Source of the DNA: a virus
IMG/VR virus record: IMGVR_UViG_3300007508_000011
Span: 1 to 43,050 of that record
Length of the DNA: 43,050 nucleotides
Reading direction: 5' to 3' (one strand)
Part shown: one piece after another, positions 1 through 43,050 of the stretch
How the letters are laid out: every line of letters begins with the position of its first letter
Position numbering within the stretch: the first letter of the stretch is position 1
Notes under the pieces: model-generated
Told to the model about the DNA's origin: nothing
Databases searched by the model: none
The model's input: the letters and a program-made list of their open reading frames with translations, nothing else
Program-made: the position numbers and the translations under genes

Positions 1-1185
1 ACCAACGGACACTATTCAGGAGCACAAATAGATGCATTATTAACTGGTGCTAATGGTACAAGTGATATGCCAAGTGCTTTAAGGTTTTTAACTTCTGCTG
101 ACGGATCATCTACTCCAACAGAAAGAATGCGTATTGATTCTTCTGGAAATGTTGGTATAGGAACTACGAGTCCTTTATCACACTTAACTTTTGAATCAGA
201 TCATTGGAACACAGGAACAGAAGATGGGCCGTCAATACGATGGAACAATGGAATTACAACTGCTGATTCATTAATACAGTCTTTTGAAGATGCTAATGTT
301 GCTCCTTTTTTAATTGGTATGAATTGCTGCATACCTTCAAGTGGAACTTATGCTCCTTTTAATTCTAGTTATGCGTCTAGCTTTATATATCAAGGAGCTT
401 CTGGAAGTATACTATTAGGTACTGCTAGTTCTGGTACTCCAACTGCAAGAATGACTATTGCTGCAAATGGAGATGTATCTTTTGATTCATTCTCTTACAG
501 CGTAGCTAGTGACTTAATGACTATCAATAATGGACTTTTCTTAAGTTCTGGATATATAAGAAGTGGGTCTGCTGATTTCAGTTTAGGTACTGCGGCACAG
601 GGTTCAATGTTAACTTTAAGTAATACTAATGGAAACCTAGTGTTTAACAAGACTGGCGATGGTACTGCTGCTGGAACAATTACTCACCATACTAATAATT
701 TCTTTTATATTAAGGGTGGATCGGAATCACTAATAATGGGAACTGATGATTTATATGGATCTATACAACTAGCTCCAAGTACTAATAACAGCTCATGGAA
801 TGTTAATGATGGAGCTGCTATTACTATTAATGGAAGCACTAGAGTATGTAGTGGGGACTTCAATGATACATCTGATGTAGCTCTAAAAGAAAATATAACT
901 AATATAACAGGTGGTTTATCAATAATTAAACAACTACAACCACGAAATTTTGATTGGAAAGAAGAAGCAAAAGCAGATGGAGCAGCAGGATTTATAGCTC
1001 AAGAAGTAGCAACTGTACTACCTAATGAAGTTCAGGGAGAAGATTATTCAGTAGGTACTAAAGATGAGCACGGAGTTAAGACGGGAAATAGTATGGGTAA
1101 AACAATAAAACTAGCAGGTATACTAGCTCATGCAGTAAAAGCAATACAAGAACTAGAAGCAAGAGTAAAAACATTAGAAGGATAA
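1..1185 (+). CDS. Tail fibre / receptor-binding protein with S74 chaperone domain (5' partial)
   Basis: The frame is open from base 1, so the gene starts outside the window; the ATG at 67 is internal. The protein is a beta-rich, Ser/Thr/Gly/Asn-rich fibre with the repeated phrases 'RMRIDSSGNVGIGT' and 'ARMTIAANGDVSF', typical of phage fibre shafts. The last ~100 residues (SDVALKENI, LQPRNFDW, GFIAQEV, ending in a coiled coil ELEARVKTLEG) match the peptidase S74 intramolecular chaperone, which in known fibres drives trimerisation and then cleaves itself off at a Ser before the conserved Lys-Glu-Asn. It is followed after 1 nt by another fibre gene, so it belongs to a late tail cassette. Receptor specificity cannot be read. 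Confidence 0.88.
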   Translation, partial: TNGHYSGAQIDALLTGANGTSDMPSALRFLTSADGSSTPTERMRIDSSGNVGIGTTSPLSHLTFESDHWNTGTEDGPSIRWNNGITTADSLIQSFEDANVAPFLIGMNCCIPSSGTYAPFNSSYASSFIYQGASGSILLGTASSGTPTARMTIAANGDVSFDSFSYSVASDLMTINNGLFLSSGYIRSGSADFSLGTAAQGSMLTLSNTNGNLVFNKTGDGTAAGTITHHTNNFFYIKGGSESLIMGTDDLYGSIQLAPSTNNSSWNVNDGAAITINGSTRVCSGDFNDTSDVALKENITNITGGLSIIKQLQPRNFDWKEEAKADGAAGFIAQEVATVLPNEVQGEDYSVGTKDEHGVKTGNSMGKTIKLAGILAHAVKAIQELEARVKTLEG

Positions 1186-1186
1186 T

Positions 1187-2503
1187 ATGGCATTAACAAG
1201 AATAACAACAGGAATAATAGCAGATAACACACTAGCTGTAGCAAATATAGCGGATAACGCTGTGGACGCAACAAAGATAGCTTCCAATAGTATATTGACT
1301 AGACATATAGATGATAATCAAGTAACTACAGATCAAATAGCTGCCAATACGATAGCAACAGCCAATATAGCTGATAATGCAGTAGACGGCACTAAGATAG
1401 CCCAGAATAGCATTCTTACTAGACATATAGATGATAATCAAATAGGTATAGATCAATTAAATGTATCAGACGGTTCAAGTGGACAATTTTTAAAAACAGA
1501 CGGAAGTGGAACTATGTCTTTTGCAAGTGCTCCATCAGATGTAACTGTATCTACAACTGCTCCTGGCTCACCATCAGCAGGAGATATATGGTTTAATTCT
1601 TCTACTTCTACAGTTAGTGATATTGAGGCCAAGGCTATGGCTAGTTATACTGGCACAGAGTGGTCTCAAATGAGTGAGATCTTATTCTCAGCAACTGGAG
1701 GAACGAAAACTACATCTGGAGATTATACAATACATACATTCTATTCATCAGGTACATTTACACCAACCAAGGCTGGTACTGTTGATATTCTTGTAGTTGC
1801 AGGAGGAGGCGGCGGTGGCGGTGGCGCGGCTGGCTACGATGGTGGCGGCGGAGGAGGTGCAGGTGGTATGCAAGAATCTGCTAGTATAAGTGTAACTGCA
1901 CAAGGGTATTCAATTGTTGTTGGTGCTGGTGGTGCAGGTGGTGATAATACTCCAAATAATGGAAGTGCAGGTAGTGACTCATCTGGATTAGGTGTTACAT
2001 CTACAGGTGGCGGCTATGGCTCTAAGCCTAACGTCAATGGTGGTAATGGTGGTTCAGGTGGTGGTGCTGGTGGTGGAGGTGCAAGTGCGCGTACTGGAGG
2101 TTCTGGAACATCAGGTCAAGGTAACGCTGGCGGAGCTGCAAACGATACTCGCTCTGATTGGGGTCTAGCTGGAGCTGGTGGTGGTGGTAAAGGAGGCGCT
2201 GGAGGACCGTGGACAGCCCCTGCCTCAAGTAACAAAAATGTTGGAGGTACTGGCGCAAATAGTTCATATTCTGGCTCTGCTGTTGGTTATGCTGGTGGCG
2301 GCGGCGGCGGCTCAGGTACAGGGGGTACTAATGTTGGAACTGCAGGTACAGCTTCTCACGGCGGTGGTTCTGGAGGTAGTTCGGCTAATGGTGAAAATGG
2401 AACAACAAATCGTGGCGGAGGCGGCGGCGGTGGTGGTTCATCAACGGCAACCAGTGGTGGTAATGGGGGCTCAGGTATTGTTATCATTAGATACACAACT
2501 TAG
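1187..2503 (+). CDS. Glycine-rich tail fibre / adhesin
   Basis: A 438-aa protein in three parts. Residues 1-100 carry repeats of the kind 'NIADNAVDATKIASNSI' and 'LTRHIDDNQ', shared with the fibre genes at 2880 and 5152. Next comes a 'TAPGSPSAGDIWFNSSTSTV' segment. From about residue 200 to the end it is a Gly-rich domain with runs of GGGGGG, closing with 'GIVIIRY', a terminus seen in many phage Gly-rich adhesins. Such domains (as in T4-like gp38-type adhesins) usually form the receptor-binding tip. There is no S74 domain. The GGN-rich stretch is locally much more GC-rich than its neighbours and produces spurious antisense frames. Confidence 0.85.
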   Translation: MALTRITTGIIADNTLAVANIADNAVDATKIASNSILTRHIDDNQVTTDQIAANTIATANIADNAVDGTKIAQNSILTRHIDDNQIGIDQLNVSDGSSGQFLKTDGSGTMSFASAPSDVTVSTTAPGSPSAGDIWFNSSTSTVSDIEAKAMASYTGTEWSQMSEILFSATGGTKTTSGDYTIHTFYSSGTFTPTKAGTVDILVVAGGGGGGGGAAGYDGGGGGGAGGMQESASISVTAQGYSIVVGAGGAGGDNTPNNGSAGSDSSGLGVTSTGGGYGSKPNVNGGNGGSGGGAGGGGASARTGGSGTSGQGNAGGAANDTRSDWGLAGAGGGGKGGAGGPWTAPASSNKNVGGTGANSSYSGSAVGYAGGGGGGSGTGGTNVGTAGTASHGGGSGGSSANGENGTTNRGGGGGGGGSSTATSGGNGGSGIVIIRYTT

Positions 2504-2512
2504 GGAGATTAT

Positions 2513-2878
2513 ATGGCACATTATGTAAAAATAAGTAATAATTTAGTAACACAGGTGATAGTTGCAGAGCCTGAGTTTTTCGATACGTTCGTTGATTCAT
2601 CTCCTGGCGAGTGGATTAAGACTTCTTATAATACTCGTGGCGGTAAACATTATGATCAAGATTCTAACGAAGATAGTGGTACTCCATTGAGAAAGAATTA
2701 TCCTGGAATTGGAGATACATATGATTCAACACGGGACGCCTTTTATAAAGCACAACCTTATGCATCATGGGTATTTTCTGAAGCCACATGTCAATGGTCA
2801 GCTCCAGTAGCTTATCCAGATGATGATAAAAACTATGAGTGGAACGAATCAGAAACTAATTGGAAGGAGATAAAATAA
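2513..2878 (+). CDS. Conserved marine-phage tail-region protein of unknown function
   Basis: A 121-aa protein beginning MAHYVKISNNLVTQVIV, with 'RKNYPGIGDTYDSTRDAFY', 'PYASWVFSEATCQWSAP' and 'YEWNESETNWKEI'. I recognise this pattern from small proteins found among tail-fibre genes of cyanophages and other marine phages; their role is unknown to me, with chaperone or accessory tail protein the obvious guess. A GGAG motif stands 6 nt before the ATG. It sits between two fibre genes and was presumably co-transcribed with them. Confidence 0.7.
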   Translation: MAHYVKISNNLVTQVIVAEPEFFDTFVDSSPGEWIKTSYNTRGGKHYDQDSNEDSGTPLRKNYPGIGDTYDSTRDAFYKAQPYASWVFSEATCQWSAPVAYPDDDKNYEWNESETNWKEIK

Positions 2879-2879
2879 C

Positions 2880-5150
2880 ATGGCAAGAACAACAGTACCA
2901 AACGAACTAGTCGCAGTAAATGCGATTCAGGGAACACTAATAGCGGATAATGCTATTACAGCAGTACACATAGCAACAAATGCTGTGTCGGGGACTCTTA
3001 TAGCTGATAATGCCGTAACCTCTACTCATATAGCAGAGAATCATGTAACAGCTACTCAAATAGCACAGAACACAATAACTGTAACTCACTTAGCAGATAG
3101 TGCAGTTGAGAATGCAAAACTAGGAGCTGACGCAGTAACAGGAGCAAAGCTGGCAGATAATGCTGTAGATAGTGAACACTATACAGACGGATCAATTGAT
3201 ACCGCTCATATAGGTGATTTACAAGTCACAGCAGCTAAGATTGGAGCAAACGCAGTAACACTAGCTAAGATGGCTAGTTTGGCTCGAGGAAGCATACTAA
3301 TAGGAAATTCATCAGCAGATGTAACAGCACTAGCTATAGGTAGTAATGATTATGTACTTACTAGCGATGGCACAGATATAGCTTGGGAAGCCGCAAGTTC
3401 TTTTAATGCAGATGCAGCACAAGTATTTAATGAAAGTGGTAATGATGTAGACTTCAGAATTGAATCAGCTGATTCAACCCATATGTTCCAAGTAGACGCG
3501 GGAACTAATAAAATTGTAATGAGTGCTAATCCTGCTGATGATACTCAAGCAACACCACATGATATTTTAACTTTAGCTGTACCTTATGCAAATGCTGGTG
3601 GAACAAATGGTGCAGCAGGGCTCGGTCCTGCAATACTATTTAAAGTACCTGATGATGAAACTAACCCATCTGTAGGTGGTCGTATTTCAGTAGTAAGATC
3701 TGCAGCTGATGATAGTGATAGTTCTTCAGATATGGTTTTTGAAACTTCTCAAAATGATGAAACTTTAGATGAAGCTATGCGTATTGCTGCAAATGGAGAT
3801 GTACTTATAGGACAAACTTCACAAACAGGTTATACATTCGCACAAAAATTAGTAGTAGGAGATGGTGATGCTAATGATGGTATCACTATTCAATCAGGTT
3901 CAACGCATCAAGGTAATTTAGCTTTTAATCATTCAGACGGAACAACTGCATACGGCAGAATACTTTATCAGCATGATACAAACTACATGGCATTTATGAC
4001 GAATAATGCTGAAAAAATGCGTATTTATTCAGCTTCTTCTGCAGGAACACCTCTTGTAAAAATAGGCACAGCACATGGAAACGGAAACTTATGTGTACAA
4101 TCTGATGATGGTAGTTGGGACGGTGGTATAACAATAGAAGCAGACTCAACAACTGGTGGAGCAGCTGGTTATGGAGCTTTATTTTACTCTCAAGGTGGAC
4201 ATGCTAATAGTAATGTTAAATGGGGTATAGGCTTTTTAAATAATAATTCTGAAAGCGGTAACTATGATGACCTGATCATTATTAATAAAGGAGCAGACAC
4301 AACATTAGATGTTGGTGCCAGAGATGATGTCCAAGTATGGTTTGATAAAAGCACTAATAATACTAGTTTTGGTGGAAATGTTGGTATAGGAACTACAAGT
4401 CCAGGTGTAGCATTACATATTAATCATGCGACTGACGTTGCTACAAGGTGGTCTACTACATCAGGAGCTACTTATTCATTTCAAATAGGTCAATACTACA
4501 CAACTTGGCAAGGATTAGCTCACCCAAATATCTGGCAGCCTATTGATGGTAGTGCTTCAAGTGATATATGTATTACAACTGCAACAAACAATGCGACAGC
4601 AGGTATAGTTATAGATGCTTCTTCAGGTGGAAATGTTGGTATAAAAACTGCGAGTCCAACTTATCCTTTAGAGGTAACTGGTTCTAGTGCTAAAGGGATT
4701 CTAATTACTGGTGTTGGCTATAATGCTAATACAGGCTGTATAGTAACTTCACCACCAGGCAATACCACTTATGAAGCAATGGTATATTTAAATTCTTCAG
4801 GTTCAAATGTAGGTCACATACAAGTTTCAAGTGCTAATACATCATATACAACTTCATCAGACTATAGATTAAAAGAAAATGTAGACTACACATGGGATGC
4901 CACAACAAGAATCAAGCAACTAAAACCTGCTAGATTTAATTGGATAGCAGATGATACAAATACACTTCAAGATGGTTTCTTGGCACATGAAGTATCAAGT
5001 ATTGTTCCAGAAGCAATAACTGGAGAAAAAGATGCTACAGATGACGATGGAAACCCAGAGTTGCAGGGAATAGATCATTCAAAATTAGTTCCCTTATTAG
5101 TAAAAACAGTACAAGAACTAGAAGCTAGAATAGCTACTTTAGAAGGATAA
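2880..5150 (+). CDS. Tail fibre with S74 intramolecular chaperone domain
   Basis: A 756-aa fibre. Residues 1-140 are about seven copies of a short hexad-like repeat (IADNAITAVHIATN, TAAKIGANAVT), shared in style with the genes at 1187 and 5152. A long beta-rich shaft follows with 'MRIAANGDVLIGQT' and 'GGNVGIGTTSPG' motifs. The final ~110 residues are an S74 domain: SSDYRLKENVDY, LKPARFNW, DGFLAHEVSSIVPEA, D-H-S-K-L-V-P-L-L, then ELEARIATLEG. The Ser-Asp...Lys-Glu-Asn site is where known members self-cleave. The gene is complete, with start and stop 1-2 nt from its neighbours. Confidence 0.9.
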   Translation: MARTTVPNELVAVNAIQGTLIADNAITAVHIATNAVSGTLIADNAVTSTHIAENHVTATQIAQNTITVTHLADSAVENAKLGADAVTGAKLADNAVDSEHYTDGSIDTAHIGDLQVTAAKIGANAVTLAKMASLARGSILIGNSSADVTALAIGSNDYVLTSDGTDIAWEAASSFNADAAQVFNESGNDVDFRIESADSTHMFQVDAGTNKIVMSANPADDTQATPHDILTLAVPYANAGGTNGAAGLGPAILFKVPDDETNPSVGGRISVVRSAADDSDSSSDMVFETSQNDETLDEAMRIAANGDVLIGQTSQTGYTFAQKLVVGDGDANDGITIQSGSTHQGNLAFNHSDGTTAYGRILYQHDTNYMAFMTNNAEKMRIYSASSAGTPLVKIGTAHGNGNLCVQSDDGSWDGGITIEADSTTGGAAGYGALFYSQGGHANSNVKWGIGFLNNNSESGNYDDLIIINKGADTTLDVGARDDVQVWFDKSTNNTSFGGNVGIGTTSPGVALHINHATDVATRWSTTSGATYSFQIGQYYTTWQGLAHPNIWQPIDGSASSDICITTATNNATAGIVIDASSGGNVGIKTASPTYPLEVTGSSAKGILITGVGYNANTGCIVTSPPGNTTYEAMVYLNSSGSNVGHIQVSSANTSYTTSSDYRLKENVDYTWDATTRIKQLKPARFNWIADDTNTLQDGFLAHEVSSIVPEAITGEKDATDDDGNPELQGIDHSKLVPLLVKTVQELEARIATLEG

Positions 5151-5151
5151 T

Positions 5152-6630
5152 ATGGCTAGAACACAGGTACAAACAGAATTAATAGCAACTAATGCGATAT
5201 CGGGAACGATTATCGCAGACAATGCAATCACAGCAGTTCACATTGCTACTAACTCTATATCAGGAGTACTAGTACAAGATAGTGGTATAACTACTACTAT
5301 GATTGCAGCAAACAATGTAACAGCAGCAAAAATAGTATCAGATGGAATTGAAACCAGACATTTACATAGTAATGTTGTATCTGGACTATCAGCAGTTACA
5401 GCAGCTAGCGGAGATTATGTACTTATAGGAGATACCTCAGACTCAAACAATCTTAAAAAAGCATTGGTTAGTGACTTAGGAGAATCAAATAGGCTACCAC
5501 TAGCAGGTGGTACATTAACAGGTGATTTAATATTAGGTGATAATGTTAAAATAGAAGTAGGTTCAGCAAGTGGTGGAGATTTACAAATTTATCATGATGG
5601 CAGTAATTCTTATATAGAAGAGGCAGGAACTGGTAATTTATACATAAAAAGTAATGCAGATAATTATATCAATCTGACTAGTGCAGCTGCAGATGCTAAT
5701 TTAGGTTTAGTTTTTAGAGATTCTGGAGGAACACAAAGAGGCTACCTTCTTTTTGATTCTGATGATTATGTCATGACATTTGGAACTTCAGCAGAAAGAA
5801 TGCGTATTAGATCTAATGGATCTGTAGGTATCGGTACTGCTGGTTATGACGGTCAAATATTAGCAGTAAATTCTGGTACAGAAAATACGGTTTTTTATGG
5901 GGAAAGTACTGATGCTGATTGTTATGCTTCGTTTAGAGATAATTCATCTACTGTGAATGTAATGATTGGTGCTACAGGAAATGATCTATGTGTTCAATTT
6001 GATGGTACTGAAAAAGTAAAAGTTGCTGGAGCAACTGGTACGATTACAGCAACAGGAGGAGCATTATCGTCTCCTACCTATTCTTTTCAAGGTGATACAT
6101 CTACAGGCATGAGCAGACCAACTGGTAGTACAGTAAATTTTGTGTGTGGTGGTACTGAAAGGGCAAGAGTAACTGCTAATGGCATAACTTTTAACGGAGA
6201 CACAGCAGCAGCCAATGCCTTAGACGATTATGAAGAAGGTACTTGGACTCCAGCTTTTTATACATATAGCGGAGTAACAACATCATCAATAACCATTAAT
6301 CTTGCTACATATACAAAAATTGGAAATATAGTTCATATACACGCAAACATAGATGTAACACTATCTTCTCTGCCCGGTCAAACCGTTACTATAACTGGAT
6401 TACCATTTACAGCTAGTAACGCAGGTGCTACAGGACAAAGAGCAATTATAGCGCTAGGTGGAGATACTTCAAATACAGGTGGAAATACTCCTAAAGCACA
6501 CTTTAGGACAAATGGTTCTCAACTGGAAGGATTATATTATAATGCGAGTAACAACACAGCGTATTGGGCTTATTCTCATATGGACTCATCAACATTTGCG
6601 CTACACATACATGGATTTTATACAGTTTAA
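5152..6630 (+). CDS. Tail fibre without S74 domain
   Basis: A 492-aa fibre whose first ~90 residues repeat the 'IATNAISGTIIADNAITAVHIATN' type of N-terminus of the 2880 gene, so the two probably share an attachment domain. The shaft holds 'LPLAGGTLTGDLILGDNVKI' and 'AERMRIRSNGSVGIGTAG'. The C-terminus is not S74: after 'ALDDYEEGTWTPAFY' there is a compact beta domain of about 120 residues, of the kind seen at the tips of other marine-phage fibres. It begins 1 nt after the previous stop. The different tips on matching bases suggest modular exchange of receptor specificity. Confidence 0.85.
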   Translation: MARTQVQTELIATNAISGTIIADNAITAVHIATNSISGVLVQDSGITTTMIAANNVTAAKIVSDGIETRHLHSNVVSGLSAVTAASGDYVLIGDTSDSNNLKKALVSDLGESNRLPLAGGTLTGDLILGDNVKIEVGSASGGDLQIYHDGSNSYIEEAGTGNLYIKSNADNYINLTSAAADANLGLVFRDSGGTQRGYLLFDSDDYVMTFGTSAERMRIRSNGSVGIGTAGYDGQILAVNSGTENTVFYGESTDADCYASFRDNSSTVNVMIGATGNDLCVQFDGTEKVKVAGATGTITATGGALSSPTYSFQGDTSTGMSRPTGSTVNFVCGGTERARVTANGITFNGDTAAANALDDYEEGTWTPAFYTYSGVTTSSITINLATYTKIGNIVHIHANIDVTLSSLPGQTVTITGLPFTASNAGATGQRAIIALGGDTSNTGGNTPKAHFRTNGSQLEGLYYNASNNTAYWAYSHMDSSTFALHIHGFYTV

Positions 6631-6672
6631 CAATTATGTCTATCGGAGATAGGCACGGACAGGAGAAAAAAA

Positions 6673-6939
6673 ATGGCAATAACAAAGACAACAGTAGCAG
6701 ATAAAATTGAAACTATTGAAGATGGTAGTGTTCAAGTAAGAACAGCGACTATTATTAAAGAAGGTGGAGTTGAATTGACTCGTACTTTCCACAGGCATGT
6801 CTTAGCACCAAGCACTAAAACAGATGATACTTGGGGAGATACAGATATATCAGGTGAAGATGCAAGAGTACAAGCAATATGTAATGCAGTATGGACATCA
6901 TCAGTTAAAACAGCTTATCAAGAAGCACAAGACGCATAA
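6673..6939 (+). CDS. Small conserved phage protein, unknown function
   Basis: An 88-aa protein, the last gene of the + strand tail cassette. It contains 'TATIIKEGGVELTRTFHRHVLAP' in pieces and ends 'VKTAYQEAQDA'. Similar short proteins close tail regions of marine phages; I know no function. A GGAG Shine-Dalgarno site lies 9 nt upstream of the ATG, and the stop at 6937-6939 runs straight into the bidirectional terminator. Confidence 0.65.
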   Translation: MAITKTTVADKIETIEDGSVQVRTATIIKEGGVELTRTFHRHVLAPSTKTDDTWGDTDISGEDARVQAICNAVWTSSVKTAYQEAQDA

Positions 6940-6962
6940 AAAAGCCCGCTAGTTAGCGGGCT
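6938..6962. terminator. Bidirectional intrinsic terminator between convergent operons
   Basis: A 9-bp perfect stem, AGCCCGCTA / TAGCGGGCT, with a 2-base loop at 6943-6962. On the - strand it is followed by a T run (complement of the A run at 6938-6943), a textbook intrinsic terminator for the long - strand operon. The + strand side lacks a clean T run. The stop codon of the - strand gene ending at 6949 lies inside the stem. Confidence 0.88.
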
Positions 6963-7197
6963 CTTCGTTTGTGTCGTCTGTATCGGGTTCAGCTTCCAAA
7001 ATTTGTTGAAGTCTAGTAGTATAGCCTTCTTTAGCAAGAATTAGCCTATCCAAGTTTCTTCTAGCTTGATTAGTTTCTTGGTCTACTAAATTAATCTCCA
7101 AAACAAATGTCTTAGCTTCATCACTTAAATCAGAAATAATATATTTCTTATCATTAAGAACTAATACAGGTTCTTCTCTAACTTCATTATCCGTCAT
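6949..7197 (-). CDS. Small acidic protein of unknown function
   Basis: An 82-aa acidic protein with a central helical, coiled-coil-prone region (LSDEAKTFVLEINLVDQETNQARRNLDRL) and an acidic tail. 'Y-I-I-S-D-L-S-D-E-A-K' resembles small unassigned proteins in other marine phages. Its start overlaps the nrdB stop by 4 bases, so it is the last gene of the nucleotide-metabolism operon. Function unknown. Confidence 0.65.
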   Translation of the reverse strand: MTDNEVREEPVLVLNDKKYIISDLSDEAKTFVLEINLVDQETNQARRNLDRLILAKEGYTTRLQQILEAEPDTDDTNEEPAN

Positions 7198-8156
7198 TTG
7201 AATATATCCTTCCAGTTTCCACTTGTACTACCTCTTGCATACTCTGTAGCACGATTTTCAAAAAAGTTGGTATGCTCAACACCATTTAACATATAATCTA
7301 ACCAAGGTAAAGGGTTTTCATCACTATGAAAGATATTCTTTAAGCCTAAACCTAATAATCTTCTATCTGCGATATATCTAATATATGCCTTTACTTCGTC
7401 TGCTGTTAATTCAGGAATTTCTGCATTTTCAAAGCAAGTATCAATAAAAGCATCTTCTAGTTCTACTACTCTTTCAGCAGCACAATAGATTTCATACTTC
7501 AACTTATCATTCCATTCTAAAGGATTCTCCCTTATAAATGTCTTAAATAAATTGCTCATACTTTCTACATGAAGGGATTCGTCACGAATACTCCATGTAA
7601 CAATCTGTCCCATTCCTTTCATTAGATTATGTCTAGGGAAATTTAAGAGTATAGCAAAACTACTAAACAATTGTACTCCTTCCGTAAACCCACTATAAAC
7701 AGCCAATGTTTTAGCCATCTCAAAAGGATTTTCCATATTAAAGTTTGTTAAGTAGTCATGCTTATCTGCCATAGTTTGAATCTGTGAGAACATTCTATAT
7801 TCTCTTTCATCATATCCAAGTGTATCTAATAGCAAAGCATATGCTTCTTGATGTACTGCTTCCATAGAAGCAAATGCTGAAAGCATCATTCGTACTTCAG
7901 GTTGTTTAAATACTGGCAAATAGTGAGTAGCATAGCCACTAGCTACATCTACATCAGCTTGTGTAAAAAATCTAAATATCTGAGTAAGTAATTTTTTATT
8001 ACCCTCTGATAATTTCTCTCTAAAATCCTTTAAATCATCAGCAAGATTTACTTCCTCTGGAAGCCAATGCATTTGCTGTTGTAACTTGTAGGCTTCAAAA
8101 GCCCACGGATAGTTAAAAGGTTTATAATAATTTCTTTCTTCTAATAAATTTGCCAT
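7194..8156 (-). CDS. nrdB: Ribonucleotide reductase class I small (radical) subunit
   Basis: A 320-aa R2 subunit that holds the di-iron centre and tyrosyl radical needed by NrdA to make dNTPs. All six metal ligands are visible: D68, E99, H102, E159, E193 and H196 (MEAVHQEAY and IRDESLH motifs). Tyr106 occupies the radical position (E-x2-H-x3-Y), so this looks like a normal Tyr-radical enzyme rather than a metal-free or Phe variant. The length is short for E. coli NrdB (about 375 aa) but usual for phage forms. Its start overlaps the nrdA stop, so the two subunits are translationally coupled. Confidence 0.95.
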   Translation of the reverse strand: MANLLEERNYYKPFNYPWAFEAYKLQQQMHWLPEEVNLADDLKDFREKLSEGNKKLLTQIFRFFTQADVDVASGYATHYLPVFKQPEVRMMLSAFASMEAVHQEAYALLLDTLGYDEREYRMFSQIQTMADKHDYLTNFNMENPFEMAKTLAVYSGFTEGVQLFSSFAILLNFPRHNLMKGMGQIVTWSIRDESLHVESMSNLFKTFIRENPLEWNDKLKYEIYCAAERVVELEDAFIDTCFENAEIPELTADEVKAYIRYIADRRLLGLGLKNIFHSDENPLPWLDYMLNGVEHTNFFENRATEYARGSTSGNWKDIFK

Positions 8157-9922
8157 TATCCCTCACATGCTAAACAATCTTCTTCTCCATAGTCGAAGAT
8201 ATACTCTCTTAATTTTTTATCCGATACTGTATCGGCCCTCTTTATTGCTTCACTACGCAAGTAGTAAAGCGTTTTCATTCCCTTTCTCCATGCCATCATA
8301 TGAACATTGTGTAGTTCTTGTTTTGACACATCAGCAGGAAAGAAAACATTACAACTTTGAGACTGGCAAATAAATTCCTGTCTCATAGATGCTAATTGTA
8401 TAACCCATCTTTGATCTATCTCTACTGCGGTAGCGAATACTCCTTTCTCATGTTCATTCAAAAACTCTAAGTGTTGAATGGATCCATGATTCGTGATAAT
8501 ACTTTTCCAAACTTCGTCTGTGTTTCTACCTTTCTGCTCAAGTAACTGTTCAAGATACTTGTTCTTAAGTAGAGAACTCCCCGTCTTAGTCTTTTGAGTA
8601 AACGCGTTAGCTCTGAAAGGCTCAATACTAGGACTTGTATTACCACAGATAATGCTAGAACTAGCATTAGGAGCGATAGCCAGAAGATGAGCATTGCGTA
8701 CTGTTCCACCTTTGTCATCAGGACACGCTCCTCTTTCTTTAGCAAGTTCTTCAGTTTCAAACTGTGCTTGCTCTTTTATATGCCTGAACATAGTATAATT
8801 TGTACTTTGAGACCACATACTTTCAAAAGCTATGTTTTTCTTTTGTAAATATGCGTGGAAGCCCATGGCCCCAAGTCCAATACTTCTTTCTCTCATGGCA
8901 CTAAATCTTGCCTTTTCCAGAGAGTCTGGAGCATTATCAATGAAGTAGGTCAATACATTGTCTAGAAATCGTACTAAGTCTGGGATAAAAAATTCATTAT
9001 CTTGCCACTCATCAAATTTCTCCAAGTTTACACTTGATAGACAACATACTGCCGTTCTTTCTTCATCTGTAGGTAAAGTAATCTCAGAGCAAAGATTGCT
9101 ATGATTTACTTTTAAACCCAATTCTTTTTGAAACTCTGGTAGAGCTTCATTCACAGTATCTTCAAACATTATGTATGGTTCTCCTGTTTCAACTCTATTT
9201 TGAATCAGTTTTACCCATAATGTTTTTGCTTGTACTGTCTTTTTCACTTCCCCACTATGTGGGTCTATTAATTCCCAGCTATCATCAAATCCATCTTCTT
9301 GTGTTGCTCTATCTATTAACTCCATGAAAGAGTTAGGAATAACAACAGCGTGATGAAGATTAGTTGATTTTCTGTTAATGTCACCGCCAGTAGGCTTCCT
9401 GACATCAAGAAACTCTTCAATCTCTGGGTGACTAATGTGTAGATATGATGCATAACTACCTCTCCTTGTAACACCTTGACTGAACGCTAACATTTGTGCG
9501 TCCACTACTTTCATAAACGGGATTACTCCCGTACTTTCACTCCCATGACTTGTTTTAGAACCTACACTACGAACTGCACTCCATGTACCACCTATCCCTC
9601 CTCCAACGGAAGATAGCCATGCATTCTCTGTATAGTGTTCACTAATACCTCCTCTGCTGTCTTCTACATAATTAAGAAAACAACTAATAGGAAGGCCTCT
9701 TTGTGTACCACCATTGGAAAGAATGGGAGTTGCAAACATAAACCATAATTTACTGGCATAGTCATAAATTCGTTGTGCGTGTTCTTCATCATCAGCAAAA
9801 GCAGTAGCTGCTCTTGCAAAAGCCTCTTGGGGAGATTTTTCGGTATCTAACATATACCTGTCTTGTAGAGTTCTTTTACTAAATTCATCAAGACTATTAT
9901 CTCTCTCGTAATCAATTATCAT
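8156..9922 (-). CDS. nrdA: Ribonucleotide reductase class I large (catalytic) subunit
   Basis: A 588-aa R1 subunit. Visible active-site elements: Cys81 (ISCFLNY), the N276-C278-E280 triad (NLCSEI), partner Cys293 (CCLSSVNL), a Tyr pair in TLYYLRSEAI, and a C-terminal C583-x2-C586 tail for re-reduction by thioredoxin or glutaredoxin. It starts directly with the catalytic barrel: the ~90-residue N-terminal ATP cone of typical NrdA is missing, so dATP feedback inhibition through that domain is unlikely. It overlaps the flap endonuclease gene by 11 bases and the nrdB start by 1 base. Confidence 0.95.
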   Translation of the reverse strand: MIIDYERDNSLDEFSKRTLQDRYMLDTEKSPQEAFARAATAFADDEEHAQRIYDYASKLWFMFATPILSNGGTQRGLPISCFLNYVEDSRGGISEHYTENAWLSSVGGGIGGTWSAVRSVGSKTSHGSESTGVIPFMKVVDAQMLAFSQGVTRRGSYASYLHISHPEIEEFLDVRKPTGGDINRKSTNLHHAVVIPNSFMELIDRATQEDGFDDSWELIDPHSGEVKKTVQAKTLWVKLIQNRVETGEPYIMFEDTVNEALPEFQKELGLKVNHSNLCSEITLPTDEERTAVCCLSSVNLEKFDEWQDNEFFIPDLVRFLDNVLTYFIDNAPDSLEKARFSAMRERSIGLGAMGFHAYLQKKNIAFESMWSQSTNYTMFRHIKEQAQFETEELAKERGACPDDKGGTVRNAHLLAIAPNASSSIICGNTSPSIEPFRANAFTQKTKTGSSLLKNKYLEQLLEQKGRNTDEVWKSIITNHGSIQHLEFLNEHEKGVFATAVEIDQRWVIQLASMRQEFICQSQSCNVFFPADVSKQELHNVHMMAWRKGMKTLYYLRSEAIKRADTVSDKKLREYIFDYGEEDCLACEG

Positions 9923-10763
9923 TCAAATATTCCTTTACATTTGAGGATAAATCCTCTAAGTCCATTCCTGATTCAATTAATGCTTGCTCTGAATAACTCT
10001 CCAAATCCATGAGTTCGGCATTTAACAATAATCGATCAGCGTTTTCATTCAAGGACTGTATAAATTTATACTTACTGTCTATTGGACAGGAATTGTATAT
10101 ATCATATAAGTCCCCATACTGTTCTATAAGTTGTGTAGCTCTTTTAGGGCCGATTCCAGAGATTCCAGGTATGTTGTCTCCTGTATCTCCAGCTAAACAT
10201 TTGAATGTCAGAAAGTGTTCTGGTTCAAAATCATAGTGTTCGTCCCAATTATCTACTGTCGTTTCTTTTCTAGTAACTGTGGAAAATCTAGAAACACCAT
10301 CTTGTATAAGTAAATCCCAGTCTTTATCCGAAGATATTAACCATATTTCTCCTACATTAAAATCATTTCGGTTTCCTACTATCCAAGCGGCCAAGTCATC
10401 AGCTTCCAAACCACTTTGTTTCAGTACTAGATAGCCTTTATCTTCTAATCGTTTAAAGGCATTTGCAAATTCCGCCATAAAAACCTCAAACTCTTTCTTT
10501 TCCGCGTCTGTTTGGTCTTTATACTTTTCTTTTCTATTTGCTTTATATTCTGGATAAAGGTTTTTGCGGTAAACACTACCGCCATCTGCAAGAATAATTA
10601 TATTTCCACAGTTATAGGACTTAGCTAAACTTTCAACAGTTCTCACATAATCATTAGTATAGTATGGCACTTTCTTGTACCTCCACCTAAACGCAATGTT
10701 TAGCCCGTCTACTATCATCAAGTTTTCGTTATCTTCTAATTTTCCTACTTCTGTAAATTTCAT
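9912..10763 (-). CDS. 5'-3' exonuclease / flap endonuclease (T5 D15 type)
   Basis: A 283-aa member of the FEN/PolI-5'-nuclease family, which removes RNA primers and 5' flaps. Conserved acidic residues are in place: D19 (IVDGLN), D60, E120 and D122/D123 (LEADDLA), D146 and D148 (SSDKDWD), D193 and D196 (AGDTGDN). The helical-arch basic motif Y-K-A-N-R-K (73-78) and the helix-3-turn-helix DNIPGISGIGPKRA (196-209) are clear. The PolA-type polymerase at 17427 lacks this domain, so the two are likely partners. Its ATG directly follows the stop of the small membrane ORF upstream. Confidence 0.93.
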   Translation of the reverse strand: MKFTEVGKLEDNENLMIVDGLNIAFRWRYKKVPYYTNDYVRTVESLAKSYNCGNIIILADGGSVYRKNLYPEYKANRKEKYKDQTDAEKKEFEVFMAEFANAFKRLEDKGYLVLKQSGLEADDLAAWIVGNRNDFNVGEIWLISSDKDWDLLIQDGVSRFSTVTRKETTVDNWDEHYDFEPEHFLTFKCLAGDTGDNIPGISGIGPKRATQLIEQYGDLYDIYNSCPIDSKYKFIQSLNENADRLLLNAELMDLESYSEQALIESGMDLEDLSSNVKEYLNDN

Positions 10764-10868
10764 CTATTTTCCCATACTGTTCCGTCTTCCGTTCCAGTGA
10801 CCAATATAGTACGAAACTATACTCACTATTACAAAATTCATTAACATATAAATTGTATACCATTCCAT
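10764..10868 (-). CDS. 34-aa single-span membrane peptide
   Basis: A short frame, M-E-W-Y-T-I-Y onward, with a hydrophobic span of about 20 residues (YMLMNFVIVSIVSYYIG) and a short basic tail. A GGAG site lies 8 nt upstream of the ATG, and the TAG stop abuts the ATG of the flap endonuclease gene, so translation of the two is probably coupled. No family recognised. It is one of five similar micro-membrane ORFs in the window. Confidence 0.55.
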   Translation of the reverse strand: MEWYTIYMLMNFVIVSIVSYYIGHWNGRRNSMGK

Positions 10869-10870
10869 TA

Positions 10871-11017
10871 TTAATTCTCCCAAATTGTTCCTTTTTTCCA
10901 CGCCTCATCGGCTTCCTTTTCGGTTAGGCCGCAGAATACACAGGGACTCCCCTTTGGAATCCAAACTTTTCGTTCTTCACAAGCGTGAAACCAAAAAGTA
11001 TCTGTTAATTCTGTCAT
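10871..11017 (-). CDS. 48-aa putative zinc-ribbon protein
   Basis: A small frame that starts inside the stop of the SbcC gene (ATGA overlap at 11014-11017). It has an N-terminal H-A-C pair and a C-V-F-C knuckle (residues ~11-13 and 26-29), so a single zinc site is plausible, and it is rich in Trp, Lys and Glu. The ATGA overlap and the GGAG of the next gene right at its end support expression. It sits where T5 carries small genes between D13 and D15; no homology is claimed. Confidence 0.55.
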   Translation of the reverse strand: MTELTDTFWFHACEERKVWIPKGSPCVFCGLTEKEADEAWKKGTIWEN

Positions 11018-12804
11018 TCTAACCTGCTAATATTGTCCTCCTTTATTACCTCTATCTTTTCAAGTAGAGGGTGAGTCCAACCGTGAGAGACGATATATGT
11101 GTTCAATGTCTCTCCCAATAATATCTCAACTAATTTCTCCCTGCCATTGTCGTCAAGCACTGCTATAACTTCATCAAGGAACAGAGTGTTAATCTGCGAT
11201 CTCGAAATACTACTCATTAATTTTCGTATTGCGAGTAAAGTAGCGGTGTTAACCCTTGCAAGTTCACCACTTGATAATGCTAATATATCCACAATCTTCG
11301 CATTATCTGTAATTTCTACATTGAGTCTGTCATTTGTTACTACGAACTCTAAACTGAAACGACCATCACTAAGTTCTGCAAGGTAGTCGTTCGTTAAATC
11401 TTCTAAATCTTTTACAAGATTTTCTATTTTATAAGCAAGTAGTCCGTTTGTACTAAATGCTTTCTTAAGTATTTCTAAATGGGTTGATTTGTCCTCAACT
11501 TTTCCCAAAGCTTCCACAATTTCTTCAAGTTCCCTCTCAAAATCGGCAGTCTGTTCTTGGATTATTTCCAACCGAGTATTATGTTGCGTTGCTTTATTAT
11601 TCTCAGCAGCAACCTCTCGTACTCTCTCCTGCAACCCTTGTATCTTAGAAGAAAGGGTGGAAATTTGGGAAGAGACTTCCTCTTTGTCGAAAATTTGAGA
11701 AGGCAGATTGTTGTCCACCTGTCCAAGAGTTTCTTCAAATTCCTTCTGGAGCGCATCTCTTCTTCCAATCCGAAGATTATTTGTACGAGCCAGTTCAAGT
11801 TCTTCCTCTATTGTTACCATTTCATCTTCTGCAAGTTCTCGTTTATCTTGATACAAGTGCATCAATCTATATCGATTGTCCATATCTATTTCACTTTCAC
11901 AAGTTGGACACAGTCCCTTCAAATCCGAGAGTTTCTCTAAGTGCGCATCGGCTGCAGACTTTTGGGCACGAAGTGTCCCAAGTTTCTGCGATTTAGCTTC
12001 AAGAGGAACTATCTCACCTACGATCATTCGATCAGGGTTTGCAGCTAACTCCTGTGCTTGAGAGATATAAAAATTATTATCTATAATTTTTTTATTTTTC
12101 TCGGAGATTTTTTCAAAATCACTTCGTAACCGCTGTAATTGCTCCTCGTCTTTTTTCGAGATTTTTGGTAGATCTTTTATTGGCAGTATGTCTATACTCT
12201 CCAATTTGTTTTCATTTAACCATTTTACTATCGTATCTGACTTGCTGTTTAAGCTATTAATATCTAGTGTAACTTCTCGTGTTGCTTCTTTGAAAATATC
12301 AAAGTAATCTACATATTCAGTTAACTTTAGCAAATCGATAAGAAACTTTTTTCTGTTCGTATCTGTCGCAGTTAAAAACTGTAATGAAGCATTAGTGTTC
12401 TGATATACTAGCTGTGTGAAAGTTTTGAAATCTAATCCTAAGAGTTCTTGTACTGTCTTATAAGTATTCGTTGCGGTGTGAGATGATATATCCTCTCCAT
12501 TTTTCCACAGCTTACACTTAATTGTAGCCTTTCTAATTACATCAATTTCGTACTGGTCATCATCTACATCAAATGTAAGATTGATTTTATAACCATCATT
12601 AATGAATCGGTTTTGAATCTCTTGCTTTTTAATTCCTTTACTATTCTTATTGAATAATACTTCCTCTAATATGAGAGGAATACTTGATTTACCTTGTCCG
12701 TTAGTTCCGACAAGCTGAGTAAGATTTCCTGAATTGAGTTCAAGTGAATTGTTTGATCCATAGCTGAAACAGTTATCCCATTGTAGCGTTTTTAGAGTAA
12801 TCAT
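11014..12804 (-). CDS. SbcC/Rad50-like recombination ATPase (T4 gp46 / T5 D13 type)
   Basis: A 596-aa SMC-family ATPase, partner of the nuclease at 12773, processing DNA ends for recombination-dependent replication. Walker A is GTNGQGKSS (33-41). A zinc hook C-P-T-C sits at the middle of two coiled-coil arms (about residues 190-470). Near the C-terminus come the ABC signature LSSGELARVN and Walker B TLFLDEV with the following D-loop. The length is close to T4 gp46 (560 aa) and much below E. coli SbcC. Its start overlaps the SbcD gene by 32 bases. Confidence 0.93.
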   Translation of the reverse strand: MITLKTLQWDNCFSYGSNNSLELNSGNLTQLVGTNGQGKSSIPLILEEVLFNKNSKGIKKQEIQNRFINDGYKINLTFDVDDDQYEIDVIRKATIKCKLWKNGEDISSHTATNTYKTVQELLGLDFKTFTQLVYQNTNASLQFLTATDTNRKKFLIDLLKLTEYVDYFDIFKEATREVTLDINSLNSKSDTIVKWLNENKLESIDILPIKDLPKISKKDEEQLQRLRSDFEKISEKNKKIIDNNFYISQAQELAANPDRMIVGEIVPLEAKSQKLGTLRAQKSAADAHLEKLSDLKGLCPTCESEIDMDNRYRLMHLYQDKRELAEDEMVTIEEELELARTNNLRIGRRDALQKEFEETLGQVDNNLPSQIFDKEEVSSQISTLSSKIQGLQERVREVAAENNKATQHNTRLEIIQEQTADFERELEEIVEALGKVEDKSTHLEILKKAFSTNGLLAYKIENLVKDLEDLTNDYLAELSDGRFSLEFVVTNDRLNVEITDNAKIVDILALSSGELARVNTATLLAIRKLMSSISRSQINTLFLDEVIAVLDDNGREKLVEILLGETLNTYIVSHGWTHPLLEKIEVIKEDNISRLE

Positions 12805-13720
12805 TAAACACTCCCATTATTGTATTTATCTTTTCGTCATTTAAATTAAGTATTGCACTCAAATACTCTGCTAATTCTTCCTCGATTGTGAGATTTTTCA
12901 GATCGAGCGTAGATTGACTACTTCGTTTTACTACTTTCTTATCCAGTAGTTCTGAGTTTTTCACATTGGCTAAATCAGCTACATCACCCTCTATTTCATA
13001 AATAGTGTGGTGAAAGTCTGTTAGTATCATATCGGCTGGATCAGTTACAGTTTTTCTAAGTAACTGTGGAAGGTCAAATTCATGCCATGTCCAAGTCCAG
13101 TCGTCATGTATTGTTATATATCCTGTCTTGACTTCTTCTCTGTGAAAGGAAGTTGTCATTGGGCTGCCTGGATAGACTATGTTTCTTTGTGTATTTGAGT
13201 GACTATGCAAATCTCCAGCAAAAACTACTGGGAATGCTTCTAGTCTGTCCAGATCAACCTCAGGTACTACGTGAGGGGGTATCTCACCCCGCACATGAAT
13301 AAAGAGAGGCTTATTCACATTACATTCCTCTATTGATGTAGGCTTATGTAAGTCTGCATATGGAAGTATTGTAAAATCCCCGTACTCTGTTGTCTTGTCT
13401 ACTATTGTAACAAGCTTATTAACATCTTGGGTTGCTCTCTTTAAATTTGAAAAGAATGTTTTATTTTTCTTAGTCGCTTCATGGTTTCCATCGTAAATGT
13501 AGGTGGGTATAGTTACCCCCCTTACAAAATCGAAGTAAAGTGTGAGTTCGTCCATTGAGGGAACTCTGTCAAATAGGTCACCGCCTATTATATGCGTATC
13601 ATGAGTTTTCTCAAGTTCTCTTATATCTTGAAAAAATAACTCGAAACGGCTACACGCCCACGGTAGCGGTACATTCTTTTGACCGAGCTTTAAGTGCCAG
13701 TCTGCCGTGAATAAAATCAT
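12773..13720 (-). CDS. SbcD/Mre11-like nuclease (T4 gp47 / T5 D12 type)
   Basis: A 315-aa calcineurin-type metallophosphoesterase. Metal-binding motifs: ADWHLK (D7, H9), GGDLFDR, YDGNHEATK (the GNHE box) and GDLHSHSN (GDxHxH). This is the order found in SbcD/Mre11 nucleases, which act with SbcC/Rad50 on DNA ends. The C-terminal ~80 residues are the likely cap and ATPase-binding region. Start (ATGA) overlaps the end of the ssDNA-binding gene, so the pair follows it in one operon. Confidence 0.92.
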   Translation of the reverse strand: MILFTADWHLKLGQKNVPLPWACSRFELFFQDIRELEKTHDTHIIGGDLFDRVPSMDELTLYFDFVRGVTIPTYIYDGNHEATKKNKTFFSNLKRATQDVNKLVTIVDKTTEYGDFTILPYADLHKPTSIEECNVNKPLFIHVRGEIPPHVVPEVDLDRLEAFPVVFAGDLHSHSNTQRNIVYPGSPMTTSFHREEVKTGYITIHDDWTWTWHEFDLPQLLRKTVTDPADMILTDFHHTIYEIEGDVADLANVKNSELLDKKVVKRSSQSTLDLKNLTIEEELAEYLSAILNLNDEKINTIMGVFNDYSKNATMG

Positions 13721-14346
13721 GAAATACTAAACTCTTCATTGACTTCATCAGGTGTGTCATTGGCAGGAGTTGTTACTCTCTGCAATAACTCTAACTGAGC
13801 ATCAGGTGTAGGTCTAGGTAAGACATCGTCCATTGAACGAAGATCTGCAATTTTTTCTTGCTCTTCTTCGGTTAAAGGTCTTTTCTTACACTTAAGTGCC
13901 TGTAATCTGTACTCAATATTAAAGACATTAGGTCCAGTCTTAACTCTTTGAAAATGGATATCCCACCCTTCAGTAGGGTCTGTGGGATCACCTAAGTCAT
14001 CTGCAGCAACCATAATTTGCTCCATTAATTTTTTCTTTAAGTTAAGGACTTTAACATTGCCATCAGCTGGGTCAATACATTGTGCTGCATATGCCCAACC
14101 ACATTTTAGGTCAGGAAAGAAATCACGGACGTGATCTTTTTCCTTGTTATTGAATGTTTCTGTATTTCTGTCAAAAGCAAGACATTCCATAGGAATATTC
14201 TTGTTATTTTCGCCTTTAATCCAGTAAACATATCTAGGTAATAGATCGCCTACTATACGAAGAACGTTGTCTCCATTTTTATAAGTATATTGGTCTATCT
14301 TTTCTTTTTTTGCTGCGCCTTGCGCTTGATTAAATTTAATTGCCAT
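13717..14346 (-). CDS. Single-stranded DNA-binding protein, gp32-like
   Basis: A 209-aa protein resembling the short gp32-type SSBs of marine phages: a basic N-terminus (AAKKEKIDQYTYKNGDNVLRI), an aromatic-rich OB-like core (RYVYWIKGENN, WDIHFQRVKTGPNVFNIEYRL) and an acidic C-terminal tail (TPDEVNEEFSIS), the part that recruits other replication proteins in known SSBs. The position between polymerase/helicase genes and SbcCD fits. Assignment to the gp32 family is by pattern; a search with the family profile would settle it. Confidence 0.75.
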   Translation of the reverse strand: MAIKFNQAQGAAKKEKIDQYTYKNGDNVLRIVGDLLPRYVYWIKGENNKNIPMECLAFDRNTETFNNKEKDHVRDFFPDLKCGWAYAAQCIDPADGNVKVLNLKKKLMEQIMVAADDLGDPTDPTEGWDIHFQRVKTGPNVFNIEYRLQALKCKKRPLTEEEQEKIADLRSMDDVLPRPTPDAQLELLQRVTTPANDTPDEVNEEFSIS

Positions 14347-14743
14347 TGTTTTTTCCTTTTGCGTTATCCTCGAATTTAAAATGAATTACTCCATCTTCCA
14401 TTCGAAGCAATCTGTTTTTGTTTATTAGTTCTGTAAAAAAGGGGATATGAATCAACTGTAAAGTTGTATCTCCTGTTGCTTTATAATGTAAATAGTTGCG
14501 ATAAGATGCTATCATAACATACATAGAAGCTTCTACACTACTGTACTTCTTCCGTTCTACTAATAGCTTTTCTGGGTTTATCAAGAAACTGTGTCCTGAA
14601 AAATTTTTACCCCAGTACTTATATGCTGGATCTCTCGTACTGTTAGGAAGCCTCTTATGAGTTAAAGTATGAATAATGAGGAGTACCGATATTGGATCTC
14701 CTTCTGTTGCGTTCATAATTTTATCCCAATTATATTTTATCAT
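14336..14743 (-). CDS. Unknown phage protein (about 135 aa)
   Basis: Longest frame reaches 14839, but a sigma70-type promoter at 14747-14775 lies across its first residues, so translation begins at 14743 (MIKYNWDKI) or at the ATG at 14716. The protein contains 'HTLTHKRLPNSTRDPAYKYWGKNF', 'KYSSVEASMYVMIASYRNYLHY' and a Lys-rich tail. It has no motif I recognise. It overlaps the SSB start by 11 bases and therefore leads the SSB-SbcD-SbcC-FEN-NrdAB operon. Confidence 0.6.
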   Translation of the reverse strand: MIKYNWDKIMNATEGDPISVLLIIHTLTHKRLPNSTRDPAYKYWGKNFSGHSFLINPEKLLVERKKYSSVEASMYVMIASYRNYLHYKATGDTTLQLIHIPFFTELINKNRLLRMEDGVIHFKFEDNAKGKNNGN

Positions 14744-14746
14744 TAT

Positions 14747-14775
14747 ATTATACCAAATTTTGAAGCCCGTGTCAA
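14747..14775 (-). promoter_or_regulatory. Sigma70-type promoter (recombination/RNR operon)
   Basis: On the - strand: TTGACA (14770-14775), a 17-bp spacer, TATAAT (14747-14752). It is a perfect consensus promoter and a member of the dispersed promoter repeat. The spacer shares the 'AAAATTTG' block next to the -10 with the other copies. Predicted +1 is near 14740, just inside the first possible codon of the gene below. Confidence 0.85.
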
Positions 14776-14795
14776 GTAGTATTTTTTGGAGGTTG

Positions 14796-16076
14796 TTACA
14801 AGGTGGAAACCTCATAACCCTGCTTAATATAATAACCAAGTCGTGCGCTAGCTTGACGCTTTGCAGTCTTGCCTATTAAATGTACATCTACTACTGTAGG
14901 TTGCTTCTTTCCATCATATTGACGGATTATTCTTCCAATGAGCTGTGTAAGTAACGGCTCATTATTTACTGGTGTGCCTAAAATTAAGCAACTAAGAATA
15001 TCTAAAGAAATACCTTCTGAGAATATACTTTGAGTCCCATATAGTATGTTTTTATCTTTAAATATCTGATTGATAATATCAGGTCTTTCTTCGTGAGGGA
15101 TTGCTCCCGTCACACAAACTGCGTCATCACCAGTGAGTTTGGCACAGTTTTTTAAAAAATCTACTCTATCAGATACCACTAACACTTTGTGACCTCGTGC
15201 AGCATATGCACTTGCAGTCATAGCTATAGAGTTTTGATACTCTGGATTATATGCCAGCTCATTCACTCTATTAGCCCAAGGGATAGCGTTTCCGTCCATG
15301 AATCTAATGTCCATGTTTAAAATATCTATTTTAGGCATCATAAAGTTTTCTTTTGGTGGTTTTAAAACATTATCTCCAAAATAATCTCTAAATACTACAT
15401 GCCTACCATCTTTTCTTGTTAGTGTGCCTGTAAGTCCAATCTTATATCTAGCACAACTTTTATCTATAATTCTTGAAAAAGTTGGACTACTAACATGATG
15501 CATCTCATCAAGTATTACTAGTCCAAATTCTCGTCTAATCTCTGGAATCCTTCTGTATAAAGTTTGAATATTTCCTATCACAATAGGACTATTTATATCA
15601 AATTTTCCACTACCTATGACTCCAGGCTCAATTCCAAATACTTTTCTAACTTCATTTTCCCACTGCTTTCTTAATGTTAGAGTGTGGGTTACTACTAGTG
15701 TTTTCTGACCGAGCTTAGCAGCTATTGCTAAAGCTGTAAATGTCTTTCCCCAACTTACCCAAGCGTTAATTATACTGTTGTCATTTACCTCATCATATAC
15801 TAATTGTTGGCTTGATCGTAACTCATACTTAAATGGAGGAAATTCTACGGGTTTAAGTATTCTTTTGTCTACTATATCGTAACCATATGGTATCATGGTT
15901 ATACAACCAGATGGAATAGTTATTAAATCTTCTCTAATAGTTCCCATATTTTTAATTATTAGCGGTGGATCACCAAACTTAAATGATGGGATAGCATAAG
16001 TAAGCTCCCCGTCTATTTTCTTTTTAGTAGCGGGTAAAACATCTAAGTATATTCTATCACTTATTACTGCTTTCAT
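14796..16076 (-). CDS. SF2 DNA helicase (UvsW / T5 D10 type)
   Basis: A 426-aa superfamily-2 helicase. Motif I is the variant A-W-V-S-W-G-K111-T, motif Ia LVVTHTLTLRKQW, motif II LDEMHH (190-193), motif III GLTGTLTR, motif V region with SEGISLDIL, and motif VI QLIGRIIRQ. An N-terminal ~85 residues precede the helicase core. RAD25/UvsW-like enzymes remodel branched DNA and R-loops; T5 D10 occupies the same place between polymerase and SbcD. The start overlaps the 2OG oxygenase gene by 20 bases. Confidence 0.88.
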   Translation of the reverse strand: MKAVISDRIYLDVLPATKKKIDGELTYAIPSFKFGDPPLIIKNMGTIREDLITIPSGCITMIPYGYDIVDKRILKPVEFPPFKYELRSSQQLVYDEVNDNSIINAWVSWGKTFTALAIAAKLGQKTLVVTHTLTLRKQWENEVRKVFGIEPGVIGSGKFDINSPIVIGNIQTLYRRIPEIRREFGLVILDEMHHVSSPTFSRIIDKSCARYKIGLTGTLTRKDGRHVVFRDYFGDNVLKPPKENFMMPKIDILNMDIRFMDGNAIPWANRVNELAYNPEYQNSIAMTASAYAARGHKVLVVSDRVDFLKNCAKLTGDDAVCVTGAIPHEERPDIINQIFKDKNILYGTQSIFSEGISLDILSCLILGTPVNNEPLLTQLIGRIIRQYDGKKQPTVVDVHLIGKTAKRQASARLGYYIKQGYEVSTL

Positions 16077-16563
16077 GTCCTTTAAACCATTGTACTAATG
16101 AATATCTCACTCCTACAGTTAGAGGTGTAACTTCATGATATAGATTAGAAGGAAAAATTATAGCAGTTCCTTGTGCTCTTTCTATAGGGTGTCTATCATA
16201 ATCAAATATTAAATCTCCGCCCTCATAATCTTCTGATTTAGAAAGTTGAACACTTACACTTAGTACTCTATTATTTTCTTCATCTGCGTCTTTATGTAGT
16301 CCATAGAAATCATCTTTTCTATAGATTGCAAACTGTAAATCTTCAGCTTTTTCTATTACATAATTATTATAGTGTTTTGTAACTAATTCATATATGTAAC
16401 TTTTAAGAAAAGTATTATCTATAAAAGATATATTTGTAGACCTTCCTTTAGATTTTGTATTATTTTTACCAATACCTGCGTCTATTAAAGGGCGAGTTAA
16501 CCCCTCTCGAATAATAGTATTACAAGCCATTTTTGGTATAATTCCTTTAAATACTTTTATCAT
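16057..16563 (-). CDS. 2-oxoglutarate/Fe(II)-dependent oxygenase (prolyl-hydroxylase-like)
   Basis: A 168-aa protein with the double-stranded beta-helix iron site: H-K-D (LHKDADEENN), a distal His (NLYHEVTP), and the 2OG-binding Arg a few residues later (VGVRYSLVQW). 'EGGDLIFDY' and 'GTAIIFPS' are typical of PKHD-type hydroxylases, common in marine phages. Substrate unknown; DNA-base or protein hydroxylation are both possible. It lies between a ParB-like gene (ATGA overlap) and the helicase. Confidence 0.88.
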   Translation of the reverse strand: MIKVFKGIIPKMACNTIIREGLTRPLIDAGIGKNNTKSKGRSTNISFIDNTFLKSYIYELVTKHYNNYVIEKAEDLQFAIYRKDDFYGLHKDADEENNRVLSVSVQLSKSEDYEGGDLIFDYDRHPIERAQGTAIIFPSNLYHEVTPLTVGVRYSLVQWFKGHESSNK

Positions 16564-16961
16564 AACTTACTTACGGGATCTCCATTTAGCTTAAGATGAG
16601 CTGCGTGAGCCCACTCAATATTAGGTGTTATTACTGTTTCTAGCGTATATATTCCTAACTTTAAAGCAATATCCATTCTTTGATTTCCATACATACAAAT
16701 CCATCTTCTAAAGTATTCCCATTTATTTACATACTTAGACTTAACTTGTCTTAAAGCTAGATCATAGTTATACTGATTATTAGGAATTACTATAATTGGA
16801 TTTTTAAATCCATTTTCTGCAATATCATCAAAAAGAGCATTATATCCTGCTTGTTCATGTCTATGACCTACTATTTGAAATATATCTATAAGTTTTATAC
16901 TTTCAATTTCAAATTTTTCTTCAAGTAGTTCCAAATCTGCGGTTAACATATTTACTTTCAT
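16560..16961 (-). CDS. ParB-like-fold protein 1
   Basis: About 133 aa from the ATG at 16961, chosen over the TTG at 16973 because GGAG stands 5 nt before it. The middle reads ALFDDIAENGFKNPIIVI, then CMYGNQRMDIALKLG: the 'I..GF..PI.V' and 'GNQR..A...G' signatures of ParB/sulfiredoxin-like domains. Phage members include DNA-modification and nuclease-related proteins; no function is known here. A second ParB-like gene lies at 22028. Confidence 0.6.
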   Translation of the reverse strand: MKVNMLTADLELLEEKFEIESIKLIDIFQIVGHRHEQAGYNALFDDIAENGFKNPIIVIPNNQYNYDLALRQVKSKYVNKWEYFRRWICMYGNQRMDIALKLGIYTLETVITPNIEWAHAAHLKLNGDPVSKL

Positions 16962-17437
16962 ACTTTTCTCCAAGTATCCTTTTTCTTTTCCTCCGATATA
17001 TCATATAAAATCCACGGAATTCCTGCCCTATGAAGAATCCCTGCCCAAGAAGCATTCTCGGGCAGAGGCCTTTTAAGAGTAAAGGGGAAAGGGCAATCTT
17101 TAATCCATAGCGTACTCGCTATAGTTTTTTTCTCTACTCTCAATATCTTATGATATTTTAAATCTACTTTATGTTTCTTTTCCTTAGTGAAAAAGAAGCC
17201 TGAATTATCAATGTAATGCTTCCCTTGATGATTCAGTAGAGATGGTATATCATCAACCATGTACTTTAAAGGGTACATACTTTTCATAGGACTTTTTAAT
17301 CTTCTTATTCCTATAGTATCTCCCTTCATATTTGTATCGTCCAATACTTGATCTTCCACCCATAAAATCCCGTCTATTAGTTCTACATTGTCTGTATGTA
17401 CAACAAATAGAGGAAATTCTAGTGCGTCATAAATCAT
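16958..17437 (-). CDS. Unknown protein downstream of DNA polymerase
   Basis: A 159-aa protein starting at MIYDALEFPLF (17437), inside the last codons of polA (11-base overlap); the longer frame to 17473 is an extension into polA. It has several aromatic and basic beta-like stretches (FFFTKEKKHKVDLKYHKILRVEKKT) and ends 'HRAGIPWILYDISEEKKKDTWRKV' in parts. No motif recognised. Coupling with polA suggests a replication role. Confidence 0.6.
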   Translation of the reverse strand: MIYDALEFPLFVVHTDNVELIDGILWVEDQVLDDTNMKGDTIGIRRLKSPMKSMYPLKYMVDDIPSLLNHQGKHYIDNSGFFFTKEKKHKVDLKYHKILRVEKKTIASTLWIKDCPFPFTLKRPLPENASWAGILHRAGIPWILYDISEEKKKDTWRKV

Positions 17438-19697
17438 ATTTATCCTCAAACTTTCCAAATGAATAGTCATCACCTATATCAAAGTCACAACCTACTGGAG
17501 AGCCTGGGATACTTAATCCTCTGTCTTTTTGAACACATTCTCTTACTAAATAACAGTAAGCATCTACTGCTGTTTCTGATACTTCTGCTAATATTGAATC
17601 ATGTACTAATGCAAATATTTTTGCTTCGGAACCCCAAGGCATACGTTTCAACTCATTATGAGTATCAATTGCGCCTAATAAATTTATGTCTGAAGCTATG
17701 GACTGAACTAAAAAGTTTAATCCTGACCTAACTTCATGACTAGCTACTCCTTTATTATCTGACCTTACATTAGGTAATCTTCTTTTTCTTCCAAAGTGAG
17801 AATAAATAAAACCATGATTCATAATAAGAGCTTCACATCTACTAATCCAACTCTTTAGTCTATGAAATTGTCTAAAATAATCATCAATAACTTCTTGTGC
17901 CTCTTGAATACTAAAGTATCTTCCTGAGTCCTGTGTTACTTGTTGAGATATTTTACTAGGCCCTGCTCCATACATTATTCCGAATGTAACAGCTTTTGCC
18001 ATCTGTCTTTCTGTTTTATAGTGTTCTGCTACATCTTCTACATTACAGGGTAGATTAAATACTAATTTCGCAATACTACTATGAAAGTTTCCCCCATCTT
18101 GAAAAACTTTCTGTAAGTTTATATCATCAGAAAGTACCGCTGCAACATAAACTTCTGCTGTAGTTAAATCCATAGCAACTATTTTATTTCCTTCTTTTGC
18201 TCTTATACAACCTTTTACAATAGGATTATCTCTAGGTATTTGTTGCATATTCATTTTACCACTAGAAGATAATCTTCCAGAAGTTGTACTATGAATATTA
18301 AACCCTGTTCTTAATCTACTATCTCCGTCTAGCTGAGGTAAAATTTTATCCAAATAAGTATTCTTGATTTTTGACTTTTGTCTAATACTAAGAATATGTT
18401 TTGGTATTTCATGTTCTTGAGAAAGTTTCTTTAGTACTTCTGCGTCTGTTGAATAAGCTCCTGTCGCAGTCTTTTTAGAGGGTTTTAATCCAGCGTAATC
18501 AAATAATAATGTTCGTAACTGTACTGTACTATTAGGATTAAATTCTTTCTCTTGTAATCTTTCAAAAGTTTGTACTTCATCAAATTCATATAGTTTAGAT
18601 ACTGCTTCATCAATATCTTCTTGCATTAAGACAGCAGCTTTTGCTAGTCTATCTTTATCGAAAGGAACTCCTGTATCTTGAACATCTGTTAAAAATCTAC
18701 ACGCTGGTATTAGTATATTTTCATATACTGACCATAGCTTATTATTTTTTCTAACTGCTGGATATAACTTTTCAAATATAAGTAAAGTACATACTGCGTC
18801 CATAGCAGCATAGTCTTTCATTATTTCATATGGTATTGAATCCCATTGAAAATCATTTTTAAGTATTCTATGAGATTTTCTATATCCATCTATCCAATCT
18901 TGCAAAGGTTTTTCATAGTCTCCATAAGGAGTATATTTCATCGCAAGTTGTTTTAGTCCATGTGTTCCAGGCTGTTCCTCTAAACAATAATGAAGAAGCA
19001 TGGTATCATGAAATCTTGGAAACTTAAAATTAAAATGGTATTCAAAAAATGCTAAGTCAAACTTTGCATTATGAAATACTACATACTTAGTATTAAATAT
19101 AGTTTGCATAAGTACTTCAATACCTTCATCTATTATATCTGTAATTATGTATGCTCCTTTATCTTTTTCGTAGGACATACTGAATCCAATCATATGTCCG
19201 TCTCTTGGATACAGTCCTGTTGTTTCCGAGTCTAATGCTATAAACTTATTTTCATGCTTTAATGCTTTTTCTAAAAATTCATATAAATCTTCTACATTAT
19301 CAATACCTATAGCATTTTCTTCAGTTACTTTTACTACTTTCAAATCTCCCTTAATAAATTTAATTATATTACTTTTACTTTCGTCCCATAAAGGTTGCGC
19401 CTCAGGTTTAAAAGAAAGCATAGCAGGGTTAATAACAGGCAGAAATTTGTCATCTATAACCCTGCCGCTGTACTCTGTAACAGAAGTTGCTTTTGTATAC
19501 ATTTTCAGCGCTTCGGATCCAACTAGAATAACCCAGTCGTATTCATCTATGTTAATATCTATATCAACATCTGCTTTTAAAACTTTTTTCTTGCTTTTGT
19601 CTGAACATAAAGCATACCTATCGAACTCAAAGGCTCGCTCAAACCTATCTTCATAGTTTGTTACGCTTGGTTTTGTTTCAATAAGTGCAATTTTCAT
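17427..19697 (-). CDS. DNA polymerase, PolA family with 3'-5' exonuclease
   Basis: A 756-aa replicative polymerase. Residues 1-150 are an extension of unknown role. The 3'-5' exonuclease has Exo I D156/E158 (LDSETTG), Exo II FHNAKFDLAFFE and Exo III DYAAMDA. Polymerase motif A: D510...E515 (AMDLTTAEV). Motif B: R564-x3-K568-x3-F572-x2-M-Y576-G. Motif C: H699-D700-S701, where the usual third residue is Glu. Phe at the position matching E. coli Phe762 is the ancestral-like, dideoxy-resistant state. There is no 5'-nuclease domain; that activity is supplied by the gene at 9912. The ATG lies at the predicted +1 of its promoter, so its mRNA looks leaderless. Confidence 0.95.
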   Translation of the reverse strand: MKIALIETKPSVTNYEDRFERAFEFDRYALCSDKSKKKVLKADVDIDINIDEYDWVILVGSEALKMYTKATSVTEYSGRVIDDKFLPVINPAMLSFKPEAQPLWDESKSNIIKFIKGDLKVVKVTEENAIGIDNVEDLYEFLEKALKHENKFIALDSETTGLYPRDGHMIGFSMSYEKDKGAYIITDIIDEGIEVLMQTIFNTKYVVFHNAKFDLAFFEYHFNFKFPRFHDTMLLHYCLEEQPGTHGLKQLAMKYTPYGDYEKPLQDWIDGYRKSHRILKNDFQWDSIPYEIMKDYAAMDAVCTLLIFEKLYPAVRKNNKLWSVYENILIPACRFLTDVQDTGVPFDKDRLAKAAVLMQEDIDEAVSKLYEFDEVQTFERLQEKEFNPNSTVQLRTLLFDYAGLKPSKKTATGAYSTDAEVLKKLSQEHEIPKHILSIRQKSKIKNTYLDKILPQLDGDSRLRTGFNIHSTTSGRLSSSGKMNMQQIPRDNPIVKGCIRAKEGNKIVAMDLTTAEVYVAAVLSDDINLQKVFQDGGNFHSSIAKLVFNLPCNVEDVAEHYKTERQMAKAVTFGIMYGAGPSKISQQVTQDSGRYFSIQEAQEVIDDYFRQFHRLKSWISRCEALIMNHGFIYSHFGRKRRLPNVRSDNKGVASHEVRSGLNFLVQSIASDINLLGAIDTHNELKRMPWGSEAKIFALVHDSILAEVSETAVDAYCYLVRECVQKDRGLSIPGSPVGCDFDIGDDYSFGKFEDKYDL

Positions 19698-19703
19698 TTA
19701 TAT

Positions 19704-19732
19704 ATTATATCAAATTTTAAGTGCCATGTCAA
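19704..19732 (-). promoter_or_regulatory. Sigma70-type promoter of the DNA polymerase gene
   Basis: TTGACA (19727-19732), 17 bp, TATAAT (19704-19709) on the - strand, preceded by ATAGTTC as in the other copies. Six bases separate the -10 from the polA ATG, putting +1 on the A of AUG. There is no room for a Shine-Dalgarno site. Confidence 0.88.
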
Positions 19733-19753
19733 GAACTATATAACCTCTCCCTT

Positions 19754-20395
19754 CTAAAATGGGACTTCGTAAAAGTCGTACCCATAATTAATATCCTTAA
19801 AGAAACTTGGTATTGTCCACCAATCGTCGTTTCCACCGTCTTGTCCTCCTTGTTGAGGGGTTATTAGTCCTTGCTTAATAAAATCTTCCACTTGTTTCCT
19901 ACTAAGCCAGACAATATTGACTTCCTGTGGGTTATCTCTCCAACCTCTACGAACATGGCCAAGCTCTTCTTCAGGGTTTATTCCAATAAGAACAATATAG
20001 TCCCAATCTTTGTGCATACCTATATGTTGCCACTTAAAATTGTCGTGCTTTATTATTCCCTTTTGTTTATTAGCAAAACTAGTCTTGACTTCTATCTTAT
20101 TTCCATTGAAACATAAGTCATAAGCCATACTAGCTCCTCCTGTGTGATCGTTTTCATACTTAAAAGTCAACATATACTCTATGAACTTCTCGCCTGTAAT
20201 ACCTTTTGCCTTATTACCTTGCTTCTGCCAATAATTATATCTACTTAAAAGCCACTTATCTGCGACTTCCTCACCATTTAGCTGATCTAAAAATTCATCT
20301 ACTCTATCTGAGCAAAATCTGCGCCATTGATCGCCTATTCTTTTTCCGCCTTCCCAGCCGTCTACTTGCCAATCCCCTATTATTTGTTGTTCCAT
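19754..20395 (-). CDS. PD-(D/E)XK nuclease-like protein, candidate restriction enzyme
   Basis: A 213-aa protein with D93-x8-E102-x-K104 (AYDLCFNGNKIEVKTSF) after an E70-bearing helix (GITGEKFIEYML): the layout of PD-(D/E)XK endonucleases. Later 'DWDYIVLIGINPEE' and 'VNIVWLSRKQVEDF' resemble the C-terminal half of several Type II restriction enzymes. It overlaps the methyltransferase gene by 16 bases, which points to a restriction-modification pair, though a host-DNA-degrading or repair nuclease is possible. Catalysis is inferred, not shown. Confidence 0.72.
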   Translation of the reverse strand: MEQQIIGDWQVDGWEGGKRIGDQWRRFCSDRVDEFLDQLNGEEVADKWLLSRYNYWQKQGNKAKGITGEKFIEYMLTFKYENDHTGGASMAYDLCFNGNKIEVKTSFANKQKGIIKHDNFKWQHIGMHKDWDYIVLIGINPEEELGHVRRGWRDNPQEVNIVWLSRKQVEDFIKQGLITPQQGGQDGGNDDWWTIPSFFKDINYGYDFYEVPF

Positions 20396-21141
20396 TTTTT
20401 TATCCTCTCCTCTGCTACATCAAAATAAGTTTCATCTAATTCTATACCTATAAAACTTCTATTACACTCTAAAGCTGCTATAGCTGTAGTTCCCGATCCT
20501 ATTGTCATATCTAAGACTATATCTTCTTCATTGGTATAAGTTTCAATTAAATACTTAAACATAGGTACAGGCTTTTGTGTAGGGTGAAGTCCCGTTCTTT
20601 CTTGTGCCCACTTTTGTACTGTTTTAGGATATCTAGTACCTTTATTCTCTTTATGCATAGATTTTAAACTTCCTTGTGTTTCTCCAAGTGTTTGACCACC
20701 TTTTGCTTCATAAGCTTTAATAGGTGCTCCTTCTGTCATTTGGGGGTTATATGAAGGAGCTTTTCTATAAAAAACTAATATGTTTTCATGATTTTTTAAG
20801 GGCATAACCTTTGCATTAAGTGGGTTAGTTCCTTGAGGTTTTTCCCATACCCATTCGTACTTTAAATTTTTTATATTACTCATTCCAAGTGAAGAAGTAA
20901 AAGGCTGAGCTGCAGTAAATACCATGGCCGCCCTTTCTTTACAAACTTTATTTAAAAGTTTCCACATTTTTTCTAAGTCAATGGGAGTGTCCCACCTAAG
21001 CTTAGTTGTTCCATAGGGTAGGTCACATAGAACCATGTCTACACAATTTGCTGGAAAAGTCTCCATTATCTCTAAACAATCTCCTAAGAATAATTGGTTT
21101 ATCAAATCTTCTTTTTTATCTTCAATTATATTTTTACTCAT
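20380..21141 (-). CDS. DNA (adenine-N6 or cytosine-N4) methyltransferase
   Basis: A 253-aa beta-class amino-methyltransferase. The catalytic motif IV is D40-L-P-Y43-G (a DPPY variant, LCDLPYGTT) near the N-terminus; the AdoMet-binding motif I comes near the C-terminus (LDMTIGSGTTAIAALE), with the target-recognition region between. 'GLHPTQKPVPMFKYLIETYT' is a hallmark of phage and plasmid enzymes of this group. Base and sequence specificity cannot be read. It is sandwiched between primase (8-base overlap) and the nuclease-like gene. Confidence 0.92.
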   Translation of the reverse strand: MSKNIIEDKKEDLINQLFLGDCLEIMETFPANCVDMVLCDLPYGTTKLRWDTPIDLEKMWKLLNKVCKERAAMVFTAAQPFTSSLGMSNIKNLKYEWVWEKPQGTNPLNAKVMPLKNHENILVFYRKAPSYNPQMTEGAPIKAYEAKGGQTLGETQGSLKSMHKENKGTRYPKTVQKWAQERTGLHPTQKPVPMFKYLIETYTNEEDIVLDMTIGSGTTAIAALECNRSFIGIELDETYFDVAEERIKKWNNK

Positions 21142-21970
21142 ATAATCTCTCCTTTAAATTAATTACTTTACTTTCAGCTAGCGCGCCGGGATCGATATGG
21201 TCACCTAAGTTCACATTTCTACTTATTAATCCCAGTCTTTCGGCTAACCCTTTTATATTTTCAGCAGCTTTTTGGCCTGCTTCATCACCATCAAATACTA
21301 TATCTACTCCGTCAATATTTTGCATTTTCAAAATAGCGAGTTTATCTTCATCTACATTGTTTGTTCCGAAACAACAAACTGCATTAGATAAGCCCTTGTC
21401 GAAAAGATTTATCATATCAAAAATCCCTTCGACAAGAATTACCTTGCCTTTTATAGGTTTTACACTAGAGGGATAAAGTGGTAGTACGGCTTGGGGAGGA
21501 TATATTAAGTACTTTGGCGTCTCCGTCATAGTCATATGTCTACCGTTAAAAGCTACCACTTTCCCTGTAATGTCACGAATAGGAAAAACAATTCTTCCGT
21601 TAAAACTCCTATCGTGGTGTAAGAATGCATCAAACTCTTTATAAGTTTCAGGTTTAATACCTCTCCAATTTCCAACATAAGGAGTAAATCCTTTTGGAAA
21701 TTCAAGTCCTATACTTGATGCTCTAGTTTCTTCAATTCTTTCTTTTAATTTTTGTCTTTTTATTTCTAAGTAGTTAGCTGCTGCTCCAAAGTGCTTAAAC
21801 AAGTTTCCCCTGAAACCACAAGAAAAGCAATGAAAAATTCCTGTTATATTGTCAATTCTCATACTAGGGTTAGTATCTTCATGCTCTGGATTAAGACATT
21901 TTACTAAATAATCCCTTCCAGATACTTTAAAATCTAACCGTTTTTCTTGTAATAGTTCTTCTACTCTCAT
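21134..21970 (-). CDS. DNA primase (CHC2 zinc finger + Toprim)
   Basis: A 278-aa DnaG-like primase. The zinc finger is C25-x4-H30...C48-x2-C51 (KCLNPEH, FHCFSCG). The Toprim domain has E181 (LVEGIFDM) and D227-G-D229 (VFDGDEAG). It is short because the helicase-binding C-terminal domain of DnaG is absent; the DnaB-type helicase is a separate gene at 22735. Its ATG overlaps the stop of the micro-membrane ORF (ATGA). Confidence 0.92.
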   Translation of the reverse strand: MRVEELLQEKRLDFKVSGRDYLVKCLNPEHEDTNPSMRIDNITGIFHCFSCGFRGNLFKHFGAAANYLEIKRQKLKERIEETRASSIGLEFPKGFTPYVGNWRGIKPETYKEFDAFLHHDRSFNGRIVFPIRDITGKVVAFNGRHMTMTETPKYLIYPPQAVLPLYPSSVKPIKGKVILVEGIFDMINLFDKGLSNAVCCFGTNNVDEDKLAILKMQNIDGVDIVFDGDEAGQKAAENIKGLAERLGLISRNVNLGDHIDPGALAESKVINLKERLYE

Positions 21971-22035
21971 ATTATAGTAATTAATATAGCTATAACAAAT
22001 ATAATGCCCATTATTGGTATTAATGCTTCATTCAT
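21967..22035 (-). CDS. 22-aa membrane micropeptide between ParB-like and primase genes
   Basis: Frame M-N-E-A-L-I-P-I-M-G then an all-hydrophobic run (IIFVIAILITII). It starts inside the end of the ParB-like gene (8-base overlap) and its TGA overlaps the primase ATG. Those overlaps fit translational coupling. It may instead be only a coupling device. No homologue can be claimed. Confidence 0.45.
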   Translation of the reverse strand: MNEALIPIMGIIFVIAILITII

Positions 22036-22522
22036 TATCGTGTTCCCATTTTAAGTTTTCGCCTAAGTCCTCGTAATCAGTCATCTTTCTTCCTTGCCCA
22101 TCAACTTCATGGTCATAGTACAGGCTTTTAAATACCAATTCTTGAAGTTGGAACCAGATGGCTATTGCTTTTTTCCTAAAATCCTCGTCTGCCCATAGAT
22201 AAAATACATTATGATAATCTGCTAAAAATCTATATACCTCTATCTCTATATTATAAGTTGGATCTAGGTTATCTTTTATATGTGCTACTGCACGAATCCT
22301 CTGACTCCCTGCCAAAGGATACCAATTAGTCATAGTTAAAATTGGATTTTTCATTCCCTCTTTTTGTATACTCTTTACTAGAGGTTCATTAAGAGGTACA
22401 TTTCTTATATTTTCTGTTACAGTTTCTTGTCCTAAAATAAAATTAGTACTCACCTTTCTTATTTCAAAAGGTGGTTGTGCTACTAAATTAGCAGACTTTT
22501 TACCTATTCTATCACTTACCAT
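22028..22522 (-). CDS. ParB-like-fold protein 2
   Basis: A 164-aa protein with 'LNEPLVKSIQKEGMKNPILTM' split across the ParB-type strand-helix, then WYPLAGSQRIRAVAHI, equivalent to the GxxR box. The last 50 residues (Tyr/Trp-rich, acidic end) are unlike ParB. Phage proteins of this type are often linked to DNA modification or nuclease functions; here it lies between helicase and primase genes. Not closely similar to the ParB-like protein at 16560. Confidence 0.62.
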   Translation of the reverse strand: MVSDRIGKKSANLVAQPPFEIRKVSTNFILGQETVTENIRNVPLNEPLVKSIQKEGMKNPILTMTNWYPLAGSQRIRAVAHIKDNLDPTYNIEIEVYRFLADYHNVFYLWADEDFRKKAIAIWFQLQELVFKSLYYDHEVDGQGRKMTDYEDLGENLKWEHDNE

Positions 22523-22748
22523 GAGTAGCTCTCCATCTTAAGAATTTATCAACTAAATTTCTGGGTTCTTCTGCATATATTGTCCAGCTTTTTCCGCCTT
22601 CCCAATTTTCTTGAATATGTACATCTCCGTTAAAAAAAGCAGTTTCAATAATTCCATTACTACCATGTATATATTTTACACCTCTACCCCATTCTTCTGC
22701 GTCTTGCTTAAGTCTAACTTCTTCTACTTTATCACTATACTGCGTCAT
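22512..22748 (-). CDS. Unknown 78-aa protein
   Basis: A small protein, MTQYSDKVEEVRLKQDAEEW onward, with 'FFNGDVHIQENWEGGKSWTIYAEEP' in its second half, suggesting a compact beta fold. It overlaps both the helicase gene (14 bases) and the ParB-like gene (11 bases). No family recognised. Real expression is likely from the tight packing. Confidence 0.6.
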   Translation of the reverse strand: MTQYSDKVEEVRLKQDAEEWGRGVKYIHGSNGIIETAFFNGDVHIQENWEGGKSWTIYAEEPRNLVDKFLRWRATHGK

Positions 22749-24090
22749 GTATTTCTTCTCCCGATGCTACTGCATCTTTAATTTTTGCTCTATCTTTTGG
22801 GTTCATTGTTGACTGAGGGCCTATTTTAAGTGTTTCCCAATCCATAACACTTGTGAATCCTTCCATTTTTGCACTACGCATTTTTGTACAATTAAATGTA
22901 ATACATTCATCTTCTGGAGCCCAAGTCTCTATAGTGAATGCCGCATCTGCTGCGTCTAAAATACCTTTTGCAAATCTTGCCTCTCCTGTATTATCAGTTT
23001 GATAAGGAGAGAACACAGGAACTTCATATTCCTGTGCCATACTTTTCAAAGTTTTACTAACTTCAATTTGTTCTGTCCAATCATATTGACCAGAACGAGA
23101 GGGTGCGTTGTGGCGCTTTACTTGGTTTATATAATCTACTATAATAACCCCAACATCTGTTTGGTTAATTTTGCTTTCAAGTTCCTTACGGATTCTTGAT
23201 AAACTTAATTGCGGATCATACACCACATCTAGCTGACGGTCTCGAGTAAGTTTTTTCTTCGTGAGAGTTTTGTGAAATTCATCAAAATCTCTATCTTCAT
23301 AGAAATTAGGCAAATCTTCTTGTCCATCTTCAAATCTTGATGCCCACCACTCTGCTACTCTATTCCATTCAACATCAGTAAGATTTCGAGTGGATAGTCT
23401 ACCTACTGGTACTCTAGCTCCTAGTGCACACATTCTTTGTAGTATGGAACGGCTGTCCATTTCTATCGTAAAATAGATAGAACTTCTGCCTTGATTATAT
23501 ACATTACTTGCTATATTTACACAAGTTAATGTTTTACCTGCTCCTCTACGACCTCCCACAAGCACCAAATCTCTGGGGGAGAATTTCATTGATTGGTCAT
23601 AATCATCATTAAGACCAAGTGGTAAGTATTTTTTCAAATTCTTATCAGAATCGAATAAATTAATACTTTTCATATCTTCTTCAGGGGGTTTTAAATCCAC
23701 TCTATCTGCAACATCTAAAACTATTTGTTGCAACGACTCCACATTTTCTTCAGCAGCTGATATAGCTACTGTTCTTTCTATAAATTTATCTAATTCATCT
23801 AGAATTTCTACTTGTGTGTATTCATTTTTTAAATACTCTAATAAAATCCATGCGTCTACATCAACCTCAACGGCTTCTATAGCAAAGACTTTTTCTTGTA
23901 GTTTTCTATCACGAATAGATAGTTTTAAATCTTCAAATGTGGGTAGTTGATTAAAATTTTTCAGATGTGTACTAATGAGTCTATGTAAAGACTGATATTC
24001 TGCAGGCAAATAGTTCTCCCTTAGGTTGCCCCAAGTATCAAAATCTTCCTGTGTAATAATTTGCTTTAATAAAGCTGAAGTTAGGTTCAA
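22735..24090 (-). CDS. Replicative DNA helicase, DnaB/gp41 type
   Basis: A 451-aa RecA-fold helicase. An N-terminal helical domain (1-135) precedes Walker A VGGRRGAGKT (178-187, K186). 'YFTIEMDSRSILQRM' is the H1a Glu region, 'VIIVDYINQV' is Walker B, and 'VFSPYQTDNTGEARFAKGI' matches motif H3/H4. It should form the hexameric replication-fork helicase that works with the separate primase. The layout is closest to T4 gp41-like DnaB proteins. Confidence 0.92.
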   Translation of the reverse strand: MNLTSALLKQIITQEDFDTWGNLRENYLPAEYQSLHRLISTHLKNFNQLPTFEDLKLSIRDRKLQEKVFAIEAVEVDVDAWILLEYLKNEYTQVEILDELDKFIERTVAISAAEENVESLQQIVLDVADRVDLKPPEEDMKSINLFDSDKNLKKYLPLGLNDDYDQSMKFSPRDLVLVGGRRGAGKTLTCVNIASNVYNQGRSSIYFTIEMDSRSILQRMCALGARVPVGRLSTRNLTDVEWNRVAEWWASRFEDGQEDLPNFYEDRDFDEFHKTLTKKKLTRDRQLDVVYDPQLSLSRIRKELESKINQTDVGVIIVDYINQVKRHNAPSRSGQYDWTEQIEVSKTLKSMAQEYEVPVFSPYQTDNTGEARFAKGILDAADAAFTIETWAPEDECITFNCTKMRSAKMEGFTSVMDWETLKIGPQSTMNPKDRAKIKDAVASGEEIHDAV

Positions 24091-24111
24091 TCGTTATCCT
24101 CCCAGATAAGA

Positions 24112-24141
24112 AAGGCAGAAGAACATCTGTTCCTCTGCCTT
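24112..24141. terminator. Strong hairpin between HTH and helicase genes
   Basis: An 8-bp stem AAGGCAGA / TCTGCCTT encloses an inner stem GAAC / GTTC with a 4-base loop. On the - strand the hairpin is followed by TTTCTTAT, a weak U tract. It probably acts as an attenuator or partial terminator after the abundant-looking HTH gene, or as mRNA end protection. The inner sequence AGGAACAGATGTT recurs in the terminator at 42986. Confidence 0.6.
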
Positions 24142-24155
24142 AATGTTAATGAAAT

Positions 24156-24884
24156 TTAGCTAGAAGCTTTTTCTTTTCTAGCAGCGCCATCGTAATCAGC
24201 ACAAGTTAAACCTCTTCTGGTTAACATTGTTTTAACGCCTCTTACGGTTTTACCGATTTCATCTGCGATCTCTTCAACAGTTAAGTCTCCGATTTCACCG
24301 TTTAATTCAGACAAAGGGTCGGCTTTACTTGAGCCTTTTGTAACCTTTTGTCTAGGTATAGCGCCGATGTCGCCAGACCTGAGTAAGCTAAGAGCCTTTC
24401 CTCTAATTGAATTAACAGTTTTACCAAGAGCATCTGCGATTTCTTCTACAAATGCTCCGTCATTTACCATTGAGGTAAATGTGGCTTCTTCTTCGGGAGA
24501 GTAAGTTCTAACTGAAGCAGGCTTCTCAGCTGGTTTTACATGGGAAGTAAGTTCCATTGATAGGATTTTCCCTTGTATTGATTTTGCAGAGAATTGTCCG
24601 CCTTCGAATGAAGACGCAATGTCTGCGTAAGTGTACTGACCGCTGTTGTCAGTAACGAATTGTGATAGAGTAGCTTCTTGCTCATCAGAAAAAGTTCTGT
24701 GAGATACTGAAGATGCTAGCTCTACATCGAATCCCATTTTTCTCAATTTGCTAGATACACTTCTTGTAGAAGTTTCTAGGTGCTCAGCAGCTGATGCTAC
24801 TGTAGCTTGAGAGATTGGGCTTTCTGAACCCACGAAGTCTGTAAGACTTTGAGTTCTTTCATCTGTCCATTTTGGTAATGCCAT
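24156..24884 (-). CDS. Four-repeat Myb/SANT-like helix-turn-helix protein
   Basis: A 242-aa protein made of tandem HTH-like modules, each starting W/F/Y-[TS]-x-E and ending in a Lys/Arg recognition helix: about 5-52 (PKWTDERT...SSKLRKMGF), 63-112 (FSDEQEATL...GKILSMEL), 122-168 (YSPEEEATF...IRGKALSLL) and 190-225 (LTVEEIADEIGKTVRGVKTML). The last two share the phrase 'EIADxxGKTVxxxK'. It resembles an expanded DNA-coating or transcription-regulating protein. Single-copy relatives are at 28406, 34387, 37821 and 41572. Preceded by GGAG. Confidence 0.75.
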   Translation of the reverse strand: MALPKWTDERTQSLTDFVGSESPISQATVASAAEHLETSTRSVSSKLRKMGFDVELASSVSHRTFSDEQEATLSQFVTDNSGQYTYADIASSFEGGQFSAKSIQGKILSMELTSHVKPAEKPASVRTYSPEEEATFTSMVNDGAFVEEIADALGKTVNSIRGKALSLLRSGDIGAIPRQKVTKGSSKADPLSELNGEIGDLTVEEIADEIGKTVRGVKTMLTRRGLTCADYDGAARKEKASS

Positions 24885-24899
24885 TTGTTTCTCCGTAAT

Positions 24900-25655
24900 T
24901 TATAATTGTTTTAGGTTTGTTATTATTTGAACACCCCGTTCTCGGGCTGCTTGTGTTTTTGCGGATTCGATCCCGCTTTCGTTTACTAAGATTGTTACAT
25001 CTTTTGTTAAACTATTTTTGACAAGGTAGCCCTTTTTTTCTAATACTTGTTTTGCGGCTGCCTTAGTTTTATAGCTTTTAAGTTTTCCTGTTATACAGAC
25101 AATACCTTTTGTTTGTTCTGTTTGTTTCTGAACTGTAGTTTTCCAACTAAAAGGTAATCTATCATACCCGTCTGTCCATTCTTCGTAAAACCAATCTAGT
25201 AAGTTCTCTCTTGCTTTTGGGCCTAGTCCTGCTTCCCTACATACTTTCTCGTTCAAATCTAAAAGCGATTTAACCTTTTCACATACTTTTTGAGAAGCCG
25301 TAGTTCCAATTAGCTTTATTGAAAATGCTGGTAGTAGGTCTACTAAGTCAACTTTCTTACTAGCATTTATTTCTCTATGCAGTTTAACTGCAAGTTTCTC
25401 GGATTGAAGTGCGTCTATCATCATTTCAAGAGGCAATTCATATAGGTCGAAGAATGTTTGTATCTTCAATTTCTCTACAGTTTTAGGGCCGAGTCCCTTT
25501 ATTTTGAGTGTTTTTGCAAAATGCTCAATCTTTTTTGTCGTTTTACCACTACAATTAGGGTTGTAACAAAAGAGTTGGTCTTTTTTCGGCTTTAAAATTG
25601 TCAAACATGAAGGACAATTTGTAGGCGGGATTATTTGTTGCAATTCTTTTCTCAT
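24900..25655 (-). CDS. NAD-dependent DNA ligase, C-terminal half (zinc finger, HhH, BRCT)
   Basis: A 251-aa protein equal to the C-terminal part of LigA. It has a four-Cys zinc finger C14-x2-C17...C30-x4-C35, helix-hairpin-helix repeats (KIKGLGPKTVEKL near 55; GLGPKARENLL near 145) and a BRCT domain (GIVCITGKLKSYKTKAAAKQ to the end). The adenylation half is a separate gene at 26793. It is not a pseudogene fragment: it has its own consensus promoter 8 nt upstream of the ATG. From memory, phage T5 also splits its NAD ligase into two polypeptides. Confidence 0.9.
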   Translation of the reverse strand: MRKELQQIIPPTNCPSCLTILKPKKDQLFCYNPNCSGKTTKKIEHFAKTLKIKGLGPKTVEKLKIQTFFDLYELPLEMMIDALQSEKLAVKLHREINASKKVDLVDLLPAFSIKLIGTTASQKVCEKVKSLLDLNEKVCREAGLGPKARENLLDWFYEEWTDGYDRLPFSWKTTVQKQTEQTKGIVCITGKLKSYKTKAAAKQVLEKKGYLVKNSLTKDVTILVNESGIESAKTQAARERGVQIITNLKQL

Positions 25656-25663
25656 TTATATAT

Positions 25664-25692
25664 ATTATATCAAATTTCAGTTGCCATGTCAA
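25664..25692 (-). promoter_or_regulatory. Sigma70-type promoter of the ligase C-half gene
   Basis: TTGACA (25687-25692), 17 bp, TATAAT (25664-25669) on the - strand, with AAAAATAGTTC directly upstream. The promoter overlaps the end of the GIY-YIG-like gene, whose last codons read through AAAAATAGTTCTTGA. Eight bases lie between -10 and ATG, leaving a leader of about 2 nt. Confidence 0.88.
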
Positions 25693-26054
25693 GAACTATT
25701 TTTCGGGAAGTCCGAGAGAATCAACGAATCAATTTTGAAACACTCTGTATGACCTCCAAACTTAATTTTTGGCTGGTACTTATCATCTTGATAAATTTCA
25801 TGTAGGTACTGTTCTTGTATCCACACATGATAAAGGGTATCAGTCCAAGTTCTTTGAATACGGATATCGTACCCTTTAAAACCTCTGCTACGCTTTACAA
25901 TATGTCTCCAGTCCTTCCCTGAAGCGATTCCTACTTTGATACACTCTCGTTCAAATGTTTTTCTGTTTACTAGGACAATTCCGTATAAGACACCCTCTTT
26001 TTCCATCTCTTCGGGGTGGTTACGGAAATAAGTTTCGTTATATACACCAGCCAC
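25689..26054 (-). CDS. GIY-YIG-like (T5orf172/MUG113-type) protein
   Basis: A 121-aa protein starting GTG (26054). 'VLYGIVLVNRKTFERECIKVGIASGKDWRHIVKR' has the layout of the T5orf172-like GIY-YIG module (Y-G-I, K-V-G-I-A, an Arg helix), and 'WIQEQYLHEIY' followed by 'GGHTECFKI' supplies the helix Glu and the terminal G-x-T-E-x-F motif. It may be a small nuclease. Its stop codon lies in the -35 region of the next promoter. Assignment rests on motif spacing only. Confidence 0.6.
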   Translation of the reverse strand: MAGVYNETYFRNHPEEMEKEGVLYGIVLVNRKTFERECIKVGIASGKDWRHIVKRSRGFKGYDIRIQRTWTDTLYHVWIQEQYLHEIYQDDKYQPKIKFGGHTECFKIDSLILSDFPKNSS

Positions 26055-26128
26055 TATGCATAGTATCCCATGAGGAATCCTATGAATAGTACTAAAAATG
26101 TATATGCTATTAACTGATATGTGTTCAT
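26054..26128 (-). CDS. 24-aa membrane micropeptide
   Basis: Frame M-N-T-Y-Q-L-I-A-Y-T then a hydrophobic run ending G-Y-Y-A. Its TAG overlaps the GTG of the following gene (TAGTG), exactly as in the 24-aa ORF at 38144. Upstream AAAGAAAAG is only a weak ribosome-binding site. About 60 nt on its 5' side hold no gene. Confidence 0.45.
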   Translation of the reverse strand: MNTYQLIAYTFLVLFIGFLMGYYA

Positions 26129-26190
26129 TCTTTTCTTTATTAAATTTTTAAATAAAATCTGCCTTCCTATCATAATGTGTGGCCCTTGCA

Positions 26191-26793
26191 TTATAATTCT
26201 ACTCTTTCAAACCACATTTCAAATTCATTCTGCACCCATTCTCTGGGGTCGTAATCAAGTTTATCTGCAATTTCTTCGTTAGATTCCCAATCATCTGGTA
26301 ATTCTTCTATCCCTAATTCATCTCTTAAGGGTTGGAGTATCTCTCCATCATCAAGCTCTTCATATTCGCCTCTTCCATCTGCCACTCCGACAAAACACCA
26401 ACCTTCATCTTCATAAGTCATTCTTATATCAACTTCTCCATAACCTTCTAGGTAATTTTGTAAGTTTTCTATTAGTGTAATAGGGGGTGACCAAGCAGAA
26501 TACCCTGAAAAGAAAAGACTATCATGGTCTACATAATCAATATTACACCACTTAGCTCCTACATTATCTACATAATAGTCGTAGGAATTTTCTAGCCAGT
26601 CGTCCTTGTCATATTCACCTCTCGGCATAAATGCAAGTTTATCAATATCTATTAGTTCTTCTACTTTATAAGTTTCATCACTATTAAATAGCTGTCTTTC
26701 ATATTCTTCCATTACCATTACATTTTTAAAAGCTACTTCTACATTTGGGCTTTTTGTGCTAACCTCTATATTAAAATATACATGATTTGCCAT
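26191..26793 (-). CDS. Acidic protein, possible Api92/DUF1281-like ferredoxin fold
   Basis: About 200 aa from MANHVYFNIEVS (26793), where the start overlaps the ligase stop (TAATG); the frame to 26856 runs back into the ligase. 'NHVYFNIEV', 'VGAKWCNIDYVDHDSLFFSGYSAWSPP' and 'DEGWCFVGVADG' recall the N-..GTKW../ SAWSPP pattern of Api92-like proteins of phages and plasmids. The C-terminus is strongly acidic with several Trp. Function unknown; it separates the two ligase halves together with the GIY-YIG gene. Confidence 0.6.
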   Translation of the reverse strand: MANHVYFNIEVSTKSPNVEVAFKNVMVMEEYERQLFNSDETYKVEELIDIDKLAFMPRGEYDKDDWLENSYDYYVDNVGAKWCNIDYVDHDSLFFSGYSAWSPPITLIENLQNYLEGYGEVDIRMTYEDEGWCFVGVADGRGEYEELDDGEILQPLRDELGIEELPDDWESNEEIADKLDYDPREWVQNEFEMWFERVEL

Positions 26794-27743
26794 TAATCTA
26801 CTCTCCTTACTATTCTGGGGATAATTTCCCCACTTCTTATTACTTCTACTTGACAACCAATTTCTAAGCCTAAGTCTTTAATAAATTTTATATTATGTAA
26901 AGTTGCTCTACTTATTTTCGCGTCATCAATCTCTACTGGTTTTAGAATAGCTACTGGAGCAACTACTCCTGATTTTCCCACAGTCCATTTAACATGTACT
27001 AGAGTTGTTATAACTCCTTTCTGTATTCGTTTAAGAGCATATGCTCCTCTGGGGTGGTGTGAAGTATGTCCAAATACATCAAAATCTTGGTAACTATCTA
27101 TTCTAAATACTAAGCCATCTTGTGGATACTCATTCCAATCTGAATCTAGTACTGTGCTAAATCCCATTGAGGTTTTTAGCACAGACATAGACTCTGAAAA
27201 ACTTTCTGCTAAGTAAGGCTCAGCGTTGTATGAAATAAAGTGAAGGTCTCTAGTTTGAAACTCTTCCTCATCTTTCAAATTAAGCGCTCCGGCAGCATAG
27301 TTTCTTGAGTTCTTAATAGTTTTTGGAGCAACTATTTCCCCAGTTACTTGTAGTAGTTTTGGTACTGGAAAAGTAACTCTGTTTGGCACTAAGTGTTTTA
27401 CTAAATGTGTAACATCTAGTCCTTTCTTACCATCTCCTCTTGTTAAAACTTTATGTAACTCCCCTTCTAAATAAGTTAAAGCCACCGCTGCACCGTCCAT
27501 TTTAGGACTAACCACGACTGGTTTTTTATATGATTGAAAGGGGTTTTTATCATAATGTTCATTATCAAAAATTTTCTGTAATGAATACATACGATATGTG
27601 TGGGGAAATCTGCCATCAGCACTTCCGACTTCTTCAAAGTTAGATAACTCTGCAAGTCTATCAAATTCTTCATCTGACATAAATGGTTTACCATTGTAAT
27701 ATGCCATTGCTGCTCGCCTTAATAGTGCTTTTACATTTTCCAT
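26793..27743 (-). CDS. NAD-dependent DNA ligase, N-terminal half (adenylation + OB fold)
   Basis: A 316-aa protein equal to LigA domains Ia, adenylation and OB. Domain Ia Tyr pair A-Y-Y-N-G (14-18) and DEEFDRL bind NMN; the AMP-accepting lysine is K81 in PKMDG. Further motifs: LTRGDGKKGLDVT, TGEIVAP, DGLVFRI, and the OB-fold block WTVGKSGVVAPVA ... ATLHN ... RSGEIIPRI. It stops where the zinc finger would begin; those domains are in the gene at 24900. The start is certain because domain Ia begins at residue 1. Predicted +1 falls on this ATG. Confidence 0.93.
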   Translation of the reverse strand: MENVKALLRRAAMAYYNGKPFMSDEEFDRLAELSNFEEVGSADGRFPHTYRMYSLQKIFDNEHYDKNPFQSYKKPVVVSPKMDGAAVALTYLEGELHKVLTRGDGKKGLDVTHLVKHLVPNRVTFPVPKLLQVTGEIVAPKTIKNSRNYAAGALNLKDEEEFQTRDLHFISYNAEPYLAESFSESMSVLKTSMGFSTVLDSDWNEYPQDGLVFRIDSYQDFDVFGHTSHHPRGAYALKRIQKGVITTLVHVKWTVGKSGVVAPVAILKPVEIDDAKISRATLHNIKFIKDLGLEIGCQVEVIRSGEIIPRIVRRVD

Positions 27744-27749
27744 TGTTAT

Positions 27750-27778
27750 ATTATAACAAATTTGAAATGTAAAGTCAA
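27750..27778 (-). promoter_or_regulatory. Sigma70-type promoter of the ligase N-half gene
   Basis: TTGACT (27773-27778), 17 bp, TATAAT (27750-27755) on the - strand, followed by ATAACA and then ATG, so the transcript should begin with the start codon. Confidence 0.86.
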
Positions 27779-27787
27779 GAAATAAAT

Positions 27788-28090
27788 TCAGGTAAGGTAA
27801 ATTTTATCTAAAATATCTTTAAAGTGAGTTTCTAAGATATTCTTACTTTCTGCTAGGGATAAAATTTCTACTAATCCCTCAAATAATGCTTTGGAGTTTT
27901 CAAAATCGATAGGCATAGCTACGCCGTCCTTCGTAGGTTTAAAATCTCCATCAAAGTCTAAGTAGTATTTTCTAAGATGTAAATACTCTGTATCTCGAAA
28001 TTCATTTATAGTTAATCTAACCTGCTCTGTACCCTCAGCATTTTCATGAATTAACTTTGTATATACTTCTGGGGCTTCGTATATCTTCAT
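27788..28090 (-). CDS. PC4/p15-like ssDNA-binding transcription coactivator homologue
   Basis: A 100-aa protein. Residues ~22-75 match the PC4 core: VRLTINEFRDTEYLHLRKYYLDFDGD... then KPTKDGVAMPIDF and a final helix ALFEGLVEIL. In PC4 the strand 'V.i.ef.g...v.iR.y....G...P..kGi.l' forms a dimeric ssDNA-binding sheet. Phage T5 is known to carry a PC4-like protein thought to act in replication, transcription or recombination. Start overlaps the previous stop (ATGA). Confidence 0.78.
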   Translation of the reverse strand: MKIYEAPEVYTKLIHENAEGTEQVRLTINEFRDTEYLHLRKYYLDFDGDFKPTKDGVAMPIDFENSKALFEGLVEILSLAESKNILETHFKDILDKIYLT

Positions 28091-28350
28091 TTGTTCTTTA
28101 GTATTGAACTTAAAGGAACAATACTTGTAACATCTTTAGGTTTTAATAACCTATACGAATCGGTATCCCAACAAAATAAAAGAACTGTATCATTAGCCTC
28201 TCTGGCTCTATTCTTTTTATTTTGAATATATCTATTGTCAAAGTCTAGGGTACAGACATTATATTTAATTTTTCGAGAATTTGTACTTCTGTATGTAATA
28301 ACTGCGTCACCACAGCTTTTAACTGAGTTTTTGAACTCGTCTTTTTTCAC
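28087..28350 (-). CDS. Unknown 87-aa protein (small beta-barrel-like)
   Basis: Starts MKKDEFKNSVKSCGDAVITYRST; a segment 'KIKYNVCTLDFDNRYIQNKK' and the end 'LLFCWDTDSYRLLKPKDVTSIVPL' look like the strands of an SH3/WYL-like small barrel. I recognise no family. It is coupled to the PC4-like gene by an ATGA overlap. About 30 bp upstream lies an imperfect inverted repeat (28362-28395) of unknown role. Confidence 0.55.
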   Translation of the reverse strand: MKKDEFKNSVKSCGDAVITYRSTNSRKIKYNVCTLDFDNRYIQNKKNRAREANDTVLLFCWDTDSYRLLKPKDVTSIVPLSSILKNK

Positions 28351-28405
28351 TAATATACTCCATTACTATTAAGAAAACTCTTTCTTCTTAGTAACGGTAG
28401 TATAA

Positions 28406-28759
28406 TTAGTTATTTATAGTGTTGATAACACCTGCAAAATAAACAGCAGCTTTACCAGTCAATTTATCAATGATGTCATCATCAATATCTTGTCCAGCAT
28501 CACTCAAAGCATCTTTTAAAGTTTGCTGTGAGTCTGCTTTGCTTACTCTACCTCCGCCACCACTTGATTTAGCGGAACTAGTTGCAGGAGCTTTTTTCAC
28601 ATATACACCAGCTTTTGTTAAAATCATTCTAACCCCGTTAGGACTTTCTCCTAAAGTGTCAGCTATATCTTTAACAATCTCCATACTTGTTTCTGGAGTT
28701 GGATCTTCGCTTGTGTACAGCTCAACGGCTTCGGCTTTGCTTTCATCAGTCCATGCCAT
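28406..28759 (-). CDS. Myb/SANT-like DNA-binding protein
   Basis: About 117 aa from MAWTDESKAEAV (28759); AAGGAG stands 8 nt upstream. The frame extends to 28804 but those codons touch the promoter -10, so they are leader. Residues 1-55 form one HTH module (WTDESK...MEIVKDIADTLGESPNGVRMILTKAGVYVKK), followed by a Ser/Gly-rich linker and an Asp-rich helical end. Paralogous in layout to the 41572 and 37821 proteins. Likely phage transcription or chromatin-like factor. Confidence 0.7.
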   Translation of the reverse strand: MAWTDESKAEAVELYTSEDPTPETSMEIVKDIADTLGESPNGVRMILTKAGVYVKKAPATSSAKSSGGGGRVSKADSQQTLKDALSDAGQDIDDDIIDKLTGKAAVYFAGVINTINN

Positions 28760-28804
28760 TTTTCTTCTCCTTGTTTGTTGTTGAAAATAAAATCTATCAC
28801 TCAT

Positions 28805-28833
28805 ATTATACTAAATTTTGAGTGCTGAGTCAA
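28805..28833 (-). promoter_or_regulatory. Sigma70-type promoter of the Myb-like gene
   Basis: TTGACT (28828-28833), 17 bp, TATAAT (28805-28810) on the - strand, with AAAAAATAGTTC upstream. Here the leader is about 40 nt and contains a normal Shine-Dalgarno site, unlike the leaderless copies. Confidence 0.87.
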
Positions 28834-28836
28834 GAA

Positions 28837-28989
28837 CTATTTTTTGGAGTTAAATTCAGCTTCTATTTCAGTAATAAATTGATTACATTGGTCAATTTTA
28901 TCTTGAGTTAGAGGTTGTCCGAAATTCATCTTTAAATAAGTTCTTAACCCATTTAGTTTGTTCTTTACTTGTTCTTTAGAATGTATCAT
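28837..28989 (-). CDS. Small 50-aa helical protein, unknown
   Basis: Frame MIHSKEQVKNKLNGLRTYLK onward, ending EAEFNSKK. Amphipathic helices, Lys-rich. Its ATG overlaps the TAA of the upstream 66-aa gene by one base (TAATG), and its TAG stop lies in the AAAAAATAGTTC block of the next promoter, so the gene fills the space exactly. Confidence 0.55.
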   Translation of the reverse strand: MIHSKEQVKNKLNGLRTYLKMNFGQPLTQDKIDQCNQFITEIEAEFNSKK

Positions 28990-29189
28990 TATTCTAGGTC
29001 GTTTTCGACATACTCAAGTTTTTCTTGAGCGTGTGCTGCTTTTTCTATTTCAGAATCTATTGCAGCTAGTATATCTGGGTGTTCTCCAATACCTACAGGC
29101 TTTCTCATATATACTTCTATATTTGCATTAGCCCTAGCTATTTCACCTTGATAGCCCATTATAAGGGCGTCTTTTATTTGGTCTCTCAT
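28989..29189 (-). CDS. Small 66-aa helical protein, unknown
   Basis: MRDQIKDALIMGYQGEIARA onward, ending EKAAHAQEKLEYVENDLE. Almost entirely alpha-helical and acidic, coiled-coil-like. It overlaps the membrane-protein gene upstream by an ATGA junction. No family recognised. Confidence 0.55.
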   Translation of the reverse strand: MRDQIKDALIMGYQGEIARANANIEVYMRKPVGIGEHPDILAAIDSEIEKAAHAQEKLEYVENDLE

Positions 29190-29449
29190 TTTTCTTCCTT
29201 TGTTACTGTGTTTACATATGCTATACAGAAATTCCTTCGAGCTCTATTACTTACTACTATATGAGGTATGAATGGTACTAATGGTATCATACAAAATATA
29301 TAAGTAAGAAAAGCCAGATTTCTGTACTTTATCATTAAATTTTCTGGCTGTTTCTTTTCTATCATATACATACTAATAGACCATGTACGAAAAATCATCA
29401 TAATCCAAGTACTGACATATGCAGAAACTATGACTGTCCATAGTCCCAT
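29186..29449 (-). CDS. Two-span membrane protein, unknown
   Basis: An 87-aa protein with hydrophobic spans at ~1-22 (MGLWTVIVSAYVSTWIMMIF) and ~43-67 (LAFLTYIFCMIPLVPFIPHIVV), then a basic C-terminus. AAGGAG lies 6 nt before the ATG. Role unknown; it is upstream of two small helical genes. Confidence 0.6.
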   Translation of the reverse strand: MGLWTVIVSAYVSTWIMMIFRTWSISMYMIEKKQPENLMIKYRNLAFLTYIFCMIPLVPFIPHIVVSNRARRNFCIAYVNTVTKEEK

Positions 29450-29462
29450 AACTTCTCCTTTA

Positions 29463-30158
29463 TTAGAGTTTAACGCCGTATTCCTCTAAATGCTTTAAAC
29501 TTCCTAAGTCGTAGGCTAATTGATGTGCGTTGAATCCTCCTGTCATATAACCAAAATGGTCACTCCATTCAGTATCTCCTTCAATTACCCAAATACTATA
29601 TAAACTACAGCCATATTTTTCTTCATAGTTTACATACTGAATACCTGCATTTGCATTTTGGTACTCCTTAGTATATTCTTTTTTAATTATAGCTGGAGCG
29701 TGATAACTTGCTGACCAAACTTTTTCTCCTTCTTCAAAATATTCACTTACACATTCATCTGGTAAGTAGGCTGGGCCTTTTCGTTTTGTTTTAGGTAGTT
29801 TTTCTGGTACTCCTACTCTGTCTAATATGTTCTTAACAAAAGTAGTGCTTCTAAATAATCTTTTTGATATATCCGATACTGTTTCACCATTTAAATAAGA
29901 TTCAATAGCTTCTTTAATCTCTAAAGTTGTGGCTTTCTTGCCTCTATTTTGAGATTTTCTTACTTCTCGAAAAGATACTGTTTCATTAAATTCGTCTAAT
30001 ATTCTACCCAATCTTGTAGTATTATAACTTATATTTAGCATTTCACAGGCTTCCTTTTTTGTTATCGGATTATCTTGATTAAGTAATGCTGATACTCTAG
30101 TAAGGTTTGCCTCGTCTAGTTTCTCTCCTGCTTTCTTTCTTATTCCTCTAGTTGCCAT
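29463..30158 (-). CDS. Helix-turn-helix protein with unknown C-terminal domain
   Basis: A 231-aa protein. Residues 1-115 hold two or three HTH segments: NPITKKEACEMLNISYNTTRLGRIL and NGETVSDISKRLFRSTTFVKNIL (in pieces). Then a basic stretch (KLPKTKRKGPAYLP) leads to a ~110-residue domain rich in Tyr/Trp, 'YGCSLYSIWVIEG' and 'FGYMTGGFNAHQLAYDLG'. A site-specific DNA-binding regulator or recombinase-associated protein is possible. The start overlaps the DUF3310-like stop by 1 base. Confidence 0.6.
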   Translation of the reverse strand: MATRGIRKKAGEKLDEANLTRVSALLNQDNPITKKEACEMLNISYNTTRLGRILDEFNETVSFREVRKSQNRGKKATTLEIKEAIESYLNGETVSDISKRLFRSTTFVKNILDRVGVPEKLPKTKRKGPAYLPDECVSEYFEEGEKVWSASYHAPAIIKKEYTKEYQNANAGIQYVNYEEKYGCSLYSIWVIEGDTEWSDHFGYMTGGFNAHQLAYDLGSLKHLEEYGVKL

Positions 30159-30502
30159 TAGTCTGCATCATAATTAATTTGTCTGTCGTATTCTATATCT
30201 TCTTCTTTTGCTTTTATTCGTTGTCCAATTAAAATAATTGCATAATGAATTATCTTAAATAGGTCTTTTTCATCATAACCATTTTTCTTTCCATATCTTT
30301 GTGCATACTTCATAATGTTTCCTATACAGAAACCTTCTCCATGTTGTGCGTCAAAGATAACTTCAGTTGCTTGAAACTTACCTGAGCCATAGTGCTTTTC
30401 ATATGTTGCATCTATGTACTCTTTTAAAGATTCTAATACCTTATCTTCTTTAAATTCGTAGTTCATTTTTTTCGTTTTTAAATTTAAAAATTCATAGTTC
30501 AT
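30158..30502 (-). CDS. DUF3310-like protein (T7 gp1.7-type)
   Basis: A 114-aa protein whose core 'HGEGFCIGNIMKYAQRYGKK' and 'KDLFKIIHYAIILIGQRI' matches the small helical DUF3310 family (T7 gp1.7, a nucleotide kinase). The 5' end carries a short duplication: AAAAAAATGAACTA occurs at the start used here and again 36 nt later, giving M-N-Y-E-F twice. The true start could therefore be 30466. The upstream start overlaps the preceding gene (ATGA). Confidence 0.6.
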   Translation of the reverse strand: MNYEFLNLKTKKMNYEFKEDKVLESLKEYIDATYEKHYGSGKFQATEVIFDAQHGEGFCIGNIMKYAQRYGKKNGYDEKDLFKIIHYAIILIGQRIKAKEEDIEYDRQINYDAD

Positions 30503-30666
30503 TTTTTTCTATTTCTTAATTCTCGGTATCTTTCTGATAATGTATTGCTGATTTCAAAATACCAATCTGTCATCATTACCCATGATACTAGAAATAACCA
30601 TGCCATAAGTGAGAATATATACTCAAATATGGTAAATGGAAATAAAAATATGTCTAAAAAATTCAT
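30499..30666 (-). CDS. Small 55-aa membrane protein
   Basis: MNFLDIFLFPFTIFEYIFSL onward; a long hydrophobic region (residues 3-38, one or two spans) is followed by a basic tail RYRELRNRKK. It starts in the MazG stop (ATGA) and stops in the next ATG (ATGA), so it is fully coupled on both sides. No family recognised. Confidence 0.6.
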   Translation of the reverse strand: MNFLDIFLFPFTIFEYIFSLMAWLFLVSWVMMTDWYFEISNTLSERYRELRNRKK

Positions 30667-31079
30667 ATATCTCCTTCTGCTCTAATTTCACTTCTAACTA
30701 CTTCAAAGCCATTAGGATACCTACTTTCCAATTTTTTGATATTTTCTTCCATTACTTGTTGAGGTGTGTACCCTAGTGCTGTGCAGCCTTGAACCCAATA
30801 CCAAAGCACATCTCCAAGCTCGCGCATGAGATGAAATCTTGCTTCTTCGGTAAATTCTTTTCCTTGAAATACTATCTTCTTGATAACTTCGGAAAATTCT
30901 CCAGATTCGGCCTGCATGCCGATAGATGCTGTTAAGAGTTGTGAAAATTCTGCTTGAGTGTGTACATGCAACTCCATTAGTCTTTCTACTAACATAAGTG
31001 TGCTTAAACTTTCTAATGATGTTGTAGATTTTACAAATTTTCCGTATTCGTTTAATCTAGCTTGTTCGTCTGTTATCAC
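30663..31079 (-). CDS. MazG-like nucleotide pyrophosphohydrolase
   Basis: A 138-aa all-alpha NTP pyrophosphatase. The metal-binding signature is visible: E-S-G-E-F-S-E-V (first Glu pair), then R-E-L-G-D-V-L-W-Y (E/D pair), and the end 'ENIKKLESRYPNGF' typical of MazG-like proteins. Phage MazG proteins are proposed to hydrolyse dNTPs or lower (p)ppGpp. Start is GTG (31079), preceded by a full AGGAGG at the end of the 40-aa gene. Confidence 0.85.
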   Translation of the reverse strand: MITDEQARLNEYGKFVKSTTSLESLSTLMLVERLMELHVHTQAEFSQLLTASIGMQAESGEFSEVIKKIVFQGKEFTEEARFHLMRELGDVLWYWVQGCTALGYTPQQVMEENIKKLESRYPNGFEVVRSEIRAEGDI

Positions 31080-31087
31080 AGAGCCTC

Positions 31088-31210
31088 CTAATGTAATTTA
31101 TTATTGTTTTTCTTCCATTTGGCAAGCCAAATGTCCATTTGTTTTTCCGACCAATGTGGTGGAAAAGTTACTGTTAAATCGTCTCGTAATCTAAATTTAA
31201 CTTTTTTCAT
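31088..31210 (-). CDS. Small 40-aa basic protein, leaderless
   Basis: M-K-K-V-K-F-R-L-R onward, with H-W-S-E-K-Q-M-D-I-W-L-A-K-W and a Lys/Asn-rich end. The ATG follows the -10 hexamer by six bases, so the predicted transcript begins at AUG. The stop sits in the AGGAGG of mazG. No family recognised. Confidence 0.5.
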   Translation of the reverse strand: MKKVKFRLRDDLTVTFPPHWSEKQMDIWLAKWKKNNNKLH

Positions 31211-31216
31211 TACTAT

Positions 31217-31245
31217 ATTATACTAAAAAATAAGTGCCGTGTCAA
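31217..31245 (-). promoter_or_regulatory. Sigma70-type promoter (mazG operon)
   Basis: TTGACA (31240-31245), 17 bp, TATAAT (31217-31222) on the - strand, with AAAAATAGTTC upstream. The end of the 57-aa reading frame from upstream lies inside it; its stop codon is in the spacer. Confidence 0.88.
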
Positions 31246-31396
31246 GAACTATTTTTAGTTGTGGTGTATAGGGGTAGTTATAAGGTTGTGGCGGCGAGTG
31301 AAATTGATGTAAGTGTGGATTTGGATATAATATTGGTAGTGCAACTAGTCCTAGTACTGCTGTTATTATAACTAACCATAGTATTTTCTCTTTCAC
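31223..31396 (-). CDS. Small membrane protein with proline-rich tail (57 aa)
   Basis: GTG start (31396) with AAAGG 6 nt upstream. An N-terminal membrane span (ILWLVIITAVLGLVALPIL) is followed by a Pro/Tyr/His-rich periplasm-like tail. It follows the holin-like gene, so a spanin-like or other lysis accessory role is conceivable, but there is no lipobox and the last ten residues are encoded by promoter DNA. Low-moderate confidence. Confidence 0.45.
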   Translation of the reverse strand: MKEKILWLVIITAVLGLVALPILYPNPHLHQFHSPPQPYNYPYTPQLKIVLDTALIF

Positions 31397-31412
31397 TATG
31401 CCTTTAAAACCA

Positions 31413-31793
31413 CTATCCTTTGCTATTAATCTTATCTTTTGCTGTTCCCGCGTAGAGTCCGAACCAAGCTGCGCCTGCTCCTACTACTATTGATATAAGT
31501 CCTGATTGTTCAAGACTAGGGTCTGGTAAATCCATAAACCACATAGTACAGTAATAGAGCAAAAACATATAAACACCTAAAAATGCTCTAGGGAATATTC
31601 TCCATGCGTCTATCATATTAGATAACCATATCCATTTTTGCCACGGATTATCAGGTTCTCTCTCGTTCTCCATTTCCATAATAGTTTGTTTTAACTCTCC
31701 TATTTCGGAAACCATTGCCATGAATTTGTTAAGGTCAATTTCGACCTCATTTCGGCTCATGTCACCTTGAAATTGTTCACTTGGCTGTGCCAT
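31413..31793 (-). CDS. Holin-like membrane protein
   Basis: A 126-aa protein with a soluble, coiled-coil-prone N-terminus (residues 1-60), a span at ~68-90 (AFLGVYMFLLYYCTMWFM) and a second at ~98-118 (GLISIVVGAGAAWFGLYAG). Similar proteins with 'GAGAAWFGLYAGT' occur next to lysozymes in marine phages. Position in the same operon as the SAR lysozyme supports a holin or pinholin role, though size and topology alone cannot prove it. Confidence 0.55.
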   Translation of the reverse strand: MAQPSEQFQGDMSRNEVEIDLNKFMAMVSEIGELKQTIMEMENEREPDNPWQKWIWLSNMIDAWRIFPRAFLGVYMFLLYYCTMWFMDLPDPSLEQSGLISIVVGAGAAWFGLYAGTAKDKINSKG

Positions 31794-31956
31794 GTTTTAA
31801 CTCTCCCAATCTAAAGTGGTAGTTTCTTGATACCAAATTAGCCTCTTCCTCACTCATTCTGTAATATGCTATTAGAACTGCTACTGCTTGTGAGGGGTTG
31901 TATTCTTGTTCTAATAGTAGTGTTTTGTATAACTGACTCGGCTCGCCGTCGTCCAT
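31777..31956 (-). CDS. Small 59-aa protein, unknown
   Basis: MDDGEPSQLYKTLLLEQEYN onward, with 'MSEEEANLVSRNYHFRLGEL'. GGAG lies 6 nt before the ATG and its end overlaps the holin-like start by 17 bases. A soluble helical protein; no family recognised. Confidence 0.55.
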   Translation of the reverse strand: MDDGEPSQLYKTLLLEQEYNPSQAVAVLIAYYRMSEEEANLVSRNYHFRLGELKHGTAK

Positions 31957-31978
31957 ATATCTCCTGTTGTCTTAGCCA

Positions 31979-32182
31979 CTAGCAACCTGTAGCATCTATA
32001 TCGTCTAGATACTTATTACTAGAATCGCTTCTGTCGATAGGCTCAATTTCTGTACTATAAATTTTTGTTAATTTATATCCGAAATCGCCCTCTTGTAAGG
32101 CTTGTGGTAACCAATCTCTTACCGCCTTATCGGTAACATCAGCTTTAGCTGTTATTATTATTTTAAAATCTTGTTCTTTCAT
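31979..32182 (-). CDS. Small 67-aa protein, unknown
   Basis: MKEQDFKIIITAKADVTDKA onward, 'WLPQALQEGDFGYKLTKIYSTEIEP'. Looks like an alternating alpha/beta small domain. ATGA overlap with the gene upstream. No family recognised. Confidence 0.55.
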   Translation of the reverse strand: MKEQDFKIIITAKADVTDKAVRDWLPQALQEGDFGYKLTKIYSTEIEPIDRSDSSNKYLDDIDATGC

Positions 32183-32463
32183 ATAATTGTTGCGTCTACG
32201 GTTTGTTTTATTTTAAATTGCTTTACTAACCAACTTTCATATTTGTTTATGTACTCTTGTTTTGACAATCTATTACCTGCAGCTGGAATGGTTAGATTTT
32301 CTTCTTCATGGTCTAACCACATTCTACTACAAAAACTTTCAAAGTTGCTTTCCCATTGTAAAAGGTCGTTCCATCGCTGAAACTCTTTTATGTGCCTATT
32401 CCAGAATTTTCCTTTATAGGCGTTATGTGATTTTTCTACTACTTCTTTAATTGTCTTTTCCAT
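32179..32463 (-). CDS. Unknown 94-aa Trp-rich protein
   Basis: MEKTIKEVVEKSHNAYKGKF onward, with 'FQRWNDLLQWESNFESFCSRMWLDHEEENL' in segments; six Trp residues. Helical. It overlaps the 55-aa gene upstream by 17 bases. Function unknown. Confidence 0.58.
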   Translation of the reverse strand: MEKTIKEVVEKSHNAYKGKFWNRHIKEFQRWNDLLQWESNFESFCSRMWLDHEEENLTIPAAGNRLSKQEYINKYESWLVKQFKIKQTVDATII

Positions 32464-32614
32464 TTTGAATATGTACTGGTTTATTTTCTAACATTGTAAA
32501 TGCTTCTGCTATGTACTCCTCTAAAGTCATTCCTCTTTGAGCGGCGTGCATACCACAATCATTTATAAAGCTGTTAGATACTTCTATTGTTTTGCCCTTA
32601 TATTTAAGTTTCAT
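32447..32614 (-). CDS. Small 55-aa protein, unknown
   Basis: MKLKYKGKTIEVSNSFINDC onward, then 'AAQRGMTLEEYIAEAFTML'. A short beta hairpin plus helix, reminiscent of a ribbon-helix-helix or small adaptor fold, but unassigned. It starts inside the last codons of the lysozyme gene (11-base overlap). Confidence 0.52.
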   Translation of the reverse strand: MKLKYKGKTIEVSNSFINDCGMHAAQRGMTLEEYIAEAFTMLENKPVHIQNGKDN

Positions 32615-33092
32615 TAAATAACTGAGCCTCTGCTTCTCTTCTTTTTACTAAACCTGCGAGTACTTTTCCGCCTGCTTTGTTCCATCTTTTTATTTCTGTG
32701 CTTGCTGCGTTGTAGTTACCTGCGTTTAGTTCTTTCAGTAAGGTACTGTTTTTGAAATTAGTCGGCCCTAAGTTGTATACCCATACTACTAGGGCATCAA
32801 ATTGATTTTGTGTAAGTGGTACTGTCACCATGCTTTCTATGTAACCTTCGTACTCTTCAAGCTCTGTCAGTAACATTTGCTCTGCTTGCTCTTGAGTTAT
32901 AGTCATGCCATCATGGACACCTTTTGTGTGCCCGTAGCCTATAGTCCATACTCCTACACTATCTTGATAAGCTGTAAGTTTACAACCCTCAAAGTATTTG
33001 AGTATTTCTGTGCCTTTTTCTCCTAATTTCATTAAAATTCCTATTCCTATTGCGAGTAGTATTATTGCTACCCATTGTAAAACATTATTCAT
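32604..33092 (-). CDS. Endolysin, GH24 lysozyme with N-terminal membrane anchor (SAR type)
   Basis: A 162-aa T4/P21-type muramidase cleaving peptidoglycan. The catalytic triad has the exact T4 spacing: E35-x8-D44-x5-T50 (YFEGCKLTAYQD...TIGYGHT). Residues 4-22 (VLQWVAIILLAIGIGILMK) form a weakly hydrophobic Gly/Ala-containing span, the hallmark of signal-anchor-release endolysins that reach the periplasm through Sec and are freed when the membrane is depolarised. A structured element with a U tract lies just upstream of the Shine-Dalgarno site. Confidence 0.93.
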   Translation of the reverse strand: MNNVLQWVAIILLAIGIGILMKLGEKGTEILKYFEGCKLTAYQDSVGVWTIGYGHTKGVHDGMTITQEQAEQMLLTELEEYEGYIESMVTVPLTQNQFDALVVWVYNLGPTNFKNSTLLKELNAGNYNAASTEIKRWNKAGGKVLAGLVKRREAEAQLFNET

Positions 33093-33100
33093 GACATCTC

Positions 33101-33195
33101 CTAAAAAAGAAATGCCCCGAGTCGGCTGTAGTTGCTCTCTTATTACTGAGACTTAATCTACAGACTTAGAATTTATCGAGCTGCGGGGTCATTTC
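33101..33195 (-). promoter_or_regulatory. Structured RNA element / attenuator upstream of the lysozyme gene
   Basis: On the - strand: GAAATG and CCCCG (33195-33184) pair with CGGGG and CATTTC (33119-33109); inside, AGTC-TGTAG pairs with CTACA...GACT, with a further small hairpin. The closing stem is followed by TTTCTTTTTT and then AGGAG and the lysozyme ATG. This looks like an intrinsic terminator or attenuator in the leader of the lysis gene, perhaps delaying lysozyme expression. Confidence 0.65.
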
Positions 33196-33201
33196 AAACT
33201 T

Positions 33202-33366
33202 CTACCAGTAGAGTATTGGGTACAAAAGTATAAATACATTTGCCAATATCAATACTGTAAAAAAGCTCCATTCGACTACTTCTTCAGCAGCCTTTTGTGT
33301 TTTAAAGATTCCTTGAATCGCTCGCAAAACTGCATAGCGATTTAAGAATCGCAATGCTCTTTGCAT
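33202..33366 (-). CDS. Small 54-aa membrane protein
   Basis: MQRALRFLNRYAVLRAIQGI onward: an amphipathic basic N-terminal half, then one C-terminal membrane span (FFTVLILANVFILLYPILYW). GGAG lies 8 nt upstream of the ATG. It sits between hsp20 and lysozyme, so a lysis regulator or tail-anchored accessory is possible. No family recognised. Confidence 0.55.
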   Translation of the reverse strand: MQRALRFLNRYAVLRAIQGIFKTQKAAEEVVEWSFFTVLILANVFILLYPILYW

Positions 33367-33376
33367 AGTCTTTCTC

Positions 33377-33811
33377 CTAGCCTATATTTATTACTTTAGG
33401 CCTCTCTGCTTCTGGGGTATTTACCTCTAGATTTATTACTAACAATCCGTCCTTAAAGCCAGCGTCCTGAACTTCAACCCAATCGCCAAGAGTGAAAACT
33501 CTCTTAAATACTTTTCCGCTAAGTCCCTTATAGATGTAGCGCTCTTCATTTGAGTCCAACTCTTGTTTTTCCTTACCCTCAATGGTAAGCTCGTTTTTAT
33601 GTTGTTTAATTTCTATGTCCTGTTTCTTCCAACCTGGCAATGCCAATTCAATTCGGTAAGCCTCCTCTCCTATGGCAACTAGATTGTATCTAGGATAATT
33701 AGTAATGGGTAAATCTGTTACCCTATTCGCTAGCTGATTGTGCAAGCGATCAAAACCGACAAATAATTTGTCGAAATCGTTAAAATTTAATGCAGTTTGT
33801 AAACCTGTCAT
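33377..33811 (-). CDS. Small heat shock protein, Hsp20/IbpA family
   Basis: A 144-aa alpha-crystallin-domain chaperone that holds unfolded proteins. Residues ~38-135: 'NYPRYNLVAIGEEAYRIELALPGWKKQDIEI', 'GLSGKVFKRVFTLGDWVEVQDAGFKDGLLVI' (in parts) and the following N-L-E-V. A short N-terminal arm (FDKLFVGFDRL) matches IbpA. Hsp20 genes are widespread in marine phages. The transcript has a ~225-nt structured leader, suggesting RNA-level control. Confidence 0.92.
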   Translation of the reverse strand: MTGLQTALNFNDFDKLFVGFDRLHNQLANRVTDLPITNYPRYNLVAIGEEAYRIELALPGWKKQDIEIKQHKNELTIEGKEKQELDSNEERYIYKGLSGKVFKRVFTLGDWVEVQDAGFKDGLLVINLEVNTPEAERPKVINIG

Positions 33812-34035
33812 TTCGTTTCTCCTGTTAGCTCCTTTCGGCAGCTGATGTGAGTTCCTTTCGGCAACTCGGTTATAAAATACAGTCTGTACACAAAATCCCG
33901 ACCACTGGTGGAAGTGGTACTCCTATCCTCGCCCTCGGAAAGCTCTGTTTCCTACTCGTGCCAGACATAAGCGTAGGTTTTGTTTAGGCAGTCCTACAAC
34001 TGCAAATCTTTTATGTGAAACTTTTAAAATTTCAC
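33812..34035 (-). promoter_or_regulatory. Long structured 5' leader of hsp20 (candidate cis-regulatory RNA)
   Basis: From the predicted +1 near 34035 to the hsp20 ATG there are ~225 nt without a gene. Visible structures on the - strand: a 5' hairpin GTGAAA/TTTCAC; ACCACT/AGTGGT; and two tandem 17-nt hairpins at 33850-33866 and 33827-33843, each of form AGYT-G-CC-GAAA-GG-ARCT with a GNRA tetraloop and bulged G. Those two differ only by a compensated pair (T:A versus C:G). From the literature, the manA RNA motif precedes ibpA-type genes in marine phages; this leader may be one, untested. Confidence 0.7.
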
Positions 34036-34041
34036 TCTATT

Positions 34042-34071
34042 ATTATACTATATTTTGCACCAACTTGTCAA
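34042..34071 (-). promoter_or_regulatory. Sigma70-type promoter of hsp20
   Basis: TTGACA (34066-34071), 18 bp, TATAAT (34042-34047) on the - strand, with AAAAATAGTTC upstream. It overlaps nothing coding; the 49-aa gene upstream stops at 34082, just before the conserved block. Confidence 0.86.
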
Positions 34072-34081
34072 GAACTATTTT

Positions 34082-34231
34082 TCAGTCCTCGTCTAGTTCT
34101 ATCATGCCCTTTTCTTTGAAGTAGTCTATCGTATCACTAATTCCTTGTCTTTTTGCCACAATCCATGTCATATGAACTGAAAACATAAAAAATAAAATAT
34201 AGATAATGTTCCATTGCGTTTCTAAATCCAT
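34082..34231 (-). CDS. Small 49-aa membrane protein
   Basis: MDLETQWNIIYILFFMFSVH onward: one N-terminal span, then a soluble acidic end (DYFKEKGMIELDED). AAGGAG stands 5 nt before the ATG. It is the only gene between two - strand promoters and has its own promoter at 34292. No family recognised. Confidence 0.6.
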   Translation of the reverse strand: MDLETQWNIIYILFFMFSVHMTWIVAKRQGISDTIDYFKEKGMIELDED

Positions 34232-34291
34232 AAGCTCTCCTTCATTCCTTATTCTGGTTAGCCCTTCCCAATGAATTTTTTCAATATATAT

Positions 34292-34320
34292 ATTATATCA
34301 AAATTGAAGCGCCAAGTCAA
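34292..34320 (-). promoter_or_regulatory. Sigma70-type promoter, leftward arm of divergent pair
   Basis: TTGACT (34315-34320), 17 bp, TATAAT (34292-34297) on the - strand, leader about 54 nt to the 49-aa membrane protein. Its -35 is only ~31 bp from the -35 of the rightward promoter, so one bound regulator could govern both. Confidence 0.86.
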
Positions 34321-34351
34321 GATTTATTTTCTACTTACCTAAAAATAGTTC

Positions 34352-34380
34352 TTGACTTTTATTGGTTAATTTGTTATAAT
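34352..34380 (+). promoter_or_regulatory. Sigma70-type promoter, rightward arm (Myb-like / bS21 operon)
   Basis: TTGACT (34352-34357), 17 bp, TATAAT (34375-34380), preceded by AAAAATAGTTC. Six bases then lead to the ATG at 34387, so the mRNA should be leaderless. It is one of the few + strand copies of the repeat. Confidence 0.88.
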
Positions 34381-34386
34381 ATAAGT

Positions 34387-34566
34387 ATGAAAAAATCTCA
34401 ATCAAGTAGATGGAGCGATAAAGAAATTCGCCTACTGAGTCAATGGTATGGCGATATTAGTATAGAAGAAATGAGCATTTTAGTGGGAAAATCCCATAGT
34501 GCCATTCGTTCTAAAGTCCACTACTTAAGGAAGCGCGGTTGGGCATTTGATTCCACGCGTAGATAG
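34387..34566 (+). CDS. Myb/SANT-like transcription regulator (59 aa)
   Basis: A single HTH module: RWSDKEIRLLSQWYGDISIE, then M-S-I-L-V-G-K-S-H-S-A-I-R-S-K-V-H-Y-L. The W...W spacing and the 'V-G-K-S..A-I-R-S-K' recognition helix match Myb/SANT-like phage regulators. It is first in the + strand operon and lies next to divergent promoters, which fits an autoregulator or switch protein. Predicted to be translated from a leaderless message. Confidence 0.72.
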   Translation: MKKSQSSRWSDKEIRLLSQWYGDISIEEMSILVGKSHSAIRSKVHYLRKRGWAFDSTRR

Positions 34567-34575
34567 GAGAAAATC

Positions 34576-34848
34576 ATGGCAAAGGTAATACCTTTTCCCA
34601 AACCCTACTTGACTACCAAAGACAAGTCGGATATAATCGTCAATGACCTCTCTCTAAAATTATTAGATTTATTGGAGAGAAATGGCATTGACACCACTCG
34701 TCAAGGTTTTATCCTTGACATGGCATGGGTTGTTAAATTTTTAGAAGTAACAGTTGACAACTCTTTTGGTGTGGAGAACCCACTAAGTAAACATATCAGG
34801 CAATTTGTGCCTACGGATTTATATGAAAAAAATGAAAAATATACATGA
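34576..34848 (+). CDS. Unknown 90-aa protein
   Basis: MAKVIPFPKPYLTTKDKSDI onward; helical middle (LSLKLLDLLERNGIDTTRQGF) and 'DMAWVVKFLEVTVDNSFG'. 'K-V-I-P-F-P' also opens, in altered form, the protein at 38444 (KVIQFP). Small proteins with this start occur in marine phages; function unknown. GGAG lies 6 nt upstream of the ATG. Confidence 0.6.
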   Translation: MAKVIPFPKPYLTTKDKSDIIVNDLSLKLLDLLERNGIDTTRQGFILDMAWVVKFLEVTVDNSFGVENPLSKHIRQFVPTDLYEKNEKYT

Positions 34849-35071
34849 CACAGAACAAAAATGTATGGCTACTTGGTCAGAAGAGACAAGTAGATTACTT
34901 GACATTGAAGAAATAGATCAAGATGAGAATAGAATCGCTGAAATACTTGAAGTGCAAACACTTAAGTTACAGAGCGAACCTCAATGTATTGAAATAAATT
35001 ACGAAGAGCTATATCTTAACTTAACCATACAATACTTTAGAAAACTAATTAACAAACTACAGACAGCGTGA
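34823..35071 (+). CDS. Unknown ~82-aa acidic protein
   Basis: Overlaps the previous gene; the start is ATG 34823 or 34832. Sequence features: ATWSEETSRLLDIEEIDQDE, an acidic helix, then a Tyr/Leu-rich helix (YEELYLNLTIQYFRKL). Its TGA overlaps the GTG of the bS21 gene. No family recognised. Confidence 0.5.
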   Translation: MKKMKNIHDTEQKCMATWSEETSRLLDIEEIDQDENRIAEILEVQTLKLQSEPQCIEINYEELYLNLTIQYFRKLINKLQTA

Positions 35072-35316
35072 GACGAAGAAGAAATGATAACTACAATTTC
35101 GATAGAATGCTACGGCAGTTCAAACGAAAAATGCAACGAAGCGGTAAGCTAGAAGATTACCGAAACAAACAGTATTACAAAAAACCTTCCACCAAAAGAC
35201 AAGAAAAAATGAACGCTGCAAAACGCAGAGCGGTAGCTTTACAAAAAGCAAATTCACTTGGGCCAGAGCCGCGCCTACCAAAACTATCCAGCAATTATCA
35301 ACCACCAGAGGAATAA
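35068..35316 (+). CDS. rpsU: Ribosomal protein bS21 homologue
   Basis: An 82-aa basic protein. From residue 8: FDRMLRQFKRKMQRSGKLED, then 'R-N-K-Q-Y-Y-K-K-P-S-T-K-R-Q-E-K' and 'AAKRRAVALQKAN'. This follows bacterial bS21 ('L.rFKr....aG.l.e.r.re.Y.KPs.kRk.k..aA.kR') almost position by position, with a ~20-residue Pro-rich extension. bS21 sits near the 3' end of 16S rRNA and aids mRNA start selection. GTG start overlaps the upstream stop (GTGA). Phage-borne bS21 is known from pelagiphages and metagenomic viruses; it may bias host ribosomes to phage messages. Confidence 0.9.
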   Translation: MRRRRNDNYNFDRMLRQFKRKMQRSGKLEDYRNKQYYKKPSTKRQEKMNAAKRRAVALQKANSLGPEPRLPKLSSNYQPPEE

Positions 35317-35384
35317 TTACACTTTTTTATGTTAAATAAAACTCGCACAGATTTGAGCCAAGATGACCTACTCAAAAATTCTTG

Positions 35385-35413
35385 TTGCAATTTTGCTAAA
35401 AGTGTGGTATAAT
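35385..35413 (+). promoter_or_regulatory. Promoter of the candidate small RNA
   Basis: TTGCAA (35385-35390), 17 bp, TATAAT (35408-35413) on the + strand. The -35 is weaker than in other copies. Downstream there is no ORF for more than 400 bp on this strand, so its product is presumably a noncoding RNA. Confidence 0.7.
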
Positions 35414-35419
35414 ATACTC

Positions 35420-35545
35420 ATAAATTGGAATTAAACAAGGCTAGCAGCTGTTAATCAACTCCAATAAAACCTAAACAAACAGCATCACCCGAATGACGGC
35501 TCTCCGAAGGAGAGACGGCATGAAGGCTGATGTCTGGTTTTTGTT
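35420..35545 (+). ncRNA. Candidate structured small RNA (~125 nt)
   Basis: The RNA from +1 near 35420 has a 5' stem (TTGGA / TCCAA enclosing TAGCAGCTGTTA), a hairpin CTCTCC-GAA-GGAGAG flanked on both sides by ACGG, and an enclosing stem CATCA / TGATG plus CAG / CTG, followed by GGTTTTTG as terminator tail. No start codon with a ribosome site is present. It lies downstream of bS21. I could not match it to a known riboswitch or sRNA. From 35546 to 35768 I see nothing else. Confidence 0.55.
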
Positions 35546-35768
35546 ATTGTGTTTGATTTAATTCTAAGCAACCAAATTGACCGTTGGAATCAAACAGTTT
35601 AAAGACTTTATCCAATTTAAAGCCACTAAAGCAAGTTGCTACACTTGCGTCAATTAACCCCACCTACTTTTTTGCATAACTTGGTCAAACCGAAATTATT
35701 TAAACATCTATAAACCTTATTCGACCATATCAAATTGCAACTCAACCTACGAAAATTTCCCCTAGTCT

Positions 35769-35834
35769 ATAAAAAGCCCCGTTGCGGTTTAGTATAAAGA
35801 AACGGGGCTATAAAAGCCCCGCTGCGGTTTAGTT
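35769..35834. terminator. Terminator hairpin with a tandem 20-bp direct repeat
   Basis: Stem AGCCCCGTT / AACGGGGCT (35775-35809), followed on the - strand by TTTTTATA: the terminator of the PPK2-side operon. The left arm and 'GCGGTTTAGT' recur at 35815-35834 (AGCCCCGCTGCGGTTTAGTT), which can form an alternative stem GGGGC/GCCCC with the first. It separates convergent transcription units. Confidence 0.82.
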
Positions 35835-35848
35835 AAAATACTTCAGTT

Positions 35849-36148
35849 TTATACTTCGTTTTTATACTTCTTTTTCCATTCCCACCTTTCGCCCTTCCAA
35901 AAGTGCCAAGGCCTCTTAGGTCTGCTCGGCCCCGCTAAAACATCTTTCTTAGTTATAGTTCTCCGCCAATACTTATCTGTATAATCCGCTTCCTGCCTTT
36001 TAGCCTCTTCAATATCATCACTTTCGTCATGCTCTGTTGGGTGTATTATAGGCTCTAGTTCACTCTGCAGTTTTTCTGACTCTGATTGACCCGCTTTCTC
36101 CTCTACATACTGGTACAGGCCGTGCCCTAAATAAATTTCTTTTCTCAT
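35849..36148 (-). CDS. Unknown 99-aa protein
   Basis: MRKEIYLGHGLYQYVEEKAG onward; acidic centre (HDESDDIEEAKRQEADY) and a Trp/Lys-rich end (HFWKGERWEWKKKYKN). Its first 89 bases overlap the 3' end of the PPK2-like gene in another frame, an unusually long overlap for this genome. No family recognised. Confidence 0.55.
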   Translation of the reverse strand: MRKEIYLGHGLYQYVEEKAGQSESEKLQSELEPIIHPTEHDESDDIEEAKRQEADYTDKYWRRTITKKDVLAGPSRPKRPWHFWKGERWEWKKKYKNEV

Positions 36149-36770
36149 TTTCTTTCTCTAAAATTTCTACTAGCGTTGTTATTAAATTTAATCTCCCGAC
36201 TTCCTTGTTGTTATAATCTATTGTGTGCCAGTCTCCACAAGTAGTTATAACTCTTTCCTTTAGTAGCGTCATTGTATCATAGTACGATAACGCCCTTTCA
36301 TCATTTTCTGATAATTTCCACGACTTTAGAGGATTTCTCTTGCGTTCCTCTAATCGTCTTGCTTGTTCTTCTTCACTTATACTAAGCCAAAACTTAATAA
36401 AAGTTACGCCCTTCTGTTTTTCTTCCCACCTATTTACTTTAGCCATGAATCTTTCATATTGCTTGTCTGTACACCAGCCATTAATCTTTTGTACCATAGC
36501 TCTGCTATACCACGACCTATCAAAAAAGACTATCTGATTTTTTCTTGGCATTTTTGATTTCCAAAAATTTAACCAATGTTTCATATCTTTTTTGCTAGGT
36601 TTACTACTTAGTGAAACACTATAATTATATGTAGGCAGATAATGCGTAACTTCTCTAATTGTGCTACTCTTTCCTGCAGTATCGCGACCTTCAAGTAACA
36701 ATGCAACCTTGCCGAAATCTTCAGCAACTATTTTATTTAATCTTACTTGCATTGTTTCTAGTTCTATCAT
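36060..36770 (-). CDS. Polyphosphate kinase 2 (PPK2) family protein
   Basis: A 236-aa P-loop kinase. Walker A: LLEGRDTAGKSST (25-37, K34). Walker B/lid region: VFFDRSWYSRAMV (D84-R85), then 'RFMAKVNRWEEKQKGV', 'FIKFWLSISEEEQARRLEER', and 'NPLKSWKLSENDERAL', all in PPK2 order. PPK2 enzymes move phosphate between polyphosphate and NDP/NMP; in a phage it could feed NTP/dNTP pools from host polyphosphate. The last ~30 residues (RARPVPVCRGESGSIRVRK) are atypical and lie in the overlap with the next gene. Bases 36771-36839 hold no gene. Confidence 0.85.
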   Translation of the reverse strand: MIELETMQVRLNKIVAEDFGKVALLLEGRDTAGKSSTIREVTHYLPTYNYSVSLSSKPSKKDMKHWLNFWKSKMPRKNQIVFFDRSWYSRAMVQKINGWCTDKQYERFMAKVNRWEEKQKGVTFIKFWLSISEEEQARRLEERKRNPLKSWKLSENDERALSYYDTMTLLKERVITTCGDWHTIDYNNKEVGRLNLITTLVEILEKENEKRNLFRARPVPVCRGESGSIRVRKTAE

Positions 36771-36839
36771 TTTGTATTAATAGAAGGCGTCCTGTTTATA
36801 CTCGGCACGATTGTGGTATCTTTAGCAATGACACCCCTT

Positions 36840-37043
36840 CTATTTTGTATGTCGCGGCAATTTACTCTCTACAAACCACTCGTGTTGCCGCTTTACGGGG
36901 TTGTATTTTCTCTGTCTTAGCTTTTGCTGACCTGAAATTAATTTTGCAGTTTTATAAGTTGAATAGCAATATGAGTGGCTACTTCTAGACTCACTTTCAG
37001 GTATCATATTTACTATTTGCTTTTTTCCTTTTCCTCTTGCCAT
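36840..37043 (-). CDS. rpmG: Ribosomal protein bL33 homologue
   Basis: A 67-aa basic protein. The start MARGKGKKQIVNMI, the centre 'SHSYCYSTYKT' (bL33: 'GHFYTTTKNK') and the end 'RKYNPVKRQHEWFVESKL' (E. coli bL33: 'KKFDPVVRQHVIYKEAKI') align end to end; K-[YF]-[ND]-P-V-x-R-Q-H and E-[SA]-K are shared. It lacks the zinc CxxC pairs, like the E. coli form. bL33 lies near the E-site of the large subunit. AGGA stands 8 nt before the ATG and only 14 nt from the tRNA 3' end. A second phage ribosomal protein beside bS21. Confidence 0.84.
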   Translation of the reverse strand: MARGKGKKQIVNMIPESESRSSHSYCYSTYKTAKLISGQQKLRQRKYNPVKRQHEWFVESKLPRHTK

Positions 37044-37057
37044 TTCATTTTCCTACT

Positions 37058-37132
37058 TGGTGGAGCTGGTGAGATTCGAACTCACAACCTTCTACGTGCA
37101 AGGCAGATGCTCTCCCGTTGAGCTACAACCCC
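37058..37132 (-). tRNA. tRNA-Ala (UGC)
   Basis: A full cloverleaf on the - strand: acceptor GGGGTTG / CAGCTCC, D-arm AGCTCAACGGGAGAGC, anticodon stem TCTGC / GTAGA with loop C-T-T-G-C-A-C (anticodon TGC), T-arm with GTTCGAATC, discriminator A, and an encoded CCA (37058-37060). The acceptor pair 3-70 is G-U, the main identity element for alanine. G1 (37132) is also the last base of the stop codon of the upstream gene, so the tRNA must be cut from a polycistronic transcript. Confidence 0.96.
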
Positions 37133-37335
37133 TAATTAAAATAATGCCATATAGGTATCATACTTATATAAAATACTATAATACCTAATGTAATCCAATC
37201 TTTTCTAAGCCATATAAACCATACTATTAGAATTAAGACTGCAAATGTGATGTCCGCTATTAGTACATTTGAGTAGTCTACTACCCAAACTTTAGTCTCT
37301 GCGCTCAACCATTCTACCATTCCATAGCCTTTCAT
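37132..37335 (-). CDS. Small two-span membrane protein
   Basis: 67 aa from 37335, or 62 from the ATG at 37320 (MVEWLS). Two hydrophobic spans: VLIADITFAVLILIVWFIWL and WITLGIIVFYISMIPIW. The TAG stop shares a base with the tRNA 5' end. It overlaps the DUF2061 gene by 44 bases if the first ATG is used. Function unknown. Confidence 0.6.
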   Translation of the reverse strand: MKGYGMVEWLSAETKVWVVDYSNVLIADITFAVLILIVWFIWLRKDWITLGIIVFYISMIPIWHYFN

Positions 37336-37510
37336 GCCAATAATATAATACTAGCTTTGTCAAAACCTCAACACTTGCTATAGAGCCTGCAAATACTAAA
37401 TTGCCTGTTATAAAAAAGCTCAATACAAATGTATCTGTCGTTGCTAAAATCCTCCATGTTAAAGTTTTGAAAAAACTCCTTTTTTTGCTTAATCTTGATT
37501 TTTTACTCAT
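37292..37510 (-). CDS. DUF2061 family membrane protein
   Basis: A 72-aa protein matching DUF2061 closely: K-K-R-S-F-F-K-T-L-T-W-R-I-L-A-T-T-D-T-F near the N-terminus, 'TGNLVFAGSIASVEVLTKL' and the end 'YYWHERLWN'. Two membrane spans. DUF2061 proteins are widespread in bacteria and marine viruses, role unknown. ATGA overlap with the gene upstream. Confidence 0.85.
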   Translation of the reverse strand: MSKKSRLSKKRSFFKTLTWRILATTDTFVLSFFITGNLVFAGSIASVEVLTKLVLYYWHERLWNGRMVERRD

Positions 37511-37821
37511 GTCTTTCCCCCATATCGAAAAGGTTTAGAAATCACAAATGGATTTCTACTCTTTCCTACCCACTTAAAATGGAAGGCTAGCATAATTGGG
37601 TCAACATATGTTGCCCAGTTACAAATAGCCATACTGTCTCCTAGTACGCCGCCTTCACAATAATTTTCAATTAATTCTTCACTATCTGCCGACAAATAAT
37701 GATACTTACCAAATTTGTCCAAAGCTTTAGCAAAGAAGTATGAGCCTTTAACTTCTGTATATAAAGGCTCTTCCTCTTTATAATGTTGTCTTAGTATTTT
37801 CTCTAAATACGGATCTTCCAT
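37507..37821 (-). CDS. Unknown 104-aa protein
   Basis: MEDPYLEKILRQHYKEEEPL onward; 'GSYFFAKALDKFGKYHYLSADSEELI' and 'VDPIMLAFHFKWVGKSRNPF' in pieces. Mixed alpha/beta, three Cys-free aromatic clusters apart from two Cys near the centre. Its ATG overlaps the stop of the Myb-like gene. No family recognised. Confidence 0.6.
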   Translation of the reverse strand: MEDPYLEKILRQHYKEEEPLYTEVKGSYFFAKALDKFGKYHYLSADSEELIENYCEGGVLGDSMAICNWATYVDPIMLAFHFKWVGKSRNPFVISKPFRYGGKT

Positions 37822-38144
37822 TATGGATTAATCCTCCTACATACATCAAGTAAATACTTGAGGTCTTGTTTTGGAGATTTTTCTAATCCTGCTATTCTAT
37901 CATATTCACAACCTAAATGACAGGCTACTTGTACTAAGATTTCTCCTTTAGTCATGGGTAGTTCGCCTGTTTTAGTTCTATAGATAGCTTTTTGATATAC
38001 TCCCTCTCTGGAGAGCTTGCCAATTATAGATTTTATACTCTTATTGAGTTTTTCAGCGAGTTTATCTACTGTTTCTCTATTTGGCTGTGCGGTATATTTA
38101 TCAATCATATACTGCACTTGTTCGTCTGTATAGTTTGCTGCCAC
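37821..38144 (-). CDS. Myb/SANT-like DNA-binding protein
   Basis: About 107 aa from the GTG at 38144 (V-A-A-N-Y-T-D-E-Q), chosen because GGAG lies 8 nt upstream and the paralogue at 41572 starts at the same place. The HTH (YTDEQVQYMIDKY ... RETVDKLAEKLNKS ... SIIGKLSREGVY) is followed by a conserved 'RTKTGELPMTKGEILVQVA' and a C-terminal helix 'KQDLKYLLDVCRRI'. Very similar in full length to the 41572 protein, so a clear paralogue pair. Confidence 0.78.
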   Translation of the reverse strand: MAANYTDEQVQYMIDKYTAQPNRETVDKLAEKLNKSIKSIIGKLSREGVYQKAIYRTKTGELPMTKGEILVQVACHLGCEYDRIAGLEKSPKQDLKYLLDVCRRINP

Positions 38145-38218
38145 TACATTACTCCTACAATTAATATGACAAAAGCTATAAATACAATTATAGCTATGTC
38201 TGGTTGCCAGTTCCACAT
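38144..38218 (-). CDS. 24-aa membrane micropeptide
   Basis: M-W-N-W-Q-P-D then a continuous hydrophobic run to the end (IAIIVFIAFVILIVGVM). Its TAG overlaps the GTG start of the Myb-like gene (TAGTG), the same junction as at 26054. The GGAG for the next gene lies inside it. May be a real peptide or a coupling device. Confidence 0.48.
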   Translation of the reverse strand: MWNWQPDIAIIVFIAFVILIVGVM

Positions 38219-38219
38219 G

Positions 38220-38444
38220 CTACTTATAATATAGGTTTAATCCCAAAAAGGCTTCTCTATCGCCACTTATTTCATTACCTATATTTATTTTAGCATTTCC
38301 ACTTGAGCTAGCAATTAGGGTAGTTTTACCACTAGCGCTAGGCCCGATATCTTTGCTGGTATCTATCTTAATCGTTAGCATACCTGCATCATCAACGAAA
38401 TATTCTAGGCTTTCGTTTTTACCTATTCTTATAGCTTCTTCCAC
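38220..38444 (-). CDS. Unknown small 74-aa protein of a 'SGKT' beta family
   Basis: MEEAIRIGKNESLEYFVDDA onward, then 'LTIKIDTSKDIGPSASGKTT' and 'LIASSSGNAKINIG', ending 'LGLNLYYK'. Small proteins with 'I.iDls..fG.S.SGKt..iAsT.G' and a 'GLN.Y' end occur widely in microbes, without known function. The Gly-Lys-Thr is not in a P-loop context (no downstream Walker B, only 74 aa). TAATG-type overlap with the gene upstream. Confidence 0.6.
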   Translation of the reverse strand: MEEAIRIGKNESLEYFVDDAGMLTIKIDTSKDIGPSASGKTTLIASSSGNAKINIGNEISGDREAFLGLNLYYK

Positions 38445-38749
38445 TATTTATCCTCCTCTGGATTAAAATTTATATCAAAATCGGGGATAAATTCAAAATC
38501 ATCTCCCCACTCGTTTGTGAACCCAACTTCTTGTTCATCTTCAAATCCGCTTAACACGGCTAATTCTTTTAGTAATTCTTTAATTTCTTTCACATTACTA
38601 CTTATCTTTTTGGCTATTGTATTCTTATCATTATGTAAGAATGCATTTTCAAGCTCTAATTCTTCAAGTCTAGCTTCTCTCATTCGGATTCTATCCTCTT
38701 TAGCCATAGAATTAGGGAATTGTATCACTTTACCACTATCTTTCGCCAT
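38444..38749 (-). CDS. Unknown 101-aa acidic coiled-coil protein
   Basis: MAKDSGKVIQFPNSMAKEDR onward; a long helix (RMREARLEELELENAFLHND...KEIKELLKEL), then a strongly acidic end (DDFEFIPDFDINFNPEEDK). The 'KVIQFP' start recalls the 34576 protein (KVIPFP) and many short phage proteins. Function unknown. Confidence 0.58.
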   Translation of the reverse strand: MAKDSGKVIQFPNSMAKEDRIRMREARLEELELENAFLHNDKNTIAKKISSNVKEIKELLKELAVLSGFEDEQEVGFTNEWGDDFEFIPDFDINFNPEEDK

Positions 38750-39002
38750 AATAATCCTCCACAGGCATACTCCACTCTATATAGATTGGGCCTATTTCTA
38801 AGTCATTCTTTCTGGCATAACCAGCTAATGTTTCAAATGCTTTTTCTTCAAATTCTTCTTTAGTAGCACAGTTTAATACTAATTCTTTTTTAAGTGAGAA
38901 ATCAGCTATTGCTTCTCCTACCCACCTTCGTTTTCCTACTATTTTACCATCTACTATCGTTTCGCCCGTACGCTGATTAACTTCAATAAATTCTCTTGCC
39001 AT
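38736..39002 (-). CDS. Unknown 88-aa protein
   Basis: Starts MAREFIEVNQRTGETIVDGK (39002), whose ATG overlaps the stop of the gene upstream; the longer frame to 39017 is unlikely. 'KRRWVGEAIADFSLKKELVL' and 'LEIGPIYIEWSMPVEDYYG' in parts. Alpha/beta, unassigned. Confidence 0.58.
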   Translation of the reverse strand: MAREFIEVNQRTGETIVDGKIVGKRRWVGEAIADFSLKKELVLNCATKEEFEEKAFETLAGYARKNDLEIGPIYIEWSMPVEDYYGER

Positions 39003-39349
39003 TACCACAACCTCCATTTTTTCTTTTCTTCTGTTTTTTCGAGAATAGCTACTTCCGCTTGTAGTTTAGCTATTTCTTTTTGTTTCTTATTTATAGCTAT
39101 TTGATACTTTTGAGCTTCTTCTACTTGTTCCCACCATTTTCGCACTAAAATCCATGCGTCTTCTGGCTCCATAGGTTCATAACTTTTAGTTATATACTGC
39201 ATCATATCTGTCACTGCTATTTTACCATTTACTATCTCGAAATTTAAACCAAAATCATCACAGCCACTATCTAATAAGCTTTCTCTTTCTAAAACTTTAC
39301 AAACATCGGCTGGTATAGTTAATGTTTGCTCTGTGTATTGTACCGCCAT
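39002..39349 (-). CDS. Unknown 115-aa protein with C-terminal coiled coil
   Basis: MAVQYTEQTLTIPADVCKVL onward; a mixed N-terminal domain (residues 1-75) with 'CDDFGLNFEIVNGKIAVTDM', then a helix 'WEQVEEAQKYQIAINKKQKE' continuing as a Lys/Glu coiled coil and a basic-aromatic end (KKKWRLW). Its ATG overlaps the micro-membrane ORF stop (TAATG). Function unknown. Confidence 0.6.
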   Translation of the reverse strand: MAVQYTEQTLTIPADVCKVLERESLLDSGCDDFGLNFEIVNGKIAVTDMMQYITKSYEPMEPEDAWILVRKWWEQVEEAQKYQIAINKKQKEIAKLQAEVAILEKTEEKKKWRLW

Positions 39350-39447
39350 TACTCTACTCCCTCAGCCATAGTTAGAAATACTACTACGCCTATAGTTATA
39401 CTTAGAGTTACGACTACTGCCATTGTGGCTAATATTGTTATTTCCAT
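39349..39447 (-). CDS. 32-aa membrane micropeptide
   Basis: M-E-I-T-I-L-A-T-M then a Val/Ile-rich run (AVVVTLSITIGVVVFLTM) and A-E-G-V-E. GGGGAG lies 11 nt upstream, and the TAA overlaps the next ATG. One of the five micro-membrane ORFs at tight junctions. Confidence 0.5.
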   Translation of the reverse strand: MEITILATMAVVVTLSITIGVVVFLTMAEGVE

Positions 39448-39647
39448 ATTAGCTTAACTCCCCTCTTCGCGAGTTCCTTTAATGCTTTAGCCCTCATTTT
39501 AGGCTTAGCATTATGTTTGTTTAAATAAGCTATTAGTTCCTCTTTTGAAACCATAGCCATTGTTCTAAATTTTTCATAAGTTTTAGCTGACTGACCCCAT
39601 CTGCCTGATTCAACTACTTTATGTCTTTTTTCCCACATCTCTGCCAT
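39438..39647 (-). CDS. Small 69-aa basic protein, SAP-like end
   Basis: From MAEMWEKRHKVVESGRWGQS (39647), with AGGA 9 nt upstream; the frame to 39692 runs into the neighbour. 'VSKEELIAYLNKHNAKPKMR' and 'AKALKELAKRGVKLIWK' look like a SAP-type helix-extended-helix nucleic-acid-binding motif. Strongly basic. Function unknown. Confidence 0.58.
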   Translation of the reverse strand: MAEMWEKRHKVVESGRWGQSAKTYEKFRTMAMVSKEELIAYLNKHNAKPKMRAKALKELAKRGVKLIWK

Positions 39648-39825
39648 CTTCTTTCCTATACTGTCTGTCTTGCAACTCACTACTGAGCGCAAATATTAAT
39701 AAACTAGCAAATTTTTCATCATTTGCCACCTGTGATATGAACTTCTTAAAATACCCTGTATCTTCTGCTGAGTTCCTTAGCTTTACTACTAAATCCCTTA
39801 AGCTTATATTTTCTTCCCAATCCAT
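39619..39825 (-). CDS. Small 68-aa helical protein, unknown
   Basis: MDWEENISLRDLVVKLRNSA onward, 'GYFKKFISQVANDEKFASLL'. All-helical, ending in a basic tail. AAGGA lies 9 nt upstream of the ATG. It overlaps the 62-aa membrane frame at 39746 by 80 bases; I favour this one. Confidence 0.55.
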   Translation of the reverse strand: MDWEENISLRDLVVKLRNSAEDTGYFKKFISQVANDEKFASLLIFALSSELQDRQYRKEDGRDVGKKT

Positions 39826-39934
39826 CTATTTTCCTTATCATATAATAGCATATTATAACAATAACCATGTATAATAGCTCGTTAAAAAATTGTTTTATTT
39901 CGTTTTTATACTTCGTTTTACTACTCGCTTTCAC
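39746..39934 (-). CDS. Possible 62-aa membrane protein (uncertain)
   Basis: GTG start at 39934, overlapping the previous gene's end. The frame has a span at residues ~19-34 (ELLYMVIVIICYYMI) and a basic end. It fills an otherwise empty ~95 bp, but overlaps the 39619 gene by 80 bases and has no clear ribosome site. Could be real in part or chance. Confidence 0.3.
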   Translation of the reverse strand: MKASSKTKYKNEIKQFFNELLYMVIVIICYYMIRKIDGLGRKYKLKGFSSKAKELSRRYRVF

Positions 39935-40166
39935 TCGTATTTTTCCTCGCTAACGGGATATTTTGCAAGCCCGCTATTAGTTCTTTATCGAAGTATGCTG
40001 GCGTACCATCTTCTGGAGCGCCATTGAAAAAATCGTGTATGGTAGGCTCAAAATAGTAAGAAACAGGCTTTGGTTTCTCCTCCGCCTGCTCTTCTTTTTT
40101 TGCCCTATAAAACCACACCATTCTTCTTCGCATTTGTCGCAGATGTCTATTACTTCTTCCTGCCAC
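39921..40166 (-). CDS. Unknown 81-aa protein
   Basis: GTG start (40166), with AGGAG 8 nt upstream. A basic N-terminus (RSNRHLRQMRRRMVWFYRAK) is followed by 'PVSYYFEPTIHDFFNGAPED' and an acidic end. Chosen over the overlapping frame at 39977-40198 because it starts immediately after the previous stop and has a proper ribosome site. Confidence 0.55.
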   Translation of the reverse strand: MAGRSNRHLRQMRRRMVWFYRAKKEEQAEEKPKPVSYYFEPTIHDFFNGAPEDGTPAYFDKELIAGLQNIPLARKNTSESE

Positions 40167-40382
40167 CTATGTTCTCCTAACGCCAGGAGCATAAACATAT
40201 TCTTCTTTTTTGTCTAGCGTAGCATCGATAACTTCTTTACTATCTACTTTGACTGCGTTTGTGCCGTCCCAGAAGCCAACCATTTTTCTTCTTTTGATTT
40301 CTTTTCTGGCATCTTTACCCCATGTGTCGTTTCTTTCTTTTAACATGGCTAATTGCTTGTCTGTTGTTCCGATTAATAATGT
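40167..40382 (-). CDS. Unknown 71-aa basic protein
   Basis: From MTLLIGTTDKQLAMLKERND (40382), with GGAG 9 nt upstream. 'WGKDARKEIKRRKMVGFWDG' and 'VDSKEVIDATLDKKEEYVYA' follow. No family recognised. The frame to 40466 is an artefact of the upstream gene. Confidence 0.55.
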   Translation of the reverse strand, partial: TLLIGTTDKQLAMLKERNDTWGKDARKEIKRRKMVGFWDGTNAVKVDSKEVIDATLDKKEEYVYAPGVRRT

Positions 40383-40389
40383 CATTTCG

Positions 40390-40539
40390 CTACTCCTGTT
40401 CGTTTTCGTTGTTAATAAATTTCTTTTTGCGATAATACTTTTTCCTGTCGCGAAATCTTCTTCCACGCTGGAACCTTGCAGCGAATTTTGCTACTATGTT
40501 CCGATTTTTTCTCTTCGCATTTTTTGTTGATTTTTTCAT
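40390..40539 (-). CDS. 49-aa very basic protein, near-leaderless
   Basis: M-K-K-S-T-K-N-A-K-R-K-N-R-N onward: more than a third of the residues are Lys or Arg ('ARFQRGRRFRDRKKYYRKKK'), ending in an acidic patch. It looks like a nucleic-acid-binding or ribosome-associated peptide, but I cannot name it. The ATG is 7 bases from the -10, so the leader would be about one base. Confidence 0.55.
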   Translation of the reverse strand: MKKSTKNAKRKNRNIVAKFAARFQRGRRFRDRKKYYRKKKFINNENEQE

Positions 40540-40546
40540 TGTCTAT

Positions 40547-40575
40547 ATTATATCACGCGAGAACAAGAAAGTCAA
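40547..40575 (-). promoter_or_regulatory. Sigma70-type promoter of the 40390-35849 gene group
   Basis: TTGACT (40570-40575), 17 bp, TATAAT (40547-40552) on the - strand, with AAAATAATTC upstream. It begins directly after the terminator of the large RNA, so the two transcription units are cleanly separated. It could drive the whole run of small genes down to bL33 and PPK2. Confidence 0.87.
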
Positions 40576-40596
40576 GAATTATTTTATGCAAGGCAT

Positions 40597-40624
40597 AAAA
40601 AAACCCTGCCGCTGGGCAGGGTTT
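40597..40624 (-). terminator. Intrinsic terminator of the ~840-nt RNA
   Basis: On the - strand: AAACCCTGCC-CAGC-GGCAGGGTTT, a 10-bp stem with a 4-base loop, continuing into TTTTTTT. A near-perfect intrinsic terminator that ends the noncoding transcript. Confidence 0.93.
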
Positions 40625-40636
40625 GAAAAATAACTT

Positions 40637-40720
40637 CTAAGCTGTTTGCCTTTTTCTAGAGTAATGAGCCGTAGGAGCCCGTTTATAGCGATGTCCTTTA
40701 AACCGCCGACCTACTTCCAT
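40637..40720 (-). CDS. 27-aa basic peptide inside the 3' end of the large RNA
   Basis: M-E-V-G-R-R-F-K-G-H-R-Y-K-R-A-P onward, 27 residues, 9 of them Arg or Lys. AAGGAGGGCTA precedes the ATG, one of the best Shine-Dalgarno sites in the window. The stop is 13 bases before the terminator stem. It may be a true peptide encoded by the RNA, or the AGGAGG-like stretch may be structural. Confidence 0.45.
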   Translation of the reverse strand: MEVGRRFKGHRYKRAPTAHYSRKRQTA

Positions 40721-41444
40721 TAGCCCTCCTTCGTTGCTGCATGAGGTATAGCCCATCAATGCCATGTCCCCCCAACCTATCTTTCAGGATTGTGCCAGTA
40801 GGTTCTCTGCAAAGGTTCGTTGCCTTCGCTCTGCTACTAGAGTACCATATTAGGTCGCCTAGATACATGGTGGCTCCTGCTTCCTTTTCGGTATTCCACC
40901 GACCGCGGAGCTGCTCCACATTCTGCTACCCTTAAAGGTGGGTAGGCTTTCCAATCTCTCGCTCATGGAGGCGTCTAAAGTTCTAGCACTTGAGAGAGCT
41001 GAAGCAACTACTAAGTGGGGTGCTTCACCGCACTCCGAGATGTTTTCGTTGCATCTACGGGTCAATCACGCCCAGTTTCTTTGGTATCGCAGACAAACTA
41101 GGACACTGCGTGCTTGAACATTTTTCCCTATATTTAAAGTGCCGTTATCGGTGGTTGAAGCAATCGCATACACTTTGCACTATATTGTTTCGCAACTCAT
41201 TGCGTGCTCACTCAGTATTTATTCTTGCCCGCTGAATTTAAAAGAGCCTTTTCGGACAATACAAGAGCAGTGCCTCTTAAGCCTAGTTAGTTTGCTTACT
41301 TAGTAAGGCTTACTACTAACGCCTGACTTGCCATCTCTTAGAAGCTGAGGACTGCGAAGAATGAATTGATTCGAGCCCTCTAGAAAACTGTCTTGATTTG
41401 TTCAGTAAGCTTTCTTTGCTTCTTTTTGTAATTTCTATTATTAT

Positions 41445-41473
41445 ATTATATATCGCTATTAATAAAAAGTCAA
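41445..41473 (-). promoter_or_regulatory. Sigma70-type promoter of the ~840-nt RNA
   Basis: TTGACT (41468-41473), 17 bp, TATAAT (41445-41450) on the - strand. Predicted +1 near 41438. Nothing that looks like a start codon with ribosome site follows for several hundred bases. Confidence 0.85.
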
Positions 41474-41490
41474 GAAATTTTTTAAGCAAC

Positions 41491-41557
41491 ACTTAAAATA
41501 ATTTTTTTAAGTCTTGCCTAAACAATCCCTGCGGGGGAATCTCACGATTAACCCCCG
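41491..41557 (-). terminator. Tandem hairpins after the Myb-like gene
   Basis: Hairpin 1 (41532-41557): CGGGGG / CCCCCG with an inner AATC-GTGA-GATT, a GNRA tetraloop. Hairpin 2 (41491-41512): ACTTAAAA / TTTTAAGT. Together they end the 41572 gene's transcript before the RNA promoter. Neither has an ideal U tract, so efficiency is uncertain. Confidence 0.6.
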
Positions 41558-41571
41558 ACTTTTCTTAGGAC

Positions 41572-41883
41572 TTAGCTTAGGTGATTTACTAAGTTTTGTA
41601 AATCAACTTTGCTAGCTTTCACTAATGTTGGGAACTCTGCGTTAAGTTGAGCATTAATTTGAGCAACAAGTTCTGCTTTGCGAACAACTGGCTCACCTGA
41701 TTTGGTTACTCTTGGTTGTGCGATATAAACTCCTTCTCTAGATAGCTTCGCAATTATGCTTCTTACGGATTTCCCGAATTTCTCAGCGAAAAGCTCAACT
41801 GTTTCTCTTGTAGGATTAGCTACATAAGCTTCAGTCATTTGAACGACCATGTCGTCTGTGTAATTTTTAGCTTTTTCTGCCAT
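41572..41883 (-). CDS. Myb/SANT-like DNA-binding protein (paralogue of 37821)
   Basis: About 103 aa from MAEKAKNYTDDMVV (41883), with AAGGA 9 nt upstream. An upstream ATG at 41931 lies 7 bases from the -10 and would add 16 residues; the paralogue supports the shorter form. HTH: YTDDMVVQMTEAYVANPTRE, then 'SIIAKLSREGVY', then 'TKSGEPVVRKAELVAQINAQL' and a terminal helix KVDLQNLVNHL. Position next to the RNA and the right-hand regulatory region suggests a control role. Confidence 0.78.
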   Translation of the reverse strand: MAEKAKNYTDDMVVQMTEAYVANPTRETVELFAEKFGKSVRSIIAKLSREGVYIAQPRVTKSGEPVVRKAELVAQINAQLNAEFPTLVKASKVDLQNLVNHLS

Positions 41884-41938
41884 TTCGTTTTCCTTCGTTA
41901 TGCCTATTAGGCTGGTTAATAAATTTTTCATTAATTAT

Positions 41939-41967
41939 ATTATGACACGCTTTCAACCAAAAGTCAA
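41939..41967 (-). promoter_or_regulatory. Sigma70-type promoter of the 41572 gene
   Basis: TTGACT (41962-41967), 17 bp, CATAAT (41939-41944) on the - strand. The -10 deviates at one position; a second TATAAT overlaps downstream but with poor spacing. Confidence 0.75.
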
Positions 41968-41975
41968 GGAATTTC

Positions 41976-42158
41976 TTAGGCGATATCCTCAAAATTTTGG
42001 GCAGGCTCATGATACTTTTCTAGTTCTTTTAGCTTTTGCTCCTGCCTAGCTTCCCAACCTATCGCTATAGTGCATACAGTTAGGAACGCTATCATGGAAT
42101 AGAGGAAGTTCCACTTTTTCCAATGGTCGCGTAGTTTGCTTTTTTGATAATTTGTCAT
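41976..42158 (-). CDS. 60-aa membrane protein, leaderless
   Basis: From MTNYQKSKLRDHWKKWNFLY (42158). A basic N-terminus, one span (FLYSMIAFLTVCTIAIGW), then an acidic helix (EARQEQKLKELEKYHEP). The ATG is 6 bases from the -10, so the mRNA should lack a leader. Codons before 42158 lie in the promoter. Function unknown. Confidence 0.6.
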   Translation of the reverse strand: MTNYQKSKLRDHWKKWNFLYSMIAFLTVCTIAIGWEARQEQKLKELEKYHEPAQNFEDIA

Positions 42159-42164
42159 TCTTAT

Positions 42165-42193
42165 ATTATATATGGCGTGCAATAGAAAGTCAA
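42165..42193 (-). promoter_or_regulatory. Sigma70-type promoter of the 60-aa membrane protein
   Basis: TTGACT (42188-42193), 17 bp, TATAAT (42165-42170) on the - strand. It is the last leftward promoter; from 42346 onward the promoters face right, so the stretch 42194-42345 is a divergence point. That stretch holds a possible + strand terminator (GGCGGG / CCCGCC at 42301-42334, then TTTTTT) and no gene. Confidence 0.83.
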
Positions 42194-42345
42194 TACTTTT
42201 CTAACGCTTAGCATCAAAAAATAACGCCAACGAATTCTCGGGGCCGCGACGCGAAATGTCGAATTACATTCGAAAATCTCGCAAAAAGAGGAAAAATCTC
42301 GGCGGGTGTTCTCAAAACTTCGCATAACCCCGCCTAAGTTTTTTC

Positions 42346-42375
42346 TTGACAAATCCTACCCCGCTATGGTATAAT
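42346..42375 (+). promoter_or_regulatory. Sigma70-type promoter, rightward 1
   Basis: TTGACA (42346-42351), 18 bp, TATAAT (42370-42375). Spacer and upstream sequence differ from the leftward repeat: GC-rich, containing CCCCGC. It drives the GC-rich stretch 42376-42634. Confidence 0.8.
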
Positions 42376-42634
42376 ACCACGGGTGGGGAGGGGTTAGGTT
42401 TGAAATGGCCCCGCTAGGGCGGCCACGCGGAACACCTTCACATTTATACTTCATATTCGCACTTCGGCGCAGCGAGCATGCTTGGCGGGGTCAAAAAGTC
42501 AGTAAGGCGTTGAAAAATTGAAGTAGTCGCTCAGTAGTTTCAAGGGTTTGGCAGTGAGTTTATAGGGTTTTAGTAGATTCGCTCAGTAAAAAGAGACCCC
42601 GCTAAAGTTTTTGATGCCCCGCCAAAGAAAACAC
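42376..42634 (+). other. GC-rich, gene-poor stretch with alternative long-range stems
   Basis: No convincing gene; a 38-codon frame at 42405-42521 is the only candidate. The RNA could fold TTGGCGGGG (42482-42490) with CCCCGCCAA (42617-42625, 9 bp) or GCGGGGTC (42485-42492) with GACCCCGC (42595-42602, 8 bp), which exclude each other. A hairpin GGCC/GGCC lies at ~42407-42420, and TTCGCTCAGTA-type direct repeats are at 42527-42536 and 42579-42588. Confidence 0.5.
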
Positions 42635-42664
42635 TTGACATGGCGTCTGTGGCTATGTTATAAT
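42635..42664 (+). promoter_or_regulatory. Sigma70-type promoter, rightward 2
   Basis: TTGACA (42635-42640), 18 bp, TATAAT (42659-42664). A hairpin GGCG-CGGCAC-CGCC follows directly in the transcript. Only ~85 bp upstream of the third promoter, so the two may be used at different times. Confidence 0.82.
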
Positions 42665-42695
42665 GGGCGCGGCACCGCCTGTCGCTGAAAATAAC

Positions 42696-42748
42696 CTGTA
42701 CCTTTTTGAAAAAAGTCCTTGACTCGCACCCGTAAGGTACAGTATAAT
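42696..42748 (+). promoter_or_regulatory. Sigma70-type promoter, rightward 3, spanned by a 9-bp inverted repeat
   Basis: TTGACT (42719-42724), 18 bp, TATAAT (42743-42748). An inverted repeat CTGTACCTT (42696-42704) / AAGGTACAG (42734-42742) flanks the -35 and abuts the -10, an arrangement suited to a repressor operator. The ATG at 42756 is seven bases after the -10, so the message is nearly leaderless. Confidence 0.8.
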
Positions 42749-42755
42749 ACAAATC

Positions 42756-42905
42756 ATGGAAAATTCAAAAACAACCCAAAAACGCCCTAGCAAGAAAGTT
42801 CTTCTTCAAGCTATCAGCGACAAAGGTGTAGATAGAAAAATCGTTGACTCTTTAGCCAGATCCAACATTGACGCTCTCACCTTCGTGAACAGCTTAATAG
42901 TGTAG
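42756..42905 (+). CDS. 49-aa basic protein, unknown
   Basis: M-E-N-S-K-T-T-Q-K-R-P-S-K-K then a helical part (VLLQAISDKGVDRKIVDSLA) and 'SNIDALTFVNSLIV'. The last part looks like a small helical pair. It stands alone behind a strong promoter, so it is probably an early-expressed regulator or host-takeover peptide; that is inference. Confidence 0.6.
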   Translation: MENSKTTQKRPSKKVLLQAISDKGVDRKIVDSLARSNIDALTFVNSLIV

Positions 42906-42917
42906 TTTTATGAACCC

Positions 42918-43050
42918 CGCCACAGGTTTATCCCTCAATGTGGCGACCCCTGACGGGCTCACGGGCAGAGAGCCAAGCATAAGCGAAAAAAGGAACAGAT
43001 GTTGTAATAGCTGTGGGAAAAGGTGAAAAGCAACAAATGTTCCTTTTTTT
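42918..43050 (+). terminator. Hairpins and intrinsic terminator downstream of the 49-aa gene
   Basis: First a 7-bp stem CGCCACA / TGTGGCG (42918-42945). Then AAAAAAGGAACAGATGTTG (42986-43004) faces CAACAAATGTTCC plus a T run (43031-43050): 16 of 18 positions pair, with a 26-base loop, ending in TTTTTTT at the window edge. The 'GGAACAGATGTT' half also occurs in the hairpin at 24112. Confidence 0.75.

Follow-up and report, generated by a model that had tools for sequence, protein, structure and literature searches.

A conserved structured leader with tandem bulged GNRA hairpins before phage hsp20 genes, a candidate translational control element

The hsp20 locus and its leader

The window, that is, the whole stretch of 43,050 bases that was analysed, is a virus record carrying a family-A DNA polymerase gene at 17427-19697, whose nearest relatives (about 45%) are found in Aeromonas and Vibrio phages that we take to be T5-like. 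Relatives in viral contigs point to a marine origin of the window phage. The features described below lie on the minus strand. The hsp20 gene (33377..33811, ATG at 33809-33811) encodes a protein of 144 amino acids matching the Pfam family HSP20 (PF00011, E 4.5e-15) and is followed downstream by a small membrane-protein-like ORF and then by a phage lysozyme gene. Before the lysozyme gene, between 33100 and 33200, a CCCCG...CGGGG stem encloses a CUGUAG/CUACAG stem, with a U-run just 5' of the Shine-Dalgarno (SD) sequence; the same stem is present in locus L005 and resembles a terminator or attenuator. A gene of the Polyphosphate kinase 2 family was also found at 36060-36770 on this strand.

Upstream of hsp20 lies a promoter, TTGACA-18 nt-TATAAT (34042..34071), that agrees with the sigma70 consensus at 12 of 12 positions, and similar TTGACA...TATAAT elements are visible upstream in homologous leaders. 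Since this perfect promoter is expected to place the 5' end of the transcript near 34035, the leader should comprise about 225 nt, the length proposed in an initial annotation made from the sequence alone. From 5' to 3', the leader contains a 5' hairpin, an H-type pseudoknot, a core domain of about 85 nt, two hairpins termed H1 and H2, a free SD, and a hairpin across the start codon. The folding energy of the single sequence is ordinary (z -1.25; 24 of 200 shuffles folded equally well), and the question was therefore settled by the comparison of homologues. With hsp20 as query, 68 viral loci with 65-100% identity were recovered, and the hsp20 query together with patterns of the core yielded 57 distinct homologous leaders, all compared sequences being metagenomic viral contigs.

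The initial annotation had suggested that the leader could be a member of the manA motif and proposed a search against manA and all other Rfam families. The background to this suggestion is correct, as manA RNAs occur in marine phages, in 5' UTRs, some of them before ibpA-type chaperone genes (PMC2864571). The leader shares with manA (RF01745) the marine phages, the 5' UTR position and an ibpA-type gene, here an HSP20 gene in a phage record, but matches neither its sequence nor its structure. When the search was run, the manA model found no match at its gathering threshold or at E<=5 in the window or its relatives, and nothing in three contigs bearing this leader, although the same model recovered the real manA of cyanophage P-TIM40 with 141.7 bits (E 3e-40). 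The manA RNA of P-TIM40 is located about 20 kb away from hsp20, unlike the leader described here, which adjoins its gene. That the leader is a divergent manA member is thus extremely improbable. No other Rfam family, thermometer families included, matched the window leader at E<=5, and no credible match was obtained for the leaders of its relatives, including those with other 5' domains (one snoRNA hit at E 2.7 being attributed to chance). No description of such an element was found in the open-access library searched.

Tandem hairpins and the start-codon hairpin

H1 (GAGUU-G-CC[GAAA]GG-AACUC, 33849..33867) and H2 (AGCU-G-CC[GAAA]GG-AGCU, 33827..33843) share a geometry in which a 1-nt bulge on the 5' side lies two pairs below a GNRA loop. 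When aligned by their loops, they differ by a single compensating pair, U-A to C-G, as the initial annotation had noticed for two GAAA hairpins of the same shape with a bulged G. The 43-kb window has a single paired CCGMAAGG module. Because the folding energy is unremarkable, the proof of the hairpins is comparative. Across 75 distinct modules scored by position, when the 1-nt bulge is allowed for, the lower stem of H1 was paired in 99.3% of cells and that of H2 in 95.0%, compared with 35% and 20%, respectively, in the register without a bulge. In 30 aligned modules, the covariation of H1 and H2 reached 0.688 compared with 0.214 after shuffling (none of 500 shuffles reached 0.688), falling to 0.11 or less when the partners were slid. 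As related sequences inflate the counts of cells, changes were also counted on the hsp20 tree, giving 30 double changes for H1 and 39 for H2; the hairpins in these tree counts were selected by pairing and show zero breaks by construction, a selection of which the position-anchored module scores are independent.

Several features of the pair are constrained beyond the stems. In 76 of 79 modules, 4-6 nt separate the two hairpins. The bulge of H1 holds a purine, A or G, in an equal number of modules (76 of 79), and that of H2 does so in most. In one clade of ten loci (L073, L079, L080, L085, L108, L130, L132, L149, L150, and L152), the loops are GAUAA, in both hairpins of 10/10 modules, and GAUAA is only ever found in such matched pairs. 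A role of the AAGG of H1 and H2 as SD mimics was considered and rejected, about ten leaders carrying AAGA in H1. Judged by these sequence comparisons, the tandem hairpins are real and belong to a more extensive conserved element. The covariation across homologues bears out the earlier proposal of a structured leader before phage hsp20 in which pairing matters; no Rfam match was found, which that annotation had set against its proposal in conjunction with homologous leaders lacking the hairpins, but the homologous leaders retain them.

The SD (AGGAG, 33819..33823) follows H2, as had been noted earlier, and is positioned 7 nt 5' of the AUG. It belongs to neither H1 nor H2, homologues included, and the distance from H2 to GGAG is mostly 1-7 nt in the 79 modules. 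The start codon itself is paired in a third hairpin, H3 (AUG-A-CAG...CUG-CAU, 33790..33811), which extends into the first codons of hsp20. In homologues whose protein begins with MTG, the third base of the Thr2 codon agrees with its partner in 45/45 cases, ACT being found with CAG (36) and ACA with CTG (9), and four independent double changes were placed on the tree, many of them synonymous swaps of the Thr codon. In homologues of the MVN group, changes in the leader are matched by changes in the coding bases, as in UAAUG/CAUUA versus CAAUG/CAUUG. A pairing probability of the AUG above 0.9 was computed for 80% of the window lineage versus 11.5% of 576 other putative gene starts at the same loci; outside the window lineage the share is 24%, and the start-codon hairpin is thus not universal.

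Small heat shock protein (sHSP) genes are classic targets of RNA thermometers, and ROSE and fourU are thermometers in the leaders of such genes. A thermometer acting through the start-codon hairpin would suit both this class of gene and the weak stem of H3, mostly -2.6 to -3.6 kcal/mol. However, neither H1 nor H2 sequesters the SD, and the accessibility computed in silico from 5 to 37 °C is nearly flat, changing from 0.46 to 0.54 for the SD and from 0.11 to 0.16 for the AUG. The leader resembles ROSE and fourU in preceding a heat-shock gene but differs in its free SD, outside the conserved hairpins, and in matching no Rfam thermometer family. The free SD argues against a thermometer of the ordinary kind, and a thermosensor, as raised in the initial annotation, is improbable.

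Upstream domains and distribution among phages

The pseudoknot and the conserved core upstream of the hairpins, like H3, had escaped the initial annotation, which recognised the tandem hairpins. The 5' hairpin (GUGAAAUUUUAAAAGUUUCAC, 34015..34035) is predicted by folding, and an AU-rich hairpin is seen by eye at the matching place in most homologues, this assignment being visual and separate from the covariation counts. The H-type pseudoknot (33973..34003) is formed by S1, GCAGU (33999-34003) with ACUGC (33988-33992), and S2, GUAGG (33993-33997) with CCUAC (33973-33977), and has an A-rich third loop. An equivalent pseudoknot occurs in nearly all homologous leaders with many different stem sequences, and 6 of 720 shuffles were equally good. 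The core domain (33882..33966), with about 40 invariant bases, is closed by P1 (GUCUG/CAGAC) and contains the hairpins Hp1 (33937-33952) and Hp2 (33901-33918), the loop bases CCACC of the latter being invariant. A covariance model of the core (R1) matches the window at E 1e-21. Across the core alignment, 98.7% of the cells of P1, Hp1, and Hp2 are paired, with a covariation of 0.420 versus 0.162 when shuffled and 0.06 or less with slid partners; these paired-cell and covariation scores, rather than tree counts, are the support for Hp1, whereas Hp2, scored by position on the hsp20 tree, retained pairing through 56 double changes with 0 breaks.

The core RNA is 87-90% identical across homologues while the third codon positions of hsp20 drop to 32%, and it is still 87-88% identical in pairs with a coding identity of 53-59% and third positions of 32-39%. 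A coding role (AUGUCUGGCACGAG reading) was rejected, the frame comprising 7-52 codons and having no SD; because the AUGUCUGG... reading frame is not conserved, the core is regarded as non-coding. All true core matches that were inspected precede hsp20 with the sole exception of L093, in which the core RNA is retained at 869-950 but neither the tandem hairpins nor hsp20 follow it at that place, a lysozyme gene being the next one that was recognised. A looser core pattern recovered just three further hsp20 leaders and two chance matches in viral sequences, and the core pattern in genome contigs gave three chance matches, scoring at most 15 bits with the model or not listed by it.

The tandem-hairpin module is not confined to leaders with this core. 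The sister hsp20 loci L364, L367, and L373 have the tandem hairpins and the promoter without the core. A wider, hsp20-independent pattern of two CCGMAAGG apices followed by GGAGA matched at least 120 stretches; 68 places were inspected among the matches listed, and all 42 with both bulged stems of at least three pairs directly precede diverse hsp20 genes. Of the other 26, four are also hsp20 loci and the rest consist of coding repeats or unrelated stretches. Whole-record scans of 12 records found the exact tandem pattern in 11, once in each. The module is thus present in many unrelated uncultivated phages, and it is absent from all 12 hsp20 leaders of cultured phages that were inspected. The T4-like cyanophage hsp20 genes of L145, L148, L486, L489, and L493 are preceded, in place of the tandem module, by one hairpin with a UUCG loop together with a conserved stretch, ACUCGCUU..AAGGAG. 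Two more distant hsp20 genes (L378 and L380) are preceded by other structured-looking leaders (GGGAUGGG...CCUUAGGA) without an Rfam match.

The same module is found behind different 5' domains. A second type (L381-L384, L446) opens with a likely pseudoknot and a third (L389, L409, L412, L431, L435) has a covarying long stem, both being less secure, as each is based on about five sequences. In other leaders, such as those of L387, L390, and L399, only a short 5' hairpin stands between the promoter and the module. By this distribution, the pseudoknot and core form an optional and exchangeable 5' module. A conserved GGUCGGAGCACC..UUAACGCCC stretch 5' of the hairpins in L386, L394, L395, L405, L417, L441, L445, and L448 could be a fourth 5' element. 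Other RNAs were observed on these contigs, namely a permuted tmRNA gene immediately 5' of the hsp20 leader in L391 (10221-10546) and L440 (1775-2034), and a glutamine riboswitch in L431 (3678-3740), which also bears the hsp20 module.

These domains raise the possibility of a riboswitch, in which a small molecule would bind to the pseudoknot and core, with H1, H2, and H3 serving as the expression platform. The compact pseudoknot, the covarying helices, and the roughly 40 invariant bases of a core that remains 87-90% identical against 32% at third positions are what an aptamer-like core would be expected to have, and at least two alternative 5' domains precede the same module. However, several phages hold the hairpin module without such a domain, which indicates that the module has a job independent of the core, and a conserved alternative pairing between the core and the start region was not found in the folds of 57 leaders, nor was a terminator seen 3' of the core. 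Two candidate pairings were rejected: that of the S1 strand of the pseudoknot with codons 4-7, present in the window fold, is lost in homologues, where the AUG for the most part forms local pairs, and that of the 3' strand of P1 with AUGACUGG, noticed by eye, breaks in the ACA-codon and MVN groups. This explanation is considered unlikely.

Alternatively, the leader could serve constitutive translation and mRNA stability, its 5' structures protecting the message and a standby region keeping the SD open. The 5' hairpin, the pseudoknot, and the GNRA hairpins are all stabilising, the SD is left free by the hairpins, and the promoter is a perfect consensus, as would be expected of such a leader; the bulge, the loops, the spacing, and the specificity for hsp20 would nevertheless be left unexplained, as would selection for a hairpin across the start codon, making this account unlikely.

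A putative translational operator of hsp20

The strict association with hsp20, the fixed spacing, the matched loops, and the site close to the initiation region are the reasons for proposing a translational operator bound by protein. Judged on sequence evidence, there is about an even chance that the leader is a cis-acting translational control element of hsp20 in which the tandem hairpins are a protein-bound operator, with Hsp20 as the likeliest binder. H1 and H2, with an almost invariable 4-6 nt between them and a few nucleotides from H2 to the SD, would constitute a tandem site for the protein, and in the window lineage the start codon is additionally closed in a bulged hairpin. The bound protein may hold the initiation region closed or block the 30S subunit, and loss of the binder would release it; aggregates in the infected cell could titrate Hsp20, so that more chaperone would be made. 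The pseudoknot and core upstream probably provide a second input or stabilise the RNA. The element very probably controls the amount of chaperone made in the infected cell, this regulation, its sign, the binder, and the role of the 5' domains being inferred. A host protein or another phage protein as binder would fit equally well, and the element could also raise expression constitutively instead of regulating it.

Hsp20 is the first candidate because IbpA, an sHSP, is known to act on its 5' UTR as a translational repressor of its own gene in E. coli, Cedecea, and Vibrio, a self-repression that requires Arg93, with R93K being inactive (PMC10474464). The residue at the IbpA-93 site is Lys in 99/100 Hsp20s of module-bearing phages (56/57 and 43/43), whereas Arg is found there in most of the Hsp20s examined from phages without the module; the sequence of E. 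coli IbpA used for this comparison is assumed to be correct, its five key residues agreeing with the published numbering. RNA binding by the module-bearing proteins, if any, would therefore work differently from that of IbpA. The two systems have in common an sHSP gene, a structured leader, and a proposed translational control at the initiation region, but tandem bulged GNRA hairpins do not figure in the parts of the IbpA work consulted, and ibpA leaders are RNA thermometers.

More tentatively, the element may represent a phage-wide operator through which a viral sHSP reads its own free pool, and hence aggregation, with swappable 5' domains adding inputs and with the tandem operator and the core as new RNA families; this wider reading is possible but on balance doubtful. 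It would amount to a second solution to sHSP self-regulation, without the Arg93 of IbpA. Riboswitches have been described as rare in phages (PMC9004378), and hsp20 is counted among the core genes of T4-like cyanomyophages. The recurrence across many uncultivated phages of an hsp20-specific hairpin pair with swappable 5' domains, none of which matches an Rfam family, provides a direct and testable handle on the control of phage hsp20.

The putative operator also bears likenesses to known phage RNAs. The translational operator of the MS2 coat protein has a 1-nt 5' bulge and an ANYA loop of four nucleotides; similarly, H1 and H2 have a purine bulge two base pairs below a 4-nt loop (5-nt loops in one clade), and H3 has a bulged A directly after the AUG. 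The hairpins described here differ in their GNRA or GAUAA loops, their tandem arrangement, and their position before a chaperone gene of a DNA phage, and no kinship with coat proteins is implied. The boxB RNAs of lambda and P22 have GNRA-like pentaloops, to which the GAUAA loops of the one clade are similar, but boxB is unbulged and acts in antitermination. In the Hsp20 proteins of this GAUAA clade, the Lys at the IbpA-93 site is followed by Asn in 9/9 of those scored and never in the scored proteins of the GNRA type, a lead from a single clade.
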